Assembly: GCA_947184155.2 (NCBI GenBank)
Contig: CAMXCT020000891.1
Location: forward strand, 472,501-536,500
Source: Cladocopium goreaui
Taxonomy: Eukaryota > Sar > Dinophyceae > Suessiales > Symbiodiniaceae
DNA length: 64,000 bases
Reading direction: 5' to 3'
Position numbers and translations under genes: made by a program. Of the stretch, positions 1-64,000 are shown piece after piece. The notes beneath the pieces were generated by a model. It was not told the DNA's origin. It did no database searches and saw only the letters and a list, made by a program, of their open reading frames with translations. Numbering within the stretch: position 1 is the first letter of the stretch; each line of letters opens with the position of its first letter.

Positions 1-600
1 AGATGGTTTCACAATTTTCTTTGTAGTGGGTCTGGCAATGTCACCAGCACTTTTGACAGCCTTCTTGGTCCATGGTTTTTCAGTCCAATCAGCAAGTGCA
101 AAAGTATTCATAGGCACACATTGCATCTGAAGTTCATCTTCTAATCCAATGTGAATAGAAATCTTCTTGTGAAATCTGACACTCTTGGATGATCGAGTTG
201 TTCGTTCTGAGTGTTTCCGGAAGCAACTATTGGGCAGTACGCAACCTTCAGAGCGATTCTTGCAATGATCTCTATTTTGTTTCCCTTGAACTATTGAGTC
301 ACCATCATCAAACCAGCCTATACCGGTATGAGCTTCGACTTGGTCACACAAAACATTCCATCCTAGTTTCCAAGCCGACATGACTGCAGCAAAGGGACTG
401 AGATAATTGTATTCAGATTGAATGGAGTGTTGCCAATGGAGGAATTGATGGGTATCAAAACTGGTAAGCTGCGATTGGCTTGCTGCACACATCGTTGGCA
501 TCGATGTATAGGCCTCAACCAATTCAGCTTGGAAATCGGCGCCATGCAAGCTATGGCTACGCACTAGCTCTGCACCGCCCTCACTCAGGATTTGCTGAGG
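1..600 (-). CDS. Retroelement polyprotein, downstream frame, partial
   Basis: The complement is open without a stop from about base 600 to the window edge, so the protein runs off the left side. It continues the zinc-finger reading frame at 585-2009 after a shift equal to -1. Visible text includes LVRSHSLHGADFQAELVEAY near its start and SVRFHKKISIHIGLEDELQM further on. The second stretch, a basic lead then a short beta-like hydrophobic run, resembles the linker seen between gag-like and enzymatic parts of dinoflagellate non-LTR polyproteins as I remember them. No reverse transcriptase or endonuclease motif lies in the window; those would be to the left. No start codon is needed if frameshifting or a simple indel explains the join. 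Confidence 0.55.
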
Positions 601-2009
601 TCCGCAGCTTCCCCAATACCACCAGGACCACCAAATGGTTGCATAGATCGAGATCGAGGGCGCTTTTTGTCGCGCTCTTCGTCTTCCATCGTGAGGTCTT
701 CCACTTCCTGGTCTTGATCGGGAATCTCCATCTTCAACGCCGCAGCACAGTTCTGAAGGACTGTTTGTAACTGTCCTTGGAGTTTCAACTCCTCGCTGTC
801 CGCTTCTGGATTCCCTTCCTCTTGTTCTGCTGTTACCGCAGTCAGAGGTGGCATGGCAGCTAATGTTGCCTGCGACGCCTTGGATGACAGGGTCTGTATG
901 GCTGATCTGGCTGACTCGATGTCTGATCTGGCCTTGGCTGCCACATCTTGGAATTTTGCCTGCTGTTTTTGGAACTCTTGCAGTTGTGATTGCCATGTGG
1001 TCACTGCTTCTGTAATATGCTTGATCCATCGATTGCGATGGGCCTTCTTGGCTTCCAGCGTCTCTGTAAGTGTTTTCTGCGCTTTGCCTAGCGCTGTTGT
1101 GGCTGAATGAATGTTCTTCGTAACAAACTTGTTGCTGTCTGATTCCAGCTTTTCTATGTCTCGATCCATCTTCTCGATGAGATCTTTGGTTTCGGCTGGT
1201 GCAGCGTTGACATCTGGATATGCAATTCTGAGTGCAGCTACACATTTTTTTTTCTGTGCCAATTGTTCGGCCGTACTGGGATTGGAAGCCATGGCAACCG
1301 AGGGCATCAGGGCCTGTGGCGCCCCCTCCGTAGTTGGCCATGGTGGCATGCTGGTTGCCAGTGGGGCAAATGGTGAATTGCTGTAACTTGTACCTCCAAT
1401 CCCATCGTCCCCTCCTGTATTGTAGGCTGCATCTTTGCGCTTGCCTTTGTTTGCATGTTTCCCAGCACCTTTCCCTTTGCGTCCTCGTGGACTTTGTGAT
1501 CCTCTCATTGAACGAGAGCTGTGTGAGCGGCTCTGCACACGTCTTTGCGTTGCTTGCCAATTCCACGATCGGTCTTCTGCATCCCAGTCTTCCCAGGCGT
1601 AGTGCTGCTCTTGCGGCGGCCATGCATCTCGATACATCGATGCCTGATGCGCCTTGGGTTCTGTACTGTGACGTAATCCTGTCGACCAATGTGCACTGCA
1701 GATAGCACACTTCTCTGCTATCTTTTTGTTGATGCGCTGACACTTTGTGCAGCGCCACGGATAGAGCTCTTGCTCCATGATTCTGCCCTGCTTCTTGATT
1801 TCTGTCCGTATCCTTCTCAAAAAAGTGGGATCCTTTGAGTGATGACTTGCAAGCTTCCTGTAGAGGCGCTGAAGTGCCCCTTTCCCAAGAACCAAAACCC
1901 TCTTGCAATGCAAATGCCACGTATGCCTGGCAAGTGCTCTTTGCCGGCGGAACCTCCGCCTCTGGGTAGAACTCAGGGATGGAATTTTGCACAAAGTCGA
2001 AGCCCACAA
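585..2009 (-). CDS. Retroelement ORF1/gag-like protein with RanBP2-type zinc finger
   Basis: This 474-codon frame is the longest non-repetitive one in the window. Residues 85-104 fit the RanBP2-type zinc finger: W85, C87, C90, N94, C101 and C104 have the family spacing W-x-C-x2-C-x3-N-x6-C-x2-C. Next come a Ser/Arg/Lys/Gly-rich basic stretch (about 150-190), a Pro/Ala-rich linker, a charged probable coiled coil (about 280-390) and an acidic tail. Nucleic-acid binding is inferred from these parts. The first 77 residues look like translated leader, so Met78 (base 1778) is a more likely start. The frame ends in TGA at 585-587, while the next frame is open from there to the window edge. It could instead be a cellular RNA-binding protein, but the linked downstream frame argues for a mobile element. 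Confidence 0.6.
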   Translation of the reverse strand: MWASTLCKIPSLSSTQRRRFRRQRALARHTWHLHCKRVLVLGKGALQRLYRKLASHHSKDPTFLRRIRTEIKKQGRIMEQELYPWRCTKCQRINKKIAEKCAICSAHWSTGLRHSTEPKAHQASMYRDAWPPQEQHYAWEDWDAEDRSWNWQATQRRVQSRSHSSRSMRGSQSPRGRKGKGAGKHANKGKRKDAAYNTGGDDGIGGTSYSNSPFAPLATSMPPWPTTEGAPQALMPSVAMASNPSTAEQLAQKKKCVAALRIAYPDVNAAPAETKDLIEKMDRDIEKLESDSNKFVTKNIHSATTALGKAQKTLTETLEAKKAHRNRWIKHITEAVTTWQSQLQEFQKQQAKFQDVAAKARSDIESARSAIQTLSSKASQATLAAMPPLTAVTAEQEEGNPEADSEELKLQGQLQTVLQNCAAALKMEIPDQDQEVEDLTMEDEERDKKRPRSRSMQPFGGPGGIGEAADLSKS

Positions 2010-3120
2010 TCAAGATGAGGAATAAAAGCAAAAATGAACACATAAATTGTGAAATGTAAGCAATCAACGACACCAGGGATTTACCAGTTCAGTGTCGAAA
2101 AATCCAGAAAAGGCTCAGGTGTATGCCCACCTGCAGAAGCGTCCAAATTAAACCACGCGATCAAGCCAATCCAGGAAAATCAACCAGTTGTATGATCAGG
2201 TGGTAGAGAAATGGAGAAGGCGAATTGTTCAAAAATGTAAATTATCAAATACACCAGCGCTTGGCAGTTCAGTGTAAATTGTAGAGCTCAAATATTGAAG
2301 CGACGGCAGCAATGTCAATCAAGAGAGGGGAGGACCAAGTCAGACTCCCCCAGTTAAAGCAATGCCAGGCCGAAGCAATAAGATAGGGTTTTGCCACACT
2401 GGGATAACCCTAAACCCAAGGTCCAATGTAGACCCGCGGGCCACCTCTAGGTGTAGCCCACTTAGGTTATGGCCAAGCAACCCCAAGAGGATGGAACGGC
2501 GAGGGGGCGTTTTGAACCAAAACCTTTTACCAATACTGTATCATAAATAAAAATATACATGTGGCCATGTGGCACCCGAAAAGATAGAAACGCGTAGATG
2601 AGTAGAAACCTACCAAAATTCTTTATTACTATACCTGTATCTTCCAAAGGGCCTGAATTTCAGCCTGACCTCAAATATCAGCCTGCAGCGGAAACTGAAA
2701 ACTCAGGCGGAAAGTGTTTTTATCCATATTTTGAGGTATTCTGATAAGATCCTGGTGGACGATCCAGGTGAAAAGAAATGCTCTGTGGGTGATGTTCGCT
2801 GTTTTTTTTATGCTGGTGTTTAATTTTTATATTTTTTTCGGGCGGAAACACCCACGAAACGGGCGAAAACAGCCACGAACGAGGCGAAAACACCCGAAAT
2901 GAGATTTTCATGTAAAACAGTAAACTTCTTTAACGCTGTTATCAACAATATATCAACAATATATAGTGTGAGCGCGCATCTTAACCAAAATCATCAAAAT
3001 CACTAAAAACACAATCGGGCAGAAAAAACCACCCCAGGCGAAAAAAATCCATTCGGGCTAAAAATTCAGCCTGAACAGCTTCGGGCTGAAAAAGCGGCCT
3101 GCGGAAGGCCTAGGTATAAA
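2010..3120. other. Retroelement leader and degenerate repeat region
   Basis: No gene seen. 2010-2560 probably holds the 5' region of the minus-strand retroelement. 2640-3110 has repeated TCAGCCTGA/CGGGCTGAA words at both ends, and three degenerate copies of a roughly 20-base GGGCGAAAAC...CACCC motif at 2840-2900, so it may be a small mobile element. Confidence 0.35.
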
Positions 3121-3564
3121 TAGTGTTTTTCGTTCTTGTTCAGTCCATAAATCCCATAAAATCCCATTCATGCAGGCGATGCTTTTTCTCATTTACCCAG
3201 ATCCTACGGGCCGCGGTCCAACTATTAAACTTCACGACAGCAGAATGCACAACTAATAAAAAGGATGCTGAGTCACACAGATTCTTGGTGTTGCAAGCTC
3301 TATACCTCCATGTTTGATGGCTCAATCACCATTTATAACCAAAGAAATTGCAAGAGACGCACTTGAAAACCAGGCGCATTTAGCCCCTATGCCACGACGT
3401 ACGAGCAGGAACTTTTTAGTGCTTTGGACTCTTATTCTCTCATTTTCTTAGTTGGCTCCCCAATTCTTTACAGATCTTTACAGTAAAAGCACCATTTCCC
3501 AATTCAAAAAGCGCACACACACATGAATCCCCAAGATGTTCCATCGTTTTTTTCCTAATATTTC

Positions 3565-3774
3565 ATGGTAAATGCCGCAAATGCCCAGCCTTATCATAGG
3601 GTTTTCCCCATGGTTTTCTGCCCTTGCTCGGAAACTCATGGTGAGGCCTTGGCCATTTCGGGGGCTCTGAAGTTCACCGTGGAGGTTCCCGAGTTGCGGG
3701 AACAGCGCGACAGGTTGCCGCGGCAGTTGAGGAGTAAAGAGTTGGGGGAACCCAGCCAGGGTCCTGGTTGGTGA
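3565..3774 (+). CDS. Unrecognised exon-like frame
   Basis: A 69-codon frame whose GC-rich second half (about 3630-3770) is the credible part. It reads EALAISGALKFTVEVPELRE followed by a basic, Gln/Leu-rich tail and ends in TGA. It resembles the other small GC islands here, but flanking splice sites are not clear. The opposite strand is also partly open. I do not recognise the protein. Confidence 0.3.
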   Translation: MVNAANAQPYHRVFPMVFCPCSETHGEALAISGALKFTVEVPELREQRDRLPRQLRSKELGEPSQGPGW

Positions 3775-3883
3775 TTGGTGGTTGTGCGATAATCACATTA
3801 GTAAACCCATGGTAAATCACCATTTTTAATATTTTTCATCGGTAAATCCACAATTTTTATGGCCATTTTCAATAGCTATGTTG

Positions 3884-3992
3884 CTGGTGACTGGAACCAT
3901 GAATGGATTATGACTTTCCATTCAGTTGGGAATTTCATCATCACTGACGAATGTCCATGATTTTTCAGAGGGGTAGGTATACCACCAACCAG
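3884..3992. mobile_element. MITE, CTGGTTGGTGGTTT family
   Basis: Short foldback with a diverged left end and right end ACCACCAACCAG. It carries the family signatures GAACATGAATGGATTATGAC and TTTTTCAGAGGGGTAGGTAT. Sister copies lie at 9160, 10369, 12256, 58867 and 63673. Confidence 0.6.
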
Positions 3993-4129
3993 GGGTGGAT
4001 GGGATGATTTGTTGGCGGAACATGGTGAGAAACAACGAGAGAAAATGACAGAACATGACTGGTGATGTCCAATGGGATATATTGTTTTAATTGGTGGGTG
4101 ATAAACCATAGATTGAATATATAGATTTG

Positions 4130-4330
4130 ACTAATGAAAATCTGATTGAACCATCATTATCAATGATTATCTTTATAATAGCTATTGTACATGGTTCAAT
4201 TAGTCATAAAGTTTACAAGCGGATTAAAAATGCAAATGACTACTTGAACCATTATTAACCATTATATACTTTTATTAACCATTATTAAGAATTATTAACC
4301 ATTATTATCTTAGATTGTTGATTATGGCAG
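4130..4330. repeat. AT-rich degenerate repeat
   Basis: Repeated ATTATTAACC words and a partial palindrome around GATTGAACCAT / ATGGTTCAATTAG. Nothing coding seen. Confidence 0.4.
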
Positions 4331-4545
4331 ATGACTAGTGGTTAATAGTGGTTCAAGACAAGTATTATGCTCAAGCTTTAACTATGGCTAATTAGAACTG
4401 ACTGGGTATCCAGTGGTCAGGAGGGAGCTGCTGTAGCTAGGAGTATCCATATTCCCTGTATAAATAACAGCATGTAGCTGGGTAGCTGGGTAGCCAGTTG
4501 GAGCAAAGAATGTCGCAACAGCTGGAGAGTTGGCTGTAGCAGATA

Positions 4546-4688
4546 TCAAGGTGGTGCCCCCCAAACGTTATGTTTATTGGTTTATAAATCCCATGAAAAC
4601 TAGTTCGATATATCACCAACAAAAACCAACAAGTGAAATTGGAGTTATGTTCACCAACTGAACGCTATCGAACGAGGGCACCACCTTG
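4546..4688. mobile_element. MITE, GGTGGTGCC family
   Basis: Ends are inverted copies CAAGGTGGTGCC and GGCACCACCTTG. The interior shares TTTATTGGTTTATAAA and TTGGAGTTATGT with the copy at 51741-51875. Confidence 0.6.
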
Positions 4689-5157
4689 TAGGGATTGGAA
4701 GACCTTTGTTCCATCCAAGGGCCCAGGGATGCCCCAACGGAATGCGAATGGGTGGAGGGCTTGAAAAAACCATCGTTTTGTCAGTGATTTCGCCAACTAA
4801 AAGCACTACAAGTTGTGGGATGATGGCAACTGGGGTGTGATTTTCCTGGGAGTTATGGAGTTGGGGGACTATCTGTAATGAAAACCACGTCACGTCACGT
4901 CGCATCACGAAATAGATGGTGGTCCCGAAACATCCACCCTTGAGAGAACTTGGTTTCTCCATTTAATATAAATGGGCTAACGCCCAGGTGCCGCCGCCCC
5001 CCTTTTTGAGGCTTCGGAATCGCAGATGACTGAGAAAATGTAAGGGTCATAACTTAAAACAGTATTTGGATATCTAACTATAGACTATAGTGTTATGAGA
5101 ATATTGCAGCTACAGGGCTTGTATGACAAAATATTTTTTAACCATTTGCTGCACCAT

Positions 5158-5325
5158 TCTTGCAACCATTCTATTTACTATGCTGGAAGCACCCCTGTTC
5201 TTGTAACCGTTCTGTTTCCTATTCTGGAAGCATCTCTGTTCTCTTAAACATTCTGTTTCCTGTTCTGGAAACACCTCTGTTCTTTTAACCATTCTACTTC
5301 CTATTCTGGAAGCACCTCTCTTCTA
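5158..5325. repeat. Tandem repeat, 41-42 bp unit
   Basis: About four copies with the core TTCCTATTCTGGAAGCACCT; the shared CTGGAA word recurs at 41-42 base steps. Confidence 0.75.
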
Positions 5326-5539
5326 ATCGTTTGATGAATTTTTCTCAAGCCACCAGTCTTCCTGTAGCCATGCCACCTGCTATCCTGGAATCATATTTTT
5401 GATGGTCATCCTATCTGCGACCCTGAGGCCCTGAGGTAAACAAGTTTTCAAACTATCCCAGTCCCATGTCTTAGAAACACTCTGCTGTAGTCAGTCATTC
5501 CTTCTGTCAACGCTCAATAGAATGGGCGGCCAGAAAAAG

Positions 5540-7745
5540 ACACCGCAAAAATGCAATATTCGACCTGGCAAAGCGCTGGCAAAGGGCTAAAGCTGCACGG
5601 AGGGTTTTGGGGCCCTGGGGGGAACGTGCTTCGCGCAGGTTTTGAAACCCTCTAAATGCAGTATTTCGACTTGGCAAGGCAAGGGCAAAGGGCGATGGCA
5701 AAGCGCTGGCAAGGGGCTAAAGCTGCACGGAAGGGTTTGGGGCCCTGGTGGAACGTGCTTCGCGCAGGCTTTGAAACCCTCTCTAAATGCAGAATTTCGA
5801 CCTGGCAAGGCAATGGCAAAGGGTGAAAGGTGCACAGGAGGGTTTCCTGTCCTAGTGAAACGTGCCTCCTTTAGGGGTGGAAACCGTCTAAATGCAATAT
5901 TCGACCTGGCAAAGCGCTGGCAAAGGGCTAAAGCTGCACAGAGGGTTTTAGGGCCCTGGGGGGAACGTGCTTCGCGCAGGTTTTGAAACCCTCTAAATGC
6001 AGAATTTCGACCTGGCAAAGGGCGATGGCAAAGCGCTGCGGAAGCGTTTGGGGCCCTGGTGGAACGTGCTTCGCGCAGGTTTTGAAATCCTCTAAATGCA
6101 CAATTTCGACTTGGCAAGGCAGGGGCAAAGGGCGAAAGGTGCACAGGAGGGTTTCGTGTCCTAGTGAACGTGCCTGGCGCAGGTGTGGAAACCCATCTAA
6201 ATGCAATATTCGACCTGGCAAAGCGCTGGCAAAGGGCTAAAGCTACACGGCGGGTTTTGGGGCCCTGGTGGAACGTGCTTCGCGCAGGTTTTGAAACCCT
6301 CAGAGTTTCGGGCCCTGGTGGAACGTGCTTCGCGCAGGTTTTGAAACCCTCTTAAATGCAGAATCCCGACCTGGCAAGGCAGGGGCAAAGGGCGAAAGGT
6401 GCACAGGAGGGTTTCGTGTCCTAGTGAAACGTGCCTGGCGCAGGCGTGGAAACCCGTCTAAATGCAATATTCGACCTGGCAAAGCGCTGGCAAAGGGCTA
6501 AAGCTGCACGGAGGGTTTTAGGGCCCTGGTGGAACGTGCTTCGCGCAGGTTTTGAAACCCTCTAAATGCAGTATTGCGACTTGGCAAGGCAAGGGCAAAG
6601 GGCGAAAAACAAAAATATTCGACCTGGTAAAGCGCTGGCAAGGAGCTGCCCGGAAGGGTTTCGGGCCCTGGTGGAACGTGCTTCGCGCAGGTTTTGAAAC
6701 CCTCTAAATGCAGAATTTCGACCTGGCAAGGCAGGGGCAAAGGGCGAAAGGTGCACAGGAGGGTTGCGTGTCCTAGTGAAATTTGCCTCGTCTAAATGCA
6801 ATATTCGACCTGGCAAAGCGCTGGCAAAGGGCTAACGCTGCACGGAGGGTTTTGGGGCCCTGGTGGAACGTGCTTCGCGCAAGTTTTGAAACCCTCTAAA
6901 TGCAGTATTTCGACCTGGCAAGGCAAGGGCAAAGGGCAAAGCGCTGGCAAGGGGCTGAAGCTGCCCGGAAGGGTTTGGGGCCCTGGTGGAACGTGCTTCG
7001 CGCAGGTTTTGAAACCCTCTCTAAATGCAGAATTTCGACCTGGCAAGGCAGGGGCAAAGGGCGAAAGGTGCACAGGAGGGTTGCGTGTCCTAGTGAAATT
7101 TGCCTCGTCTAAATGCAATATTCGATCTGGCAAAGCGCTGGCAAAGGGCTAAAGCTGCACGGAGGGTTTTGGGGCCCTGGGGGGAACGTGCTTCGCGCAG
7201 GTTTTGAAACCCTCTAAATGCAGAATTTCGACCTGGCAAGGCAAGGGCAAAGGGCGATGGCAAAGCGCTGGCAAGGGGCTAAAGCTGCACGGAGGGTTTT
7301 TGGGCCCTGGTGGAACGTGCTTCGCGCAGGTTTTGAAACCCTCTATAAATGCAGAATTTCGACCTGGCAAGGCAAGGGCAAAGGGCGAAAGGTGCACAGG
7401 AGGGTTTCGTGTCCTAGTGAAACGTGCCTGGCACAGGTGTGGAAACCCGTCTAAATGCAATATTCGACCTGGCAAAGCGCTGGCAAAGGGCTAAAGCTAC
7501 ACGGAGGGTTTGTTTTGGGGCCCTGGTGGAACGTGCTTTGCGCAGGTTTTGAAACCATCTCAATGCAGAATTTCGACCTGGCAAGGCAAAGGCAAAGGGC
7601 GAAAAACAAAAATATTCGACCTGGTAAAGCGCTGGCAAGGAGCTGCACGGAAGGGTTTCGGGCCCTGGTGGAACGTGCTTCGCGCAGGTTTTGAAACCTT
7701 CTAAATGCAATATTTCGACCTGGCAAGGCGCTGGCAATGGGCTGC
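5540..7745. repeat. Satellite array with about 310 bp three-monomer unit
   Basis: About 20 monomers start with TCTAAATGCA, spaced mostly 100-110 bases. Three types alternate. One has CAATATTCGACCTGGCAAAG, one AGTATTTCGACTTGG, and one AGAATTTCGACC with GGTGCACAGGAGGGTTTCGTG. The first type recurs at about 5549, 5888, 6194, 6455, 6791, 7107 and 7450, so the higher-order unit is about 260-340 bases. Apparent reading frames of up to 185 codons on both strands come from the repeat lacking stops and are not called as genes. Confidence 0.9.
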
Positions 7746-7795
7746 AGAGGGGTGCTTCGCGCTGCGCGGGATGGTTTCGTGACAGACGTGGACAG

Positions 7796-7860
7796 GAGAA
7801 AGGGCATGAGGCGACAGACATAGCCAGGAAGATGGCCTTGGCTGATGCTGCACCCCTGCG
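7796..7860 (+). CDS. Exon candidate, unrecognised
   Basis: The only open plus frame reads EKGHEATDIARKMALADAAP. It lies between acceptor GTGGACAG and donor CTGCG/GTGATC at 7861. It starts in phase 0 and leaves two bases. It abuts the satellite and may be the upstream exon of the 8.6-10.8 kb gene, but its phase does not fit the next exon directly. Either an exon is missed or a different donor is used. Confidence 0.4.
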
Positions 7861-8329
7861 GTGATCCCAGGCGCCGCCCCGCCTACGCCAAGGCTAGGCA
7901 GGGGGCGGCGGATTAAGGCACGGCTTTTTTGGATGAATCAAATTTGGTTGCCATCCAACTGGTTTTTTTGTTGCTCCAACAACCGATATTTCCCAGCCGT
8001 GGATGACCGGGGCGCAGATCCTGAGATGGCCACGCTATGGGCATTGGGATTCCTTGCCCAGTTGCCCATGTGCTTCCCAGTTGGTATTCGTGGCCCAAAA
8101 CCCTGCTATAACTCACTGAAAAACATCTTGTAAATTTGGAGAGACCCCCCAGTTCACGTGGTTTATGATCAGTTGAAAAAATCGAGATAATCCCAGAAAA
8201 CCCCCCCAGTTCACTTATATAGTTGATTATCTGGTGAGTTGATGATATTTGATTATCAGTTGATTATCAGTTGATACATTTTTTTTCATCACTTGATGAT
8301 CAGTGGTTTATGATGTTTATGATGTTTAC

Positions 8330-8600
8330 CCTCTGGTAAACATTTACATGACTATGGAAAGATCCACCATTTTGTTCATGGGTAAATCAACGAACTTTCT
8401 ATGGCCATGCTCAACAAATATTGAAAATCCCCATCTTTAATAGTAAAATCAACCATCAATCACCATTTTCATAGAATTGGATGATGGGAAAATTTACAGG
8501 AAAGCCCAACCAATTTGATGGTAAAAACCATGATTTCCGGTTAAGATTTTCCCTTAAACCAATCCATTGACATTTTCAATAGCTATATCTGAAAAGTTGA
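8330..8600. mobile_element. Decayed TA-flanked MITE relics
   Basis: The left end ACCCTCTGGTAAAC and interior words such as CTATGGAAAGATCCACCAT match the CCCTCTGGT family. The right end is lost, and further arm fragments continue to about 8590. Confidence 0.45.
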
Positions 8601-8612
8601 CCAGGTCGGTAG

Positions 8613-8740
8613 TACCACCATTCTGAACTGCTGATGAACGGCATCCCCTGGCCATCGACCATCGACCGAGGTCAGGTGAAGATCCGGATCCAGAGATTTG
8701 GGCTCTGCAGCTGGGCCCAGGGGCAGGGGTGGCATTTGAG
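8613..8740 (+). CDS. Exon candidate A of the 8.6-10.8 kb gene
   Basis: Acceptor TCGGTAG precedes and donor GAG/GTGAGG follows. In phase 0 it is open and reads through MNGIPWPSTIDRGQVKIRIQ to a Trp/Gly-rich end. About three quarters of its codons end in G or C, better than the other open frame. It leaves two bases (AG). The internal ATG near 8634 could be a start if no earlier exon exists. No family recognised. Confidence 0.5.
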
Positions 8741-8776
8741 GTGAGGAACTGCTTTGGAAGATCACAGGTGGTTTAC

Positions 8777-8970
8777 CTTAATGGATTTACCGTAATGTTT
8801 GGATTTAATCATGGATTTAATTTACCTATGGATTTATCATTTTAATGGATTCACAATCATGGATTTTTCATGGATTTACTGTAATGTTGATGAAGATTTA
8901 ATGGATTTCCATGGATTTATCATGGATTTAATGGATTTAATCACAATCATGGATTTAATATGGATTTACC
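8777..8970. repeat. Degenerate tandem ATGGATTTA repeat
   Basis: At least a dozen copies of ATGGATTTA or close variants, spaced 9-25 bases. Non-coding. Confidence 0.7.
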
Positions 8971-9159
8971 TATGTTGATAAACCAACTAATTATCCATGG
9001 GATTTCTGGTTTGGAACATGAACGGATTATGATTTTCCATTCAGTTGGGAAGAATCATCGATATTGATATATTTTTCATTTCCATATTCCATATGACACT
9101 AATATTTGATAACATTGAATCATTGATAACCAAGTGACACATATGCCAGAATATTTACT

Positions 9160-9276
9160 GATTGGTGGTTTGGAACATGAATGGATTATGACTTTCCATT
9201 CACTTGGGAATGTCATTCATCATCCCAACTGACGAACTCCATCATTTTTCAGAGGGGTAGGTATACCACCAACCAG
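9160..9276. mobile_element. MITE, CTGGTTGGTGGTTT family
   Basis: Left end GATTGGTGGTTTGGAACATG, right end ATACCACCAACCAG. A half copy lies just upstream near 9005. Confidence 0.65.
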
Positions 9277-9536
9277 ATTTGTGTCATGGATCTAATGAAC
9301 ATGGATTTACAGCATGATTTTAATGTTTTTTCCTGAATATTGTCATGATTTATGATTCAGTGATGATTTAGTTAAGTTGCATATCACTTGGCTAACGTTT
9401 GGCTCTTTTAGGATGTGATATGATATTGCGAACTAGGCGTTTATAAAGCAACACACATAATTTGGGGCCTGATTTTAACGAGAATTGATAGGTCATGGAT
9501 AGGTCCACAATTCTCACGGAGTTGTTTCTCCTGCAG

Positions 9537-9573
9537 TCCTCCAATGGGACAAGCCACTTGCGAGGATGTTCTC
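9537..9573 (+). CDS. Exon candidate B of the 8.6-10.8 kb gene
   Basis: A 37-base exon after the strong acceptor TTTCTCCTGCAG, ending before GTGTAG. The first base completes the AG carried from exon A to give Ser, then PPMGQATCEDVL, ending in phase 0. Used in another phase, the donor could be ATG/GTGAAA at 9583. Confidence 0.4.
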
Positions 9574-9857
9574 GTGTAGCATGGTGAAATTCGCCACGAA
9601 AAAAACATGGGATCATTTTAGTATTCAAACCTGGCTTGAAACATCATGAAAGCCTCAAATTGTAGAGGAATTTCCTGTTCAACATATCGAATCATTTCTG
9701 GTTTGAATACTAGAGCATATCTCAGTTTTGTTGCTTATTTTTTTCGGGGATGGTCCATAATGCCAAAAGGCTAAACCGAAACCACCGCAAATTTGCAGCC
9801 CCAAAAAACATTGTGTCCCCTTAAATCCATCCCATCAATCATCATCAGTCCATATTA

Positions 9858-9945
9858 TAATATTATATATATATATATATTATATTATATAATATATATA
9901 TATATATATTATATTATATATATTATATATATATATTATGTGCAT
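9858..9945. repeat. TA microsatellite
   Basis: Nearly pure TA/ATT tract; a related tract lies at 10160-10240. Confidence 0.8.
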
Positions 9946-10043
9946 ATAATCCATTATAATCCATTGATGTTCGCTTTCATGTCCTGACGTCGAGGCACCA
10001 CACCACAACGCCCTGTCGCTTCACACATGGCACGCTCGCCCAG

Positions 10044-10095
10044 GTTGGCTTCACCCGAATGGCGCGGGTGCGCGTTTCCCAGGAGTGGTGCGACG
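10044..10095 (+). CDS. Exon candidate C of the 8.6-10.8 kb gene
   Basis: Acceptor CTCGCCCAG, donor GACG/GTGGGG. Phase 0 gives VGFTRMARVRVSQEWCD plus one leftover base, which fits exon B before and exon D after. GC-rich sequence begins earlier, at about 9985, so a longer exon from 9995 in another frame (APHHNALSLHTWHARPGWLH) is a real alternative. Confidence 0.4.
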
Positions 10096-10275
10096 GTGGG
10101 GGTTGAACTCCGGAGTGGATATCTATACATCTATATACTAGATTTATAGGGATTATGACTTATATAATATATATATATTATATATATATCCGATCCATTA
10201 TATATATATTATATTTATATTATATATATATCATATATCTATCCGATCCTTTTTTTTGAGTTGTTGCTTTGCAAG

Positions 10276-10330
10276 AAGCCACAAAGGCCGGTGAGGCAGC
10301 AACAAAACTCCAGAACTGCCTGGAATTCAG
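10276..10330 (+). CDS. Exon candidate D of the 8.6-10.8 kb gene
   Basis: Acceptor TTGCAAG, donor TTCAG/GTGTGG. The leftover G of exon C with AA makes Glu, followed by ATKAGEAATKLQNCLEF, a helix-like charged stretch. Two bases (AG) are left over. It supports the chain because the frame chosen by phase is also the one that looks most like protein. Confidence 0.45.
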
Positions 10331-10368
10331 GTGTGGAAAGGTTCCAACAAGTGATGAGGCATGATTAT

Positions 10369-10468
10369 CTGGTTGGTGGTTTCAAAGATTTTTTATGTTC
10401 CATAATGTATGGGATAATCCTTCCCATTGACTAATATTTTTCAAGATGGTTGTTGCACCACCAACCAG
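10369..10468. mobile_element. MITE, CTGGTTGGTGGTTT family
   Basis: Inverted ends CTGGTTGGTGGTTT / CACCACCAACCAG. It lies in the inferred intron between exons D and E. Confidence 0.75.
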
Positions 10469-10721
10469 TTATGGCTAATCACTTTCTTGGGGCATGGAAC
10501 ACATCCCAAAAAAAGTGATGATCCGTAATGAGAGCTTATCACTTGTTGGTGCCTTGAAAAACATGGGTATGGGTCAATACCTATAGATACATTATTAGTG
10601 GTGGGATGAACATCCATTTACCAGCTATTTTGATGTTCACCAGGGGTACAAGGTTTTGACCCATCCCCACATAAGTTTATTCTGAGGTCAGAATAAGCCC
10701 TTTTGTTTTTACAACAAACAG

Positions 10722-10777
10722 CGACGCCCCTGGCCAAGAAACCTGGACGTTCAGACGAAGCTATGAAAAATTGAGGG
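10722..10777 (+). CDS. Exon candidate E of the 8.6-10.8 kb gene
   Basis: Acceptor TTTTTACAACAAACAG, donor GAGGG/GTGTAG. With the AG from exon D, the first C makes Ser, then DAPGQETWTFRRSYEKLR, leaving one base. No downstream exon could be assigned with confidence. A possible last exon after the acceptor near 11340 would give only four more codons. Confidence 0.4.
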
Positions 10778-11019
10778 GTGTAGCTTGGGGTTGTGTAACT
10801 TTTCATGGCACTTGGAAGTGCAGTTCCAGTTGTATTTATACATTGTAAATGAGTATATACATAATTATACATGAATATTACTCACCAGGGTTATTAATCA
10901 GTTATTAAATGGAATGATCCTCCAAATAGGTTCCACAAATAAGCGGCTTATATAATCATAGTTGTAGGGATTATATCCCAACTTTGGGGTGTTTACCTTC
11001 CATGATAGCCACGCAAGTT

Positions 11020-11466
11020 TCACCTCAACTGTAGCCTCCGAGTAGGCTGGGTCCACGACGAAACAATGGTCATTTCAGGATCCGATTTATTGGAGGTACT
11101 GTACCATATATATATATAAGGCCATATGTTGTGGGGATATTCCCTGAAATTTAGCCCTGAAAAATAGGCCTTATGGTAAGTACCTCCAATACATCGGAAA
11201 TCCCACTTGTTAATCTGTGTATTGACCATTCCATTCAAGGGGTGCTCATTTTTGACACATACTATACCACAAGAGCCCTGGAAAACCCAGCATGGACATG
11301 CATGGACCCACCTTGTATGTAGTGTGAAAGATGATCTTTCCAGAGAAGCTGCCATGAGATCCAAGTCAGAAGCTTGAGGCAGCGTCTGATCAATTGTCAC
11401 AGCTATATTTGAAAACATGATGTCCAGGACCACGTCATGATTCGCAATTTCGATAGAAGAACCCAT
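11020..11466 (-). CDS. Weak minus-strand frame, partly MITE-derived
   Basis: A 148-codon frame. The N-terminal part (11280-11466, starting MGSSIEIANHDVVLDIMFSN) is protein-like. The C-terminal third lies inside the small inverted-repeat element at 11086-11187, so the whole is unlikely to be a gene. The opposite strand is also open for 20-odd codons. Confidence 0.2.
   Translation of the reverse strand: MGSSIEIANHDVVLDIMFSNIAVTIDQTLPQASDLDLMAASLERSSFTLHTRWVHACPCWVFQGSCGIVCVKNEHPLNGMVNTQINKWDFRCIGGTYHKAYFSGLNFREYPHNIWPYIYIWYSTSNKSDPEMTIVSSWTQPTRRLQLR
11086..11187. mobile_element. MITE, TTGGAGGTAC family
   Basis: Ends ATTGGAGGTACTGTACC and TAAGTACCTCCAAT are inverted. Internal GGGGATATTCCCTGAAATTTA is shared with a second copy at about 27520-27629. 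Confidence 0.6.
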
Positions 11467-11593
11467 GGAAAATGAACGCCCTGTTAAATCTGTGTCGATC
11501 GAATATGGATGATAACTATTTGTTTGTCAATAGATTTTGTTCTTGTGACTTATCACTATTTTAGGCTCAAGTTTTACCAACTGTTGATCCGTT

Positions 11594-11809
11594 TTGGGGC
11601 TTGCTACAGTTTGTTTCTTGTTTCAACACATCTTTTCTGGTGAAATCGATGTTCGTCCACTTCGCTCAGGTCTCCTAGCACGAGCTGATGCCTCAGTTGT
11701 GGGTGAACAAAGAACAGCGAATCCTCATGTTTGGCTAAATGGGGATTTCCTAAAATGGAGGTACCCCAAGCTCGCTGGATGGTTTATTTCATGGAAAGAC
11801 CCAATCTAA
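11594..11809 (+). CDS. Weak exon-like frame
   Basis: A 71-codon frame reading GEIDVRPLRSGLLARADASV in its centre. The right end, from about 11740, overlaps a repeat shared with 25603 and 43938 (TTCCTAAAATGGRGGTACCC), so only 11640-11720 could be coding. Another frame after the acceptor CTATTTTAG at 11563 is also open. Unrecognised. Confidence 0.2.
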   Translation: MGLATVCFLFQHIFSGEIDVRPLRSGLLARADASVVGEQRTANPHVWLNGDFLKWRYPKLAGWFISWKDPI

Positions 11810-12255
11810 AATAGATGATTTGGGGGTTCCCCTATTTTAGGAAACTTCAAATGTTCCTATGGTTTGTGCTGGTATTAATTCAGCATTGGTAGGAACTTCC
11901 TAGTCTCATCCAGTATTTTTGTTGGTATAAATGGGATTATTTGCTAACAGCTTAACCAACTGCAAGGTCATTCTCCGAGATTGGCATTTTTTTTGCTGGT
12001 ATAATTTCCATGTGGTTTATCTAAGATTATTGTAATCCACTGGATAAATCCCATGTTCTTTATACCTCAATGGGATAATTATTCACATGTATGATCTATA
12101 TGGAGATTTCAAGAATACGTATACATCAGTATACATCAATGATTTCAGATATACCGCAATCCGGTTACTTTTTTTTTGCATGGATCATACAAGGTGAGGC
12201 CTCCAAGTTGTAAGTTGATTTCTAAACCCTATGAAAACTATAGGTGCAATTGTAT

Positions 12256-12363
12256 CTGGTTGGTGGTTTGGAACATGAATTTTATTTTTTCATATATTGG
12301 GAATGTCATCATCCCAACTGACGAACTCATATTTTTCAGAGGGGTGGCTTAACCACCAACCAG
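12256..12363. mobile_element. MITE, CTGGTTGGTGGTTT family
   Basis: Inverted ends CTGGTTGGTGGTTT / AACCACCAACCAG, with a further near-palindrome CAATTGTAT / GTATACAATTG outside them. Confidence 0.75.
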
Positions 12364-12461
12364 GTATACAATTGTCATAGATCCTAGTTATTGGAGTTAT
12401 GTTCACCAACTTGGCTCTTTTAAGGGCGCCAAAAAAATCCAAAAAAACTGTTTCACCCTCA

Positions 12462-12537
12462 ATGGCCGAGCGCCGCAAAAAACGAGGCGGCCTCAACGTT
12501 CCGATCTTCAGCCCGGAGTGCCTGGGACTGATGAGAT
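12462..12537 (+). CDS. Start-codon exon candidate, MAERRKKRGG protein
   Basis: ATG in context TCAATGG opens MAERRKKRGGLNVPIFSPEC and then LGLM. About 77% of codons end in G or C in a window averaging far lower, which favours real coding. The basic N-terminus may bind nucleic acid or be a localisation signal (inference). The exon end is unclear: no GT donor follows, and a GA donor at ATGA/GATTTT is possible. Unrecognised. Confidence 0.4.
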
Positions 12538-12558
12538 TTTTCATGAACATTCATATTT

Positions 12559-12648
12559 CCCATAGGATCCATGTATGGTATATATGCTAACATTTGGGGT
12601 ATATTGATGGTAAATGTTAGCATATATAGCATACATGGATCCTATGGG
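12559..12648. mobile_element. MITE, CCCATAGGATCCATG family
   Basis: Nearly perfect hairpin, CCCATAGGATCCATGTATG against its inverse. It is flanked by TTT on both sides, a possible 3 bp target duplication. Sister copies: 23831, 29032, 39469, 40004. Confidence 0.8.
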
Positions 12649-12897
12649 TTTTATAAATGACAGTGGAATATCATGGGATGAAATATAGCCTTAATGGGAT
12701 TTTAATGGATTTTATATCCAGTGAACTGTGGAATATCATGAGATTTTTTTTTCCGACTCGGACGTAAAAAAAACCCTCTACCGGTCTGGTGCGAAAGGCC
12801 ATGTTTTTTTCCATGGGGTGTCGGGGATGTCATGGGATACTCGAATGGAAAAAAATGACCAATTCACGATGGAATTCACGATGGAAGCAAAACCCGG

Positions 12898-13007
12898 CCT
12901 GGTAAACGTTTACAAAAAGCTATTGAAATGGCCCAATCGAAATAGTGGATTTACCCACTAAAAATGGTGGATCTTTCCATAGTTATGTGACAGTTTACCA
13001 GAGGGAA
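12898..13007. mobile_element. CCCTCTGGT MITE copy
   Basis: Diverged left end CCGGCCTGGTAAACG, right end GTTTACCAGAGGG, with the usual inverted arms. Confidence 0.55.
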
Positions 13008-13084
13008 CCCAATTCACTATGGATATGACCAACAATTTAAGGGTTCAGTCATTGGGGAGGTTTTCTAATGGGGTTTCCCACATT

Positions 13085-13205
13085 ACTCTCTGGTAAACTG
13101 GTAAACTAACAGTTTGCGAACTGGAAAATCATCATGCTATTAATGGGTAAATCAACGAACTCAATGGCTATTTTCAATAGCAAACTGTAACAAATCACCA
13201 GAGGG
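13085..13205. mobile_element. CCCTCTGGT MITE copy
   Basis: Left end CTCTCTGGTAAAC, right end CACCAGAGGG. Confidence 0.65.
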
Positions 13206-13929
13206 TAAACTAATTTAATGAACTGCATTGAGATGTACGTATAAGTTCATCTCTTTATACCCCAACTAGAAAAGTGGAATATAATGGTGATTTCCATGGG
13301 ATTTGTTTTCGAATGTAATGGGATGTAATGGGGATATTTAAGGGGTATGTGGGATATGATGGGAATAAAACCACACATGGGTACATAATTTGATATAATT
13401 TGATTTAATTTGATATAGTTTGATACAACCAACTTGATATGATCTTTGGGTATATCTGGAAATGTGATGTACTCATCAAATCATGGCCATTTGACGAGGG
13501 AAAATGATGATGACCCAGTTGGTAGTTGAAGATTTGAGTGTTCCGGTCCATTAAGGTTCCTCAAATTAGGTTTACCATGGTATACCATAACCTGACTAAA
13601 ATACCTCACACATATACGGTAGGTATATATGTAAGGACATGTTACCTCCATTGTAGATACCGACAATGTTCACTGATATGATTATGTGTAAGTTCCTACA
13701 CGGTAGTAATTATCAGATATCTCAGATATCTCAGATATCTCCAGTTTGGTTGCATTCAAAAGTTGCCATCCTGGGTCAAATGTTCAAATCCGAGGGATCA
13801 GAGATAACTTAGTAACTTAGTTACTATAGCAACTTCAGGTATTCAAAATCCACGTATTTTAGGTGATCAATTGGCCATGTTTCGTAGGAACCATCGGATG
13901 AGTTCCGTCCAAAAGCAGCGTTCTCGCAG

Positions 13930-14030
13930 GCGGCGTGTCATCGAGCGCAAGGGCATGCGGGGGGCGCAAACTCATCGAGGCTGGGCTGTTTCGGGCTGTG
14001 CGACATGACCGGAGAGTTGACAGAAACGTC
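13930..14030 (+). CDS. Exon candidate, unrecognised
   Basis: GC-rich island after acceptor TTCTCGCAG, ending at donor CGTC/GTGATT. Two frames are open with similar GC3. One, needing one base from upstream, contains KLIEAGLFRAVRHDRR. The other, in phase 0, contains GLCDMTGELTET. The first looks more like folded protein. It may follow the 12462 exon. The donor-side sequence CAGAAACGTCGTGA is repeated at 14320, after an intervening MITE. Confidence 0.4.
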
Positions 14031-14127
14031 GTGATTTAATGGTGATTTAACCACTAGGAAAATGGTGATTTAATGGTTAACAATGGTGAAGAATGGGATG
14101 ATAATAGGATGATAATGTATTGATATA

Positions 14128-14246
14128 CCCTCTGGTTATGACTAACAGTTCGCCATGGTATAGATGGCCCATAGAAATAGATGGTTTACCGTTCTTAATA
14201 GCATGGTGGATCTTTCCATGGCGAACTGTTAGTCATAACCAGAGGG
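14128..14246. mobile_element. CCCTCTGGT MITE copy (intact)
   Basis: CCCTCTGGTTATGACTAACA against its near-perfect inverse, flanked by TA on both sides. The whole copy folds back. Confidence 0.85.
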
Positions 14247-14661
14247 TACCAGAAATGGGCGAGATATTTTACCAGCAGAAATGGATGCGAGATTTGTCCA
14301 ACAGATATAGGGTTCAACCAACAGAAACGTCGTGAGTTTCCAGCTGCAAAAGATCCGAACATTGAATAATGAAGGAGTGAATCCCTCTGATGATCCATCT
14401 TTGAAAGGAAATGCAAATGTGACCAATAGAGTCAATAGAGATATGAGCCAAAAATATCCAAAAATGTTGAGAATGGGCCAACCAATTAAGAATGGAGGCT
14501 TCACAAACAAGACTTGGGAATACTACCATGACCTACAATATGTTTTATTATGTTTTCAGGATTTGTTTTGTGATTGTTTTCATTGAAAATGGCAGGTACC
14601 AACGCCTCACAAATGGTACATTGTACATGCTGAATGAAAATTTTGGTGTGATTCTTGATTA

Positions 14662-14772
14662 CCCTCTGGTAAACTGTCACATAACTATGGAAAGATCCAC
14701 CATGCTATTCATGGGAAAATCCACTATTTCTATGGCCATGTTCAATAGCTATTTTGACATAACCAGGCCGGG
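14662..14772. mobile_element. CCCTCTGGT MITE copy
   Basis: Left end intact; right end drifted to ACCAGGCCGGG. Confidence 0.65.
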
Positions 14773-15116
14773 TATGGATCAATCAGCAGATCAATCCATC
14801 GATCGATCCCTTCCCCTAATATGAAATGATTCATACCCCCGGCTGGCCGAAGCTCAGCTGGTTCATGTTGAATTATTGTGATTTTTTCTATGGCATAAAA
14901 ACATGAAGTGGCTAAATTGAGTTTCTGACTCAAAATTATCCCGGAATTATCCATTGGTTGCTAATAAATCTAATAATTTTATATAATCTTCCCTATGAAA
15001 ACAGCCATATATCCCCCTTGGAATTTCCTCTACGAAATGGTTGGGGTTAACCCCCAGAAACGCTACCATAATTATGATATAGGCATTGTTTAAAGCTATT
15101 TTGAAGGGGTTGGGTG

Positions 15117-16075
15117 CTACCATAATGTAGAGCAACACATGTTAATAAACCAATATGTAGTGACCTTGGTTTTTAAAAAGTGCCCATTCAGTTTTGGCCA
15201 AGAAAAATCAAAACCTAATTGTAGACTTTGTTGGTGGCTTGGTGCTGGTTTCCAAGAAAACTGAAAAACCAATTTGTAGCGATTTGGTGTGCTCAAGGTG
15301 CCAAGTTCTGATTTGCAAGAAAAACACAAAACCAATTTGTAGTCATTTTCGGTGTTCAGTGCTGATTTTCAAGAAAATTGCAGAACCAATCTGTAGTGAC
15401 CTTGGTTTCTGATGGTTTCTGAAAAAGGTTGGTTCAAGTTTTTTAAACAGATTGAAAACCAAACTGTAGATTCTTTGGGGGAGTCAGTGCTGATTTCCAA
15501 GAAAAAATCAACACCAATCTGTAGTCATTTTCGGTGTTCATGAGTGGCCTGTGCTGATTTCCAAGAAAATTACAGAACCAATCTGTAGTGACTTTGTGTT
15601 CTCATTTTTGATAAGTGCTGATTTCCAAGACAACTTCAGGTAGGTTTGTATTTACAGAAAGGTGTTGTTTTTTTTGGAAATTTCACAAATGGGTTTATAT
15701 CATGAACAACTTTACAAAATGGGTTTGTTTTCTTTTTCAGGAAAAAATGAAAAAACACCTGAACAACTTTTAGGAACACTACAAAATGGTTTTGAATATG
15801 CGCAGGTTGGGGTTGGCTTTACAAAATGGTTTAGTTATTTTTCCAAAAACAACGAACAAATCTACAAAATGGTTTGTAGTTTGTTTTAGAAAATGCTAAC
15901 TCATTGATTCAAAGATGATTGAGCCTTACAGAAATGGTTTACAAAATTCCTGGAAATCTGAAGTTAGCTCTACAAAATGGTTTGTAACATATTTGCTACA
16001 ACATGGTTTCGATTTGTTTTTCCTCAAAACACATGTCAAAACCATTTTTGTAGGGATTCTCCATCCATTCTGTAG
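15117..16075. mobile_element. Inverted motif-array element (TGTAG type)
   Basis: The left half holds eight copies of a motif like ACCAATYTGTAG (for example near 15151, 15267, 15328, 15381, 15511, 15576), about 60 bases apart. Each sits near GCTGATTTCCAAGAAAA. The right half holds about seven copies of the inverse, CTACAAAATGGTTT (15713, 15780, 15820, 15861, 15972 and others). There is no credible protein. It resembles the element at 44290-45191, which has a clear target duplication; none was found here, so the ends are approximate. Confidence 0.55.
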
Positions 16076-16250
16076 TGGGGTTGGGTGCCTCTACGTTTTG
16101 GCTTCCCCAACCCACCCCCTGTAATTCGTTTCGGGGGATGGTTATTAATTAATGATTTATAGCTGGGAACATCGCGATTTAACGGGTGGATTGTGCAGCC
16201 GATTTTAGGTCTTGTGCGACCACTGAATGTTGTCCCATTCTTAGAGGTTA

Positions 16251-16351
16251 CCCTCTGGTGAACTAACATAGCAATGGAAAATGGCCCATTTTTAGTTGAT
16301 TTACCTATTAAAAATGGTGATTTTCCATAGTTATGTTGAATTACCAGAGGG
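16251..16351. mobile_element. CCCTCTGGT MITE copy (intact)
   Basis: TA-flanked, ends CCCTCTGGTGAAC and ATTACCAGAGGG. Confidence 0.8.
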
Positions 16352-17076
16352 TATCAGGTTTGAGCCATTTTGAAGGAGGATGCAATTTTCGATTGGTCAA
16401 ATCCCTGGTTCGCAAACACCGTATTTCTGTTGATCAAGCATCGTTCGGATGCATTTCAGTAGGGTTGGTGCAGTGGTAAAATTACTGTTCAGATCTGTTC
16501 AGAACGTTGTTCAATGGATTTTTTGTCCGCCCGTTCCATCCCATTTTTTACTGACCAAATCCATCCCATGGTATCTGAAATAGCGCCCTTTAAAACACGC
16601 CCATGTGGGCACTTCAAAAGGTGGTTCGAAATTGCCATCAGCTCCCATGGATCGAGTAGAAACCCCATTCAATGGATCAGTACAGCTGGAAATTCCGAGA
16701 AAAACCCCTCTTTTTTCACGTTGACATAGCTTAATGAACAGCTTACCCGGCTCATCTATAGATCATTTTCGGGAGAAAGACCTTTTTGTTCTCGAAAGAT
16801 CTGGATTTTCACGTTGACATCACGTTGACCCCTTGGAAGATGATCAGCCATATCTCATGGAGGTTTCCTATGGGAGAAAAAAAACAAATCATCCGAGTGG
16901 ATTGGTTTTTCACATGCTGACCGGTAAAAAAGCCCCAGATTTCATGGTTAAAATCTTTGGAAAATGCTATGGGAAAATGCTATGGTGTCCGCTTCAGGTT
17001 TTCCCTTGAACCAATCCACCCATGGTGACGACTGGAGATTCCTATTTGATTCAAAGCCTCCGTTTTTTTGTCCATA

Positions 17077-17210
17077 CTGCGGGTGGTTGCGAAATCCGAA
17101 TCACCAGTTGGTAGATGGTTTTTACATCCCACGAGAATCCCATGATAAACCAGTGTTTCATGGGAATCCCAATACTGACCAACTGGTGATTCGGAATTCT
17201 CCCATCCACA
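17077..17210. mobile_element. MITE, ACTGTGGATGG family
   Basis: Ends TACTGCGGGTGG and CCATCCACAGTG with an inner inverted pair ATCACCAGTTGG / CCAACTGGTGATTCGG. Sister copies: 23119, 25301, 58546. A 131-codon frame across it is therefore not called. Confidence 0.65.
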
Positions 17211-17345
17211 GTGTGTTTTGTCATCCCAATATATCCCACAGTCTTCCCGTTAAACCCTATACATTGATGATATCAACATGGTCTAATGATTTGGATGATT
17301 TTGGAAACTTCCAAATATCTGTTTCACCCACATATCACATGTATC

Positions 17346-17456
17346 TGGGTAAATTATAACGACCTCACTGCGACCTCACTGGAATCATGGTTAGCCAGGG
17401 GAAAATGGATGAAAATGGCCTTCATTCAGGTTAGTGAAATATCATAATTTATCCAG
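17346..17456. mobile_element. MITE, CTGGGTAAATTATAACG family
   Basis: Ends CTGGGTAAATTATAACGACC and ATAATTTATCCAG. A second copy is at 58047-58163 and a partial one near 39398. Confidence 0.65.
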
Positions 17457-17806
17457 ATTTATGTACGTTTATTTTCTATAGAAAATCCATGAAAGTCCAT
17501 ATCTCACGTATGTATGTTCCAAGGGATTTTCCCACGGTGACTTGGGGATTCCAGAACAACCCCCTTCCTAGTATTAAGCACCCCCCCAAGCGAAACCATA
17601 GTTTAGTGGGGAAATTCCACATGATTGGGATTTTTTGTTGCGGGGGTGTAATGAATAAAGGGGGATGGGATTAATTAAATGAGTTAAGATGAGTTATAGA
17701 TGAGTTAAGTAGGCTTAGTTCACTTAACTGGACTTACAATAAACTTATCCATTTCTTATGCCCATCAGGGCATGTAGATCCCAATATCATCCCAGTGGTT
17801 TTGCAG

Positions 17807-17870
17807 ATCCCCCTGTCGCCAGTCAGCCGCCCATGGCGGCTGATCTGGGCTTCTTGACCGAGATCGGATG
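17807..17870 (+). CDS. Exon candidate, unrecognised
   Basis: Acceptor TGGTTTTGCAG, donor GGATG/GTGATT. Only one of three frames is open, reading PPVASQPPMAADLGFLTEIG. It takes one base from upstream and leaves two. Most codons end in G or C. Confidence 0.5.
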
Positions 17871-18283
17871 GTGATTTCATGGGGATTAGCAAGGCAAGAT
17901 ATAGGATTTAGATGGATTTAATGGGATAGAAGGTGATTAACCAACCATGAAGATCCATGAAGTATATGGACTTCAATCATCTGAAAAATAACTTCAATAT
18001 ATGATAATATATATATACATATATATATAGTTAACCAACTTCTATGATTTGACTATGGATCCCTTTTTGGATGCTGTTGTTTATAGGAAATAAATGGAAA
18101 TAATAACATGAAATAACCAGCCAGGATATGGAATTAATGGGATTTAATGGAATATCATGGGGAACATATTATTCCAGTGGATATCAGACAAACCCAAATG
18201 TTTGCAGTAACAGGGTAATGTCAAGCCGTGATTCGTAAACCACCAGTTTATCAATAAGGGGGTACCAATTTTGACAGTAATTC

Positions 18284-18499
18284 ATGACCAATATTCCAAT
18301 AGGCAGGCAACATAGGCAACCCCCTCTAAGTAAAAGTATAAGAGTTTATCAAGCCGGGGTTCACCCCAAATTCCGAGGTATGCTGCATGGTTGGAGAGAC
18401 CCAGTTGCCCTTCCTGTACGAACATTTGTAAATACCTTGAGATACGCCTTGATACATGGTTGCCTGGAATTATTGGCCCAATTGTGCGGTCATGTTTAG
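18284..18499 (+). CDS. Weak open frame
   Basis: A 71-codon frame with protein-like text (GWRDPVALPVRTFVNTLRYA) and a hydrophobic end. A second overlapping frame (18391-18717) is open for 108 codons, so the signal is not specific. Base composition does not stand out and splice signals are absent. Confidence 0.2.
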   Translation: MTNIPIGRQHRQPPLSKSIRVYQAGVHPKFRGMLHGWRDPVALPVRTFVNTLRYALIHGCLELLAQLCGHV

Positions 18500-19192
18500 A
18501 CGTTTCAGCTACAGGTAGAAAAAATCAACGGCTAATGGACCTGGCGACCATTTTGAGAATCTTCTGTACGTCAACATTAAGAAAGCTCTATAATACTGTT
18601 CATTACTGTTCTATACTGCTGCTTGAAATCTCATGTGTGCTGGTGAGTTTCTCATTCTCCCATTTCTTGTACGGGAATATCTGGTTTTTGCCCCATGATC
18701 GCTTTTTTCTTATGTAGTGAAATTTCCATGTTGGTTACAAAAAAAACAAATCCAGGCGAACTCCTCTTCTTACAATGTCAAACCTGGATCAACCCAGGTT
18801 GATTTCTTGCAGTTGTCCCCAAATCTGATGTCGTTGGCTCCTGAAACAGTACCTACAATTAATCCGGGGCTGACATAGACGAAAAAAACATTGCTCAAGA
18901 AACAGCAACGCTATGCACAAGTTTTTCCATGTAGCAACCCCCCAAAAAGATCCAAAAAGATAGAAAAGTGACAAACCTGAAAATTTGTATCAAAGATCAT
19001 TGAAGCATGAAGCCACCTCCTCGAAACACACTCTTCGGCATCGTTTTCGGGATGGTTTCCATCAAAAAATACTCAAAAAATCCCTTTGATATCATTCCAG
19101 ATTCTGATTCTAACTTCCCAGGTTTTTTTCCCTTTTGGTGCCATTTCGGTCACCCGAAAAAAATCACAAGGGGCGCGTGCTGTTTTTTTCAG

Positions 19193-19251
19193 GTGGCATC
19201 TTCCGTGAGCCTGGTTGTGGCCTGGTCATGGATGCGCAGCCGCAGCGATAG
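19193..19251 (+). CDS. Exon candidate, unrecognised
   Basis: Acceptor TGTTTTTTTCAG is strong; donor is GATAG/GTTTTG. Phase 0 gives VASSVSLVVAWSWMRSRSD with about 74% GC3 and leaves two bases. A second frame (GIFREPGCGLVMDAQPQR then stop) is possible as a last exon. Confidence 0.45.
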
Positions 19252-19383
19252 GTTTTGATCCGATCCGATCCATCCATGGCCCTGGAGATTTTTTGTGGTG
19301 ATCTAACCACTAGGAAAATGGTGATTTAATGGTTCACAATGGGGAATAATGGGATGATAATAGGATGATAATGTATTGATCTA

Positions 19384-19500
19384 CCATCTGGTTATGACTA
19401 ACATAGCCATGGTATAGATGGTACATTCATATATATATATGGTTTACCCGTCTTAAAAATGGTGGATCTTTCCATGGCGAACTGTTAAATAACCAGAGGG
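19384..19500. mobile_element. CCCTCTGGT MITE copy
   Basis: Ends ACCATCTGGTTATG and AATAACCAGAGGG, with a short TA expansion inside. Confidence 0.75.
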
Positions 19501-19773
19501 TAAATGGGAATTTCATTTGGATTTTTCGTGGGATGGAAACCATGGTGATTTTTCAAAATGATCCATCCATGGGAGAAATCTTGGGGATTTCCAATTCCAT
19601 GGGGATTTTGTTGTTGGGGATTTCATGTGTTTGTAATGGGAGTAAACAAGGTACAATAGGGATTCAATGGGGATTTAATGTGGATGTTATGGGGATATAA
19701 TGGGGATTAGTGGGGATTAATGCCTCCAAAAAGATAGAATGGGTTTAATTGACTTCTATTTTAGTAGGAATTA

Positions 19774-20091
19774 ATGTTCTCTTCTATGTTTCTTGGGTTG
19801 CGACAAAGATGCTCATGTTTAACCAAATGTTTGGGAGGATTATTTCCAATGAATATGTTTCAGGGGGTTGAAACGACCAATCAGAAAATAGGAAGGTCAG
19901 CTATGATAGAAACATATTTGCAATTGGGTGTAAATGGGGAATTTTCCATAGATCAGATTTCCGGTAGATACAATTTCGCGGCGTGGCTACCAAGTGGAGA
20001 ACTCCCCAAAGGAAAAATGCCTATGCTTCGCAGTGCGTTGACATTCCACAGCCGAGGGATCTTGGATCGGGGGAGCTGTGTGCATGGTTGA
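19774..20091 (+). CDS. Open frame, 105 codons, unrecognised
   Basis: A non-repetitive frame with protein-like second half (ETYLQLGVNGEFSIDQISGR). It is AT-rich with low GC3, unlike the credible exons here, and has no matching splice sites, so it may be chance or an old gene remnant. Confidence 0.25.
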   Translation: MFSSMFLGLRQRCSCLTKCLGGLFPMNMFQGVETTNQKIGRSAMIETYLQLGVNGEFSIDQISGRYNFAAWLPSGELPKGKMPMLRSALTFHSRGILDRGSCVHG

Positions 20092-20250
20092 CTTCTTGAT
20101 CATGGTTACCAATCGGTTACCCATAGTGTCCCCAGTTTTGTTTGCAACATTCGAATGATGCGAGCAATGGCCAAAACTTCAAAACCATTGTTTGTAGCTT
20201 AGATATGTTCCATCTATCTATCTTGGTAAAGAGTATCTTCCATTGCTCAC

Positions 20251-20358
20251 CCAATTGCGGAGACCTCTAGCCTGCCAACCTGGATCCCGTCGATCAGAGC
20301 AGACACCTCGAGTTGATGATGTTGTCTTGGCCTTTGATTTTTGTTTGCGTTTCTGCCG
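20251..20358 (-). CDS. Minus-strand exon candidate
   Basis: On the complement it runs from acceptor TGTTTTGCAG to donor AATTGG/GTGAGC. The frame reads a Lys/Gln/His-rich start, then LEVSALIDGIQVGRLEVSAI, an internal near-repeat of LEVSA. It takes two bases from upstream and leaves two. Another frame (basic, Arg/Lys-rich) is also open. The clean GTGAGC donor favours the minus strand. Confidence 0.45.
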
Positions 20359-21418
20359 CTGCAAAACATGACCCCATGGTTACGAACGCCAACGAATGCA
20401 TCACGTTTTTGGATGTGTTCGGTGCCTAAGCCCGCAGTGCCGTGGCCAGTTTGAGTGGTTTTCATCTTGGGTTTGAACATTTAAGCGTGTTTAGATCTTC
20501 TCCGCGGGAAAGTGACCCCCATAAGAACAGCACAGTTGCACTGTTGGTGACCAGTGATATTTTGGACATCTTTGGACCCCAAATACATGATTATACGTGA
20601 TTATACAATATTATACATGCGCATTGTGTTCCAATGATTCCAATGTCATTGCGTGGAACAACTCACATACTCACCATCCTGGGATTGCAGACCTCAGTTT
20701 GAGTGGCAAAGCAACACATCCAGGTGGAACATATATACATATACTTAATATACTTATATATAGATATACAATGGGATTCAACCAGGGTATTCGTCTTGGT
20801 CGTTTTAAGCCGCACCCGATCATTCAGAAACGTTCTGTCAGAATCTAAGAGAACGAAGCCTCTTATCTTTGTTAAAATAATCCGTGTCAGTGGCGCCCAA
20901 AAAATCCTGTAGCTATGGCTGCTATGGCTCGTCATTTTTTTGTTCATCCGTACATGACATCAGCAGGCTGGCAATCCCTGCACCGGTGGCAGGTTTCTGG
21001 AACACTCAGCCGGAGCTATTGCTATGGGATTTTCCAGCAAGCCATGTTTGATTACCTGAGGCTAGTATATTATATATATATACTAATAGAGTATATCTAT
21101 AGTTATAGTTATCCCCAAAAACAATAGAATCCCAGTAACTATAACTATAACTATAGATATACTACTATATTCCCTCTCTAAATTACCATTATTTTAGTTG
21201 CTTTTATTCCCTCTCTTTTTGGGAAGAACTATACATTGCTAGACAAATGGCCTGCCATCACATGACTCCTTTGGACTCCTGGGAGGAGGCTGGCCATTGA
21301 AAATAAAAAGTTTGAGATCTAAAATGACTAGATTTGTTCCTTTGGCGCATTTTGAGCAATTTTTTTTCCGAATCCAAATCATATGGATTCATGAAACAAG
21401 TGTTTCACACCATGGCAA

Positions 21419-21466
21419 ATAAGTCAAATAAGTCAAATAAGTCAAATAAGTCAAATAAGTCAAATA
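21419..21466. repeat. AAGTCAAAT tandem repeat
   Basis: Five perfect copies of a 9-base unit. Confidence 0.9.
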
Positions 21467-21549
21467 TCATTCTTTGAGCTGGTGTTTTGCCTTAATAAGA
21501 CCATTTTGCAACTCGAGATTTGGACTTTTTGAAGTCTTGTTTCGGCGAC

Positions 21550-21629
21550 CGAAAAGGTCGTCACGTGCTGCCGTCGACCCCACGTGCTGGGCGACGGTCA
21601 GCAGGTTCCAAGTGGTCTGAGGGTGGATG
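21550..21629 (-). CDS. Minus-strand exon candidate
   Basis: On the complement, acceptor CAAAACTCACAG and donor TTTTCG/GTCGCC enclose a frame reading HPQTTWNLLTVAQHVGSTAA then RDDLF, with about 75% GC3. The plus strand is also open (LGDGQQVPSGLRVDA before GTGAGT), so strand is not certain. Confidence 0.4.
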
Positions 21630-21847
21630 CTGTGAGTTTTGGTGCAAATCATGCAGTTTTGGTTAACATTAACTCGGCCAAATATCACCAACATATACCA
21701 ATATATATATATGTGATAATAAACGGAAGTCATATATTTATATCATTGATCTTCAGTTGTTCCCCATGTTTTCCATATTTTTTAGTGCTGATGGACACAT
21801 TGGGCCTGATTTTTGAACACTCAACCTCGGAACATGACGGATAAATA

Positions 21848-21983
21848 CCCTCTGGTAACGCTATGGAAAATACCTTCTATAACTCTTATAATATATATAT
21901 ATATACATATATAAGCGGGAGTGCATGGGAAAATCAGCTATAACTGGGCCATTTTCCATGGCCATCTTGGTTTACTGGAGGTT
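21848..21983. mobile_element. CCCTCTGGT MITE copy, diverged
   Basis: Left end CCCTCTGGTAACG; right arm ends TTTACTGGAGG; TA expansion inside. Confidence 0.55.
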
Positions 21984-22109
21984 ATACTTGCATAATCTAT
22001 ACATTTCCCAAAAAAATCACCGCTAAGCGCGGAAGAAGTGGCATCACTTCCATCCCAAAGTTATGGTGAAGCCATGAACAGATGCCCTGTGAGTTTTAAA
22101 AGTTTGAGC

Positions 22110-22227
22110 CTCGGGTCATTTGTTGCATAGCTATTGAACATGGCCCAGTTATAGATTATTTATAGATTATAACTACCTATGAAATATGGTGATTTTCAAT
22201 AGCCATGTTAAATTACCAAAGGGCTAT
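22110..22227. mobile_element. CCCTCTGGT MITE copy, diverged
   Basis: Arms TTGCATAGCTATTGAACATG and TCAATAGCCATGTTAAATTA are inverted; the right end reads ACCAAAGGG. Confidence 0.5.
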
Positions 22228-22363
22228 TGAAAATATTGATTTTAACTACCAAAGTTAAAAATTACAGTATATATTATGGTGATTTTCAATTTACCATAAT
22301 TTACCTATCACATGTTCAAACTACGTTCAACTGCACCACTAATAGCCACCTTTAATAGCCAGC

Positions 22364-22501
22364 ATGGCGAGAACTGAAGACGCCAGCATTGGACGAGTTG
22401 AGTTTTGGGCCATCCCCTGGAGCATCCTGGAGCAGCAAATATATGATGGCTTGGTCAGATATTCATATCATAGCCTCAAACGGCAATTTCACTGGAGATA
22501 A
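22364..22501 (+). CDS. Short frame, 45 aa, start-codon exon candidate
   Basis: ATG in context AGCATGG opens MARTEDASIGRVEFWAIPWS, then ILEQQIYDG and a basic tail to TAA. The GC-rich part ends near 22440, so the true exon may stop before the tail, though no GT donor is evident. Unrecognised. Confidence 0.35.
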   Translation: MARTEDASIGRVEFWAIPWSILEQQIYDGLVRYSYHSLKRQFHWR

Positions 22502-23118
22502 TCATATATATAATATATAACTATATATATATATATATATTATTGAAATTGGGAGTGCCCCAGCGATTTTTCTTTCAATATCGTTTCACATAGTTTCAAC
22601 CAGAAGCACAAATGGAAGCAGTTGAAGATGACCTTTGTGTTTTTTTTCATGTGAAAGCGTTTCTACCCTTGGACCGCTTGGCATTCCATTGCACCATTTT
22701 ATGACCAGCGCTGCGGCTTGGAAGCCATGTGGTAGAGCTTCTGAGGTGATTCCATACAACACATTTTCTGTTTTTTTTTGGTAACATATTATCACCAACA
22801 AAATGGGGATATGATACCAACCATCTTATTGGATATAATGGGAAGGTAAAATTTCATGGGAGATGTATCCAACGTTATAAGCTTTGAGTGTGGTTGGTTC
22901 ACATGAGGGTCCAACCGTTTAAACCCTTCATTTGAGTAGAGGGTGAGATGTTTATTCATGGTTGGATTTTGGGATATCCCAACTTTGGACCAGCTCTGCA
23001 CGGATGTGCCTAACGTTCATCATAATTTGGAGTCACTTCTTGGGCGTGCATGTGAGGTGAAATGTTCATGGGTATAACCATAGGAAATTAAACCATAATA
23101 ACTTGGGATATGGGGCCC

Positions 23119-23231
23119 CTACTGTGGATGGAAGAAATCCTGTACCAGTTGATAGATGGTAAACATCTCATTCTTTATAGGGTTTCAACCATCCTTTTGG
23201 TGGTGCAGGATTTCGCAACCATCCACAGTAG
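23119..23231. mobile_element. MITE, ACTGTGGATGG family
   Basis: Ends CTACTGTGGATGG / CCATCCACAGTAG are exact inverted copies. Confidence 0.8.
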
Positions 23232-23830
23232 GACTATGGTCATATATGATGTGATATAACCGTAGCACTTAAGCACTTCATAACTGGAACTGCACTTGCA
23301 AGTTGACCATCCCTTTGACGGTCTTCGATGACCAGATGTTCCTTCACTTTCCTCCTAAACTGACATGACCTAAACTCGCCTCTGGCGAATTTCGCGCGAA
23401 AACCATCCACAAAAAAAATCGAGAAGTTGTGATTGCTTCCAGATGTTTCTTCTATTTTCAACACCTGGGATGACGTTGAAGTTCATAAAACTGAGTACTG
23501 AGTACTGGTAACATCACCACAAGGGATGCCGCTGAAGTGAATAAAACTGAATTAACATACCATCCCCGTCTTCGGAGAAAAAAAAACATTGGTAGTCCAA
23601 AAACAAACTTAATAGTTGCACCCAGGCCCCCATCTTTCAGATTGTATCCCAGAATCGTCATTGGATGGAGACCAATCGGCACGAATTCATAGAACTGGGA
23701 TCGGACAGCCTGTGAGTGACTTAAAAGCTGACCGATCTTACTGCCTCAAAGATTCATTTTGTTATATTTTATTCCATCTTGCAGGAGTCCCAACAACAAT
23801 ATAGAACAGTTATGAAAAGTTATTCCATAT

Positions 23831-23956
23831 CCCATAGGATCCATGGTGCTGCTATATATATATAATTATATATATATATGCTAACATGGATCCCATCAAT
23901 ATACCCCAGTCATGTTAGCATATATATATATATACCAGCACCATGGAGCATTTGGG
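23831..23956. mobile_element. MITE, CCCATAGGATCCATG family
   Basis: Hairpin with a TA-rich stem and central CATCAATATACCCCAGTCATG; TAT on both sides may be the target duplication. Confidence 0.75.
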
Positions 23957-24216
23957 TATAGTTTTCTATCTTTTGGGGGACCTTTCTGTATAAACTGCGT
24001 GGCGTAAAACCATCAAAGTCCGACCGTCCTTGGCATCATGTTCTTATGGAAAAATTGCTATTATCTTCACGATATTAATTACTAAATAATTTAAATAATA
24101 GCTTAATATTAATATAAACCCATCAAATACTAGTTCACTAGGATTAAACCACTGCATACATCACTGTTTGTTGGGTTTATCATTGCCATATTTCCACGTT
24201 GACATTTGAGTCTCAC

Positions 24217-24300
24217 CACGGGCAGCTGCAGCTTCGAAGCATCTCGAGGCCAACGAGAACAGCACCGTGGGGCCTTCGAAAAGGAGCCCGACGGTGGACC
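24217..24300 (-). CDS. Minus-strand exon candidate
   Basis: On the complement a pyrimidine-rich acceptor (TCTCGGTCCGCAG) leads into a frame reading STVGLLFEGPTVLFSLASRC, then FEAAAAR, to donor CGTG/GTGAGA. GC3 is about 74%, against about 58% for the competing plus frame. It takes one base from upstream and leaves one. It may belong with the minus exons at 21.6 and 20.3 kb, though phases do not join directly. Confidence 0.5.
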
Positions 24301-24444
24301 CTGCGGACCGAGACCAAAAGATGTCGTTTGAAGGAAAAAAAGGTGAGAAAATCTGAGAAATTGCTGGGTAGCTTGCAGAACGCGGAATTGTTTTGTAATA
24401 TTTTTTGTCATCAATTCGGCCAAGTGGTGGCAATGAAAAACGTC

Positions 24445-24510
24445 TCTTAGTCGCCTTGGTCCAGAACGTGCGTGTGCCGGTGGAGCGAAAAGACACCAAG
24501 TGCCATGCGA
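24445..24510. CDS. Exon-like island, strand unresolved
   Basis: Plus strand: acceptor GTCTCTTAG, donor GGGCAG/GTGCTG, with frame ALVQNVRVPVERKDTKCHAK. Minus strand: acceptor CCAACAG, GC donor CCAAG/GCGACT, with frame CPVFRMALGVFSLHRHTHVL, which would join the 24300 exon in phase. GC3 is equal on both. Confidence 0.3.
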
Positions 24511-24744
24511 AACACAGGGCAGGTGCTGTTGGCTTGTCAAGGGTTGGAAAAAGGTTAGGTTGATTTGGGCTTTCCATAAATGAGGGCACCCAAAATGGAT
24601 GGTTTAATAATGGAAAATCTTACCAACATGTTTACTGAGTTTTTACATGTTGTTTTGGTGTGTTACATTTTATGTGTTTATTTTTTTTTAAAATGTTTTT
24701 TTGGGTATGCTAAAACACAAGAGATGTGTGTTTTTGCCTCTCAG

Positions 24745-24912
24745 AAGGCTCCAATCCTTGATCTTGGACAAAACCGGAGACCCCATTTATGGGATGATTG
24801 TCCCAGCAGCGCTCTCTTTGCAGAGAGCTGATTTCTTTGAAGTGACGCGCCGCATGCAGCGAAATCGCAAAAAGTACCGGGACACGTTTTTCGCGAATTG
24901 GGATGAATTGGG
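24745..24912 (+). CDS. Exon 1 of the 24.7-26.3 kb chain
   Basis: Acceptor TGTTTTTGCCTCTCAG is strong; donor is TTGGG/GTGTGG. The frame of 55 codons includes LILDKTGDPIYGMIVPAALS and then ADFFEVTRRMQRNRKKYRDT. It mixes a hydrophobic strand/helix part and a basic helical part, like a folded domain, but I do not recognise it. It takes two bases from upstream and leaves two (GG). An internal acceptor at 24823 (TTTGCAG) gives a shorter exon in the same frame. Confidence 0.55.
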
Positions 24913-24976
24913 GTGTGGCGACCGTCCATATAGTCACCCGAAAATGATCCGTGGGTGACAGCCAGAAAATCCCAAG

Positions 24977-25068
24977 GGGCGACCCCTTTTTGTCACGACA
25001 TCCCGAAAATCACTGCTACGTCATTTCCATCGACGATTTCGAGATCGATGATCCAAGAAGTGAGGAAG
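24977..25068 (+). CDS. Exon 2 of the 24.7-26.3 kb chain
   Basis: Acceptor CCCAAG and donor GAGGAAG/GTGAAC. The first G completes Gly with the GG carried from exon 1. Then follow 30 codons including HCYVISIDDFEIDDPRSEE, an acidic segment. It leaves one base. The inferred upstream intron is only about 64 bases, short but possible. Confidence 0.5.
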
Positions 25069-25300
25069 GTGAACGCACGAGTTTTCCATCTCCAAATGGA
25101 GGTTGAGTATGTGTCTTAATGTACCTTAAAGCCTCAAGAAGTTTCCACAAGTTCAGGCATTAAACCATCCGTTTGATACGCATCAGCGGTAGCCAGTGAG
25201 AGGTGTCCCTTTTTTTGGGGGTCGGATCCAAACCGTTGTTTTTCACCGTCGGAATTGCAATTGTCTGAAGCTAGGCTCCCAAAATTTGATGATATTGAGT

Positions 25301-25437
25301 CATACTGTGGGTGGAAGAAATCCTGCACCAGTTGATGGGTGGTAAACATCCCATTACCATTCCATTACCTATAGGATTTCTATGGATTTCTACCATCCCA
25401 AATTGGTGGTGCAGGAATTCGCAACCATCCACAGTAT
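25301..25437. mobile_element. MITE, ACTGTGGATGG family
   Basis: Ends CATACTGTGGGTGG / CCATCCACAGTATG, in the inferred intron between exons 2 and 3. Confidence 0.8.
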
Positions 25438-25602
25438 GACGATAGGTGTGGATTCCGATAAATCGTCCAAGATGATTTTGTCATCTTCCAAATAGAGGTG
25501 ATGATAGGTGATGTTATCGGAAGAAACATGCCAATTCAGCCTGTATTCCCCGGACATCAATCCTTTGTCGCTATCATCATCGTCCAAGTTTAAAGCCATG
25601 TA

Positions 25603-25715
25603 GAGGTTTCCTAAAATGGGGGTACCCCCAAATCATCCGTTTCAAGAGGATTTTCCATTGTATATAAACATATAATAACCATCCATTTCGGGGTAAATGG
25701 AAACCCCCATATATT
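25603..25715. repeat. Dispersed AGGTTTCCTAAAATGG repeat
   Basis: Shares AGGTTTCCTAAAATGGGGGT with 11740-11850 (inverted pair there), 43938-43975 and 55203. Confidence 0.45.
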
Positions 25716-26174
25716 GGGGATGAATCAATCAATCCACCATTTCCTGGAGACACCCAAGTGGTGGAAATACGGCATCTCTTGCTCCAGCTGGGCAGATGAC
25801 CAAGGGACCAAGGCAGCATGGTTTCTGGTTGCAGGTGCCAAATTGTTTTCAACATATGGGGATGGGTCAAATTCGATTAAAACTGATGTGAACTGACCTG
25901 AACTGACTGGGGGAACAACAATCCTACCAGGGTTTTGACCCATAACCATATTCAAAAGTGCTCCAATTGGTGATGCGTCCATGACCTTCAGCTTGAGCTA
26001 AGCTCGGGATATGATGGAAATTCAAAAACGTCTGCCTCTGCATCATCTGCATCTGCCAATTTACCTAAATTGGGGATGGCAAAAAAAAACCCTTCTTTCT
26101 GAACGTCCACACCATTCCACAACATTCCACAACTATATACCAGATATATCCCAGATATGTCAAAAGTCACCAAG

Positions 26175-26344
26175 TTCCACGACTCGCTCTCCACATGACC
26201 ATTTGGCGCTCCACATCACCACCGTTCTTCGAGCGCATGTTGAGCGCGGAGTGGAGCCGTGGAGCCCATGTCCTCCTTTGCGAAGGCCTTGGGCCTTGGT
26301 GGACCAAGCGTTTTGGACCGTGCTTTATCCACAACCTCCGTTAA
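26175..26344 (+). CDS. Exon 3, C-terminal, of the 24.7-26.3 kb chain
   Basis: Acceptor GTCACCAAG; the first two bases with the G from exon 2 make Val. The frame reads 55 codons to TAA at 26342, including FFERMLSAEWSRGAHVLLCE and GLGPWWTKRFGPCFIHNLR. Its mixed Trp/Cys/Gly composition looks like a real folded C-terminus. A GT donor just before the stop (CCTCC/GTTAAG) would let the gene continue. No family recognised. Confidence 0.5.
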
Positions 26345-27399
26345 GCCACCCTGGAAAAGTCAAGAAAACACGTGTTGCATGTGGACCAATCTAGTAGGAT
26401 TTTTGATGTTGATATTTCGATGTTGAATGTGTATCTCCCATAAATTTGGGGACAATTCTGTGGTGTCATTAAACAAACATGGCAATGGAACATGTCCCAT
26501 TTATAGCCTATTTTCCCAGCCATAGACCCTTTACTGGGGATTTGCCAACTTCCCACGATGACACCGGAGGGTCCCGTGAATCACACAGCAAGATTTCGAG
26601 CGCTCTTCAATAGACGGAACAACCGTTGAACCATTTTGTTGGCTAGTTGTAGTTTATGTAATATACATATATTATATATACATACATACTAACTCCTATA
26701 AAGATAGACAGCTATTTCAGCACTACTTTAGGATTTTACCGTTCTATCTTTTGCGGGGGTTGCTAAATACTAGGCTTCATTCTCTTTGGGTCTACTGGGC
26801 TGTTTGGGTGTGTGTGTGTTAAATTTTGAGATCCGTGTTTTTTGTTTGCTGTTTTTGGTATTCAACCATTCGTATGAGGTGACGATAACTTGACAGATGT
26901 GAATCTATCATGAGTATAATTGGGCATTCCAAAAAAAACATAGTTGTATGATGTTCTATGGTTCTTAGATATTTTTAAGCATCAGGCCATGTAATTTAAA
27001 CTCACTATATAAAATAAAGTTGTTCAGTGACAATTGATGACTTGGCTCAGAACAAACTGATCAGAAAGGCCAACATTCCCCAGTGAATAAGCAGCTAACA
27101 AAAGCATTTCGGAAGAAGCGTAGCTATGTGGGGATGCGCCAAAATTATTGGACCCGAGAAAGAGGATGCTGCATGTTGACAAAGAATATCATCAGCAATT
27201 GGTGCGTCCATTGGTACCTTGATGTTGTCTCATATTAGGATTCGGATCCATGTTTACAAAAGCAAAACTTCAATCTTCAGGGAGCTTACATAATATCTCA
27301 AAACATGACCATCAACTCAAAATTTGAAATCAAATCGGTGTTGTTTTTCCATAGAAACTCAACAACTCATCCAATCAGTGTTTATTTTGTTCCCATGGA

Positions 27400-27490
27400 C
27401 CGAGCGTTCGCAGGAAGACCCCGACGAGGCGGAAGAGAAGTTCGAAGAGAAGGATGATCAGCGCGGACAGCACAGAAAGACATGGATTCA
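27400..27490. CDS. Exon-like island, strand unresolved
   Basis: Plus strand after acceptor GTTCGCAG: an acidic coil-like frame EDPDEAEEKFEEKDDQRGQH. Minus strand: a very hydrophobic frame LSALIILLFELLFRLVGVFL. The two are mirror consequences of the same GAA/GAG-rich DNA. Plus has the better acceptor. Confidence 0.3.
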
Positions 27491-27519
27491 ATGGTCATTT
27501 CAGGAACCAACAGATGAAG

Positions 27520-27629
27520 GTACGGAATTGTACCATATGTTGGGCCATATATATTGTGGGTATATTCCCTGCGAAATTTAGGCCTGAAATTTAGGCCTTT
27601 TTTTTGAGGAATCGGTACCTCCAATCAAT
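27520..27629. mobile_element. MITE, TTGGAGGTAC family, diverged
   Basis: Shares GTACCATATGTTG, ATTCCCTGCGAAATTTAG and GGTACCTCCAAT with the copy at 11086. Confidence 0.5.
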
Positions 27630-28390
27630 CGGATCCTGAAGATCTCCCATTGATGGATACCCGGCCCTGGGGATATCGTACGGCACCTTTTTGTGGGGCC
27701 CACGAAATCGCAAAGGTGATGATAACTCCAATGACTATGGTTGATGATGCTTACAACTATATAGTTAATAGGCTTCATAAACGAACTTTTAACTAGGGGG
27801 GACCACATGGTAATTACGGAGTTGGATGCAATTGGTACCCTGGGGTCAACGAAAACATCGATGGGTGAACGTTAGCTAGGAAAAAAAAAGGATCCATGGG
27901 GATTTAAGGGGATTTCATGGGAATTTCAATGGGATTTAACCCACCAAAATGAGGATTCAACGAAGGGAAAGGGTGAAATCAAACCGGGATAGAAGTGTAA
28001 CGGATAACCGGAGAACCTATGTTGTGACCTCTTTTTTTGTGCCAGGATTGGAGAACTATCAGAAAATTGCCATTTTCTATTCAGAAAATGTAGTAGTGAA
28101 ATACCATAATGTATATAAATTGTATATGTGCTTGCGTAAGTTGCCCATATTGGGAGATGGCCATCCGTCCATTTTTCTGGGGTTTACACGAAAAAAAACA
28201 TATAAATTGTAAGGACCAACATTCAACATGATCTAATGAGGATGTAGAGGATGTATTCCGGTATCAATTCAAGCAATTTTGTGGGATTTCAACTTAATGT
28301 AATGTGATATGATAGTGACTTAGATCATATCAGATCGAATTTCTATAGTGGATCGAATTTCTATAGTGCCTATATTCGGAACTTTCCCAG

Positions 28391-28433
28391 AAAGCAGTGC
28401 TCAGCTGGATATGGTCTCCACCTACGACTGCAG
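28391..28433 (+). CDS. Micro-exon candidate
   Basis: Acceptor CTTTCCCAG and donor CTGCAG/GTACAC bracket 43 bases open in all frames; SSAQLDMVSTYDC is the best reading. Too short for more. Confidence 0.25.
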
Positions 28434-29031
28434 GTACACCATTTCCAGGTTCCATGAAGTTCCATGATCCCATAAACAGCGACGCATCCTGTGGGCCCCA
28501 GTTTTTTCACAAAGTTTGTAACATGGGGATTTCCAGCATTGGGTGACTGTTTAATCATAAACTACTTTTTTTTTAAATTTATAGGAATTCCATATTCTAT
28601 CTATTTGGTTGAATGTGCTGCTTACTTTGACTGTATTTGACTGTTGAATGTTCTAAAGTAGAGACCAAACCTCAACAGCTGTTTTTGTCAAGCCTCCTGT
28701 GTTTCTCGTGGGTAACACAACAAGCCAAGAATGGCTTTCCATAACCGAAAAACATAGCAGACGGTTGAGCAGTACAATCTATCCCTTACCGAAAAGATGT
28801 TTGAAGATTTTGCAGATTTGCCAGAGATCCCAGCATAATAAAGTTGATCAAAACACCACTGTCCATGATGCCATCTTTGCTGCAGAGAAGTTACCAAGAA
28901 ACGACAGGGGCTTAATAGCAACCACTCAGAGAACAACATTGAGCCAGGAAAGACACTTGTGTGGAGTTTCTTAAGCTGATATTTTGTTTCAAACCTGATA
29001 CCCTCTGGTAATTTGTTCATATCCCATATCC

Positions 29032-29137
29032 CATGACGGATCCATGGTGCTGCTATATATATATATGCTAACATGGATCCCATCAATATACCCCAGTCAT
29101 GTTAGCATATATATAGCAGCAGCATGGATGTTATGGG
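29032..29137. mobile_element. MITE, CCCATAGGATCCATG family
   Basis: Hairpin; it sits next to a half copy of a CCCTCTGGT MITE at 29002, so probably inserted into it or truncated it. Confidence 0.7.
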
Positions 29138-29158
29138 ATATGGAACATCACGCCTGAG

Positions 29159-29227
29159 GTCGCCCTGGGCCGACTCGGACGATGAGGAACATGAGCTTGA
29201 GCCGATGTATCGGGAGAGACAGCCAGG
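29159..29227 (+). CDS. Exon candidate with acidic segment
   Basis: Acceptor CGCCTGAG, donor CCAGG/GTGGTG. The frame reads SPWADSDDEEHELEPMYRER then QP, needs two bases from upstream and leaves two. It abuts the MITE ending at 29137. Unrecognised; the acidic cluster suggests a disordered linker. Confidence 0.45.
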
Positions 29228-29539
29228 GTGGTGAAAATATGAGGTTTCCTCCAAAAATCATAGGATCTGGGTACATTAGATTTATTTCACTGGAATTGTT
29301 AATGGTTTTTAACCAATAATGAATAGTAACCAATGCCAATAATGAACAAAATCACCATGATAATTGTGTTTTTAGACAAGTTTAGTGATGGCACAATGTA
29401 GAACTCTTGCTATTCACATGTATTCACCCTTTTGAAGAAGTGGGGATGTTACGGTAACACTTAACACACTTGAAGATTAAAGAAGGATTTTTAACACACC
29501 AAAATTCCCCCCAACATGGGATAGACTCCACCAGTGGCA

Positions 29540-29650
29540 ACCTCAATGGATGAACTGACCCCGGGTCGCCACAGCCCGGCGACAGGACAACAACGATCGG
29601 GTACTGGGCTGGCGTGACGGAGAGAGCTTGACGAGGCGCTATTTTCAAGA
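29540..29650. CDS. Exon-like island, strand unresolved
   Basis: GC-rich block. Plus frames include DNNDRVLGWRDGESLTRR; a minus frame reads RQALSVTPAQYPIVVVLSPG. Splice-like sites exist both ways. Confidence 0.3.
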
Positions 29651-29969
29651 TATCTCCCATAGCCTCCGGTCATTTAACATTAAAATGGTCAAAGAATATC
29701 AAAGAATCATATGCCATGAAATGTTACCTCTGATAAGTTTTCGAGTTTTTTTTGTTTTTAAGATAGCCGTAAATTATTCGAAACAAATTGCGAAGTGGAA
29801 AATCACCATGTTTATGAATCATCTATAAAACAAACTTTCTATGGGTCATGTTCAATAGCTATGTTAGTCATTACCACAGGGTGTCCACTGTTTATGCGAG
29901 GTGAGGCACGCCAGATGTGATGTTTGTTAGTTTATAAAGCCATACACACCCATAATATGAATAATCTTA

Positions 29970-30084
29970 CCCTCTGGTTATTTAACATAGCCATGGTATA
30001 GATGGCCCATTTATAGATGATTTTCCCAGCTAGAAACCTCCATTTATAAGGGATTTTCCATGGCTATGTTAAATAACTAGATGG
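29970..30084. mobile_element. CCCTCTGGT MITE copy
   Basis: Ends CCCTCTGGTTATTTAAC / TTAAATAACTAGATGG, TA-flanked. Confidence 0.75.
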
Positions 30085-30311
30085 TAGTTTATAAACCCAT
30101 GAATATACTTAATACTTTAGCTATGGTCTAGTACAACTTTGCATGGTTTGATACAGCTACTGAATTTGTTGTTTGAGTTTGGTTACATTTCTTCTCACCA
30201 AACTATAGCCACCTCACAATGGCATGAATATGATTCATGTTTTGCAAGGGAATCATCCCCAAAACTGGCTTCTAGTCAAGGAATCATGATGCTTTGCCGA
30301 GATTTTTGCAG

Positions 30312-30385
30312 CGGAATCTTCCCACCGGTCTGACCAGGCGAGATCTCCGTCAGATTCTTCAACGGGAGCCACAAGCTCGCGAGAG
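30312..30385 (+). CDS. Exon candidate, joins 31319 in phase
   Basis: Acceptor GATTTTTGCAG, donor GAGAG/GTGAGG: the cleanest splice pair in the window. In phase 0 it reads NLPTGLTRRDLRQILQREPQ and leaves AG. A second frame is Ser-rich (SSHRSDQARSPSDSSTGATS), ending in phase 0. Each frame continues into a matching open frame of the 31319 exon, so phase alone cannot choose. Confidence 0.5.
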
Positions 30386-31194
30386 GTGAGGATTGGAAAC
30401 GCTACAAGCCACGTCATAAATTTGGTTGTGTCAGCGAGTTTGTTTTATAAAACTTGGGATGATGGAGCCTTGAAAGAACTCTAGCATGTAGTACACCCGA
30501 AGACAAAGAGCAGGGGGCTTCTTCATCATTGTGAGAGCGGAAGAATGAAATTCACTCCTACGCTCCAAAAAATGCAACATCTTCATACATGTGGGTTTGT
30601 CGGAACATGAGGTACCCAAATCAATCCATTGATCAATCATCGATCATCATCCCAATCAAAAGTGTTCATGTTGGAGGTCTACCCCATTTTCAGAGAAACC
30701 TGAAAATATGTTTTTGGCTAGTGGCTATATATTTATACAAATATACGATTAGATTAAATCAAAACATACTTTATGATATTACAGTTTATCATAGTGTATC
30801 ACATTATAGTAGATTATAGCATGGTTCAACCAATGATGAGCTGGTGGTTTGGGTTGGTGATTTGGATTCCTGACAATACCGCCATAGTAAGCAAAAATCT
30901 CCTTCATAGTTCATCATTGGTTGAATGATATCATTGGGGGTGCAGTCCATGTATAAGTAGATATAGAACCCTAGTTATAGGACGGTATATCCCAACTTGT
31001 GGAGGTTATTACCATATTTTTTCACATACCCCAACTTCGCCAAGCAGTTTCTCATGGGTTGATATTTTACTATATATGTTTCAGTCATATGTTATCATAT
31101 TACATTGTATCGTATTACACTATACTAACTAAAGCAAAGGGCTTAAATCTCAACTTGAATACCATCAAATCCCATTAACACCCATTGGCTCATC

Positions 31195-31270
31195 ACATAT
31201 ATATATATATATATACATATGTATACATATATATATATATATACATACATACATACATATATATATATGT
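31195..31270. repeat. TA/CA microsatellite
   Basis: TATATACATA-type tract ending 50 bases before the next exon. Confidence 0.85.
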
Positions 31271-31318
31271 TCTCTTATTCCCATGCATCATCCCCAATGT
31301 TTGATGTGTCCTGGCCAG

Positions 31319-31412
31319 GTACGAAAGCCTGCGGAGAGACTCGGCCTCCAAGAAGCGGCCGGTGCAGGCGCTTGCGCCGCCTGCGCGGCCAGGGAGAGCA
31401 GGATTGAGACCG
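31319..31412 (+). CDS. Exon candidate following 30312
   Basis: Acceptor GTGTCCTGGCCAG, donor GACCG/GTAAAC. With AG from the previous exon it reads Arg then YESLRRDSASKKRPVQALAP to phase 0. In the other frame it reads an Ala-rich stretch (RLGLQEAAGAGACAACAARE). High GC. Confidence 0.5.
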
Positions 31413-31659
31413 GTAAACCCGGTAAACTATTTAGATTCCCACTAAATTTTTACCACCTATTATATTGAATAGTTAGGTCTCAATTGAATGGGAAAACAGG
31501 TAAATGAATGTAAATTAATATGGTGTATAGTTATGTATAGTTGATTTACCTATTCAGATCGTGATTTTCCGTAGCTATGTTAGTTTACTGGAGGGTACCA
31601 AATTTGAAAAGTGAACAAACCAAGAAATTGGAACATTGGCTGAATCTGGTGGTCTCACC

Positions 31660-31980
31660 ATGTTTGATATGTCCCTGTGGGGACCTCATGGATTGCGCAC
31701 ATTGGGCAAGGCCGTCTTCAAGAGCCACGTCCTCAACGCACCATGGGAATGGAGCAAGAAAGAGCAGCCAGGACTGGAGAAGCTGGTGCCTTGCAAGACA
31801 TTCAAAGTCGCCATGGTTTCTTCTCGACGCGTCCGACCAAGAGCGGTTGGAGGCGTACATGGAGCACATCAAGTTCCACAAGCGGTTTGGAGAGACGTGC
31901 TGGGTGGTGATCTACTAGGCCTTGGAAAGGTCAAAGTGGAAAGACTGCATCGCAGCTTGGAAGAAGATCTCAAGCACGAC
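31660..31980 (+). pseudogene. Decayed intronless coding block
   Basis: ATG at 31660 opens MFDMSLWGPHGLRTLGKAVF and continues through WSKKEQPGLEKLVPCKTFKV to about 31815. From there the more protein-like text moves to the +1 frame: LDASDQERLEAYMEHIKFHK, then GETCWVVIY, a TAG at 31916, and ALERSKWKDCIAAWKKIS. One extra base plus one nonsense change would explain it, giving a soluble protein of about 105 residues. The first frame stays open to 32076 but turns Val/Gly/His-rich. Absence of introns suggests a retrocopy. Family not recognised. Confidence 0.45.
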
Positions 31981-32499
31981 TTCACCACCGCAAGTCCTTG
32001 GGTTGTTGCCAAACCTCCAGATGACTATCCCCCATATTTTTTTTGCTGGCTTGATACCCACCATAGGTTTGTCTGACAAATTGAAAATAGAGTACCCCAA
32101 CATTCCGTATTCCATGGTCTGGAACAAACCAGTTTGGAGGCATTGGCATACCCCAAAGCATACATTCCCGTTCACTGCCATTCAGCATATATATATATAT
32201 TCTATCATCAAAACGTTTCTGGATTCTGGTTTGAAAATCAACTAAATTCGGAGGCTTAGTTCGCTAGGACAATTTATCGAACTCTAAATGTACATTAATT
32301 CCCCGAACTAAATGGACACTTAGTTCGCTGGGACATTTTATCAACTATATAAATTCCAATGACGTTCATGGCAAAATCATGGCAAAATCATCTATAATAT
32401 CTATAATCTACTAATCTCACCTATTATAAACATCATCTAAATGAAATTTTCTTGGAAAATCATCTAATCATAGAGGTGTCATTGTGATTTAGAATCTCC

Positions 32500-32510
32500 A
32501 CTATAAAAGG
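32500..32510 (+). promoter_or_regulatory. TATA-like box
   Basis: CACTATAAAAGG lies 17-27 bases ahead of the ATG at 32527. Dinoflagellate promoters are reported to use TTTT-type boxes rather than TATA, so this may be chance. Confidence 0.25.
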
Positions 32511-32526
32511 AGGTGTTTCCTCCACC

Positions 32527-32667
32527 ATGGAGCGTTTCCCTTGGGAAAAAAACAACGCAGAATCTCTCAGTGGTTACGAGGTCGAGGCCTTGAGTGGCTT
32601 GCCTCCCGAGTGGCAGGAGATACTGGGGGGAGTCGAGCTGGGGCTATGGGATTTTTGCATGGGATAA
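32527..32667 (+). CDS. Short frame, 46 aa, in strong start context
   Basis: ATG in CCACCATGG context opens MERFPWEKNNAESLSGYEVE, then ALSGLPPEWQEILGG and an aromatic end to TAA at 32665. The middle is GC-rich and protein-like. It ends 10 bases before a MITE. It may be a first exon (a GC donor GAGCTGGG/GCTATG is conceivable) or a complete small protein. Unrecognised. Confidence 0.4.
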   Translation: MERFPWEKNNAESLSGYEVEALSGLPPEWQEILGGVELGLWDFCMG

Positions 32668-33285
32668 ACATGGATTAGCCTCTGGTAAACTAACATAACT
32701 ATGGAAAATCACCATGTTTAATGGATAAATCAACTATAAATTGCTAGGGTCACGGAATGCTTAACACTATGATTTGGTTCTGGCTATAGTTCTGGGGGGT
32801 GTCTTGGTTGATCGGGGAGGGTGTCCCACTTCTGGGTTGCGGTGTTTTGGTTTTCCGGCTTGGTGCAGTGAGGCGGCAAGGTCTTGATAGTGAAAAACAT
32901 TTGTCGCAAAGTTGCCTGGCAACTTTTTTTCCATGGCTTTCCATGACAGTTTGTAGATTCTTGTGCCTAAATCACTTGGAAAAAGTCATTGTTTTCTTTT
33001 ATGGGGTTGTGAAACCATCCGGTATCAAAATTCAAGACGCCAAAATGGATGGCAAAGATGCTTGCTAGCAAAACTTTGTTAACAAACCAGCGTGGTATTT
33101 CTTTTATGTATGGAAAAATTGCCTTATATCCCATAAACACTTGAAGCCGGCCTTTTTTTTATGTTGCCTTCTTTTTGTTTGGCAGCAAATTTTGGCCAGA
33201 AACCGGTTTCAGAATGATGGCGGAAATATGTAAAAAATAGCAACCGCTGGCTTCGATTACGGTGTTCGGCGCTACGGCTTGTCAT

Positions 33286-33711
33286 TTAATGACAAGCAGA
33301 GCCTTCTGATTTTGGGGTTCGTTGGTCTGGGGCATGCCCTGCAGTATCGGCTGTGTGAGATGGGGCAGGATTCAGAACACGCCGTGCCGGTCTTGGTTCA
33401 ATTTCATGCTTACTTTTCTTGCAGCGTTTCTCGTGCTGTTGTTTTGGTGATAATTTTTGGTTTTCGGCATTAGACGTACCAGAAGGCATGTCGCGGATGA
33501 GAGAAATACTTTCTTCGGGAGACTCACTGAGACTCTTCAGATTGCGGTGCCTGAAGTGTTTCAGGGCGTGGCCGGAACTGTTCTGGACGTGTTTCATCTT
33601 TTTCCCATCTGCCAGGTGATCCGCCAGACAGCGGACACCGGACACCACGGCCTTATGGCGAGCCCGCCAGCTCTTTGCACATCCGGACCCGAACCCTATG
33701 CCAGATAACAT
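33286..33711 (-). CDS. Doubtful frame within the TIR element
   Basis: A 141-codon frame, Lys/Ser/His-rich (SESPEESISLIRDMPSGTSN in the middle). Its upstream end is exactly where the 793 bp foldback is inserted, so any original protein is broken there. Plus-strand frames also open here. No transposase motif seen. Confidence 0.2.
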   Translation of the reverse strand: MLSGIGFGSGCAKSWRARHKAVVSGVRCLADHLADGKKMKHVQNSSGHALKHFRHRNLKSLSESPEESISLIRDMPSGTSNAENQKLSPKQQHEKRCKKSKHEIEPRPARRVLNPAPSHTADTAGHAPDQRTPKSEGSACH

Positions 33712-33717
33712 CCCAGA

Positions 33718-34510
33718 TATTAAATTTCACGAGCTCCTGGGATTTTGTGATTTTTAGGGAATATTGGATATCAAGGTCAAGATGCAATATTTGGTGCAGT
33801 GTACGCGCACAAGGGTCGCACGAAAAACTTAAGCGTCATGGTTTGCACGGGTTTGCACTGGATCAGCCTTCCATAAATGGAATTGGTCCAATTAATCGTT
33901 CAGAAAAAATGAAACGGTCGGAAACAGTCGGAAACATGATCGGGCCAAAACTTGTCCAACCCGCATTTCTTTAAAAAAAAACATTTTCGCGCAACGCATT
34001 TTTTTTTTGAAGGTCCAAAGGTGTCCAAGGGGAAACGGTTGGAAACAGTCGGAGATCACACCTTCGCTCGGCAAAAAAGACATGTTTTTACATAATTTTC
34101 AAACATGTTTCATGAACATATGCTACAAAACAACTACTTTTTTGCCGAGCGAAGGTGCCATCTCCGACTGTTTCCAACCGTTTCCCCTAGGACACCTTTG
34201 GACCTTCAAAAAAAAAACTGCGTTGCGCGGAAATGTTTTTTTTTTAAGAAATGCGGGTTGGACAAGTTTTGGCCTGATCATGTTTCCGATTCTTTCCGAC
34301 CGTTTCCGACCGTTTCATTTTTTCTGAACGATTAATTGGACCAATTCCATTTATGGAAGGCTGATCCAGTGCAAACCCGTGCAAACCATGATGCTTAAGT
34401 TTTTTCGTGCGACCCTTGTGCGGGTACACTGCACCAAATATTGCATCTTGACCTTGATATCCAATATTCCCTAAAAATCACAAAATCCCAGGAGCTCGTG
34501 AAATTTAATA
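33718..34510. mobile_element. 793 bp giant foldback element with 8 bp target duplication
   Basis: Two arms of about 360-375 bases, nearly identical in inverse, flank a loop of about 58 bases (34079-34136). Outer ends are TATTAAATTTCACGAGCTCC and its inverse. The flanking ATCCCAGA is duplicated at 33710-33717 and 34511-34518. Arms differ by a few substitutions and small indels, so insertion is recent. There is no protein of its own. Confidence 0.9.
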
Positions 34511-34518
34511 ATCCCAGA

Positions 34519-35030
34519 CACGATGTCATAAAATATGTCAGAGAGGTGCCAGATATAATGCCAAATAGAATGCCAGATAAAACGCGTCAGAAAATATAGC
34601 AAACAGAGAATGTCAGATAGAATGCCAGAAAGAATTCCAGATAATATATATATATATATATTTATTTATCTACTTATTTATCTATTTATTTATTTAGGTT
34701 ATCTATAGAACGTCAGGCAGGATGCCAGATAAAATGCCAGAACGAACGGCGGGCAAAAGGTAGGAATAAACGTCAAATTTAATGCTATATATAAATAAAT
34801 GAGCTTGTCAGGCGCAATGCCAGATACAGCGTCGGAAAATATGTCGGTAGAGTAGAATGCCGGATAAAACGTCAGAATATATGTCAGATAGAGTGTAAGA
34901 TGTCAGATTAAATGCCAGATAAAACGTCTGAATGATAGTATGTCAGATAGAAACGCCAGGCAATATGTCAGAATATTAATTCGTCAGATAGAACATGATA
35001 AAGTATGTCAGTAATAGAATGTAAGATATC
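34519..35030. repeat. Degenerate TGYCAGATA repeat field
   Basis: Twenty or more copies of ATGCCAGATAAAACGTCAGA-like words at irregular 10-25 base steps, with a TA tract at 34646-34700. The same word (ATGCCAGATA) lies just left of the foldback, so that element inserted into this field. Confidence 0.7.
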
Positions 35031-35370
35031 AGAACGCGTGGCTGAAGCTTTGCCATGGCTGAATGTGTGTTTGTGGGGCGCACCTTTTTTGTGTGTCTCA
35101 CTTATGTTTTCAACTTATCTGGGAAGCGTTGGTTCGGATGTGTCTGGGCTGCATTTGAATAGCTTCCGGCATATGTCTGTGTTGTGGCTGGGTGCTGTGT
35201 TGTGTTGTGTTTGTGCAATGGTTGGGATCTGTTCAGGACATGGCTGCGTTGAAGGTCGGAAATCCTTATTAAAGAATCCGTTCTCCGGGGTGGGTTCATG
35301 TTGGAAGGCTTGCGGGGACGTGCTTGCTGTAGGACAGTTTGCTGCGCATCCTTCCCCCCCACATGTGTAG
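35005..35370 (+). CDS. Doubtful frame within the TIR element
   Basis: A 121-codon frame with hydrophobic segments (LCVSLMFSTYLGSVGSDVSG; LWLGAVLCCVCAMVGICSGH) that could span a membrane. It lies in TG-rich DNA of the element and shows no known domain; the opposite strand is also open for 118 codons. Confidence 0.2.
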   Translation: MSVIECKISERVAEALPWLNVCLWGAPFLCVSLMFSTYLGSVGSDVSGLHLNSFRHMSVLWLGAVLCCVCAMVGICSGHGCVEGRKSLLKNPFSGVGSCWKACGDVLAVGQFAAHPSPPHV

Positions 35371-36066
35371 GGCTACGGTAAAAGGGCGTGAAATGCTTGG
35401 AAAACATGTTGGCCAAACTGCTTGGCAGAACACGTTGGCAGACATTTTTGTCAACCATCTTTGCCGGCGATGTTGGCCCCTGCCCTTGCCAGGGGGTTTT
35501 GCGCTCATGTGGCCTGGAGTGTTAAGCATTCCAAGGCTTCATCAAACTATAAATGGTCATTTTCACTAGCAATTTGCTAGTTTACCAGAGGGTAGCCATG
35601 AAACATGTTGAAGATTGGTGTTTATATAATTGCAAAAATATGAAGATATGTAGTATTATGTCATGTTCAAAGTATCAAAGTATCACAACCAATGATGAAC
35701 TGCTTGGGCGTGCAGTTGAAGTGAAATTATTTGTGCCAGAAGCAGAGCGATATCAGTGGGATCTACTCTGGCAAAAGACGAATAGCCTATGGAAGCTATG
35801 GCCGCTTTAGTTCGATGATTTACCGTTTGAAAAACAACAGCAACTTATGTTTCATAGTTCAAGTTCTGTTGAATTACCAGATGATAGTAGCTGACAAAAT
35901 GAGGATTCACCAACTCACCGACTAATGGATGATATAAATTCGATTAAATTCGTGTATATCCCATGAAAAATGGTGGGTTGCGGGACTTCCACACACGCTA
36001 GTATTGATGATATAATTCTGGACAAATGTCTGGACAAACCGTCACTGGAATGTTCCTCCATGATGA

Positions 36067-36214
36067 CCATCTGGTTATGACATTCACAGTTTGCGAACTG
36101 GAAAGAAAGATCCAGCATGCTATTTTCAGAACGGTAAAGCCAGGTAAAGCGGTAAAACATCTATTTCGATTAGGGCCATGTTCCATGGCGAAGTGTGAAT
36201 GTCATAACCAGAGG
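36067..36214. mobile_element. CCCTCTGGT MITE copy, long form
   Basis: Ends CCATCTGGTTATGACATTC / GAATGTCATAACCAGAGG with well-kept arms. Confidence 0.7.
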
Positions 36215-36956
36215 CTACACGCCATGGTCGTTGGAATTCAAATTGAGATCGACGTCGTCCGGGAGAGTCATCCCCAATAGGGCCTATATGAAGACATCAT
36301 AAGAAATCCTGATCCTGGGACCCTGGGATGACCTTAGTCCACCGATGTTTTGACCATGGCACGTATGAAAAAAAACCATCGGTGGGAAGTTACCCAAGGA
36401 AAATGATCCGTATGTGGTGAGCTTTTGGGGAAAAAAACCATGGGATTCTTCCAATGCCAGGCTGGATTTCTATCGCAAGGGGTGACGATCATATAAATTT
36501 TATAAATCAAACATGGATTTGTCACTATATGTATTACGTCAATGTGTATATATATAATTATATATATACGCTCCTGCAGGACAATGATCCTAATTGACTT
36601 TCAGCAGGTTTTTGTGTTGCATGGCTCAAGCACCTTGGTTTTGAATGCTCATGAATTGAACAGGGCTGAGGTTTCACCAATGGGTTGACCCAATGTTGAC
36701 CCAATGTGGGCCCCGATTTGTGATGTTGGTTAACAAAAACCCCAGTAACTATACTTCAAAGTATCATCAACCATAGACTGGGTTTGTTTAGTCGGTGATT
36801 TGGCTTATTTTCCCAATGGGAAATCCACCATGACTAGGGAATCTATAGTGAATATTTTTATTTTTTGGGGACCCCTTAAGCAAATCATAAACCATAGTTA
36901 TGGGAGTTATGTTCAAAAGGGGGCCCCACCATGTAGCCTTTCTTCCTACACGCCAG

Positions 36957-36992
36957 GCTGTCTACGCTTTGGCTCCGGATGCAGATCCTCAG
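36957..36992 (+). CDS. Micro-exon candidate, 36 nt
   Basis: Acceptor TTTCTTCCTACACGCCAG is strong; donor is CCTCAG/GTGTCG. Phase 0 to phase 0: AVYALAPDADPQ. It would join the next exon if that starts at TTC 37293 rather than at its ATG. Confidence 0.4.
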
Positions 36993-37268
36993 GTGTCGAT
37001 TTTTTCGACACCCTGAAGCTATGGCCATGTTTTTCCCATTTCATGTGGGTAAAACAATGTCATTTTTACCATCCATGACTGGGAATGGTAAATTTATAGC
37101 ACAAAAAATGGTGATGACTGGGGGATGGTGCAAATGACTCATGATTTACCCACATGAACAACATTAATGTTATCATATACTGACTAGTTATTAATATTAA
37201 CCATCTATAACCCATAGTAACTATGAATCCCCATTATACAACCATTAATACTGTGTTACCCACCATTT

Positions 37269-37408
37269 ATGGGAAACACATTGTCCAAGTTCGCTGCTTC
37301 CGACTGCAAAAAGGTCGCCTGGAGCCGCGCGAAGTTGGAGGAAAGCCGCAGCAAGCGCCAAAAGAAGGCGCCATTTGCGACCGATCCTCTGGTTCGTAGC
37401 CATAGTAG
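37269..37408 (+). CDS. Exon 1 candidate with N-myristoylation-like start
   Basis: ATG opens MGNTLSKFAASDCKKVAWSR then a Lys/Arg-rich helix and ...TDPLVRSHS, to donor AGTAG/GTAAAG. The MGxxxSK start is the classic N-myristoylation pattern, suggesting membrane attachment, if this ATG is used. Alternatively the exon begins after GTCCAAG at 37292, joining the 36957 micro-exon in phase 0. It leaves AG, matching the next exon. Other frames are partly open. Confidence 0.5.
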
Positions 37409-37586
37409 GTAAAGGTCCAACAAATATCGTCCAAAAAACCTCAAAAAGCGGTGGGTAGAGTATGATATTCTTATGATAATCTATGACACTGCTAATGATA
37501 TATGAGCTAATTTGATGATGGTACTAGAGGTATGGTACGATGCTATCCCCATTTTTTACCAGAACTCCGCATCCCATTTTGACCAG

Positions 37587-37644
37587 TGAGCACCTTGAGG
37601 AGACCCTAGACGACCGGCTGCAATGGGAAAGTGAGGACACCTGG
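37587..37644 (+). CDS. Exon 2 following 37269
   Basis: Acceptor CATTTTGACCAG, donor CCTGG/GTGATT. Only the frame that completes the carried AG to Ser is open: EHLEETLDDRLQWESEDTW, ending in phase 0. The other two frames hit stops, so the phase match is informative. Intron of 178 bases. Confidence 0.55.
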
Positions 37645-37740
37645 GTGATTTTTGCGGCGGCTGGAGATAGGCGGAGATAGCTGGGGAGTTTGGGTCCATG
37701 GGTAATATGAGTGACATTTGAGATTGAATGCAAAATTTGA

Positions 37741-37868
37741 CTTACTGGTGCTTAGCAGGGAATGAGGGAATGATCCACAATCACTAGTAATTAATATCAT
37801 CCCATTCCCCCATTCCCCCATTCCCCCATTCCCCCATTCCCATCCATTCCCTGCTAAGCACCAGTAAG
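37741..37868. mobile_element. MITE, CTTACTGGTGCTTAGCAGGG family
   Basis: Ends CTTACTGGTGCTTAGCAGGG and its exact inverse. The 7 bp AATTTGA at 37734-37740 recurs at 37869-37875. The right arm carries a CATTCCCC repeat. A second copy is at 40667-40771. Confidence 0.85.
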
Positions 37869-38669
37869 AATTTGATGGAACATGTTCTTTTGCTAGGGAA
37901 AAAACGTGGTTTAATCATAATCACACAGGAGATCTAATCTGCCAAAAATAGGATCTCTTCGAGGAAAACTTGGGAATTTAACAGCAACAAAGATGGGACA
38001 GATGGTGACTAAACCATTAAAAATGCGGGTTAGGGTTATCTCCTCAATGATTTGGATCATGGTTTCTTAACTGGAAAGGGCGGACACCTGTATGTGGCTT
38101 CGCCCAAAAATAGGGGATACTAAACTTGTTATTGCAATTTTAACTGGTAAAGAACGATGATCAACTGCGTAAGATTGGAGTGAATTTGCTTTTTTTAAAT
38201 ATTTGGATGAATTATACAGACCCTGACCAACAGGCTAGTAAGGGAACGCCCGCATTTTTGTTTGAATTTCACCTTATTTCAGGAAATAATCATAGTTCAG
38301 CCCGATAATCTAGCGGTATTACCCACAGCTTCGCTGGGCTGAGAATATGTCCAGCTATCACACAGCTACAATGTGAGACTCGGTGAGACCCCCTGCCCTG
38401 GATAGCAAGGGTTGACTTACAACTTGGTCAACTTGGTCAACGTTTGGGTGGGTTATTTCATGGTATAACTGGTATAACTATATGTTTTTGATTGTTTTTG
38501 CGTGGGATTTGGACTATAACTTTTAACCATTTTTTGGCCTCACCTCAAGTCATCAATATACCAAGCGATACTTAGATGACTCGAGGTTTCATTGGGATGA
38601 TCCCCATTGACCAATATCTGGAGAATCTAAGAGAAACTTGCGGTGCAGTTCCAGTGATAATTGTGGTTA

Positions 38670-38740
38670 GTGGTTTTATAACCACAGTTGGTGAGTTATA
38701 TAACCACAATTGGTGAGTTATATAACCACAATTAATTGTG
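38670..38740. repeat. Tandem repeat, 24-25 bp
   Basis: Three copies of TATAACCACAATTGGTGAGT with small changes. Confidence 0.75.
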
Positions 38741-38939
38741 AGTTTTTGTTGGGGCCACAAAAAAAAACGGCTTTGTTGCTGTACGGCAAGTCCCTGCCGT
38801 ATTTAGTCTCTGTTTACAGGGGAATATTCGTGGAACATCACCATGAACTACTATAGCTGTAGGTAAATCACCATGGTAAATCATCCTATAGCTGGGCCAT
38901 GGCTTCCATAGCTATCTGAAATTGACCAGAGGGAATATA

Positions 38940-39040
38940 CCCTCTGGTAAACTAACATAACTATGGAAAATCACCATGTTTAATGGGAAAACTCACTATA
39001 CATGGCCATTTTCAATAGCAAACTGTTAGTTTACCAAAGG
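38940..39040. mobile_element. CCCTCTGGT MITE copy
   Basis: Left end CCCTCTGGTAAACTAACA; right end TTAGTTTACCAAAGG. A second, diverged copy lies immediately left (38835-38935), sharing the TA junction. Confidence 0.75.
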
Positions 39041-39468
39041 ATAATCCACTTCAAATACACCATTTGGATCCATTTGGCAACATCGGAAGAAAGTATTGGA
39101 TCATAAATAGATGCCGGAGAAATTCAATATTGAGGGGAGGGAATTTTCTACCAAATTATACATCTGGTTGGTGGGTTCACTTTTCAGAAATGATATCCTC
39201 TTTACGATGATCCCAAGTAACAAGCAGCTAAGCATATCTTTGGAATGCGTTGAAGGCACCAGCCAGAATAAGAATGAACCAGTCTCATATTGTATATACA
39301 CATATTTCGGCAATTCAGAGTGTTGGTTAACCCCTACGTTTTGATGCTTAATTTTGTTTGGTTAAAGAATGTTCAATCTAGACATATTGAGGTATATTAG
39401 GTAAATTATAGCGACGTCACCGATCTCCGTCACTGGAACCATGGTGAGTGAGGGACAACTACCCCTAA

Positions 39469-39568
39469 CCCATAGGATCCATGTATGCTATATATGATAA
39501 CATTTACCATATTTTACCATCAATATACCCCAAACGTTAGCATATATACCATACATGGATCCTATGGG
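39469..39568. mobile_element. MITE, CCCATAGGATCCATG family, with TAA duplication
   Basis: Ends CCCATAGGATCCATGTATG / inverse; TAA flanks both sides (39466-39468, 39569-39571), as in PIF/Harbinger-type MITEs (inference). Confidence 0.8.
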
Positions 39569-39623
39569 TAATATATAGCCTTAATCTCTTCAACTCAGGT
39601 TATTGCCCCAGTTAAACATGAAG

Positions 39624-39744
39624 CGAAAGGCCCAAAAGCGGCCCGCGGCTTGGGTTCGCCGACTCTTCGTGTCGATCCGCCGAGGTCGTCCGGGCGAGAG
39701 TATTGAGCAAGAAATTACCAGGACACGACACGGACGACGTCGGG
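39624..39744 (+). CDS. Exon candidate joining 40523 in phase
   Basis: Acceptor AACATGAAG, donor GTCGGG/GTTCAT. The frame reads ERPKSGPRLGFADSSCRSAE then VVRARVLSKKLPGHDTDDVG, 40 codons with about 68% GC3, ending in phase 0. A competing frame from an acceptor at 39598 starts VIAPVKHEAKGPKAARGLGS and stops at 39704; it would join the 37587 exon directly in phase 0. GC-rich DNA continues past 39704, favouring the first reading. Confidence 0.4.
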
Positions 39745-40003
39745 GTTCATGGGGGGCATGGATTTTTTTTAATGGATTTCCACATGGAAATCTGGTAGAT
39801 ATATGTAGATATCCCATGTTGATGACTATCTATAGAAGATTTAAGTGTAGACTATCTCTATATATTCTGAACGATAAGCTTTTTTTTTGGGATTATTAAT
39901 TCATCATCATTTAATATCCTTTGTGGATCATCGCTATGTGCTTATGATTCGACTTGATCATGACTGTCGCTGATTATTTCATCTCCCTCAACGCTCTTTT
40001 TCG

Positions 40004-40100
40004 CCCATAGGATCCATGGTGCTGCTATATATGGTAACATGGATCCCATCAATATACCCCAGTCATGTTGGCATATATACCAGCACCATGGATCCTATGG
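40004..40100. mobile_element. MITE, CCCATAGGATCCATG family
   Basis: Hairpin CCCATAGGATCCATGGTGCT / AGCACCATGGATCCTATGG. Confidence 0.8.
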
Positions 40101-40159
40101 CTAGGTACTTATGACTATCTATACGATCTATGAATCATTCAGCTAATACATCGAACAAG

Positions 40160-40417
40160 TCAACGATTGGCTCTGTACTTAGTACCACAACAGTTGGGCA
40201 TTTTGGACCTGGAAATTTGGGCCAACACCGCAAACGCTGGAAAACTCCGATTGCAACCAAGTGACACACAATCACAATCTGAGAACGTTCCTTGTGGTGC
40301 TGGGAGTATTGGCTTCACGTTAATAGTGATGTGATTGCAACTCCGGCAAGCCGGACTAGGAGTGTTGGCAGTATTGAAGAGAATTTGAGGAGCAATACAT
40401 ACCCCACATCTGATCAC
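40160..40417 (-). CDS. Weak Cys-rich frame, strand doubtful
   Basis: An 85-codon minus frame with ten Cys including CRSC and CDCVSLGC. The plus strand is equally open (TWKFGPTPQTLENSDCNQVT to a TAA). No domain recognised. Confidence 0.2.
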   Translation of the reverse strand: MIRCGVCIAPQILFNTANTPSPACRSCNHITINVKPILPAPQGTFSDCDCVSLGCNRSFPAFAVLAQISRSKMPNCCGTKYRANR

Positions 40418-40522
40418 ATATGTACATATACCATCTAATATACCTCATACAGATTCATACATATCAAACAAGGACCTTTTTTCCAATGGCTTTCGTCCTT
40501 CAAGGTTTTTTTTCAAAAAAAG

Positions 40523-40666
40523 GTGGCGCAGTACACAGGGCGTGACCCAGGCCGTGTTTCTGATTTCGCCTTTTTCGTGGATCGATCATTGAGACTGGAG
40601 TGGAGTCGGTGGCATCACCTGCCTGCCGTGGAATGGCCGTGGAATGTCGACATGGATATAAGATGA
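40523..40666 (+). CDS. C-terminal exon candidate
   Basis: After a T-rich tract and acceptor AAAAAAAG, phase 0 reads VAQYTGRDPGRVSDFAFFVD, then RSLRLEWSRWHHLPAVEWPW and NVDMDIR to TGA at 40664. Rich in Trp, Arg and acidic residues like a folded domain. The stop abuts the left end of a MITE. It would close the gene that begins in the 37 kb region. Unrecognised. Confidence 0.5.
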   Translation: MAQYTGRDPGRVSDFAFFVDRSLRLEWSRWHHLPAVEWPWNVDMDIR

Positions 40667-40771
40667 CTTACTGGTGCGTTTTACGCAGGGAATTTTCGGG
40701 AATGATCCCAGTCATCACTAGTAATTTCATCATCCCAGCAACCCATCCATTCCCTACTAAGCACCAGTAAG
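40667..40771. mobile_element. MITE, CTTACTGGTGC family
   Basis: Ends CTTACTGGTGCGTTTTACG and TACTAAGCACCAGTAAG. Confidence 0.75.
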
Positions 40772-41344
40772 ATGATATAAGTGTTCATGGGATTTAGAAG
40801 CAAACCTATAACTGGAGGGCCCCAGTTTTCAAGACATGATCCTTCGACGCCATGGCGTACTGGGAAGCAGCTTACAGTGATCACCCGAGAGCAGTGTCTG
40901 GGTTTGTGGTTCCGCTTGGTGGTTCATCCCATCTTGGTAAAATTTGGTAAATTGGTGAGAATACCTGGGTTATGAATGGGCTAAGTAGGGTTAGTCCAAC
41001 TACAACTGAGTTATGACCTACTTTCTAAGTAGGATGAACCTCCACGTAGTTTTTTTTCGTCCTGTAGCCCCCAACAAATGGAACGCGTTTCTCCAAATGC
41101 AGTGCGTAACTTATAATTGTTATCCAGGATGGATATGGATGGATTGAATAACGCAAGCAATCAATTTCCTTACATATTAATTGATAATTATTGATCTAAA
41201 TACCGAAGATTTTCTGTTGTCTCTCCCTCCCTGGCCCCATATATACATGAGCCACAGTCAAAAGGTCGACATCAGGATTCTAGATTTATCGTGGCCAACT
41301 GAGTTACAGAAGGGTTGTAGTAGTTTGAATTAAACATGCCAAAA

Positions 41345-42035
41345 GAATGTGAAAAAAGTGTGGTTTAAAAATGTATTATGTTTGAAATGTGAAAAACCAT
41401 GTATTTTAAAAATGTAAAAACAATGTGAACAAAATGTATTTTTTAAAAGCAATTTTGAAGCTTTGTTCTCTTTTCCTTCTGCAATTTGATTTTATGTTTT
41501 TGCTCCTGGTAGACATTGCTTTGCTATAGATATATTAAACAGATCTGCGATCTGCACAGTCCACTTCCGATCAATTTGAACTGCTCCTCTCCGATTTTCA
41601 ACCTGCAGAAGTTGGGCTGGCAGCAAAGTAACTGCAGCAAAACGGGACCCAACAAATTCAAACCTGAAGAAAAAAAAATCAGAGTTCCACCTTCCCAACT
41701 GGATTTTCATTTTTTCACATGAATCATTGAAAATGAATATATGATAATATATGCTTATGTGGAATCCTAATGTTTAAGTTTAACATTCTATATTTCAACA
41801 TTGGGTTTCAAAGAAAACCTGAAAAACACCCATATTATATCTGGGAAAAATGGGAAAAATGGAGCTAAGAAACAGGAACTTTTCAACTGCCTTTTGTTCC
41901 CATTTGTTTCACATTTTTCCACATTTCCATGTTTTTAACATGTTTTCACATTTTTGAAATGCATGTTTTCACATTTTTTTAAACTGCATTTTCATTTATT
42001 TTTTCACATTTATTTCACATTTATTTCACATTCTT
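41345..42035. mobile_element. Inverted motif-array element (TGTGAAA type)
   Basis: The left part repeats AATGTGAAAAA-like words (41350-41450); the right part repeats the inverse TTTCACATT (41900-42030), at 12-30 base steps. The centre (41490-41710) holds a weak minus frame (FAAVTLLPAQLLQVENRRGA). No target duplication was found. Confidence 0.45.
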
Positions 42036-42155
42036 AGTTAATCATTGTTTTCAAGCCTGTAGCTGGAAACGGCCATGATAATTCTAGATAAAGTGGCATA
42101 GCGGAATAGATGTCATGTGTAGATAAGCTTTCTGGGGGGGAGAGCAAGCAACCAG

Positions 42156-42272
42156 GTTGGAATCCAGAGGCAGCCAAGGATGCAGATTTACTCGGAGTCA
42201 CGATAGGCTGTTCACCAGAAGAAGTAAGTTCGGCATATCGCCAGGCTCCTCTCTGGGCGCACCCAGACAAAG
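42156..42272 (+). CDS. DnaJ-like J-domain exon
   Basis: Acceptor CAACCAG, donor GACAAAG/GTGGGA. Reads WNPEAAKDADLLGVTIGCSP, then EEVSSAYRQAPLWAHPDK. It carries J-domain hallmarks: LLGV at the end of helix I, EEV..AYR in helix II, and the invariant HPD loop at the exon end. HPD stimulates Hsp70 ATPase in the family. Helix III would be in the next exon, not identified. If read through the donor, the text after HPDKGG loses J-domain character, supporting the splice. Takes one base and leaves one. Confidence 0.6.
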
Positions 42273-42889
42273 GTGGGAGGCTGCAGTCCCTTCCTATAAA
42301 AAATACAGCAACCAAAATTGCCGCAAATGAAAGGATCCAATGCCAAGACAGGGGTCCTGAGGGGTATTCCTTTTGGGGGATGACATTGACCATTTTGAGT
42401 GGACATTTTCGGGAAAAAGACACAGGAAACAATGTTCCAGATGAATTGGGATGAGTTTCACTGGCCATTTCAGCTACCTGTAGTGGAGGCACTGTACTAT
42501 ATAAGGCAATCTTTTTGGGTGTGCCACTGCATACAGCTTCGTAGACTTGACCTTACCTATGGGTTGCCTATGGTAGATACTTCCACTTTTTAGGTACCTG
42601 ACACTTCCCCCTGAAATTTGTCAGCTCACGGTAACCTATAAAGAATAGACTTCATATGATTCATCTTTTCCTAATGCAAAGCTCGGGGCTCCAAAGGCCG
42701 ATGGTGAAGGGTAATAGGAGGAAGATCCTGGTCCTCACTGTTGGTGTGTATAACATGGTATAATATGGTATAATCCAAATGATAACCAATGACTACAGTA
42801 TGAGTATGACTACTATTGTATATATACGTATATATATACATCTATGTGTAATAGACTACTATGTCTCAAGAAGGTTGAAGCAAAGACGA

Positions 42890-43121
42890 AGGAGTGGCAA
42901 CATGTGGCAACCAAGGCAAGTGGTTGCGGCTGGTGCGTCCCCGAAAGAGGAACAGCTTGGAGATTGGTACGCAGAGAAGGCCAAAAAGAAGTCAGCGCTT
43001 CCTCAACAAGGCTGACCTTGCAGACTGGTGGATGCCCTCCAGGCCGGGACAACAAGGCCGGCCTTTTTCGATTGGAGAACTTACAGCTTTTTCGAAGCAT
43101 CTGGCTGTTGTTTCATATTGA
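42890..43121 (+). CDS. Exon-like GC island, frame uncertain
   Basis: Two plus readings are plausible. One ends at GC donor CAACAAG/GCTGAC (43011) and reads QVVAAGASPKEEQLGDWYAE then KAKKKSALPQQ. The other has higher GC3 and reads RFLNKADLADWWMPSRPGQQ before GC donor CAACAAG/GCCGGC. Both leave one base and fit the 43164 exon. A minus frame of 95 codons is also open. Confidence 0.35.
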
Positions 43122-43163
43122 AATGACATCATGACCTCGAGGAGAATTCATTGAAGTGTTGAG

Positions 43164-43269
43164 CCGTTTCTTTGGGAAACACTGAAAAAACCCCGCTGTA
43201 CTGGTACGGTGCCACCGTCCGAATTGCGAAAGTCTGTGCTGTGAAAAAGTTGCGCCATGCTGGGGAGAG
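43164..43269 (+). CDS. Exon with GA donor candidate
   Basis: Acceptor GTTGAG; reads VSLGNTEKTPLYWYGATVRI then AKVCAVKKLRHAGE. Read on, it meets TGA at 43280. A GA donor at GAGAG/GATGAG would instead carry AG into the 43794 exon, where the acceptor is CCAG/G, giving the AGG shared at both ends typical of dinoflagellate introns. The join yields a continuous basic helix, so splicing is favoured. Confidence 0.5.
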
Positions 43270-43793
43270 GATGAGACGATGAATTTCAACTGACATTGGC
43301 TGGGGTATCTTTGAAAATTCTGGGTTTGTTGAAAATAATTGTTGGTTTTCCCATGAAATCCACTGGAATCTATAGGATTGTTGTTGATTTAAGATTATTT
43401 AAGCACATCCAAGAATTTTCAAGCCAATAGTTTGCTTGTGGGAATCAGGACAGGATACAATTTTCCTTGAACAATGCTACGGAGTACACGGACACAGACA
43501 TGTGTTTGGTAGGTGAGTTGGCAGTTTGCCTGCGAGTTCCTGCCCGCAAATTTTGTGAGGGTTCCTGCATTGTTCCGGCAGAAACTACTTCTGGGACTGT
43601 AGGGATATATTAAACATACAGTATACCAATTACATATAGTTACATGCAATTTCCAATATATCATTGATATATACAAACTGTATAGTGTTGTTAGTGTTAT
43701 TAGATTTGGTGATAGTTCTTTTGGGTACCTCAGTTTGGGGTGAATTGTCGATAGCTGAACTCCACATCTTTGAACCATTTTTTGACCTGCCAG

Positions 43794-43869
43794 GCTCAAG
43801 TCCGAAGCAGCCGAAGTCAAGAAGGTGCGCTTAAACAAGTGGCTGTTTTCCACCCGGGGGGAGATGTGA
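43794..43869 (+). CDS. C-terminal exon following 43164
   Basis: Very good acceptor ATTTTTTGACCTGCCAG. The first G completes Arg, then LKSEAAEVKKVRLNKWLFST, RGEM and TGA at 43867; about 75% GC3. Phase 0 (AQVRSSRSQEGALKQVAVFH) is an alternative. Confidence 0.5.
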
Positions 43870-44140
43870 AATAAAGATGTCATGTTTTTTTTCCCCAAAA
43901 CCAAAGGTTTCAATATGAAAATGGTCTCATTGTGGATGATTTGGAGGTACCCCTAGGTTAGGAAACCTCCATGTACGATTCACGTGACACTCCAGTATGA
44001 ACACATTGTAAACAAAAATAACTTCAATAGTACAAGAAAATAGCACGGCAAAACGCTTCTGAAAGCATTGCTTAAAAGGATAGATTGGATAAATTTCAGA
44101 AGAATCATCGACTGACGTCGGTAAGACTGACATATTTCAG

Positions 44141-44186
44141 GGCCAGGGCTGCACCGCAGATGCTCAAGCTCTACGGATGGTACAAG
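44141..44186 (+). CDS. Micro-exon candidate
   Basis: Acceptor ACTGACATATTTCAG, donor TACAAG/GTTTAC. Best frame ARAAPQMLKLYGWYK (80% GC3), two bases in, none left. Confidence 0.4.
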
Positions 44187-44239
44187 GTTTACAAAATAAC
44201 CAATTTGGGTAGGATCAAGTCTTGGCCCCAAAAAGATGA

Positions 44240-45256
44240 TACCCTCTGGTTATTTAACATAGCCATGGTATAGATGACCCATTTATAGAATAGGCCCACC
44301 TATTTCCCCTACAAAATCTAGCACGTTGACGTTTGAAACAAACCATTTTTTTGAGAGTTATGTGATGGTATTTTGAATGCTCCTCAAGCTGATTGAGACT
44401 TTGTAGGAGGCCATTTTTGGGGTGATATTTGGGATTACTTTTTGGATGTTTCTGGTTTTGTAGAATTTTGGTTTTCAGGAGTTTAAGGCCATGGTTTAGA
44501 TTTTGTCGGATGTTTCTGGTTTTGTAGGGAAATGGGCTGGACCATGATTTCAGTTGATTTTATATGTTCCATTTGGTTTCAAAAATAATTGACATGTATG
44601 ATTCCACATTTTCTGTGGCATTGAAATTTTGGAACTGAATGGCATTGATGTTGATGTGGAGACATACATAGATCTTTTTTATTCGTTTTTGATCTACAAT
44701 CTACAGTACCAAACGGGGATGAAGTGCGGGACACTATGCTGAAGCAATCTGAAGATTGCAGAGCGTGGTGAAAACTTCAGTCAAAGACAAAAGAGCAGCG
44801 GAAAAAAAACAGATGAAGCCAGCGTGCAGAGGAAAATCATGGAAAATCAGGGCCTCTACAAAATCAACAAGTGAATCAAGCTGATTTTTATACTTCAAAC
44901 ACTGGTTTCTCTACAAAATGCATTTTTTCTGAGACAATTTTTCAAGGTTTTATGAATCAATGTTTAATGCCTTTATATAGCAGATGGATTTCTATGATTT
45001 GGATTTTGTAGATTTGGAGGGGGTGACAGGTGTAAGCCCAAGTGGGGTTGCATATTAAGATTTTGTAGATTGAAGATGTTCATGTTCAAATGACATGTTT
45101 CTGGTTTTGTAGGGCCCCCCCCCCCTATGTTTTTAGATTTGCGCATACAAAATCTGAACCCCCAACCCCCAGGGCTAACAAACGCAACTATTTTATAGAT
45201 GGTTTACCTATTAAAAATGGTGATTTTCCATGGCTATGTTAAATAACCAGATGGTA
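44240..45256. mobile_element. CCCTCTGGT MITE split by a 902 bp insertion
   Basis: Left arm CCCTCTGGTTATTTAACATA to 44289; right arm from 45192 to AACCAGATGG. Joined across the duplicated TTTATAGA they give a normal MITE like the one at 29970. Confidence 0.85.
44290..45191. mobile_element. 902 bp TTTTGTAG motif element with 8 bp duplication
   Basis: The target duplication TTTATAGA is at 44282-44289 and 45192-45199. Ends share only ATAG in inverse. Inside, about a dozen GGTTTTGTAG or CTACAAAATC motifs occur in both orientations (for example 44319, 44455, 44519, 44856, 44910, 45005, 45058, 45104). There is no protein. The class resembles 15117-16075. Confidence 0.75.
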
Positions 45257-45423
45257 CAACAAATTGATTTGTTTGAACATGTACCCATCATATACGTTGC
45301 CATTTTTGGGTGTTATCATGGCAAATCAGATTATCTGAAGGTGAATTCAACAATCTCATCTAAATTTGACTACTGCATTAATCCTAGGGTGTTCCCATCA
45401 ATATTGCCATTTTGAGGAATTTC

Positions 45424-45557
45424 CCATTCTTGGACACACCTTCTGAATACCTGAAACCGGTGTTGGGTACCACGTCGGCCTCCTTGATGGTCGAATTGGG
45501 AAGGGCCATGAGTTCAAAGCAGTTTGTCACGATTCTGATGATCAACTATGGAAATTG
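45424..45557. CDS. Exon-like island, strand unresolved
   Basis: Plus frame: TPSEYLKPVLGTTSASLMVE, then a Met/Ile-rich run. Minus frame: MALPNSTIKEADVVPNTGF ending at donor AG/GTATTC. Both look like protein. Confidence 0.35.
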
Positions 45558-46294
45558 TATTAGATGTTTTTTTGGGGGGAACAACTCACCACTGTTACAA
45601 TATTACATCCATTTCGTGGTGAATAAGGTCCGATGTCCCCATTTGTTGCTGACTAAAGCCACATCATAGTGATGATGACCCTGGTTCTTTTTTTGGATTA
45701 TTTTTAACTCATGGTGTGCTCTTGTGAGCCATTGGTTCATTCCAACCCCACGCCATTGGGTCATCTTTGGGATTTTGGAGCCATCGAAAGCTGGATGGTT
45801 CATCCCACGAGCAACAAACAGCTGCGAATTTTGATCATTGGCCAAGTCGGGTTGGTCCACACCTAGGCTTACTGTATGATTTCATTTTAAGGCATCATAA
45901 GATGGTCAAAAAATGCTGATTCTGAATGGGCTAAGAATTGGGCGTCCACGTATAATTACGGGTTACTATCTACTGAATCTACGTGGCATGAACCACGTGT
46001 CGCCATACACTTGGATTTGATCACAAACCACGAAGCAAGTTTGTGGATCAACAAACCACCTTCACCAGGCTTTTTGTAAGAAATCCTATAAACCACCAAA
46101 AGGATGGTTGAAACCGTTGAAACACTATAAATAATAGGATAAATCGGATACATGATAAAACCATCTATAAAGACTGGTGCAGGACTTCTTCCACCGGACC
46201 CGCCGTATCATTGATAGATTTCAACTATAGCTGGTTGGTGGTTTGGAGCATTTTAGTCTTGTTGAGGGGTTGAACGAGGGGGCGCCCTGGCCAG

Positions 46295-46346
46295 GATGTT
46301 TCCGCCAACAAGAAGGTCCAAGAGGTGGACCTGCGGATACCCCACC
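46295..46346 (+). CDS. Exon candidate of the 46.3-49.3 kb chain
   Basis: Acceptor CGCCCTGGCCAG; reads DVSANKKVQEVDLRIPH, 76% GC3. Donor either CCACC/GTTATC or, shorter, CAAGAG/GTGGAC at 46325, the latter leaving phase 0 and joining DWAKK of the next exon from its internal acceptor. Confidence 0.45.
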
Positions 46347-47133
46347 GTTATCCAAGTGATTGAAGTGATCAATGGGAAAATGGTAGCCGGGTTGCCATAT
46401 TTTAGGACACCTCATGTTCCAAAACCAGGTGTTGATTCAAAATTTGTCACATGCTTGGCCATGAAAAAAGCGAGGTAAACCCATATTTCTGCAGCTGTAG
46501 CTGAACTCAGTGTGATCATTGGGGCGCGAGGCCTTGAACATTTGAAGGATGGGCCCCACCATAGTTGGATAAATTGGGTTATTTGGGTATATGAAAATAT
46601 TGGATATATGGGTTTAATATGGTTTAATCAAATTTATCCAATTTATTACACAGTTGGTTCAACCTGTTGGGTATATGGTAGATATATCCAAAGTTGAATG
46701 GGTTTATGAACAAACTTCCCATTCACTTTGCATCTTTCTATTGTCCTTTGAAAGGGACTTCACCTTCCAATCTCCCAGAAATTTGCCCGGATGTTTCCCA
46801 ACGTTTTTTCACATCTGAGTTTGTCGACACATACGGGTTTTCTCCAATGTGTTGCGACATGATGATAAAAGTAATCCTAACCGTCAGTTTTTGTTGTTTT
46901 GCATTTTTTCCACAGACAACCCCCACATTTCTTTCCATTTCAGTTGGTCAAATCCAAACTTCCGGTTGGTACAATACCATTGTTGGTTGCATCCCCAAGT
47001 TGATTGCGTCGATAATTCAGACAAGCCACATGTTTTCTACCTGGAATACCAAGTCTCGTTTCTTTTGGTTAATCTTTTGTTGATCTGGATACTTGTTCCA
47101 TGACAAATATGAATATGATCCAGTATTGTATTA

Positions 47134-47233
47134 CCCTCTGGTAATTTAACATAGCTATTGAAAATGGCAATTTATAGTGAGTTTTCCCATTAAAAGTTGT
47201 GATTTTCCATAGTTATGTTAGTTTACCAGAGGG
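47134..47233. mobile_element. CCCTCTGGT MITE copy (intact)
   Basis: TA-flanked, ends CCCTCTGGTAATTTAACA and TTAGTTTACCAGAGGG. Confidence 0.85.
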
Positions 47234-47649
47234 TAATGTCTACTTGGATAAAATGAAATACTCTCAAACATTGTATGACCCCGAATATTGTCGAATGTAA
47301 TATTATCTTTATGACTCAACAAAAAAACTGAATTGTCAGACACCTTACACATAAAATGCTCCAGACTCTAGACAAATAATCTTAATTCCTTAGCGAAAAG
47401 GAGCTTCCTGTCTCTTTGGGCCTCGTAGGCCTCATAAAAAGTATTTTGGCCTGCTGACTTGCACAGATTATGGTCAGTTTGTGGCCATGGTTAGTTTGCG
47501 TTTCAGATGTGTTCACAATCGTTGTTGGTTTCATCAAAATCATAGTTTTGAACTAAATCAGCTAATTCAGAGCTTTAGATCCTAAATGGGTCAAACTCGA
47601 TAAAGAGAAACAGATCTAGGACATCGAAGGATTTCCCTGGATTTCCCAG

Positions 47650-47730
47650 GCCGCGGGCTCCGTTTCAGGACTGGGCCAAGAAGGTGGAAGACAGTCAGGC
47701 CGTGCTGAAGGAAGGAAAGGCCGTCTCCAG
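47650..47730 (+). CDS. Exon of the 46.3-49.3 kb chain, GA donor
   Basis: Acceptor CTGGATTTCCCAG (or TTTCAG at 47667). Reads FQDWAKKVEDSQAVLKEGKA then VS, 77% GC3. The GA donor CTCCAG/GACCGG carries AG into the 49188 exon, whose acceptor is TCCCAG/GACCG: nearly the same sequence at both intron ends. Otherwise a stop follows nine codons on. Confidence 0.5.
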
Positions 47731-47957
47731 GACCGGTGGTGCTTGAGTCCTTGACCCAATCATCCATAAGCAGACCATGACTTAGCATTGAAACCCATGG
47801 TGACTTGGGGATCCCCCCATTTTAAGCCCCCGTAAATATGCGAAAGATGACGTTTGAATTGTGGCTCGCCAATAAAATTTGAGATAGCCAATTTGGCGGG
47901 GCGCCATGTTGGCGTAGCAGTTGGAAATAGCAGTGGCAAATCCTTCGATGAGGTTGC

Positions 47958-48380
47958 CATGTGTAATGGATGAACTATGTAAATACATTTCTATATTATA
48001 TATATATAGTCTATATAGTGTATAAATATGTATATTATATTATATATATGACATATTGACTGCGCAAGTAATTGAACTGTTGCAGGCAGGGAACATATCC
48101 AAAAGAATTGATGCCATGTTGAAAAACCTGGTGCCCACTTTAAAAGCTATTCGCATGCGTGAAGGATTTTGAAGGCTAGACTTGGATGTCCAGCAAGGTA
48201 GTGTAAAGATGTGCTTGAAGTGTTCAGATCCCAGTTAGAAAGTGCCAAAGAACCCTGTTGGAACCTATGCATAGTACACATGTCATATATATATAGTATA
48301 ATATACATATTTATATACTATATAGACTATATATATAATATAGAAATGTAATTAATTACATAGTTCATCCATTACACATG
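47958..48380. mobile_element. Inverted-repeat element carrying a coding fragment
   Basis: Arms of about 95-100 bases, CATGTGTAATGGATGAACTA and its inverse TAGTTCATCCATTACACATG, both with long TA-rich stretches. They enclose 227 bases that are not TA-rich and include the frame at 48062. No clear target duplication. Confidence 0.7.
48062..48172 (+). pseudogene. Captured coding fragment
   Basis: Open to TGA at 48170: AQVIELLQAGNISKRIDAML then KNLVPTLKAIRMREGF. It looks like two amphipathic helices of a cellular protein. It lies wholly between the element arms, so it is likely a gene piece carried by the element, as in Pack-type elements. Source not recognised. Confidence 0.4.
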
Positions 48381-48639
48381 TTGGAACCATGTCAGAACTA
48401 TACATATATATATCACATATATACATATATGTATATTGCCTATTTCATATCCCCCAGCAGCGAATCTGTTTACATCATTTTACATCCCTGTTCTGGTTCA
48501 ATCAACATGCTGTCCCAGATCCAACGGTAGATCATCTGGGGATGTTTGCATCCCTGCTTTGGAATCTCCAGTAGATGATTGTAGCTGGGATAGTTATTTC
48601 TAGCAATCAACGCAACTATGATTTAAACATTTGAGATAC

Positions 48640-48900
48640 ATCAGCATCACATATATATATATATATTGTATAACCCATATACAGAGTATATACATATTTA
48701 GTTGGTAGATGTAGACATATGTGTATGTATATATATATTTGATACGTATTTACTATAGTGACCCATATATACACATTATATACATATATATATAGTTTGT
48801 AGATCTAGACAGTCTAGACAGTCTAGACATATATATATATATGATATGTCTATATTATGTATAAATATAGGTTATACTTGTTTACTATAGTGATATATAT
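48640..48900. repeat. TA-rich microsatellites
   Basis: Several TA tracts and a threefold TCTAGACAG repeat at 48803-48830. Confidence 0.7.
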
Positions 48901-49068
48901 ATATAGTATTATATAGTATTATTTACTATTATATAGTATATCATACTATTATATAGTATTATATAGTATTATATAGTATTATATAGTATTATATAGTATT
49001 ATATAGTATTATATAGTATTATATAGTATTATATAGTATTATATAGTATTATATAGTATTATATAGTA
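48901..49068. repeat. ATATAGTATT 10 bp tandem array
   Basis: About 16 copies of a 10-base unit, the last dozen (48951 onward) perfect. Confidence 0.95.
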
Positions 49069-49187
49069 TAACCCATATACACATCATTTAAATATTCAAT
49101 TTCTAGTTCTAGACATATAATGGTATATATAACACTGATTTACTTTGGTGATATCCCCATGCCCCCGTTGTTCTCCTCCGGTCCCAG

Positions 49188-49264
49188 GACCGTCCTCCGC
49201 GCCTTTGAAACGGCCAGCTACGATCATTCCGTCGCCAAGGGACAGCTCAGGCCTTCAGCGCCTG
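49188..49264 (+). CDS. Exon of the 46.3-49.3 kb chain
   Basis: Acceptor CTCCTCCGGTCCCAG, donor CCTG/GTTGAT. With the carried AG the first G gives Arg, then TVLRAFETASYDHSVAKGQL and RPSAP, leaving one base; 72% GC3. Alternatively an ATG at 49159 opens a 36-codon frame in the same register (MPPLFSSGPRTVLRAFETAS) ending TGA at 49265. Confidence 0.5.
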
Positions 49265-49335
49265 GTTGATGATTTTTCTGCGGGATTTAAGGTGTAAAGA
49301 AAATTGATGGTTTACCTACTAAAAATTGTGATTTT

Positions 49336-49453
49336 CCATCTGGTTATGACTAACATAGCCATGGAAAATCCCAACCATGAATGGAGGTTTATAGCTGGGA
49401 AAATCATCTATAAATGGGCCATCTATACCGTGGCTATGTTAAATAACCAGAGT
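49336..49453. mobile_element. CCCTCTGGT MITE copy
   Basis: Starts CCATCTGGTTATGAC inside an older MITE fragment (49295-49335) and ends AAATAACCAGAG. Confidence 0.7.
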
Positions 49454-50615
49454 GTATTGTTAAGGTGTAAACTTATGTTAAGTAAGGTGTGAATTGGTTC
49501 TGTCAGGTTCATCTTTAAGGTGTAAAGAATTTATATGGTGTAAACTTATGTTACCATACTTGGCTCATTAAGGTGTAAACATGTGTAAACAATCAGCCAT
49601 ATTGGGATTTAACATGAATTAAATTCAAATGTATATATATCTATATATATACACTATTGATAAAAGACGGTTTATAGTAATTGATGATTAGTTTGGGGAT
49701 TATAATAAGTAAGTACCAGGGTTTAAACAATCTAAGGACATCAAGTATATTGAGAGATTGGTTTTATACCAGGGTACTATAATAACTACCCCAGATTATG
49801 CTAGATTATACTTCCCCCCATGTACTGGTGGTTATGACATGTTATGACATTCCAAACGGGAAATCCCTACCAAGCAGGAGTGGAATGACAGAGGTATATT
49901 GAACACTGCTCAATTATGTATAAAAATGGTGACTAGTGAAGATAGTGTACAAATATATGCATATGTATAGATATAGATATAAACATAGATATTCTATGAA
50001 TATAGTGATTATATATATACACATGTAACGTAACATAATGTAATGTAATTTCATGCACGTGTGTACATACACTATGTAGTTCATGTTGTTTAACATATAC
50101 ATGTTTTCACGGTATATATACATATATATATATACATACATATACATACATATATATATATGGTATAAACCAAGTCACATATGTATGAGATGTCATCGAT
50201 TACGGCTCATTATCATGCATACTGTTTGTTGAATCGATAGATAAGTGATTATTGACCCCTGTATATCATGTCCTCAACATCTGATCCAAGTGGGGTATAA
50301 ATGGTTGTTTAGTTTTTCTGGGTGAGCAAATCATGACTCCATTTTTTCATCAGATAAATGACACATGAGGATATTCAGAATGTGAATCGATGGAACAATT
50401 TTGGGTATCCACAGGGACTAATCCAAAAATTATCGACCATCGACTATGTGTTGAGAACCATAGCTGGATATAGCGCGACCCAACACACACACAGACATAT
50501 ACATATATATATATATATATCCAACCAAAGTTTTTTTAATGATGGCTCCTGTAACTCCTGTAAGAAGGGAAAGAGATCAATTCGATGGGCCAAGAAAGCA
50601 GATTTCGGAGTGGTA

Positions 50616-50722
50616 CCCTCTAGTAAACAGCCACATAACTATGGAAAATCACCATGCTATTTATGGGGAAATCAACTATTTCTATGGCCATTTTCAACAG
50701 CTATTTTGACATAACCAGAGGG
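50616..50722. mobile_element. CCCTCTGGT MITE copy (intact)
   Basis: CCCTCTAGTAAACAGCC to CATAACCAGAGGG, TA-flanked. Confidence 0.75.
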
Positions 50723-51175
50723 TAAATGATCCAGAGCAATTGGAAAATTGGTTCAATCACGGGATCCAAAAAACTGGTTCCGTCCATATACTGGAAACCG
50801 TTTGGTGAAGGTTCAGCTTTTTCATGTTGGTTGGTATTTTCCATCCAGTAATCAAACTTGGCAAGGTGGAACATCTACCATCCCCAATGGCAATGGCAAT
50901 GTCTGGTAGTTAGCGGGATGGGACTTGGTATGTTATGCTTGCTTTGAACACTTCCATCCTTATGTTGATGACCCCCAATTCACTGATACTTTTCAGGGAT
51001 TGGCAGTTGAAAGCATCAACTAGTGAGCTAATGGCAGTTGCATTTTTAAGATGAATACTGCAATAAACATATATAAACATGACACTCGATGTCAAAATTT
51101 GCAGCCAGCAACCCTGGAAAAATGGGTCAACAAGTCCTCGACTGTCCTTGGAGGTCTTCTGAGATGTATTTCCAG

Positions 51176-51235
51176 TTCCTGACGCAGGACGTCTTCGCAG
51201 GGCTTCAAGAGATTTCAAGAGTCCGGAAGCGATAG
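51176..51235 (+). CDS. C-terminal exon candidate
   Basis: Strong acceptor GATGTATTTCCAG; phase 0 reads FLTQDVFAGLQEISRVRKR to TAG at 51233. The minus strand is also open for 102 codons (MKSLEALRRRPASGTGNTSQ), so strand is not certain. Confidence 0.4.
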   Translation, partial: FLTQDVFAGLQEISRVRKR

Positions 51236-51532
51236 ATATGTGAATTTCTCGGAGAATGCTACATTATCATGGCTAAAAAGAAAATCCGTATGGATTGAAA
51301 ATCGCATATTCCCCAGTATGGATACATAATCCAACTGCTGACCATGGCACAAATGTTACCAGCGCCTCTATGATCTCCGTTTTTGATGTTGACCCGTAGC
51401 CAGAGTTATCCATTTTTTCCAATATGTTTCAACGACAAGGCGTAAAGTCTGGCTGCAGATCTTCGAGGGGGGTGGTAAACATCATTAAACATCATTCAAC
51501 ATCCCTTTTATCTGGCCACTGAGCCCAGTTAC

Positions 51533-51633
51533 CCTCTGGTAATTTGTTGCATAGCTATTGAAAATGGTCATTTATAGTGAGTTGTCCCCTTAAAAATGGT
51601 GGTTTTCCATAGTTATGTTAGTTTACCAGAGGG
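51533..51633. mobile_element. CCCTCTGGT MITE copy (intact)
   Basis: Nearly identical to the copy at 47134. Confidence 0.8.
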
Positions 51634-51740
51634 TACCCTCAAAGATCCAGCAGGGTCGCCATCGGTCGAATTCATGTTCTCACCAGGATACCAAGCAGAA
51701 CACCCAGTTGCAGGCGCTGAGTCTTACAAGAGCTGGGTCT

Positions 51741-51875
51741 TACGTTCGGTGGTGCCACAAAAAAAGTTATCTTTATTGGTTTATAAAACCTATGCCCAAA
51801 AAAAACTAATGTAGTTATTGGAGTTATGTGGCCCCCAACTGAACGCGAGCTCGATTGGGGGCACCACCGAACGTA
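51741..51875. mobile_element. MITE, GGTGGTGCC family
   Basis: Ends TACGTTCGGTGGTGCC and GGCACCACCGAACGTA are exact inverses. Confidence 0.8.
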
Positions 51876-51974
51876 CCATCCGGTCTTATCATGGGAAGAT
51901 CATGGCACTGGAGTGACCACACATGGCCTTTGCACCAGATGACTTGGTTGACGTGTGGGTTTATGGGTGATATA

Positions 51975-52093
51975 GCCCCTGGTTATGACTAACAGTTCGC
52001 CGTGGAAAGATCCACCATGCTATTAAGAACGGTAAACCATCTATTTCTATGGGCCATCTATACCATGGCAAACTGTAACAAATAACCAGAGGG
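51975..52093. mobile_element. CCCTCTGGT MITE copy
   Basis: Ends GCCCCTGGTTATGAC / AATAACCAGAGGG. Confidence 0.7.
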
Positions 52094-52201
52094 TAACTAT
52101 AGTGAACGGGTTTATAAACAAACTCATAACTGGGGTGCCTCATCTTTGAAAAAACGGTTGAGAATGGGGTAGCCTATTTCCACTGCTTCATCCATTTTCA
52201 G

Positions 52202-52280
52202 ACACAGGTGTCTACCCTGGAACGATCGTGTGCATTGATGGACAAGACCATGGATTTGTTGCGCCTTGAAAGTTGGAAGG
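52202..52280 (+). CDS. Exon candidate, coil-like
   Basis: One of the best acceptors here, CACTGCTTCATCCATTTTCAG. Phase 0 reads TQVSTLERSCALMDKTMDLL then RLESWK, helical with heptad-like Leu/Met. The donor is unclear (GAAGG/GCTGGG is possible). Another frame (GVYPGTIVCIDGQDHGFVAP then stop) has lower GC3 but would join the 49188 exon in phase. Confidence 0.45.
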
Positions 52281-53921
52281 GCTGGGATTTTTCCATGTTT
52301 TTCTTCATGTTTCTATTCTGTGGAAGCTGAGGAAATCCAAGGATTTAAAGCCACTTTTAGTGCGGTATTCAGGGCGCATCTGACTACTGGGTTGCAGTTG
52401 AAAATTGAGAACTGTGATTGTTTGGAAAGATGCTCAGTGGCTTTTAAGGTATGTCACATATGTCCCTTTTGTTGTTGGCAATATCCAAGATTTTTCAGCA
52501 GTCCGGGGCCGGAGGATGATGAGAAATTGCCTCATGGTGTTGTTTGTTGGGACCCTCTGGTGTCAACATGACATGTTGGAAATCCATGGAAATCCACTAT
52601 GTATAATTTAGATGATTTTCTCAGAAAAAAAACATCCATTTACTTCGGGAATTTCAAGGCGCGTTTGATGACACCGGAAGGTATCTTGTGTGTGGTGAGG
52701 ACCTAACCTGCTGCTACGAAAGTGCATTTTGCGATAAGGATCCATTTGATCAGGGTCTGTTATGTTCAAAATGGATCATCTTGAATTCTGACGCTTTCTC
52801 AACATTGTGGATACCAAATTCCAGAGAATTGGTCATTGTTTTTTTGTGGGAAACCAATAGTTTTGGTTACACCAATGTTGGGAAACATCCCTCAAGCAGA
52901 ATCCTACTGTGGGACTGATAGGTAAACCAGACACTTGTAAATTGCAGGTACAAGCCATCCCCAATTTGAGGTTTATCCCACCATGCATCAAAAGTTCACA
53001 CAAAATGTTCGCAAGGATTCTGGATCCAACAATAACTTGGTGAACTATACCAGGCCACATCATCACAGTTCTCATCAGCCCATTAGCATAAATGAACAGT
53101 AAACTCAGTTGTAAACCGACTTAATTATGGGGTGTCGCAATACAACCAGCATCTTGAGGAAATATATAAATGTCGCAAAGATTTTTTGTGGATGTAGCTA
53201 CCGTACTGTTGGAGTTCCATGCTGGATAGTGCCCTTCCGCCCAGGAAGGGTCATATCAGAACCCTGAACGAGGTCCAATTGGCTTGCTGGGAGGTGGAGT
53301 CATAGTAATACCTAGTAATTAGTTATAGTAATAGTATCATATCTAATTATGTTTGGGCCAAAGTAATAGCGAATAATATGTGCTTGGACGATTTTGATGG
53401 GGTTACCCACTCTTGATGTGTATGACTTTGGCCAAAAAGGGAACCCAACATGTGCTATTTTAATCTGGAAATGATGATTCATTGTCAGATACAGCATATG
53501 ATATCCACATGGAGATTTTATAAAATGAGAACTCCATGTTATTATCATCCGAGTTATTGTTTATTTTTTACTCGGGAAACGAATGCCTTTGCGGATTTGG
53601 GGGACGAGCAAACGGGGACTAGAACTAACAAAACACCTGGGTGATCAAACAAGCAAATCAGCCACTTGCAATGCCTGAGCCCCTTCCAACCGTGTCGGCT
53701 GCTTCCATCCATATTAATACCTCCATATCAATTTGTAGGGCCAAATTTGTTGTGTACCTCATGGGAAATTTATTCCAACCATATATGTTCTGCGTGTGTA
53801 TATTATAGTCACATCCCCATTATCTCCCCATCATTCCCAATACTTAACCTATACATACATTATAAGTGGATTTGTTCGTGGAAGTTTCTCAATTGACCAC
53901 ATTGGTGATATCAGCATATTA

Positions 53922-54048
53922 CCCTCTGGTAAACCAACATAACTACAGAAAATCACCATGCATTTTTAGTGGGTAAATCAACTATTTCTATGATTTTCTA
54001 TGGGCCATGGCTTCAAGTTCGCAAACTCTAAACGTTTACCGGGCCGGG
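53922..54048. mobile_element. CCCTCTGGT MITE copy, long form
   Basis: Left end CCCTCTGGTAAACC; right end drifted to ACCGGGCCGGG. Confidence 0.6.
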
Positions 54049-54495
54049 TAATGACATGATATTAAGTTGGTGATATCTCCCATGAATATCACCATTGATC
54101 CCATGAGTCATCCATTGAAATCCCACATAGAAAATCACCACATTTTTAGACACACCCAAGGATTGTTGGTCATAAGTTACACCACGAGAAATCCCATTGA
54201 TATCCTATGGCCTATGCTTGTTCCCAATTTCTGAGTGCGTTAAACCTGTATATAACCTGTATAAATCACCATAAACCTGTATTGACATAGATCCCGATTT
54301 GGCTGACCATTATATCAACATGATCTCCCATCTATTTGCTGGTTATCAATGGCTTGAACCTCTATATACATATAAAAAATATGTGTATATATATATATCC
54401 ACAATTTATCTACATATTCAATCATATTGACATAAATCTCCCATCCAGGTGATTTTACCAGCTCCCAAATCCCAATTTTTTTCCAACATGGACAG

Positions 54496-54714
54496 GTGGC
54501 CAACATGTCGTCAGCCTCCGAGCTGGAGCCCTTCTTCTCGCCTTCGCCGCAGCTGGGCGCCGTCCCCGCGACGAAGACGCAGAAATCGCCGGCGCCCGGC
54601 AACATGACGCCGCGCACGGGCGCGGCAACGCCGCACCCGGGAGTGGCGACGTCGCAGGTAGGGGTGGCGGGGCCCAGCCCACTGCAGAGGGCCAGCAAGT
54701 TGAAGGCGCTGAAG
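54496..54714 (+). CDS. GC-rich exon, Ser/Pro/Ala-rich protein
   Basis: Acceptor ACATGGACAG, donors CGCAG/GTAGGG (54657) or CTGAAG/GTGCCA (54714). Phase 0 reads VANMSSASELEPFFSPSPQL, continues Ala/Pro/Thr-rich, and if extended ends SPLQRASKLKALK. Nearly every codon to 54657 ends in G or C, the strongest coding bias in the window. The repeated S/T-P and basic tail suggest a disordered phosphoprotein region. An internal ATG at 54505 could be the start. A second frame (GQHVVSLRAGALLLAFAAAG) is open but has weaker GC3. Confidence 0.6.
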
Positions 54715-54854
54715 GTGCCAATGGGATGAGAGGATATGAAAGGTGCCATGGGTTGAGGTCATAATATGTCATAATCATCATATTTCAGTGTTGCATGTTA
54801 GATGCAACCATATGTGTATATTGTTTCAATGATGATGTTTAATGGACTATAGGA

Positions 54855-54908
54855 TGAGGAGGATGATTGAGGATGATGATGATGATGATGCTGATGATGA
54901 TGATGTAC
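54855..54908. repeat. GAT trinucleotide repeat
   Basis: GATGAT tract with interruptions. Confidence 0.85.
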
Positions 54909-55319
54909 AGACTATAAATCAGACAGCCAATTAATTGGTGACGGCCGAGGACTCGTCCAACTGTTTGAAAAGTCATAGTCCCATCCCTGTTTGGGTAACC
55001 GAGCTCGGTGGAAGGTGAACTTCGTGTGGCGTAGCACAGCAAAGAACTTCAATGCTATTTGTGGGTTTGGAAAATATGGTTTTATCTTGGATTTTTCTGA
55101 TCTACAGTAGATGATGGTTTTGTGACCCAAATTTTATTAAATCCCATCGGGTTCCCATCATACTCCCATCATATGTCCATCATATTTCCCATGATATTCC
55201 CACCATATGGAGGTTTCCTAAGTCATAGGACTACTCCCAAATCATAAATTTATAGCTGGGATTTTCCATGAAATCAACCATCCATTTTGGTCAACTCGTG
55301 GTCCTCCTTCGCTCGCCAG

Positions 55320-55390
55320 GTGCCTCCAGTATCTCCATCCTTACGCGACTGAGAGGCGCGTGCGTGGTCGCTTCACGCCGGCGCTGGATG
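55320..55390 (+). CDS. Exon candidate, frame ambiguous
   Basis: Acceptor CCTCCTTCGCTCGCCAG is strong; donor is GGATG/GTGAAA. One frame reads CLQYLHPYATERRVRGRFTP then ALD (two bases in, one left). Another reads ASSISILTRLRGACVVASRR (one in, none left). The phase-0 join from 54714 gives only VPPVSPSLRD and a stop, a possible gene end. Confidence 0.45.
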
Positions 55391-55540
55391 GTGAAAAACC
55401 AGTGCAAAATCAGGAGATTAGTTGGATGATATGATATTTAAATAGATGTAATATATATGTAATATATATATATATATACACATACGGTATATAAGTATAT
55501 GATGTCCCATTGTTCTATGTATTTTGAGGTTGCTATGTAT

Positions 55541-55548
55541 AACTACTT
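55541..55548. repeat. Left target-site duplication
   Basis: AACTACTT, repeated at 56868-56875, flanks the 55549-56867 element. Confidence 0.85.
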
Positions 55549-56867
55549 GGTTCCCGACCCATAGACGGCCGTATGGTTTTAGGAGTTTTTCATCATCATT
55601 TTTTCTCATGTTGACGTGAAAAATAGGGTTTTGAAAATCTCCAAAACTACTTTGTTTTTTGACATAAGTTCGTGTTTTTTTGGGATGCAGCACTTTTTTC
55701 CCTTCTTCTCAGAAGCGCTTCATTGCTTTGACGGCCTTGCAAAGTTCTTCGAGAAATCGGTGAGGTGTCAATGGTCCCAAGATAACCATAGCGTAGCATG
55801 ACGTGTGTGAGCAAGTGCAAGAGAAGATCACCATAACGTAGCATGACGTGTGTGTGCAAGTGCAAGAGAACATAACAATAACGTAGCATGACGTGTGTGT
55901 GCAAGTTGACATGAACGTCATTGCCCCACCCCACCCCACCCAACCCCACCCCAAGATAACCATAGCGTAGCATGACGTGTGTGAGCAAGTGCAAGAGAAG
56001 ATCACCATAACGTAGCATGACGTGTGTGTGCAAGTGCAAGAGAACATAACAATAACGTAGCATGACGTGTGTGTGCAAGTTGACATGAACGTCATTGCCC
56101 CACCCCACCCCACCCAACCCCACCCCAAGATAACCATAGCGTAGCATGACGTGTGTGAGCAAGTGCAAGAGAAGATAACCATAACGTAGCATGACGTGTG
56201 TGTGTGTGCAAGTGCAAGAGAACATAACAATAACGTAGCATGACGTGTGTGTGTGCAAGTTGACATGAACGTCATTGCCCCACCCCACCCCACCCCAAGA
56301 TAACCATAGCGTAGCATGACGTGTGTGAGCAAGTGCAAGAGAAGATCACCATAACGTAGCATGACGTGTGTGTGCAAGTGCAAGAGAACATAACAATAAC
56401 GTAGCATGACGTGTGTGGGCAAGTTGACATGAACGTCATTGCCCCACCCCACCCCACCCAACCCCACCCCAAGATAACCATAACGTAGCATGACGTGTGT
56501 GTGCAAGTGCAAGAGAAGATCACCATAACGTAGCATGACGTGTGTGGTGTGCAAGAAGTTGACATGAACGTCATTGCCCCATAACCATAGCGTAGCATGA
56601 CGTGTGTGAGCAAGTGCAAGAGAAGATCACCATAACGTAGCATGACGTGTGTGTGCAAGTGCAAGAGAACATAACAATAACGTAGCATGACGTGTGTGTG
56701 CAAGTTGACATGAACGTCATTGCCCCACCCCACCCCACCCAACCCCACCCCAAGATAACCATAACGTAGCATGACGTCTGTGTGCTAGTTGACATGAAAG
56801 ACCAGCAAAAAACGAAAAATTGCCAAAAAATGCTTAAAACACCACGGCCGTCTATGGGTCGGGCTCC
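55549..56867. mobile_element. 1.32 kb TIR element filled by a minisatellite
   Basis: Ends GGTTCCCGACCCATAGACGG and the inverse CCGTCTATGGGTCGGGCTCC match over 20 consecutive bases, with weaker similarity for 40 more (CATGTTGAC inside both). It has an 8 bp (possibly 9 bp) duplication, AACTACTT(G). There is no transposase. The size of the duplication fits the hAT, P or Mutator groups; the family is not decided. Confidence 0.9.
55779..56795. repeat. 174 bp higher-order minisatellite
   Basis: AAGATAACCATAGCGTAGCA starts at 55779, 55953, 56127, 56297 and 56471, steps 174, 174, 170 and 174. A shortened unit follows at 56579 and the last begins at 56752. Each unit holds three or four roughly 47-base subunits with CGTAGCATGACGTGTGTG and a CCCCACCCC block. 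Because 174 is a multiple of three, the minus strand shows frames of up to 281 codons, which are artefacts of the repeat. Confidence 0.95.
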
Positions 56868-57477
56868 AACTACTTGCGGTACACCATCCGCAATTGGCTG
56901 TGGATGAGCAAAGTCCACTTCATGGCGAATCATAATCTGTTTGGAGAACTTTGGAATCCATAGTATCCGTAGTTCCATTTGTTTAAAATTTTTGTTCAAA
57001 TTGGAAGTACGTGCTGAAAAGCTCATTTTCGGAATCCTTAGACTGTCGCACTTTACAGAAGAAGCCTCTAGTAAAGTAGATAGTACTGTACGCGTGCAAA
57101 TGCCAGCAAGAAGTCTCTAGCGTAATAGCAAATACGAAGTGGCAAGTACATGTGAAATACAAGCAAGAAGCCTCAAGCGTAGTAGCAAATATGGGTGCAA
57201 AGGCAAGCAAGAAGTCTCCGTGTTTGTAAAGCAGTAAAAAAAATATTTTGATGGTTTATACCACCCATTCATAGTGATTTTGGGGATGGTGGATCCTATT
57301 GCTTAACCACATTATATAGTGGAGTAGCAGCAAGTGAATGTTATTACATCCCTCCGCCCTACGCCCATACCACCCCATATTTTTTGAAAGTGTCAATGAA
57401 ATTTCCCCGCTGGATACGGGCAGTTGTCTAACTGTAATTACAACAACTATCAATAGGGTTATATAATAGTAATAAGA

Positions 57478-57527
57478 ACAATAATGATAACAATAATAAC
57501 AATAACAATAATGATAACAACAATAGC

Positions 57528-57561
<34 letters not shown>

Positions 57562-57600
57562 CACGGTGTGTGTGTATATATATATGCAATATATAGTGTT
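57478..57600. repeat. AAT/AAC and TA microsatellite
   Basis: ATAACAATAATAAC-type tract passing into TA. Confidence 0.85.
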
Positions 57601-57660
57601 ATAACATGGGGATATGCAGATAAACCATGGGATTTGGGGTCCATATTCATCTTAAATCAT

Positions 57661-57727
57661 CCACTGTTCGTGAGCCTGGAGCAAAGCCTGAAGCTGGTCC
57701 TTCTTGTCCAGGCGGTCATGAAGTGTA
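57661..57727 (+). CDS. Exon candidate truncated by a MITE
   Basis: Reads PLFVSLEQSLKLVLLVQAVM then KC, a Leu/Val-rich helix, about 75% GC3. Acceptor possibly TTCGTGAG at 57674; donor possibly GTCCAG/GCGGTC (GC type, 57712). A diverged MITE starts at 57728. Confidence 0.4.
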
Positions 57728-57823
57728 CCCGGCCTGGTTCTGTCAAAATAGCTATTGAAAATGGCGAAATAGTGAGTTTTCCCGTGATTTTCCATCGTTT
57801 TTTGTTATGTTTACCAGAGGGTA
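57728..57823. mobile_element. CCCTCTGGT MITE copy, diverged
   Basis: Left end CCCGGCCTGG, right end GTTTACCAGAGGG; it sits between two exon candidates. Confidence 0.55.
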
Positions 57824-57830
57824 ACATCAG

Positions 57831-57964
57831 AGCTGCGCCACACTGTCCCAACTCCAAAAAAGCCAAGCGAATTCATCGGAGAGTCGGTCTCCGTTGGTCA
57901 TGGTGCCATGGTGCGGAAACGTCGGGAAAAGTCGAACCCGGGGAAAGCCCATGTTTTGAGTTGA
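57831..57964 (+). CDS. C-terminal exon candidate
   Basis: Acceptor GTAACATCAG follows the MITE end directly. Reads LRHTVPTPKKPSEFIGESVS then VGHGAMVRKRREKSNPGKAH to TGA at 57962: a basic, Gly/Pro-containing tail. Takes one base from upstream. If real, the MITE right end supplies the acceptor context. Confidence 0.45.
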
Positions 57965-58046
57965 TGGTAAATTATGGTGAATCTATGGTGAATCTATGGT
58001 TAATAATGGTTAATAATGGTGAATCTATGGATAATATATGATATAT

Positions 58047-58163
58047 CTGGGTAAATTATAACGACCTCACTGTTCTCCCGAACCCTGGAAATTATGGTTT
58101 AGATATAGGGGAATCATCCCCTTTTATGGCCGTTAGGGTAGTGAAATATTATAATTTACCCAG
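58047..58163. mobile_element. MITE, CTGGGTAAATTATAACG family
   Basis: Ends CTGGGTAAATTATAACG / TATTATAATTTACCCAG. Confidence 0.75.
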
Positions 58164-58326
58164 AATCTTGTAATGTGGTGCAGCCAATAATAAGTCCACC
58201 ATTAGAATTGGTTTATACAGCCCATTTATGGTGATTCTGGGGATGGTTTATCGTTGAGTTTACCACATTAATTTACATGAAATATGGTCTGGCAATCAAT
58301 AGCAATAGTCAATATCATGGACAATA

Positions 58327-58427
58327 CCCTCTGGTAATTTAACATAGCTATTGAAAATACCCCATTTATAGTGGATTTACCTATTGAAAATGGTGATTTT
58401 CCATTGCTATGTTAAATTACCAGAGGG
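58327..58427. mobile_element. CCCTCTGGT MITE copy (intact)
   Basis: Perfect ends CCCTCTGGTAATTTAACATA and inverse, TA-flanked. Confidence 0.85.
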
Positions 58428-58545
58428 TAATGGGAGCCCATCCAAATCAAAGCCTACTTGTTCCTTCCCGATGTCATGTCATGGGTAAGAACAAAGTTTC
58501 TATAGGTGGTGCCCCATCATTGTGGCTGTGGGACATATATCAAAA

Positions 58546-58667
58546 TACTGTGGATGGGCCAGCGAAATCCGAATCACCAGTTAATAGATGGTAAACATGC
58601 CATTAGTTGTAGGCTTTCAATCCAATATTGGTGGTTTATAGGATTTTGCTGGCCCATCCACAGTATG
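58546..58667. mobile_element. MITE, ACTGTGGATGG family
   Basis: ATACTGTGGATGGGCCAGC / GCTGGCCCATCCACAGTAT. Confidence 0.8.
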
Positions 58668-58866
58668 AGATCATATGAGATCCAACCTGGTGAAGTGTTG
58701 AGTGAGATCCACCCCATATTGCTGTAAGATCTGAAAAAAAACACAGCTGGTTTTGTCTTGTCAGAAAATAGGGCAAGTCACAACCCAATAGATAATCATC
58801 ATTTTCCCACTAGAATTGTTATTTGAGGATATGCATCCTGTTCAGAGACAGCCAAGTGAATCCTTG

Positions 58867-58963
58867 CTGGTTGGTGGTTTCAAACATTTTTTATTTTCCA
58901 TAATATATGGGATAATCCTTCCCATTGACTAATGTTTTTCAGAGGGGTTGAAACCACCAACCA
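58867..58963. mobile_element. MITE, CTGGTTGGTGGTTT family
   Basis: CTGGTTGGTGGTTTCAAAC / GTTGAAACCACCAACCA. Confidence 0.75.
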
Positions 58964-59935
58964 TGGTACTTTGCCTTTAGGCTGGGGACTTTCTGATGAC
59001 AAAACTTTCCGGTGATAACCACATCAATCATTTGAATTGGACATGGCAGCAAAGGCGAGATCTAACATAAGGTCCTACCACACGTGCTCCCTTCAGTTGT
59101 GTTTGTTGGTTTATAAAACTGTAGATTATCATGATATCCCCCGGTTATCCCTCCACAAAAAAAAGGCGGGTTATAAGTCAACTTACCTATATAGTGAGGG
59201 GGTCTCCACATTCTGCTCCGGTGATTTTTGGGTCATTGAGAAGCGCGGTGTTTCGCACATGTCTCTTGTGGTTTAGCGACTTCAGGGCAACACCTACGCC
59301 ATGGTCCAGTTAGATGGGTTGGTCACCCCCGTATGAAAACTGGGGTCATTATTCCCATCCAGTTCGCGGACTCCCATGGTATCATGATGGTATCACAACC
59401 AGGGGCACCGTAACTTGACTATGGATGACCATAGCACATATGATTTTGGCATCTTGGGGATTTTTTCATCACGGTATCTGGATGTATCTGGGCTTTGTCC
59501 CACACCCAAATGATCGAAACTGTGTTTTTTTGCCGCTCGCTGTTCTCTTCCTGATGTTCTTTTTGGCTCAGAGTAGTTCGATTGAAAGGCAGCTGGGTGG
59601 TTGGGGGTTTTCGTGGGGTCATTCAAGGAATATTACTACAGACATAGTGCAATTGTGCTCCACCCAAGATAAATCAGGCAAAATTACAGTTAGATAACTT
59701 GCATCACGATGCCTTATAGCTCTTGCAAATTGCTTCACGTGGATCAAGGAGTGCTTGTCTTGTTTTTCTTCAAAGGACTTCAGTGTTTTAAGACATGTGT
59801 TTGAAAAAGGATCATACTTATACTTAGGCGTGTACATATACATATCCATATATATATACACATGTATATATGTATATACATATATATGCACACACACATA
59901 TATATATATGCACATTCAAAACATAGCCCACCAAC

Positions 59936-60061
59936 ATGCAAACATCGCAACCTTGGGACAAGTTCGCCAACCCCTTCTCGACCTTCAGCGCGCCGCGAAC
60001 GGCGAAGTCTCTTGGCGGGAAGTGGCTGCAGCGGCCCCAGATGAATGTTGACCCTGGTTGA
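59936..60061 (+). CDS. Short frame, 41 aa, start-codon exon candidate
   Basis: ATG opens MQTSQPWDKFANPFSTFSAP, then RTAKSLGGKWLQRPQMNVDP and TGA. About 73% of codons end in G or C, well above the two other open frames (one ends ...EVSWREVAAAAPDEC). It begins right after a TA/CA microsatellite. Unrecognised. Confidence 0.45.
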   Translation: MQTSQPWDKFANPFSTFSAPRTAKSLGGKWLQRPQMNVDPG

Positions 60062-60361
60062 TTAATTAGGGTACAAACGGGTACAGACTATATTCATGTA
60101 CATACACAACTGCCGAAAGGTATTCCGTGTATATACATATGCATATGTAGATGCACCACCAAACCTCTTTCTAAGTGGTTGCAGGCACACACTATATTCC
60201 ACTTCGACAGGGGAATATCCACAATATCCTCGCTTGTAAGTGGTTGCATACGGGAAGCCTATCAGAAAAATCAATAATCAAACATAATAGTGGAGCATCA
60301 AAACAACATTTAAATATCAAAAATCGCTTGGATACATCGAAGCAATCAAAAAACTAGTAAA

Positions 60362-60472
60362 CTTGGAAGGGGAAGGATAGGAAGGAAGGGAGGGAGGGAA
60401 GGAAGGAAGGAATGAAGGAAGGTAGGAAGGAAAGAAGGCAGGCAGGCAGGAAGGAAGGAAGGAAGGAAGTAT
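60362..60472. repeat. GGAA purine microsatellite
   Basis: GGAAGGAAGG-type tract of about 110 bases, one strand purine only apart from a few interruptions. Confidence 0.9.
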
Positions 60473-61457
60473 TATATACGAGTGAGAATAGGTATTGGTA
60501 TTGCATGCTCTATAGATACCATCCTTTTGCTAGTAATGGCACTGCTCCTTTTCTACTTCTTCTATTCTGTGTTTCTTTTCTTCGGCTGCAGCACGAGCAC
60601 ACATCAAAAACAACTAAGCCCATCAAAAACGATTGTGTCTTTACATACACAGGCTATGATATATGTAGGAGTTTATTTTTCTGATTTTTGTTTGATGAAA
60701 ACACTGTTTCTTCTTGATTATTTTCAAGGTTTGTTTTAAAGAATAACTTAGTCGTTATTTGGACAATTTTCTGCTTAGGATGCACATCCAAGTACAAGGG
60801 ATCCCGCAGTTCTTAGTGTGCTTACAACAAACCTATGCAACTGCAGATACATCATGATGTATTCCCTCAACCCCCAAACAAACAAACATTAGTTAGTCTA
60901 GTTTTGTTTCAGTTAACTTAACTATAGTTTGGGTGTCCTATTTGGGTCTGTTCAATTGTCCAATATCAACCGTGTAAGGGCGCTCATTCGTTAGTGTTTT
61001 AATATAATCCAGTTAGGTTGTTGGTTATATCCAATTGAATCCCGATATAGATATATATTGGCTGGGGAAAATTCATTGAGTCCCGATGAACTATCCCCAT
61101 TAAACCGACCATTGACGGAAACATAAGCCATAATATTCCCAATATATTGTTTAATGTTTTTACTGTTATATAGAGCCATAATTCCGAAGATATTGGCCTT
61201 TTTTCAAGCCACATTGTAGAAAGGGTGGTGTAAATTCGCAAAAAGCCCCCTATATTGCCATGAGCATCCCATGACATCCCTTTTGCTTCCCATGGATATT
61301 CAATAGATAATTCTACTATATTTCCTAGTATATTCAACATCAATGATATTCAATCATCATATAGAATCCCCATGAAAAATCAACCATGAAACCAACCATT
61401 GCAGTATATTCAATCATGAATCATGATATCAAATCCCTTAGTGTTATATCTCCATTA

Positions 61458-61557
61458 CCCTCTGGTAATTTAACATAACTATGGAAAATCACCATTTTGA
61501 ATGGGAAAATCCACTATAAATGGCCATTTTCAATAGCTATGTTAGTTTACCAGAGGG
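61458..61557. mobile_element. CCCTCTGGT MITE copy (intact)
   Basis: CCCTCTGGTAATTTAACATA to TTAGTTTACCAGAGGG. Confidence 0.85.
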
Positions 61558-61589
61558 GAAACCAAGCATATCAAGCATCTTGAACCAAG

Positions 61590-61735
61590 CCTTGACGGAA
61601 GCGTTTCAGGGCGCCGTTTGTCCGCGACACGTCACCTCCAGGCTGATGGTGGTCACTCCGTGCTGAGTTCGTGGCGCAGAAACTCGCGTCGTGGCTGCAG
61701 GCGCCCGAAGCGAGATGGGAATGTTGAAATGGCTG
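61590..61735. CDS. Exon-like island, strand unresolved
   Basis: Minus: acceptor GGGCGCCTGCAG, frame TTRVSAPRTQHGVTTISLE, donor CTGGAG/GTGACG. Plus: LTEAFQGAVCPRHVTSR before GC donor CTCCAG/GCTGAT. Minus has better sites. Confidence 0.35.
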
Positions 61736-61794
61736 GGGATGGCTGGCATAGGAATCCATAGGAGATGTTGATGTTTTATTGTTTTTTATTGTTT

Positions 61795-61941
61795 ATTGAG
61801 TTGGTGAGTTAGTTTAATGAGTTAGTTAAAAAAGGTTAGTGAACTAGTTAGTGAGCTAATTTTCTAGTTCGTTAGTTAGCGTGCTAGTTAGCTACTTAGT
61901 TAGCTGCTTAGTTAGTTAGTTAGTGAGAGAGTGAGTTAGTG

Positions 61942-61974
<33 letters not shown>

Positions 61975-61975
61975 A
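61795..61975. repeat. GTTA/TTAG microsatellite
   Basis: Interrupted TTAGTTAG tract. Confidence 0.85.
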
Positions 61976-62439
61976 TTTTGTTTGTCTTTTTATTTATTTA
62001 TTTATGTGTAACTATATATTAATTATATATACATACATATTGGCGATTGGGTGGAATATAATTGGGTATCGTATGGGATACACCGCCAGTATCAGCCATG
62101 GATTTAGAGGGATTAGCCAGCCAATGTATAAGATTTCATGGGAATATATGGGAATATCCAAGACTCATGTGATTTTTGTGCTTTTCATGCATTTCGTAGG
62201 GATAATGGGATTCGATGCAGATTTACTGCAGTGAATTCAATGGGATATCTATCACCAACTTGATATGATTTGATTTGGGTTTATTCTTTTTTTTAAAAGA
62301 TGCGGAATACTCCCAAAATGGCAAAACAAATATGGAGGAAATGATAAGCCAGTCATTTTAACTTGAGCCTATGTCGATTTACACCGTTACATGAGTTACG
62401 TGGGACGATCCTAAGTTGATTTAGCCCAGAGAAGTGCTG

Positions 62440-62970
62440 ATTCCGAAAAAAACATGAAAAAAATAATCAAAAATACAACAATTCAAAAAACAACAACTGA
62501 AAAAAAACAAAAAAAATAACTCGAAAACAGAGACTCAATAGAAGACTCGGAAAAAAAACAAAAACACAAAAAGATAAACTTAAACACATATCAAATAATA
62601 AGCAACAAAAACAAGAAAGTAAACTTGGATTTCCCAAAATGCTGTTGTTTTGAAGGAAGAACTTGGGAAATCTGCTGAACAACCAGGAAAGAAATCCAGG
62701 AAATCCATGCAGATTTGAGTGTGGATGGATCATCTTTTGAGCCCGTGGGAGGTCTGGATGGTGAGTTTTCGGCTGAGTCTGCTGTTGAATCTTCTTTCGG
62801 ATCTCTGTGTTTCAATGTTTTTGTTTGTTTTTTCTGAGTGCTCTGTTGAGTCTGAGTTTTCCAGTTGTTTTTATTTTGTTTTTTTGTTTTTTTAAATCAG
62901 TTGTTTCTTTGGATTGTTTTTTACTATTTGTTTGTTTTGTTTTTTTCTTGATTTTGGGGTTCTGTGAGGA
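62440..62970. mobile_element. A-rich/T-rich foldback
   Basis: Left arm (about 62460-62590) has AACAGAGACTCAATAG and long A runs; the right arm (about 62810-62960) has the inverse order, GTTGAGTCTGAGTTTT and T runs. About 200 bases separate them. The spacer is ordinary DNA with no clear gene. Confidence 0.5.
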
Positions 62971-63106
62971 ATCTGTTTCACAATCCTAATTTCCGATGAT
63001 TTCAATGGGATGAGTTCCAAATTTACCCTGGAAACTGATGGTAAAATCCCAAATTCATTGATATCGACTCCGAAATCGGACTTTGCTTCAGTCAAAGAAA
63101 TTCAAG

Positions 63107-63196
63107 CCGGTCGAGATTCAAGACCGCCTGAAGGGGAGGGGAAGTCCGAAAGTCCAATGGCACACCGATTTGGTCCCCATGGTATTGGTCAAGCAG
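63107..63196 (+). CDS. Exon candidate, unrecognised
   Basis: Acceptor GAAATTCAAG, donor AAGCAG/GTGCCT. Phase 0 to 0, 30 codons: PVEIQDRLKGRGSPKVQWHT then DLVPMVLVKQ, about 72% GC3. A longer frame in another register (63010-63291, 93 codons) covers the region but has weaker bias. Confidence 0.45.
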
Positions 63197-63478
63197 GTGC
63201 CTCCAATGTGTCAAGGATTTTGAAATTCGAAAATGGTTTTGTGCTCGGATTTCTTTTGATCACTAACATCTGGGTTATATCAATTGCTTAGTTCAGACTG
63301 TTTCGTTCAGCTTGACATGTTGTCTCACCCAATAAAATTTGATGAAAGAACCCAATGACTGATTATCGAAGGTCGCCAACATTTGAAAACCATATTTTGT
63401 GTTGTCAAAATTTGGTTCATTTTCACATATTGGGGGATGATCCTCAGTCCATACTATTAGCAGATGTTAATATGCCCA

Positions 63479-63597
63479 TTACTCTCTGGTGAATAAACAC
63501 AATTAATTATGGAAACCATGTCCAATTTATAGATGAAGTACCTTTAAAACATGGTGATCTTCATAATTCATAGCTATATTTTAGCTTACCAGAGTTT
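63479..63597. mobile_element. CCCTCTGGT MITE copy, diverged
   Basis: Left ATTACTCTCTGGTG, right TTAGCTTACCAGAG. Confidence 0.55.
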
Positions 63598-63672
63598 TTT
63601 TTTGCATATTTGGGGGATGGTCATCAACCCATAATATCGTAAACAGTTAGACTATAATATATATATATATAC

Positions 63673-63762
63673 TGGATGGTGGAACATTTTATATGTTTCC
63701 ATATATTGGGAATAATCATCCCAACTGACTGATATTTTTCAGAAGGGTAGGTATACCACCTA
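63673..63762. mobile_element. MITE, CTGGTTGGTGGTTT family, diverged
   Basis: Shares TTTTTCAGAAGGGTAGGTAT with the copies at 3884 and 9160. Confidence 0.5.
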
Positions 63763-63773
63763 TGAAAGTCAGT

Positions 63774-63827
63774 GGGGTCATGCTCACTACGTGACATGTC
63801 GGGGTCATGCTCACTACGTGACATGTC
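63774..63827. repeat. 27 bp perfect direct duplication
   Basis: Two adjacent copies starting GGGGTCATGCTCACTACGTG. Confidence 0.95.
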
Positions 63828-64000
63828 ACCACTTGCTTGTATGAAAGGCCTCGCAATCATTTGGGTTCACAAGGGCCCTTGAAGCCAATCACGGCTTGGC
63901 GAAACGGAGAAATAGAGTGGAGTGATTTGGTGTTGTGGTGAGGGATTAATAACCCCTATACAACTGACGGTATTCGCTGCCGTAATTTCATGGTAGCGGA

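Follow-up and report, generated by a model that had tools for sequence, protein, structure and literature searches.

The locus at positions 32678-35592 of the window (the whole 64-kb stretch of DNA that we analysed, G000:C891:472501-536500, G+C content 0.413) contains three mobile elements nested in one another, and almost certainly arose when non-autonomous DNA transposons of three unrelated families inserted one after another by cut and paste. A MITE (32678-35592) encloses an element of 2803 bp (32742-35544), which encloses a foldback of 793 bp (33718-34510), and all coordinates were exact to the base when rechecked. The first to insert, at a TA dinucleotide, would have been a 102-bp MITE from a family with a huge number of copies. 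A rare element with terminal inverted repeats (TIRs), which shares its termini with a 25.5-kb element and is a short relative of it, would then have inserted into the MITE with duplication of 10 bp, and a palindromic foldback would have entered the 2.8-kb element with duplication of 8 bp, either after the second step or while that element resided elsewhere. Each element probably moved by cut and paste with a transposase supplied in trans; a transposase could be assigned to none of the three families.

Nested transposon insertion is an ordinary, commonplace process, of which the locus is a clean example, and the families are a useful by-product. The locus yields three bounded dinoflagellate transposon families with target-site duplications (TSDs), and for two of these the empty sites are confirmed. 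One family is young and looks recently active, and another leads to a 25-kb element without a recognised mobility protein. A search of the open-access literature, which leaves subscription papers mostly outside, gave nothing relevant on foldback or nested transposons in dinoflagellates. Judged by the literature rather than by comparison with a repeat library, the three families are without a description that we could find, and the 25-kb one may represent a new lineage.

The MITE is split, as the original prediction had stated, by an element of exactly 2803 bp with AACTATAAAT on either side. The two copies of this predicted 10-bp target-site duplication match exactly (32732-32741 and 35545-35554, plus strand), and they are the only two occurrences of AACTATAAAT on either strand of the window. 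The left part of the MITE (64 bp, 32678-32741, plus strand) ends with the first copy and is found elsewhere in the genome at up to 98% identity, and the right part (38 bp, 35555-35592, plus strand) follows the second copy. The joined halves give an element of 102 bp that aligns end to end with its relatives and has TA on both flanks (32676-32677 and 35593-35594, plus strand). The 2803-bp element is itself split by a foldback of exactly 793 bp with its own 8-bp duplication, ATCCCAGA, at 33710-33717 and 34511-34518 (plus strand), again as predicted. Searches of the 1,165,616,438-base (1.17-Gb) assembly recovered both the MITE without the 2.8-kb element and the 2.8-kb element without the foldback, as paralogous copies in the same genome. 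The host is identified as a dinoflagellate by the spliced-leader sequence of this group, which is present 81 + 91 times in the assembly, whereas the reversed pattern is absent. These empty sites at both levels support the interpretation of the locus as three nested mobile elements, and the repeats at the junctions are not part of the elements.

The MITE family is extremely abundant, since its end motif TTACCAGAGGG is matched exactly at 63,403 genomic sites in forward and 63,170 in reverse orientation, whereas the reversed control gave 208 and 219. Copies are mostly ~100-120 bp long and flanked by TA; among 14 MITE-like pairs of 90-125 bp in the window and the fetched loci, TA preceded 13 and was present on both sides of 11. 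When the left flank and left half of the MITE (32400-32741) were used as the query, 1099 candidates were obtained and 40 were scored. Among these 40, the matches outside the window started at query base 260 or later and therefore covered essentially the MITE part only (77-98% identity), with none reaching into 32400-32658. The candidates that were scored, 40 out of 1099, included no allele or segmental duplicate of the locus, and we therefore regard the empty sites as paralogues.

Twenty relatives of the MITE were fetched from the top of the left-half similarity list, representing 18 distinct loci (L048/L049 and L059/L062 are duplicated). The insertion point was uninterrupted in 19 of the 20 (17 of 18 distinct loci); L064, which diverges right at the insertion site, is uninformative. 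TA preceded the element in all 20, and both ends with TA outside were kept in 16 (15 of the 18 distinct loci), while the right end was absent from L048 and L049 and L061 was altered at both ends. Six of the relatives contained AACTATAAAT, once each, and the remaining ones had a variant at that place. In 13 of the 20, BLAST aligned the entire MITE or stopped no more than 2 bases short of its end, with an identity of 89-92%. The closest copies in the window aligned with the joined MITE from end to end at 88% (38941-39040) and 87% (61459-61557) identity. Divergence from the joined MITE was 12-19% for six full-length window copies, each taken in its better orientation, and 22-24% for two and 13% for one of the copies in other loci; the closest copies in the genome, which were picked for closeness, differed by 8-11%.

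The inverted ends attributed to the 2.8-kb element in the original prediction are present, although their length is 27 bp and not 15 bp. The left repeat, TGCTAGGGTCACGGAATGCTTAACACT (32742-32768, plus strand), and the right repeat (35518-35544, minus strand) match at 20 of 27 positions, with a perfect inner block (15/15), an imperfect outer 12 bp and the termini TG...CA. The exact 15-bp core was found at seven places in the genome, two of which are the window's own, compared to one place for the reversed control. The left half of the element had eight matches including the window itself (8 candidates, all scored). The left boundary TGCTAGGG is common to three copies, those in the window, C1937 and C3058, which lie in unrelated flanks, and the right boundary ...CA is the same at four places, again in unrelated flanks (the window, C563/C2503 and C3058). 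C563 and C2503 (L012, L013) are duplicate contigs that are 99.99% identical over 9.9 kb, and represent either a duplicated region or an uncollapsed haplotype in the assembly. For the copies in C1937 and C563, no partner end was located in the DNA that was fetched, some of which consists of N.

The 2.8-kb element is ~3% diverged from the copy in C1937, which has 1167 bp extra at the junction 33529/33530. No obvious duplication flanks this piece in C1937, and the window copy has therefore most likely lost it by internal deletion. A Pfam search with six ORFs of the 2.8-kb element gave nothing above the cut-off and two sub-threshold matches. The region 34547-35029 (plus strand) is made up of arrays of a ~12-bp unit, TGCCAGATARAA, and the right half of the element, through arrays like these, gave at least 136 matches from the 40 scored of 1474 candidates. 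Arrays of the TGCCAGATARAA type also occur at places in the genome that have no match to the ends of the 2.8-kb element.

The foldback (33718-34510) is a near-complete palindrome with a central spacer of ~57 nt and the termini TATTAAATTTCACGAG. At the corresponding site the C1937 copy of the 2.8-kb element is empty, reading ATAACATCCCAGACACGATGTC with a single 8-mer ATCCCAGA, and the empty site in C196 has ATCCTAGA once. The copies in C563/C2503 are also without the foldback, but are uninformative on its exact junction because a local deletion spans the site. ATCCCAGA occurs three further times in the window, and it is one letter off ATGCCAGA, a 12-mer unit repeated in the host element, so that the junction repeats could in principle have arisen by chance or belong to the elements, with no insertion involved. 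This reading is refuted by the single-copy, uninterrupted sites in other copies at both levels; of the 20 foldbacks that were fetched, 18 moreover have 8-bp duplications, at targets unrelated to one another. An origin of the 8-bp repeat by chance from the 12-mer array was likewise rejected, ATCCCAGA being single-copy at that place in C1937. The duplication made by the foldback is thus real, since the foldback-free C1937 copy holds ATCCCAGA once at the exact site.

A search with the foldback arm gave at least 77 matches from the 40 scored of 260 candidates, and 20 copies were fetched and compared with the window copy (21 in all). An exact 8-bp duplication was present at the window-type boundary in 19 of the 21, whereas mismatched pairings of flanks gave 2 in 420. 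Two of the copies that pass (L027 and L044) are embedded in TA repeats, which make the extent of the duplication ambiguous; of those that fail, L045 matches over 8 bp when shifted by one base and L029 is truncated. The 20 intact foldbacks (19 fetched and the window copy) measure 781-898 bp and are 96-99% identical to their consensus with gaps ignored, the window copy being 3.3% off. The arms are ~390 bp each, and their identity within a copy is 91-98% in 20 copies (gaps ignored). Gene conversion keeping the arms alike was considered and rejected, given an identity of 95.3% within copies against a mean of 95.1% between copies. The foldbacks L031 (C6112) and L032 (C3707) are identical over 817 bp, yet 62 of 100 flanking bases and the 8-bp duplications differ, indicating recent movement. 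The family is thus young, and the identical copies suggest that it was recently active. C2557 and C1555 had the same scores as L031 and L032 in the foldback-arm search.

The element consists mostly of inverted repeat and has a duplication of constant length, both of them defining features of foldbacks; its arms in the window contain only short 10-bp repeats. It is named for this structure and is not filed as a member of FB/Mutator, in which FB and Tm1 have modular arms of tandem repeats that vary in length. Assignment to hAT or Merlin was rejected: the 8-bp duplication fits, but the ends TATTAA do not match those typical of either group. Merlin elements, in the available part of their description, have a terminal GG (PMC8101967). 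The Mutator/Foldback element Tm1, as described in the accessible part of the report (PMC3169594), is likewise almost all inverted repeat with a duplication of constant length. In contrast to the 8 bp and the ends TATTAAATTTCACGAG seen here, the duplication of Tm1 is mostly of 9 bp, and its TIR identity averages 93.15%, compared to 95.3% within copies of the foldback.

The relative age order claimed for the locus held in part. Each host is older than its guest: the MITE predates the 2.8-kb insertion, and the 2.8-kb element predates the foldback. That the foldback arrived when the 2.8-kb element was already in the MITE does not follow from the architecture, because an element loaded with the foldback could move as a unit, and nesting thus does not fix which of the two later insertions came first. 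The 2.8-kb element may have acquired the foldback while at a previous site and then have jumped, loaded, into the MITE, a sequence of events that we consider possible though unlikely. It is compatible with the nesting alone, no loaded donor copy would remain after movement by cut and paste, and the divergences of the two guests are similar (~3% for the element against C1937 and 3.3% for the foldback against its consensus). However, no other loaded copy was seen among the fetched copies, C1937 and C196 being empty and C563/C2503 deleted there, and the long C3058 element does not contain the exact foldback end. Because no other loaded copy was seen, landing of the 2.8-kb element before the arrival of the foldback is favoured, though not proven. 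Divergences fit the greater age of each host loosely, at 8-24% for copies of the MITE, ~5% between copies for the foldback arms and ~3% for the 2.8-kb element.

At G000:C3058:28408-53880 (L023, L018, L017, L010) both ends of the 2.8-kb element occur in the correct orientation, spanning 25,473 bp, and are flanked on both sides by ATATATATAT. This is compatible with a target-site duplication and does not prove one, because the target is an AT repeat in which any AT stretch would match. The left ~415 bp of the window copy are 97% and the right ~150 bp 93% identical to the 25-kb element. Since the left and right ends are common to both, the window copy is a short relative of the 25-kb element, and is presumably non-autonomous. 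MULEs usually have duplications of 9-11 bp, a range that includes the 10 bp in the window and, with the AT repeat as target, is compatible with C3058. Unlike in MULEs, the scanned parts of the 25-kb relative contain no MULE or other transposase domain, and we have therefore not filed the 2.8-kb/25-kb family as MULE.

The minus strand of the 25-kb element contains ORFs of 545, 246 and 516 aa. Pfam searches gave nothing above the cut-off for nine ORFs in or beside the element, nor when C3058:28501-53880 was scanned in its three minus frames and 38501-48499 in its plus frames; matches were sub-threshold only (tRNA_bind_3, E 0.22; YfkB, E 0.066; HMG_box_2, E 0.032; DUF4252, E 0.025; Connexin, E 0.0066). 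A genome search with the 545-aa protein, P0001, gave 42 candidates; all of them were scored, and 22 were matches, one being P0001 itself. Its relatives include reading frames of 833-834 aa, and the fetched copies in C225, C413 and C3263 are 99% identical in DNA over 3.4-3.7 kb. Six members, two of them fragments, could be aligned, with the approximate conserved blocks VxDDT, xDxLxxN, CxxHxxxL, CC and PLxYR. The proteins of five relatives (six frames) gave nothing above the Pfam cut-off, and PDB searches with P0001 and P0003 had best E-values of 0.5 or worse. A match of the alignment A1 profile to peptidyl-prolyl isomerase G (E 8.4e-5) was discounted, because it involves profile positions 18-81 only, which read as a charged low-complexity N-terminal region. 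A repeated tract of 16.5 kb that carries a P0001 relative (C225/C413) has no TIR at its ends, homology stopping in or beside simple repeats; we count this neither for nor against P0001 being a transposase.

In the P0001 family, the D, D and CxxH blocks follow one another in an order reminiscent of RNase-H-fold transposases, and we hypothesise that P0001 moves the 2.8-kb and 25-kb elements. A tentative proposal, which we hold to be possible rather than probable, is that the 2.8-kb element represents a new lineage of dinoflagellate cut-and-paste transposons that reach a great length (25 kb) and have TG...CA termini, a 27-bp TIR with the perfect core GGAATGCTTAACACT and a 10-bp duplication; they would be mobilised by the P0001 family, as a transposase not classified before.

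The outer MITE resembles TA-target MITEs of the Tc1/mariner type, to which TA target sites are characteristic, in its length of ~100 bp, its inverted ends, its TA duplication and its huge copy number; its TIR starts with CCCTCTGGT. The ends also read CTG/GTAA...TTACCAG/AGG, and the two motifs occur at fixed positions in the MITE ends at 47134-47233, 51532-51633, 58327-58427 and 61458-61557 of the window. The MITE might accordingly be read as an introner, a mobile intron in genes whose ends would supply the splice sites. Many MITE copies have GT...AG at their ends in the right order, and introners have been reported in dinoflagellates generally (PMC11453091, in the part available) and with TIRs in Symbiodinium (PMC9860276, likewise). 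Splicing at the candidate sites would, however, leave 11 bp of TIR and one TA in the mRNA, and we consider an introner improbable. As far as the accessible parts of two reports go (PMC9860276, PMC7789003), dinoflagellate introners share with the MITE a short length, inverted repeats and GT/AG within the ends; the Symbiodinium introner differs in having 4-bp duplications that provide the 5' splice site, whereas the MITE has TA and both its candidate sites lie inside the TIR. Other MITE-like elements with inverted repeats are present in the window at 36067-36215 and 14128-14246, with the ends CCATCTGGTTATG / CCCTCTGGTTATG; they resemble the split MITE and are longer.
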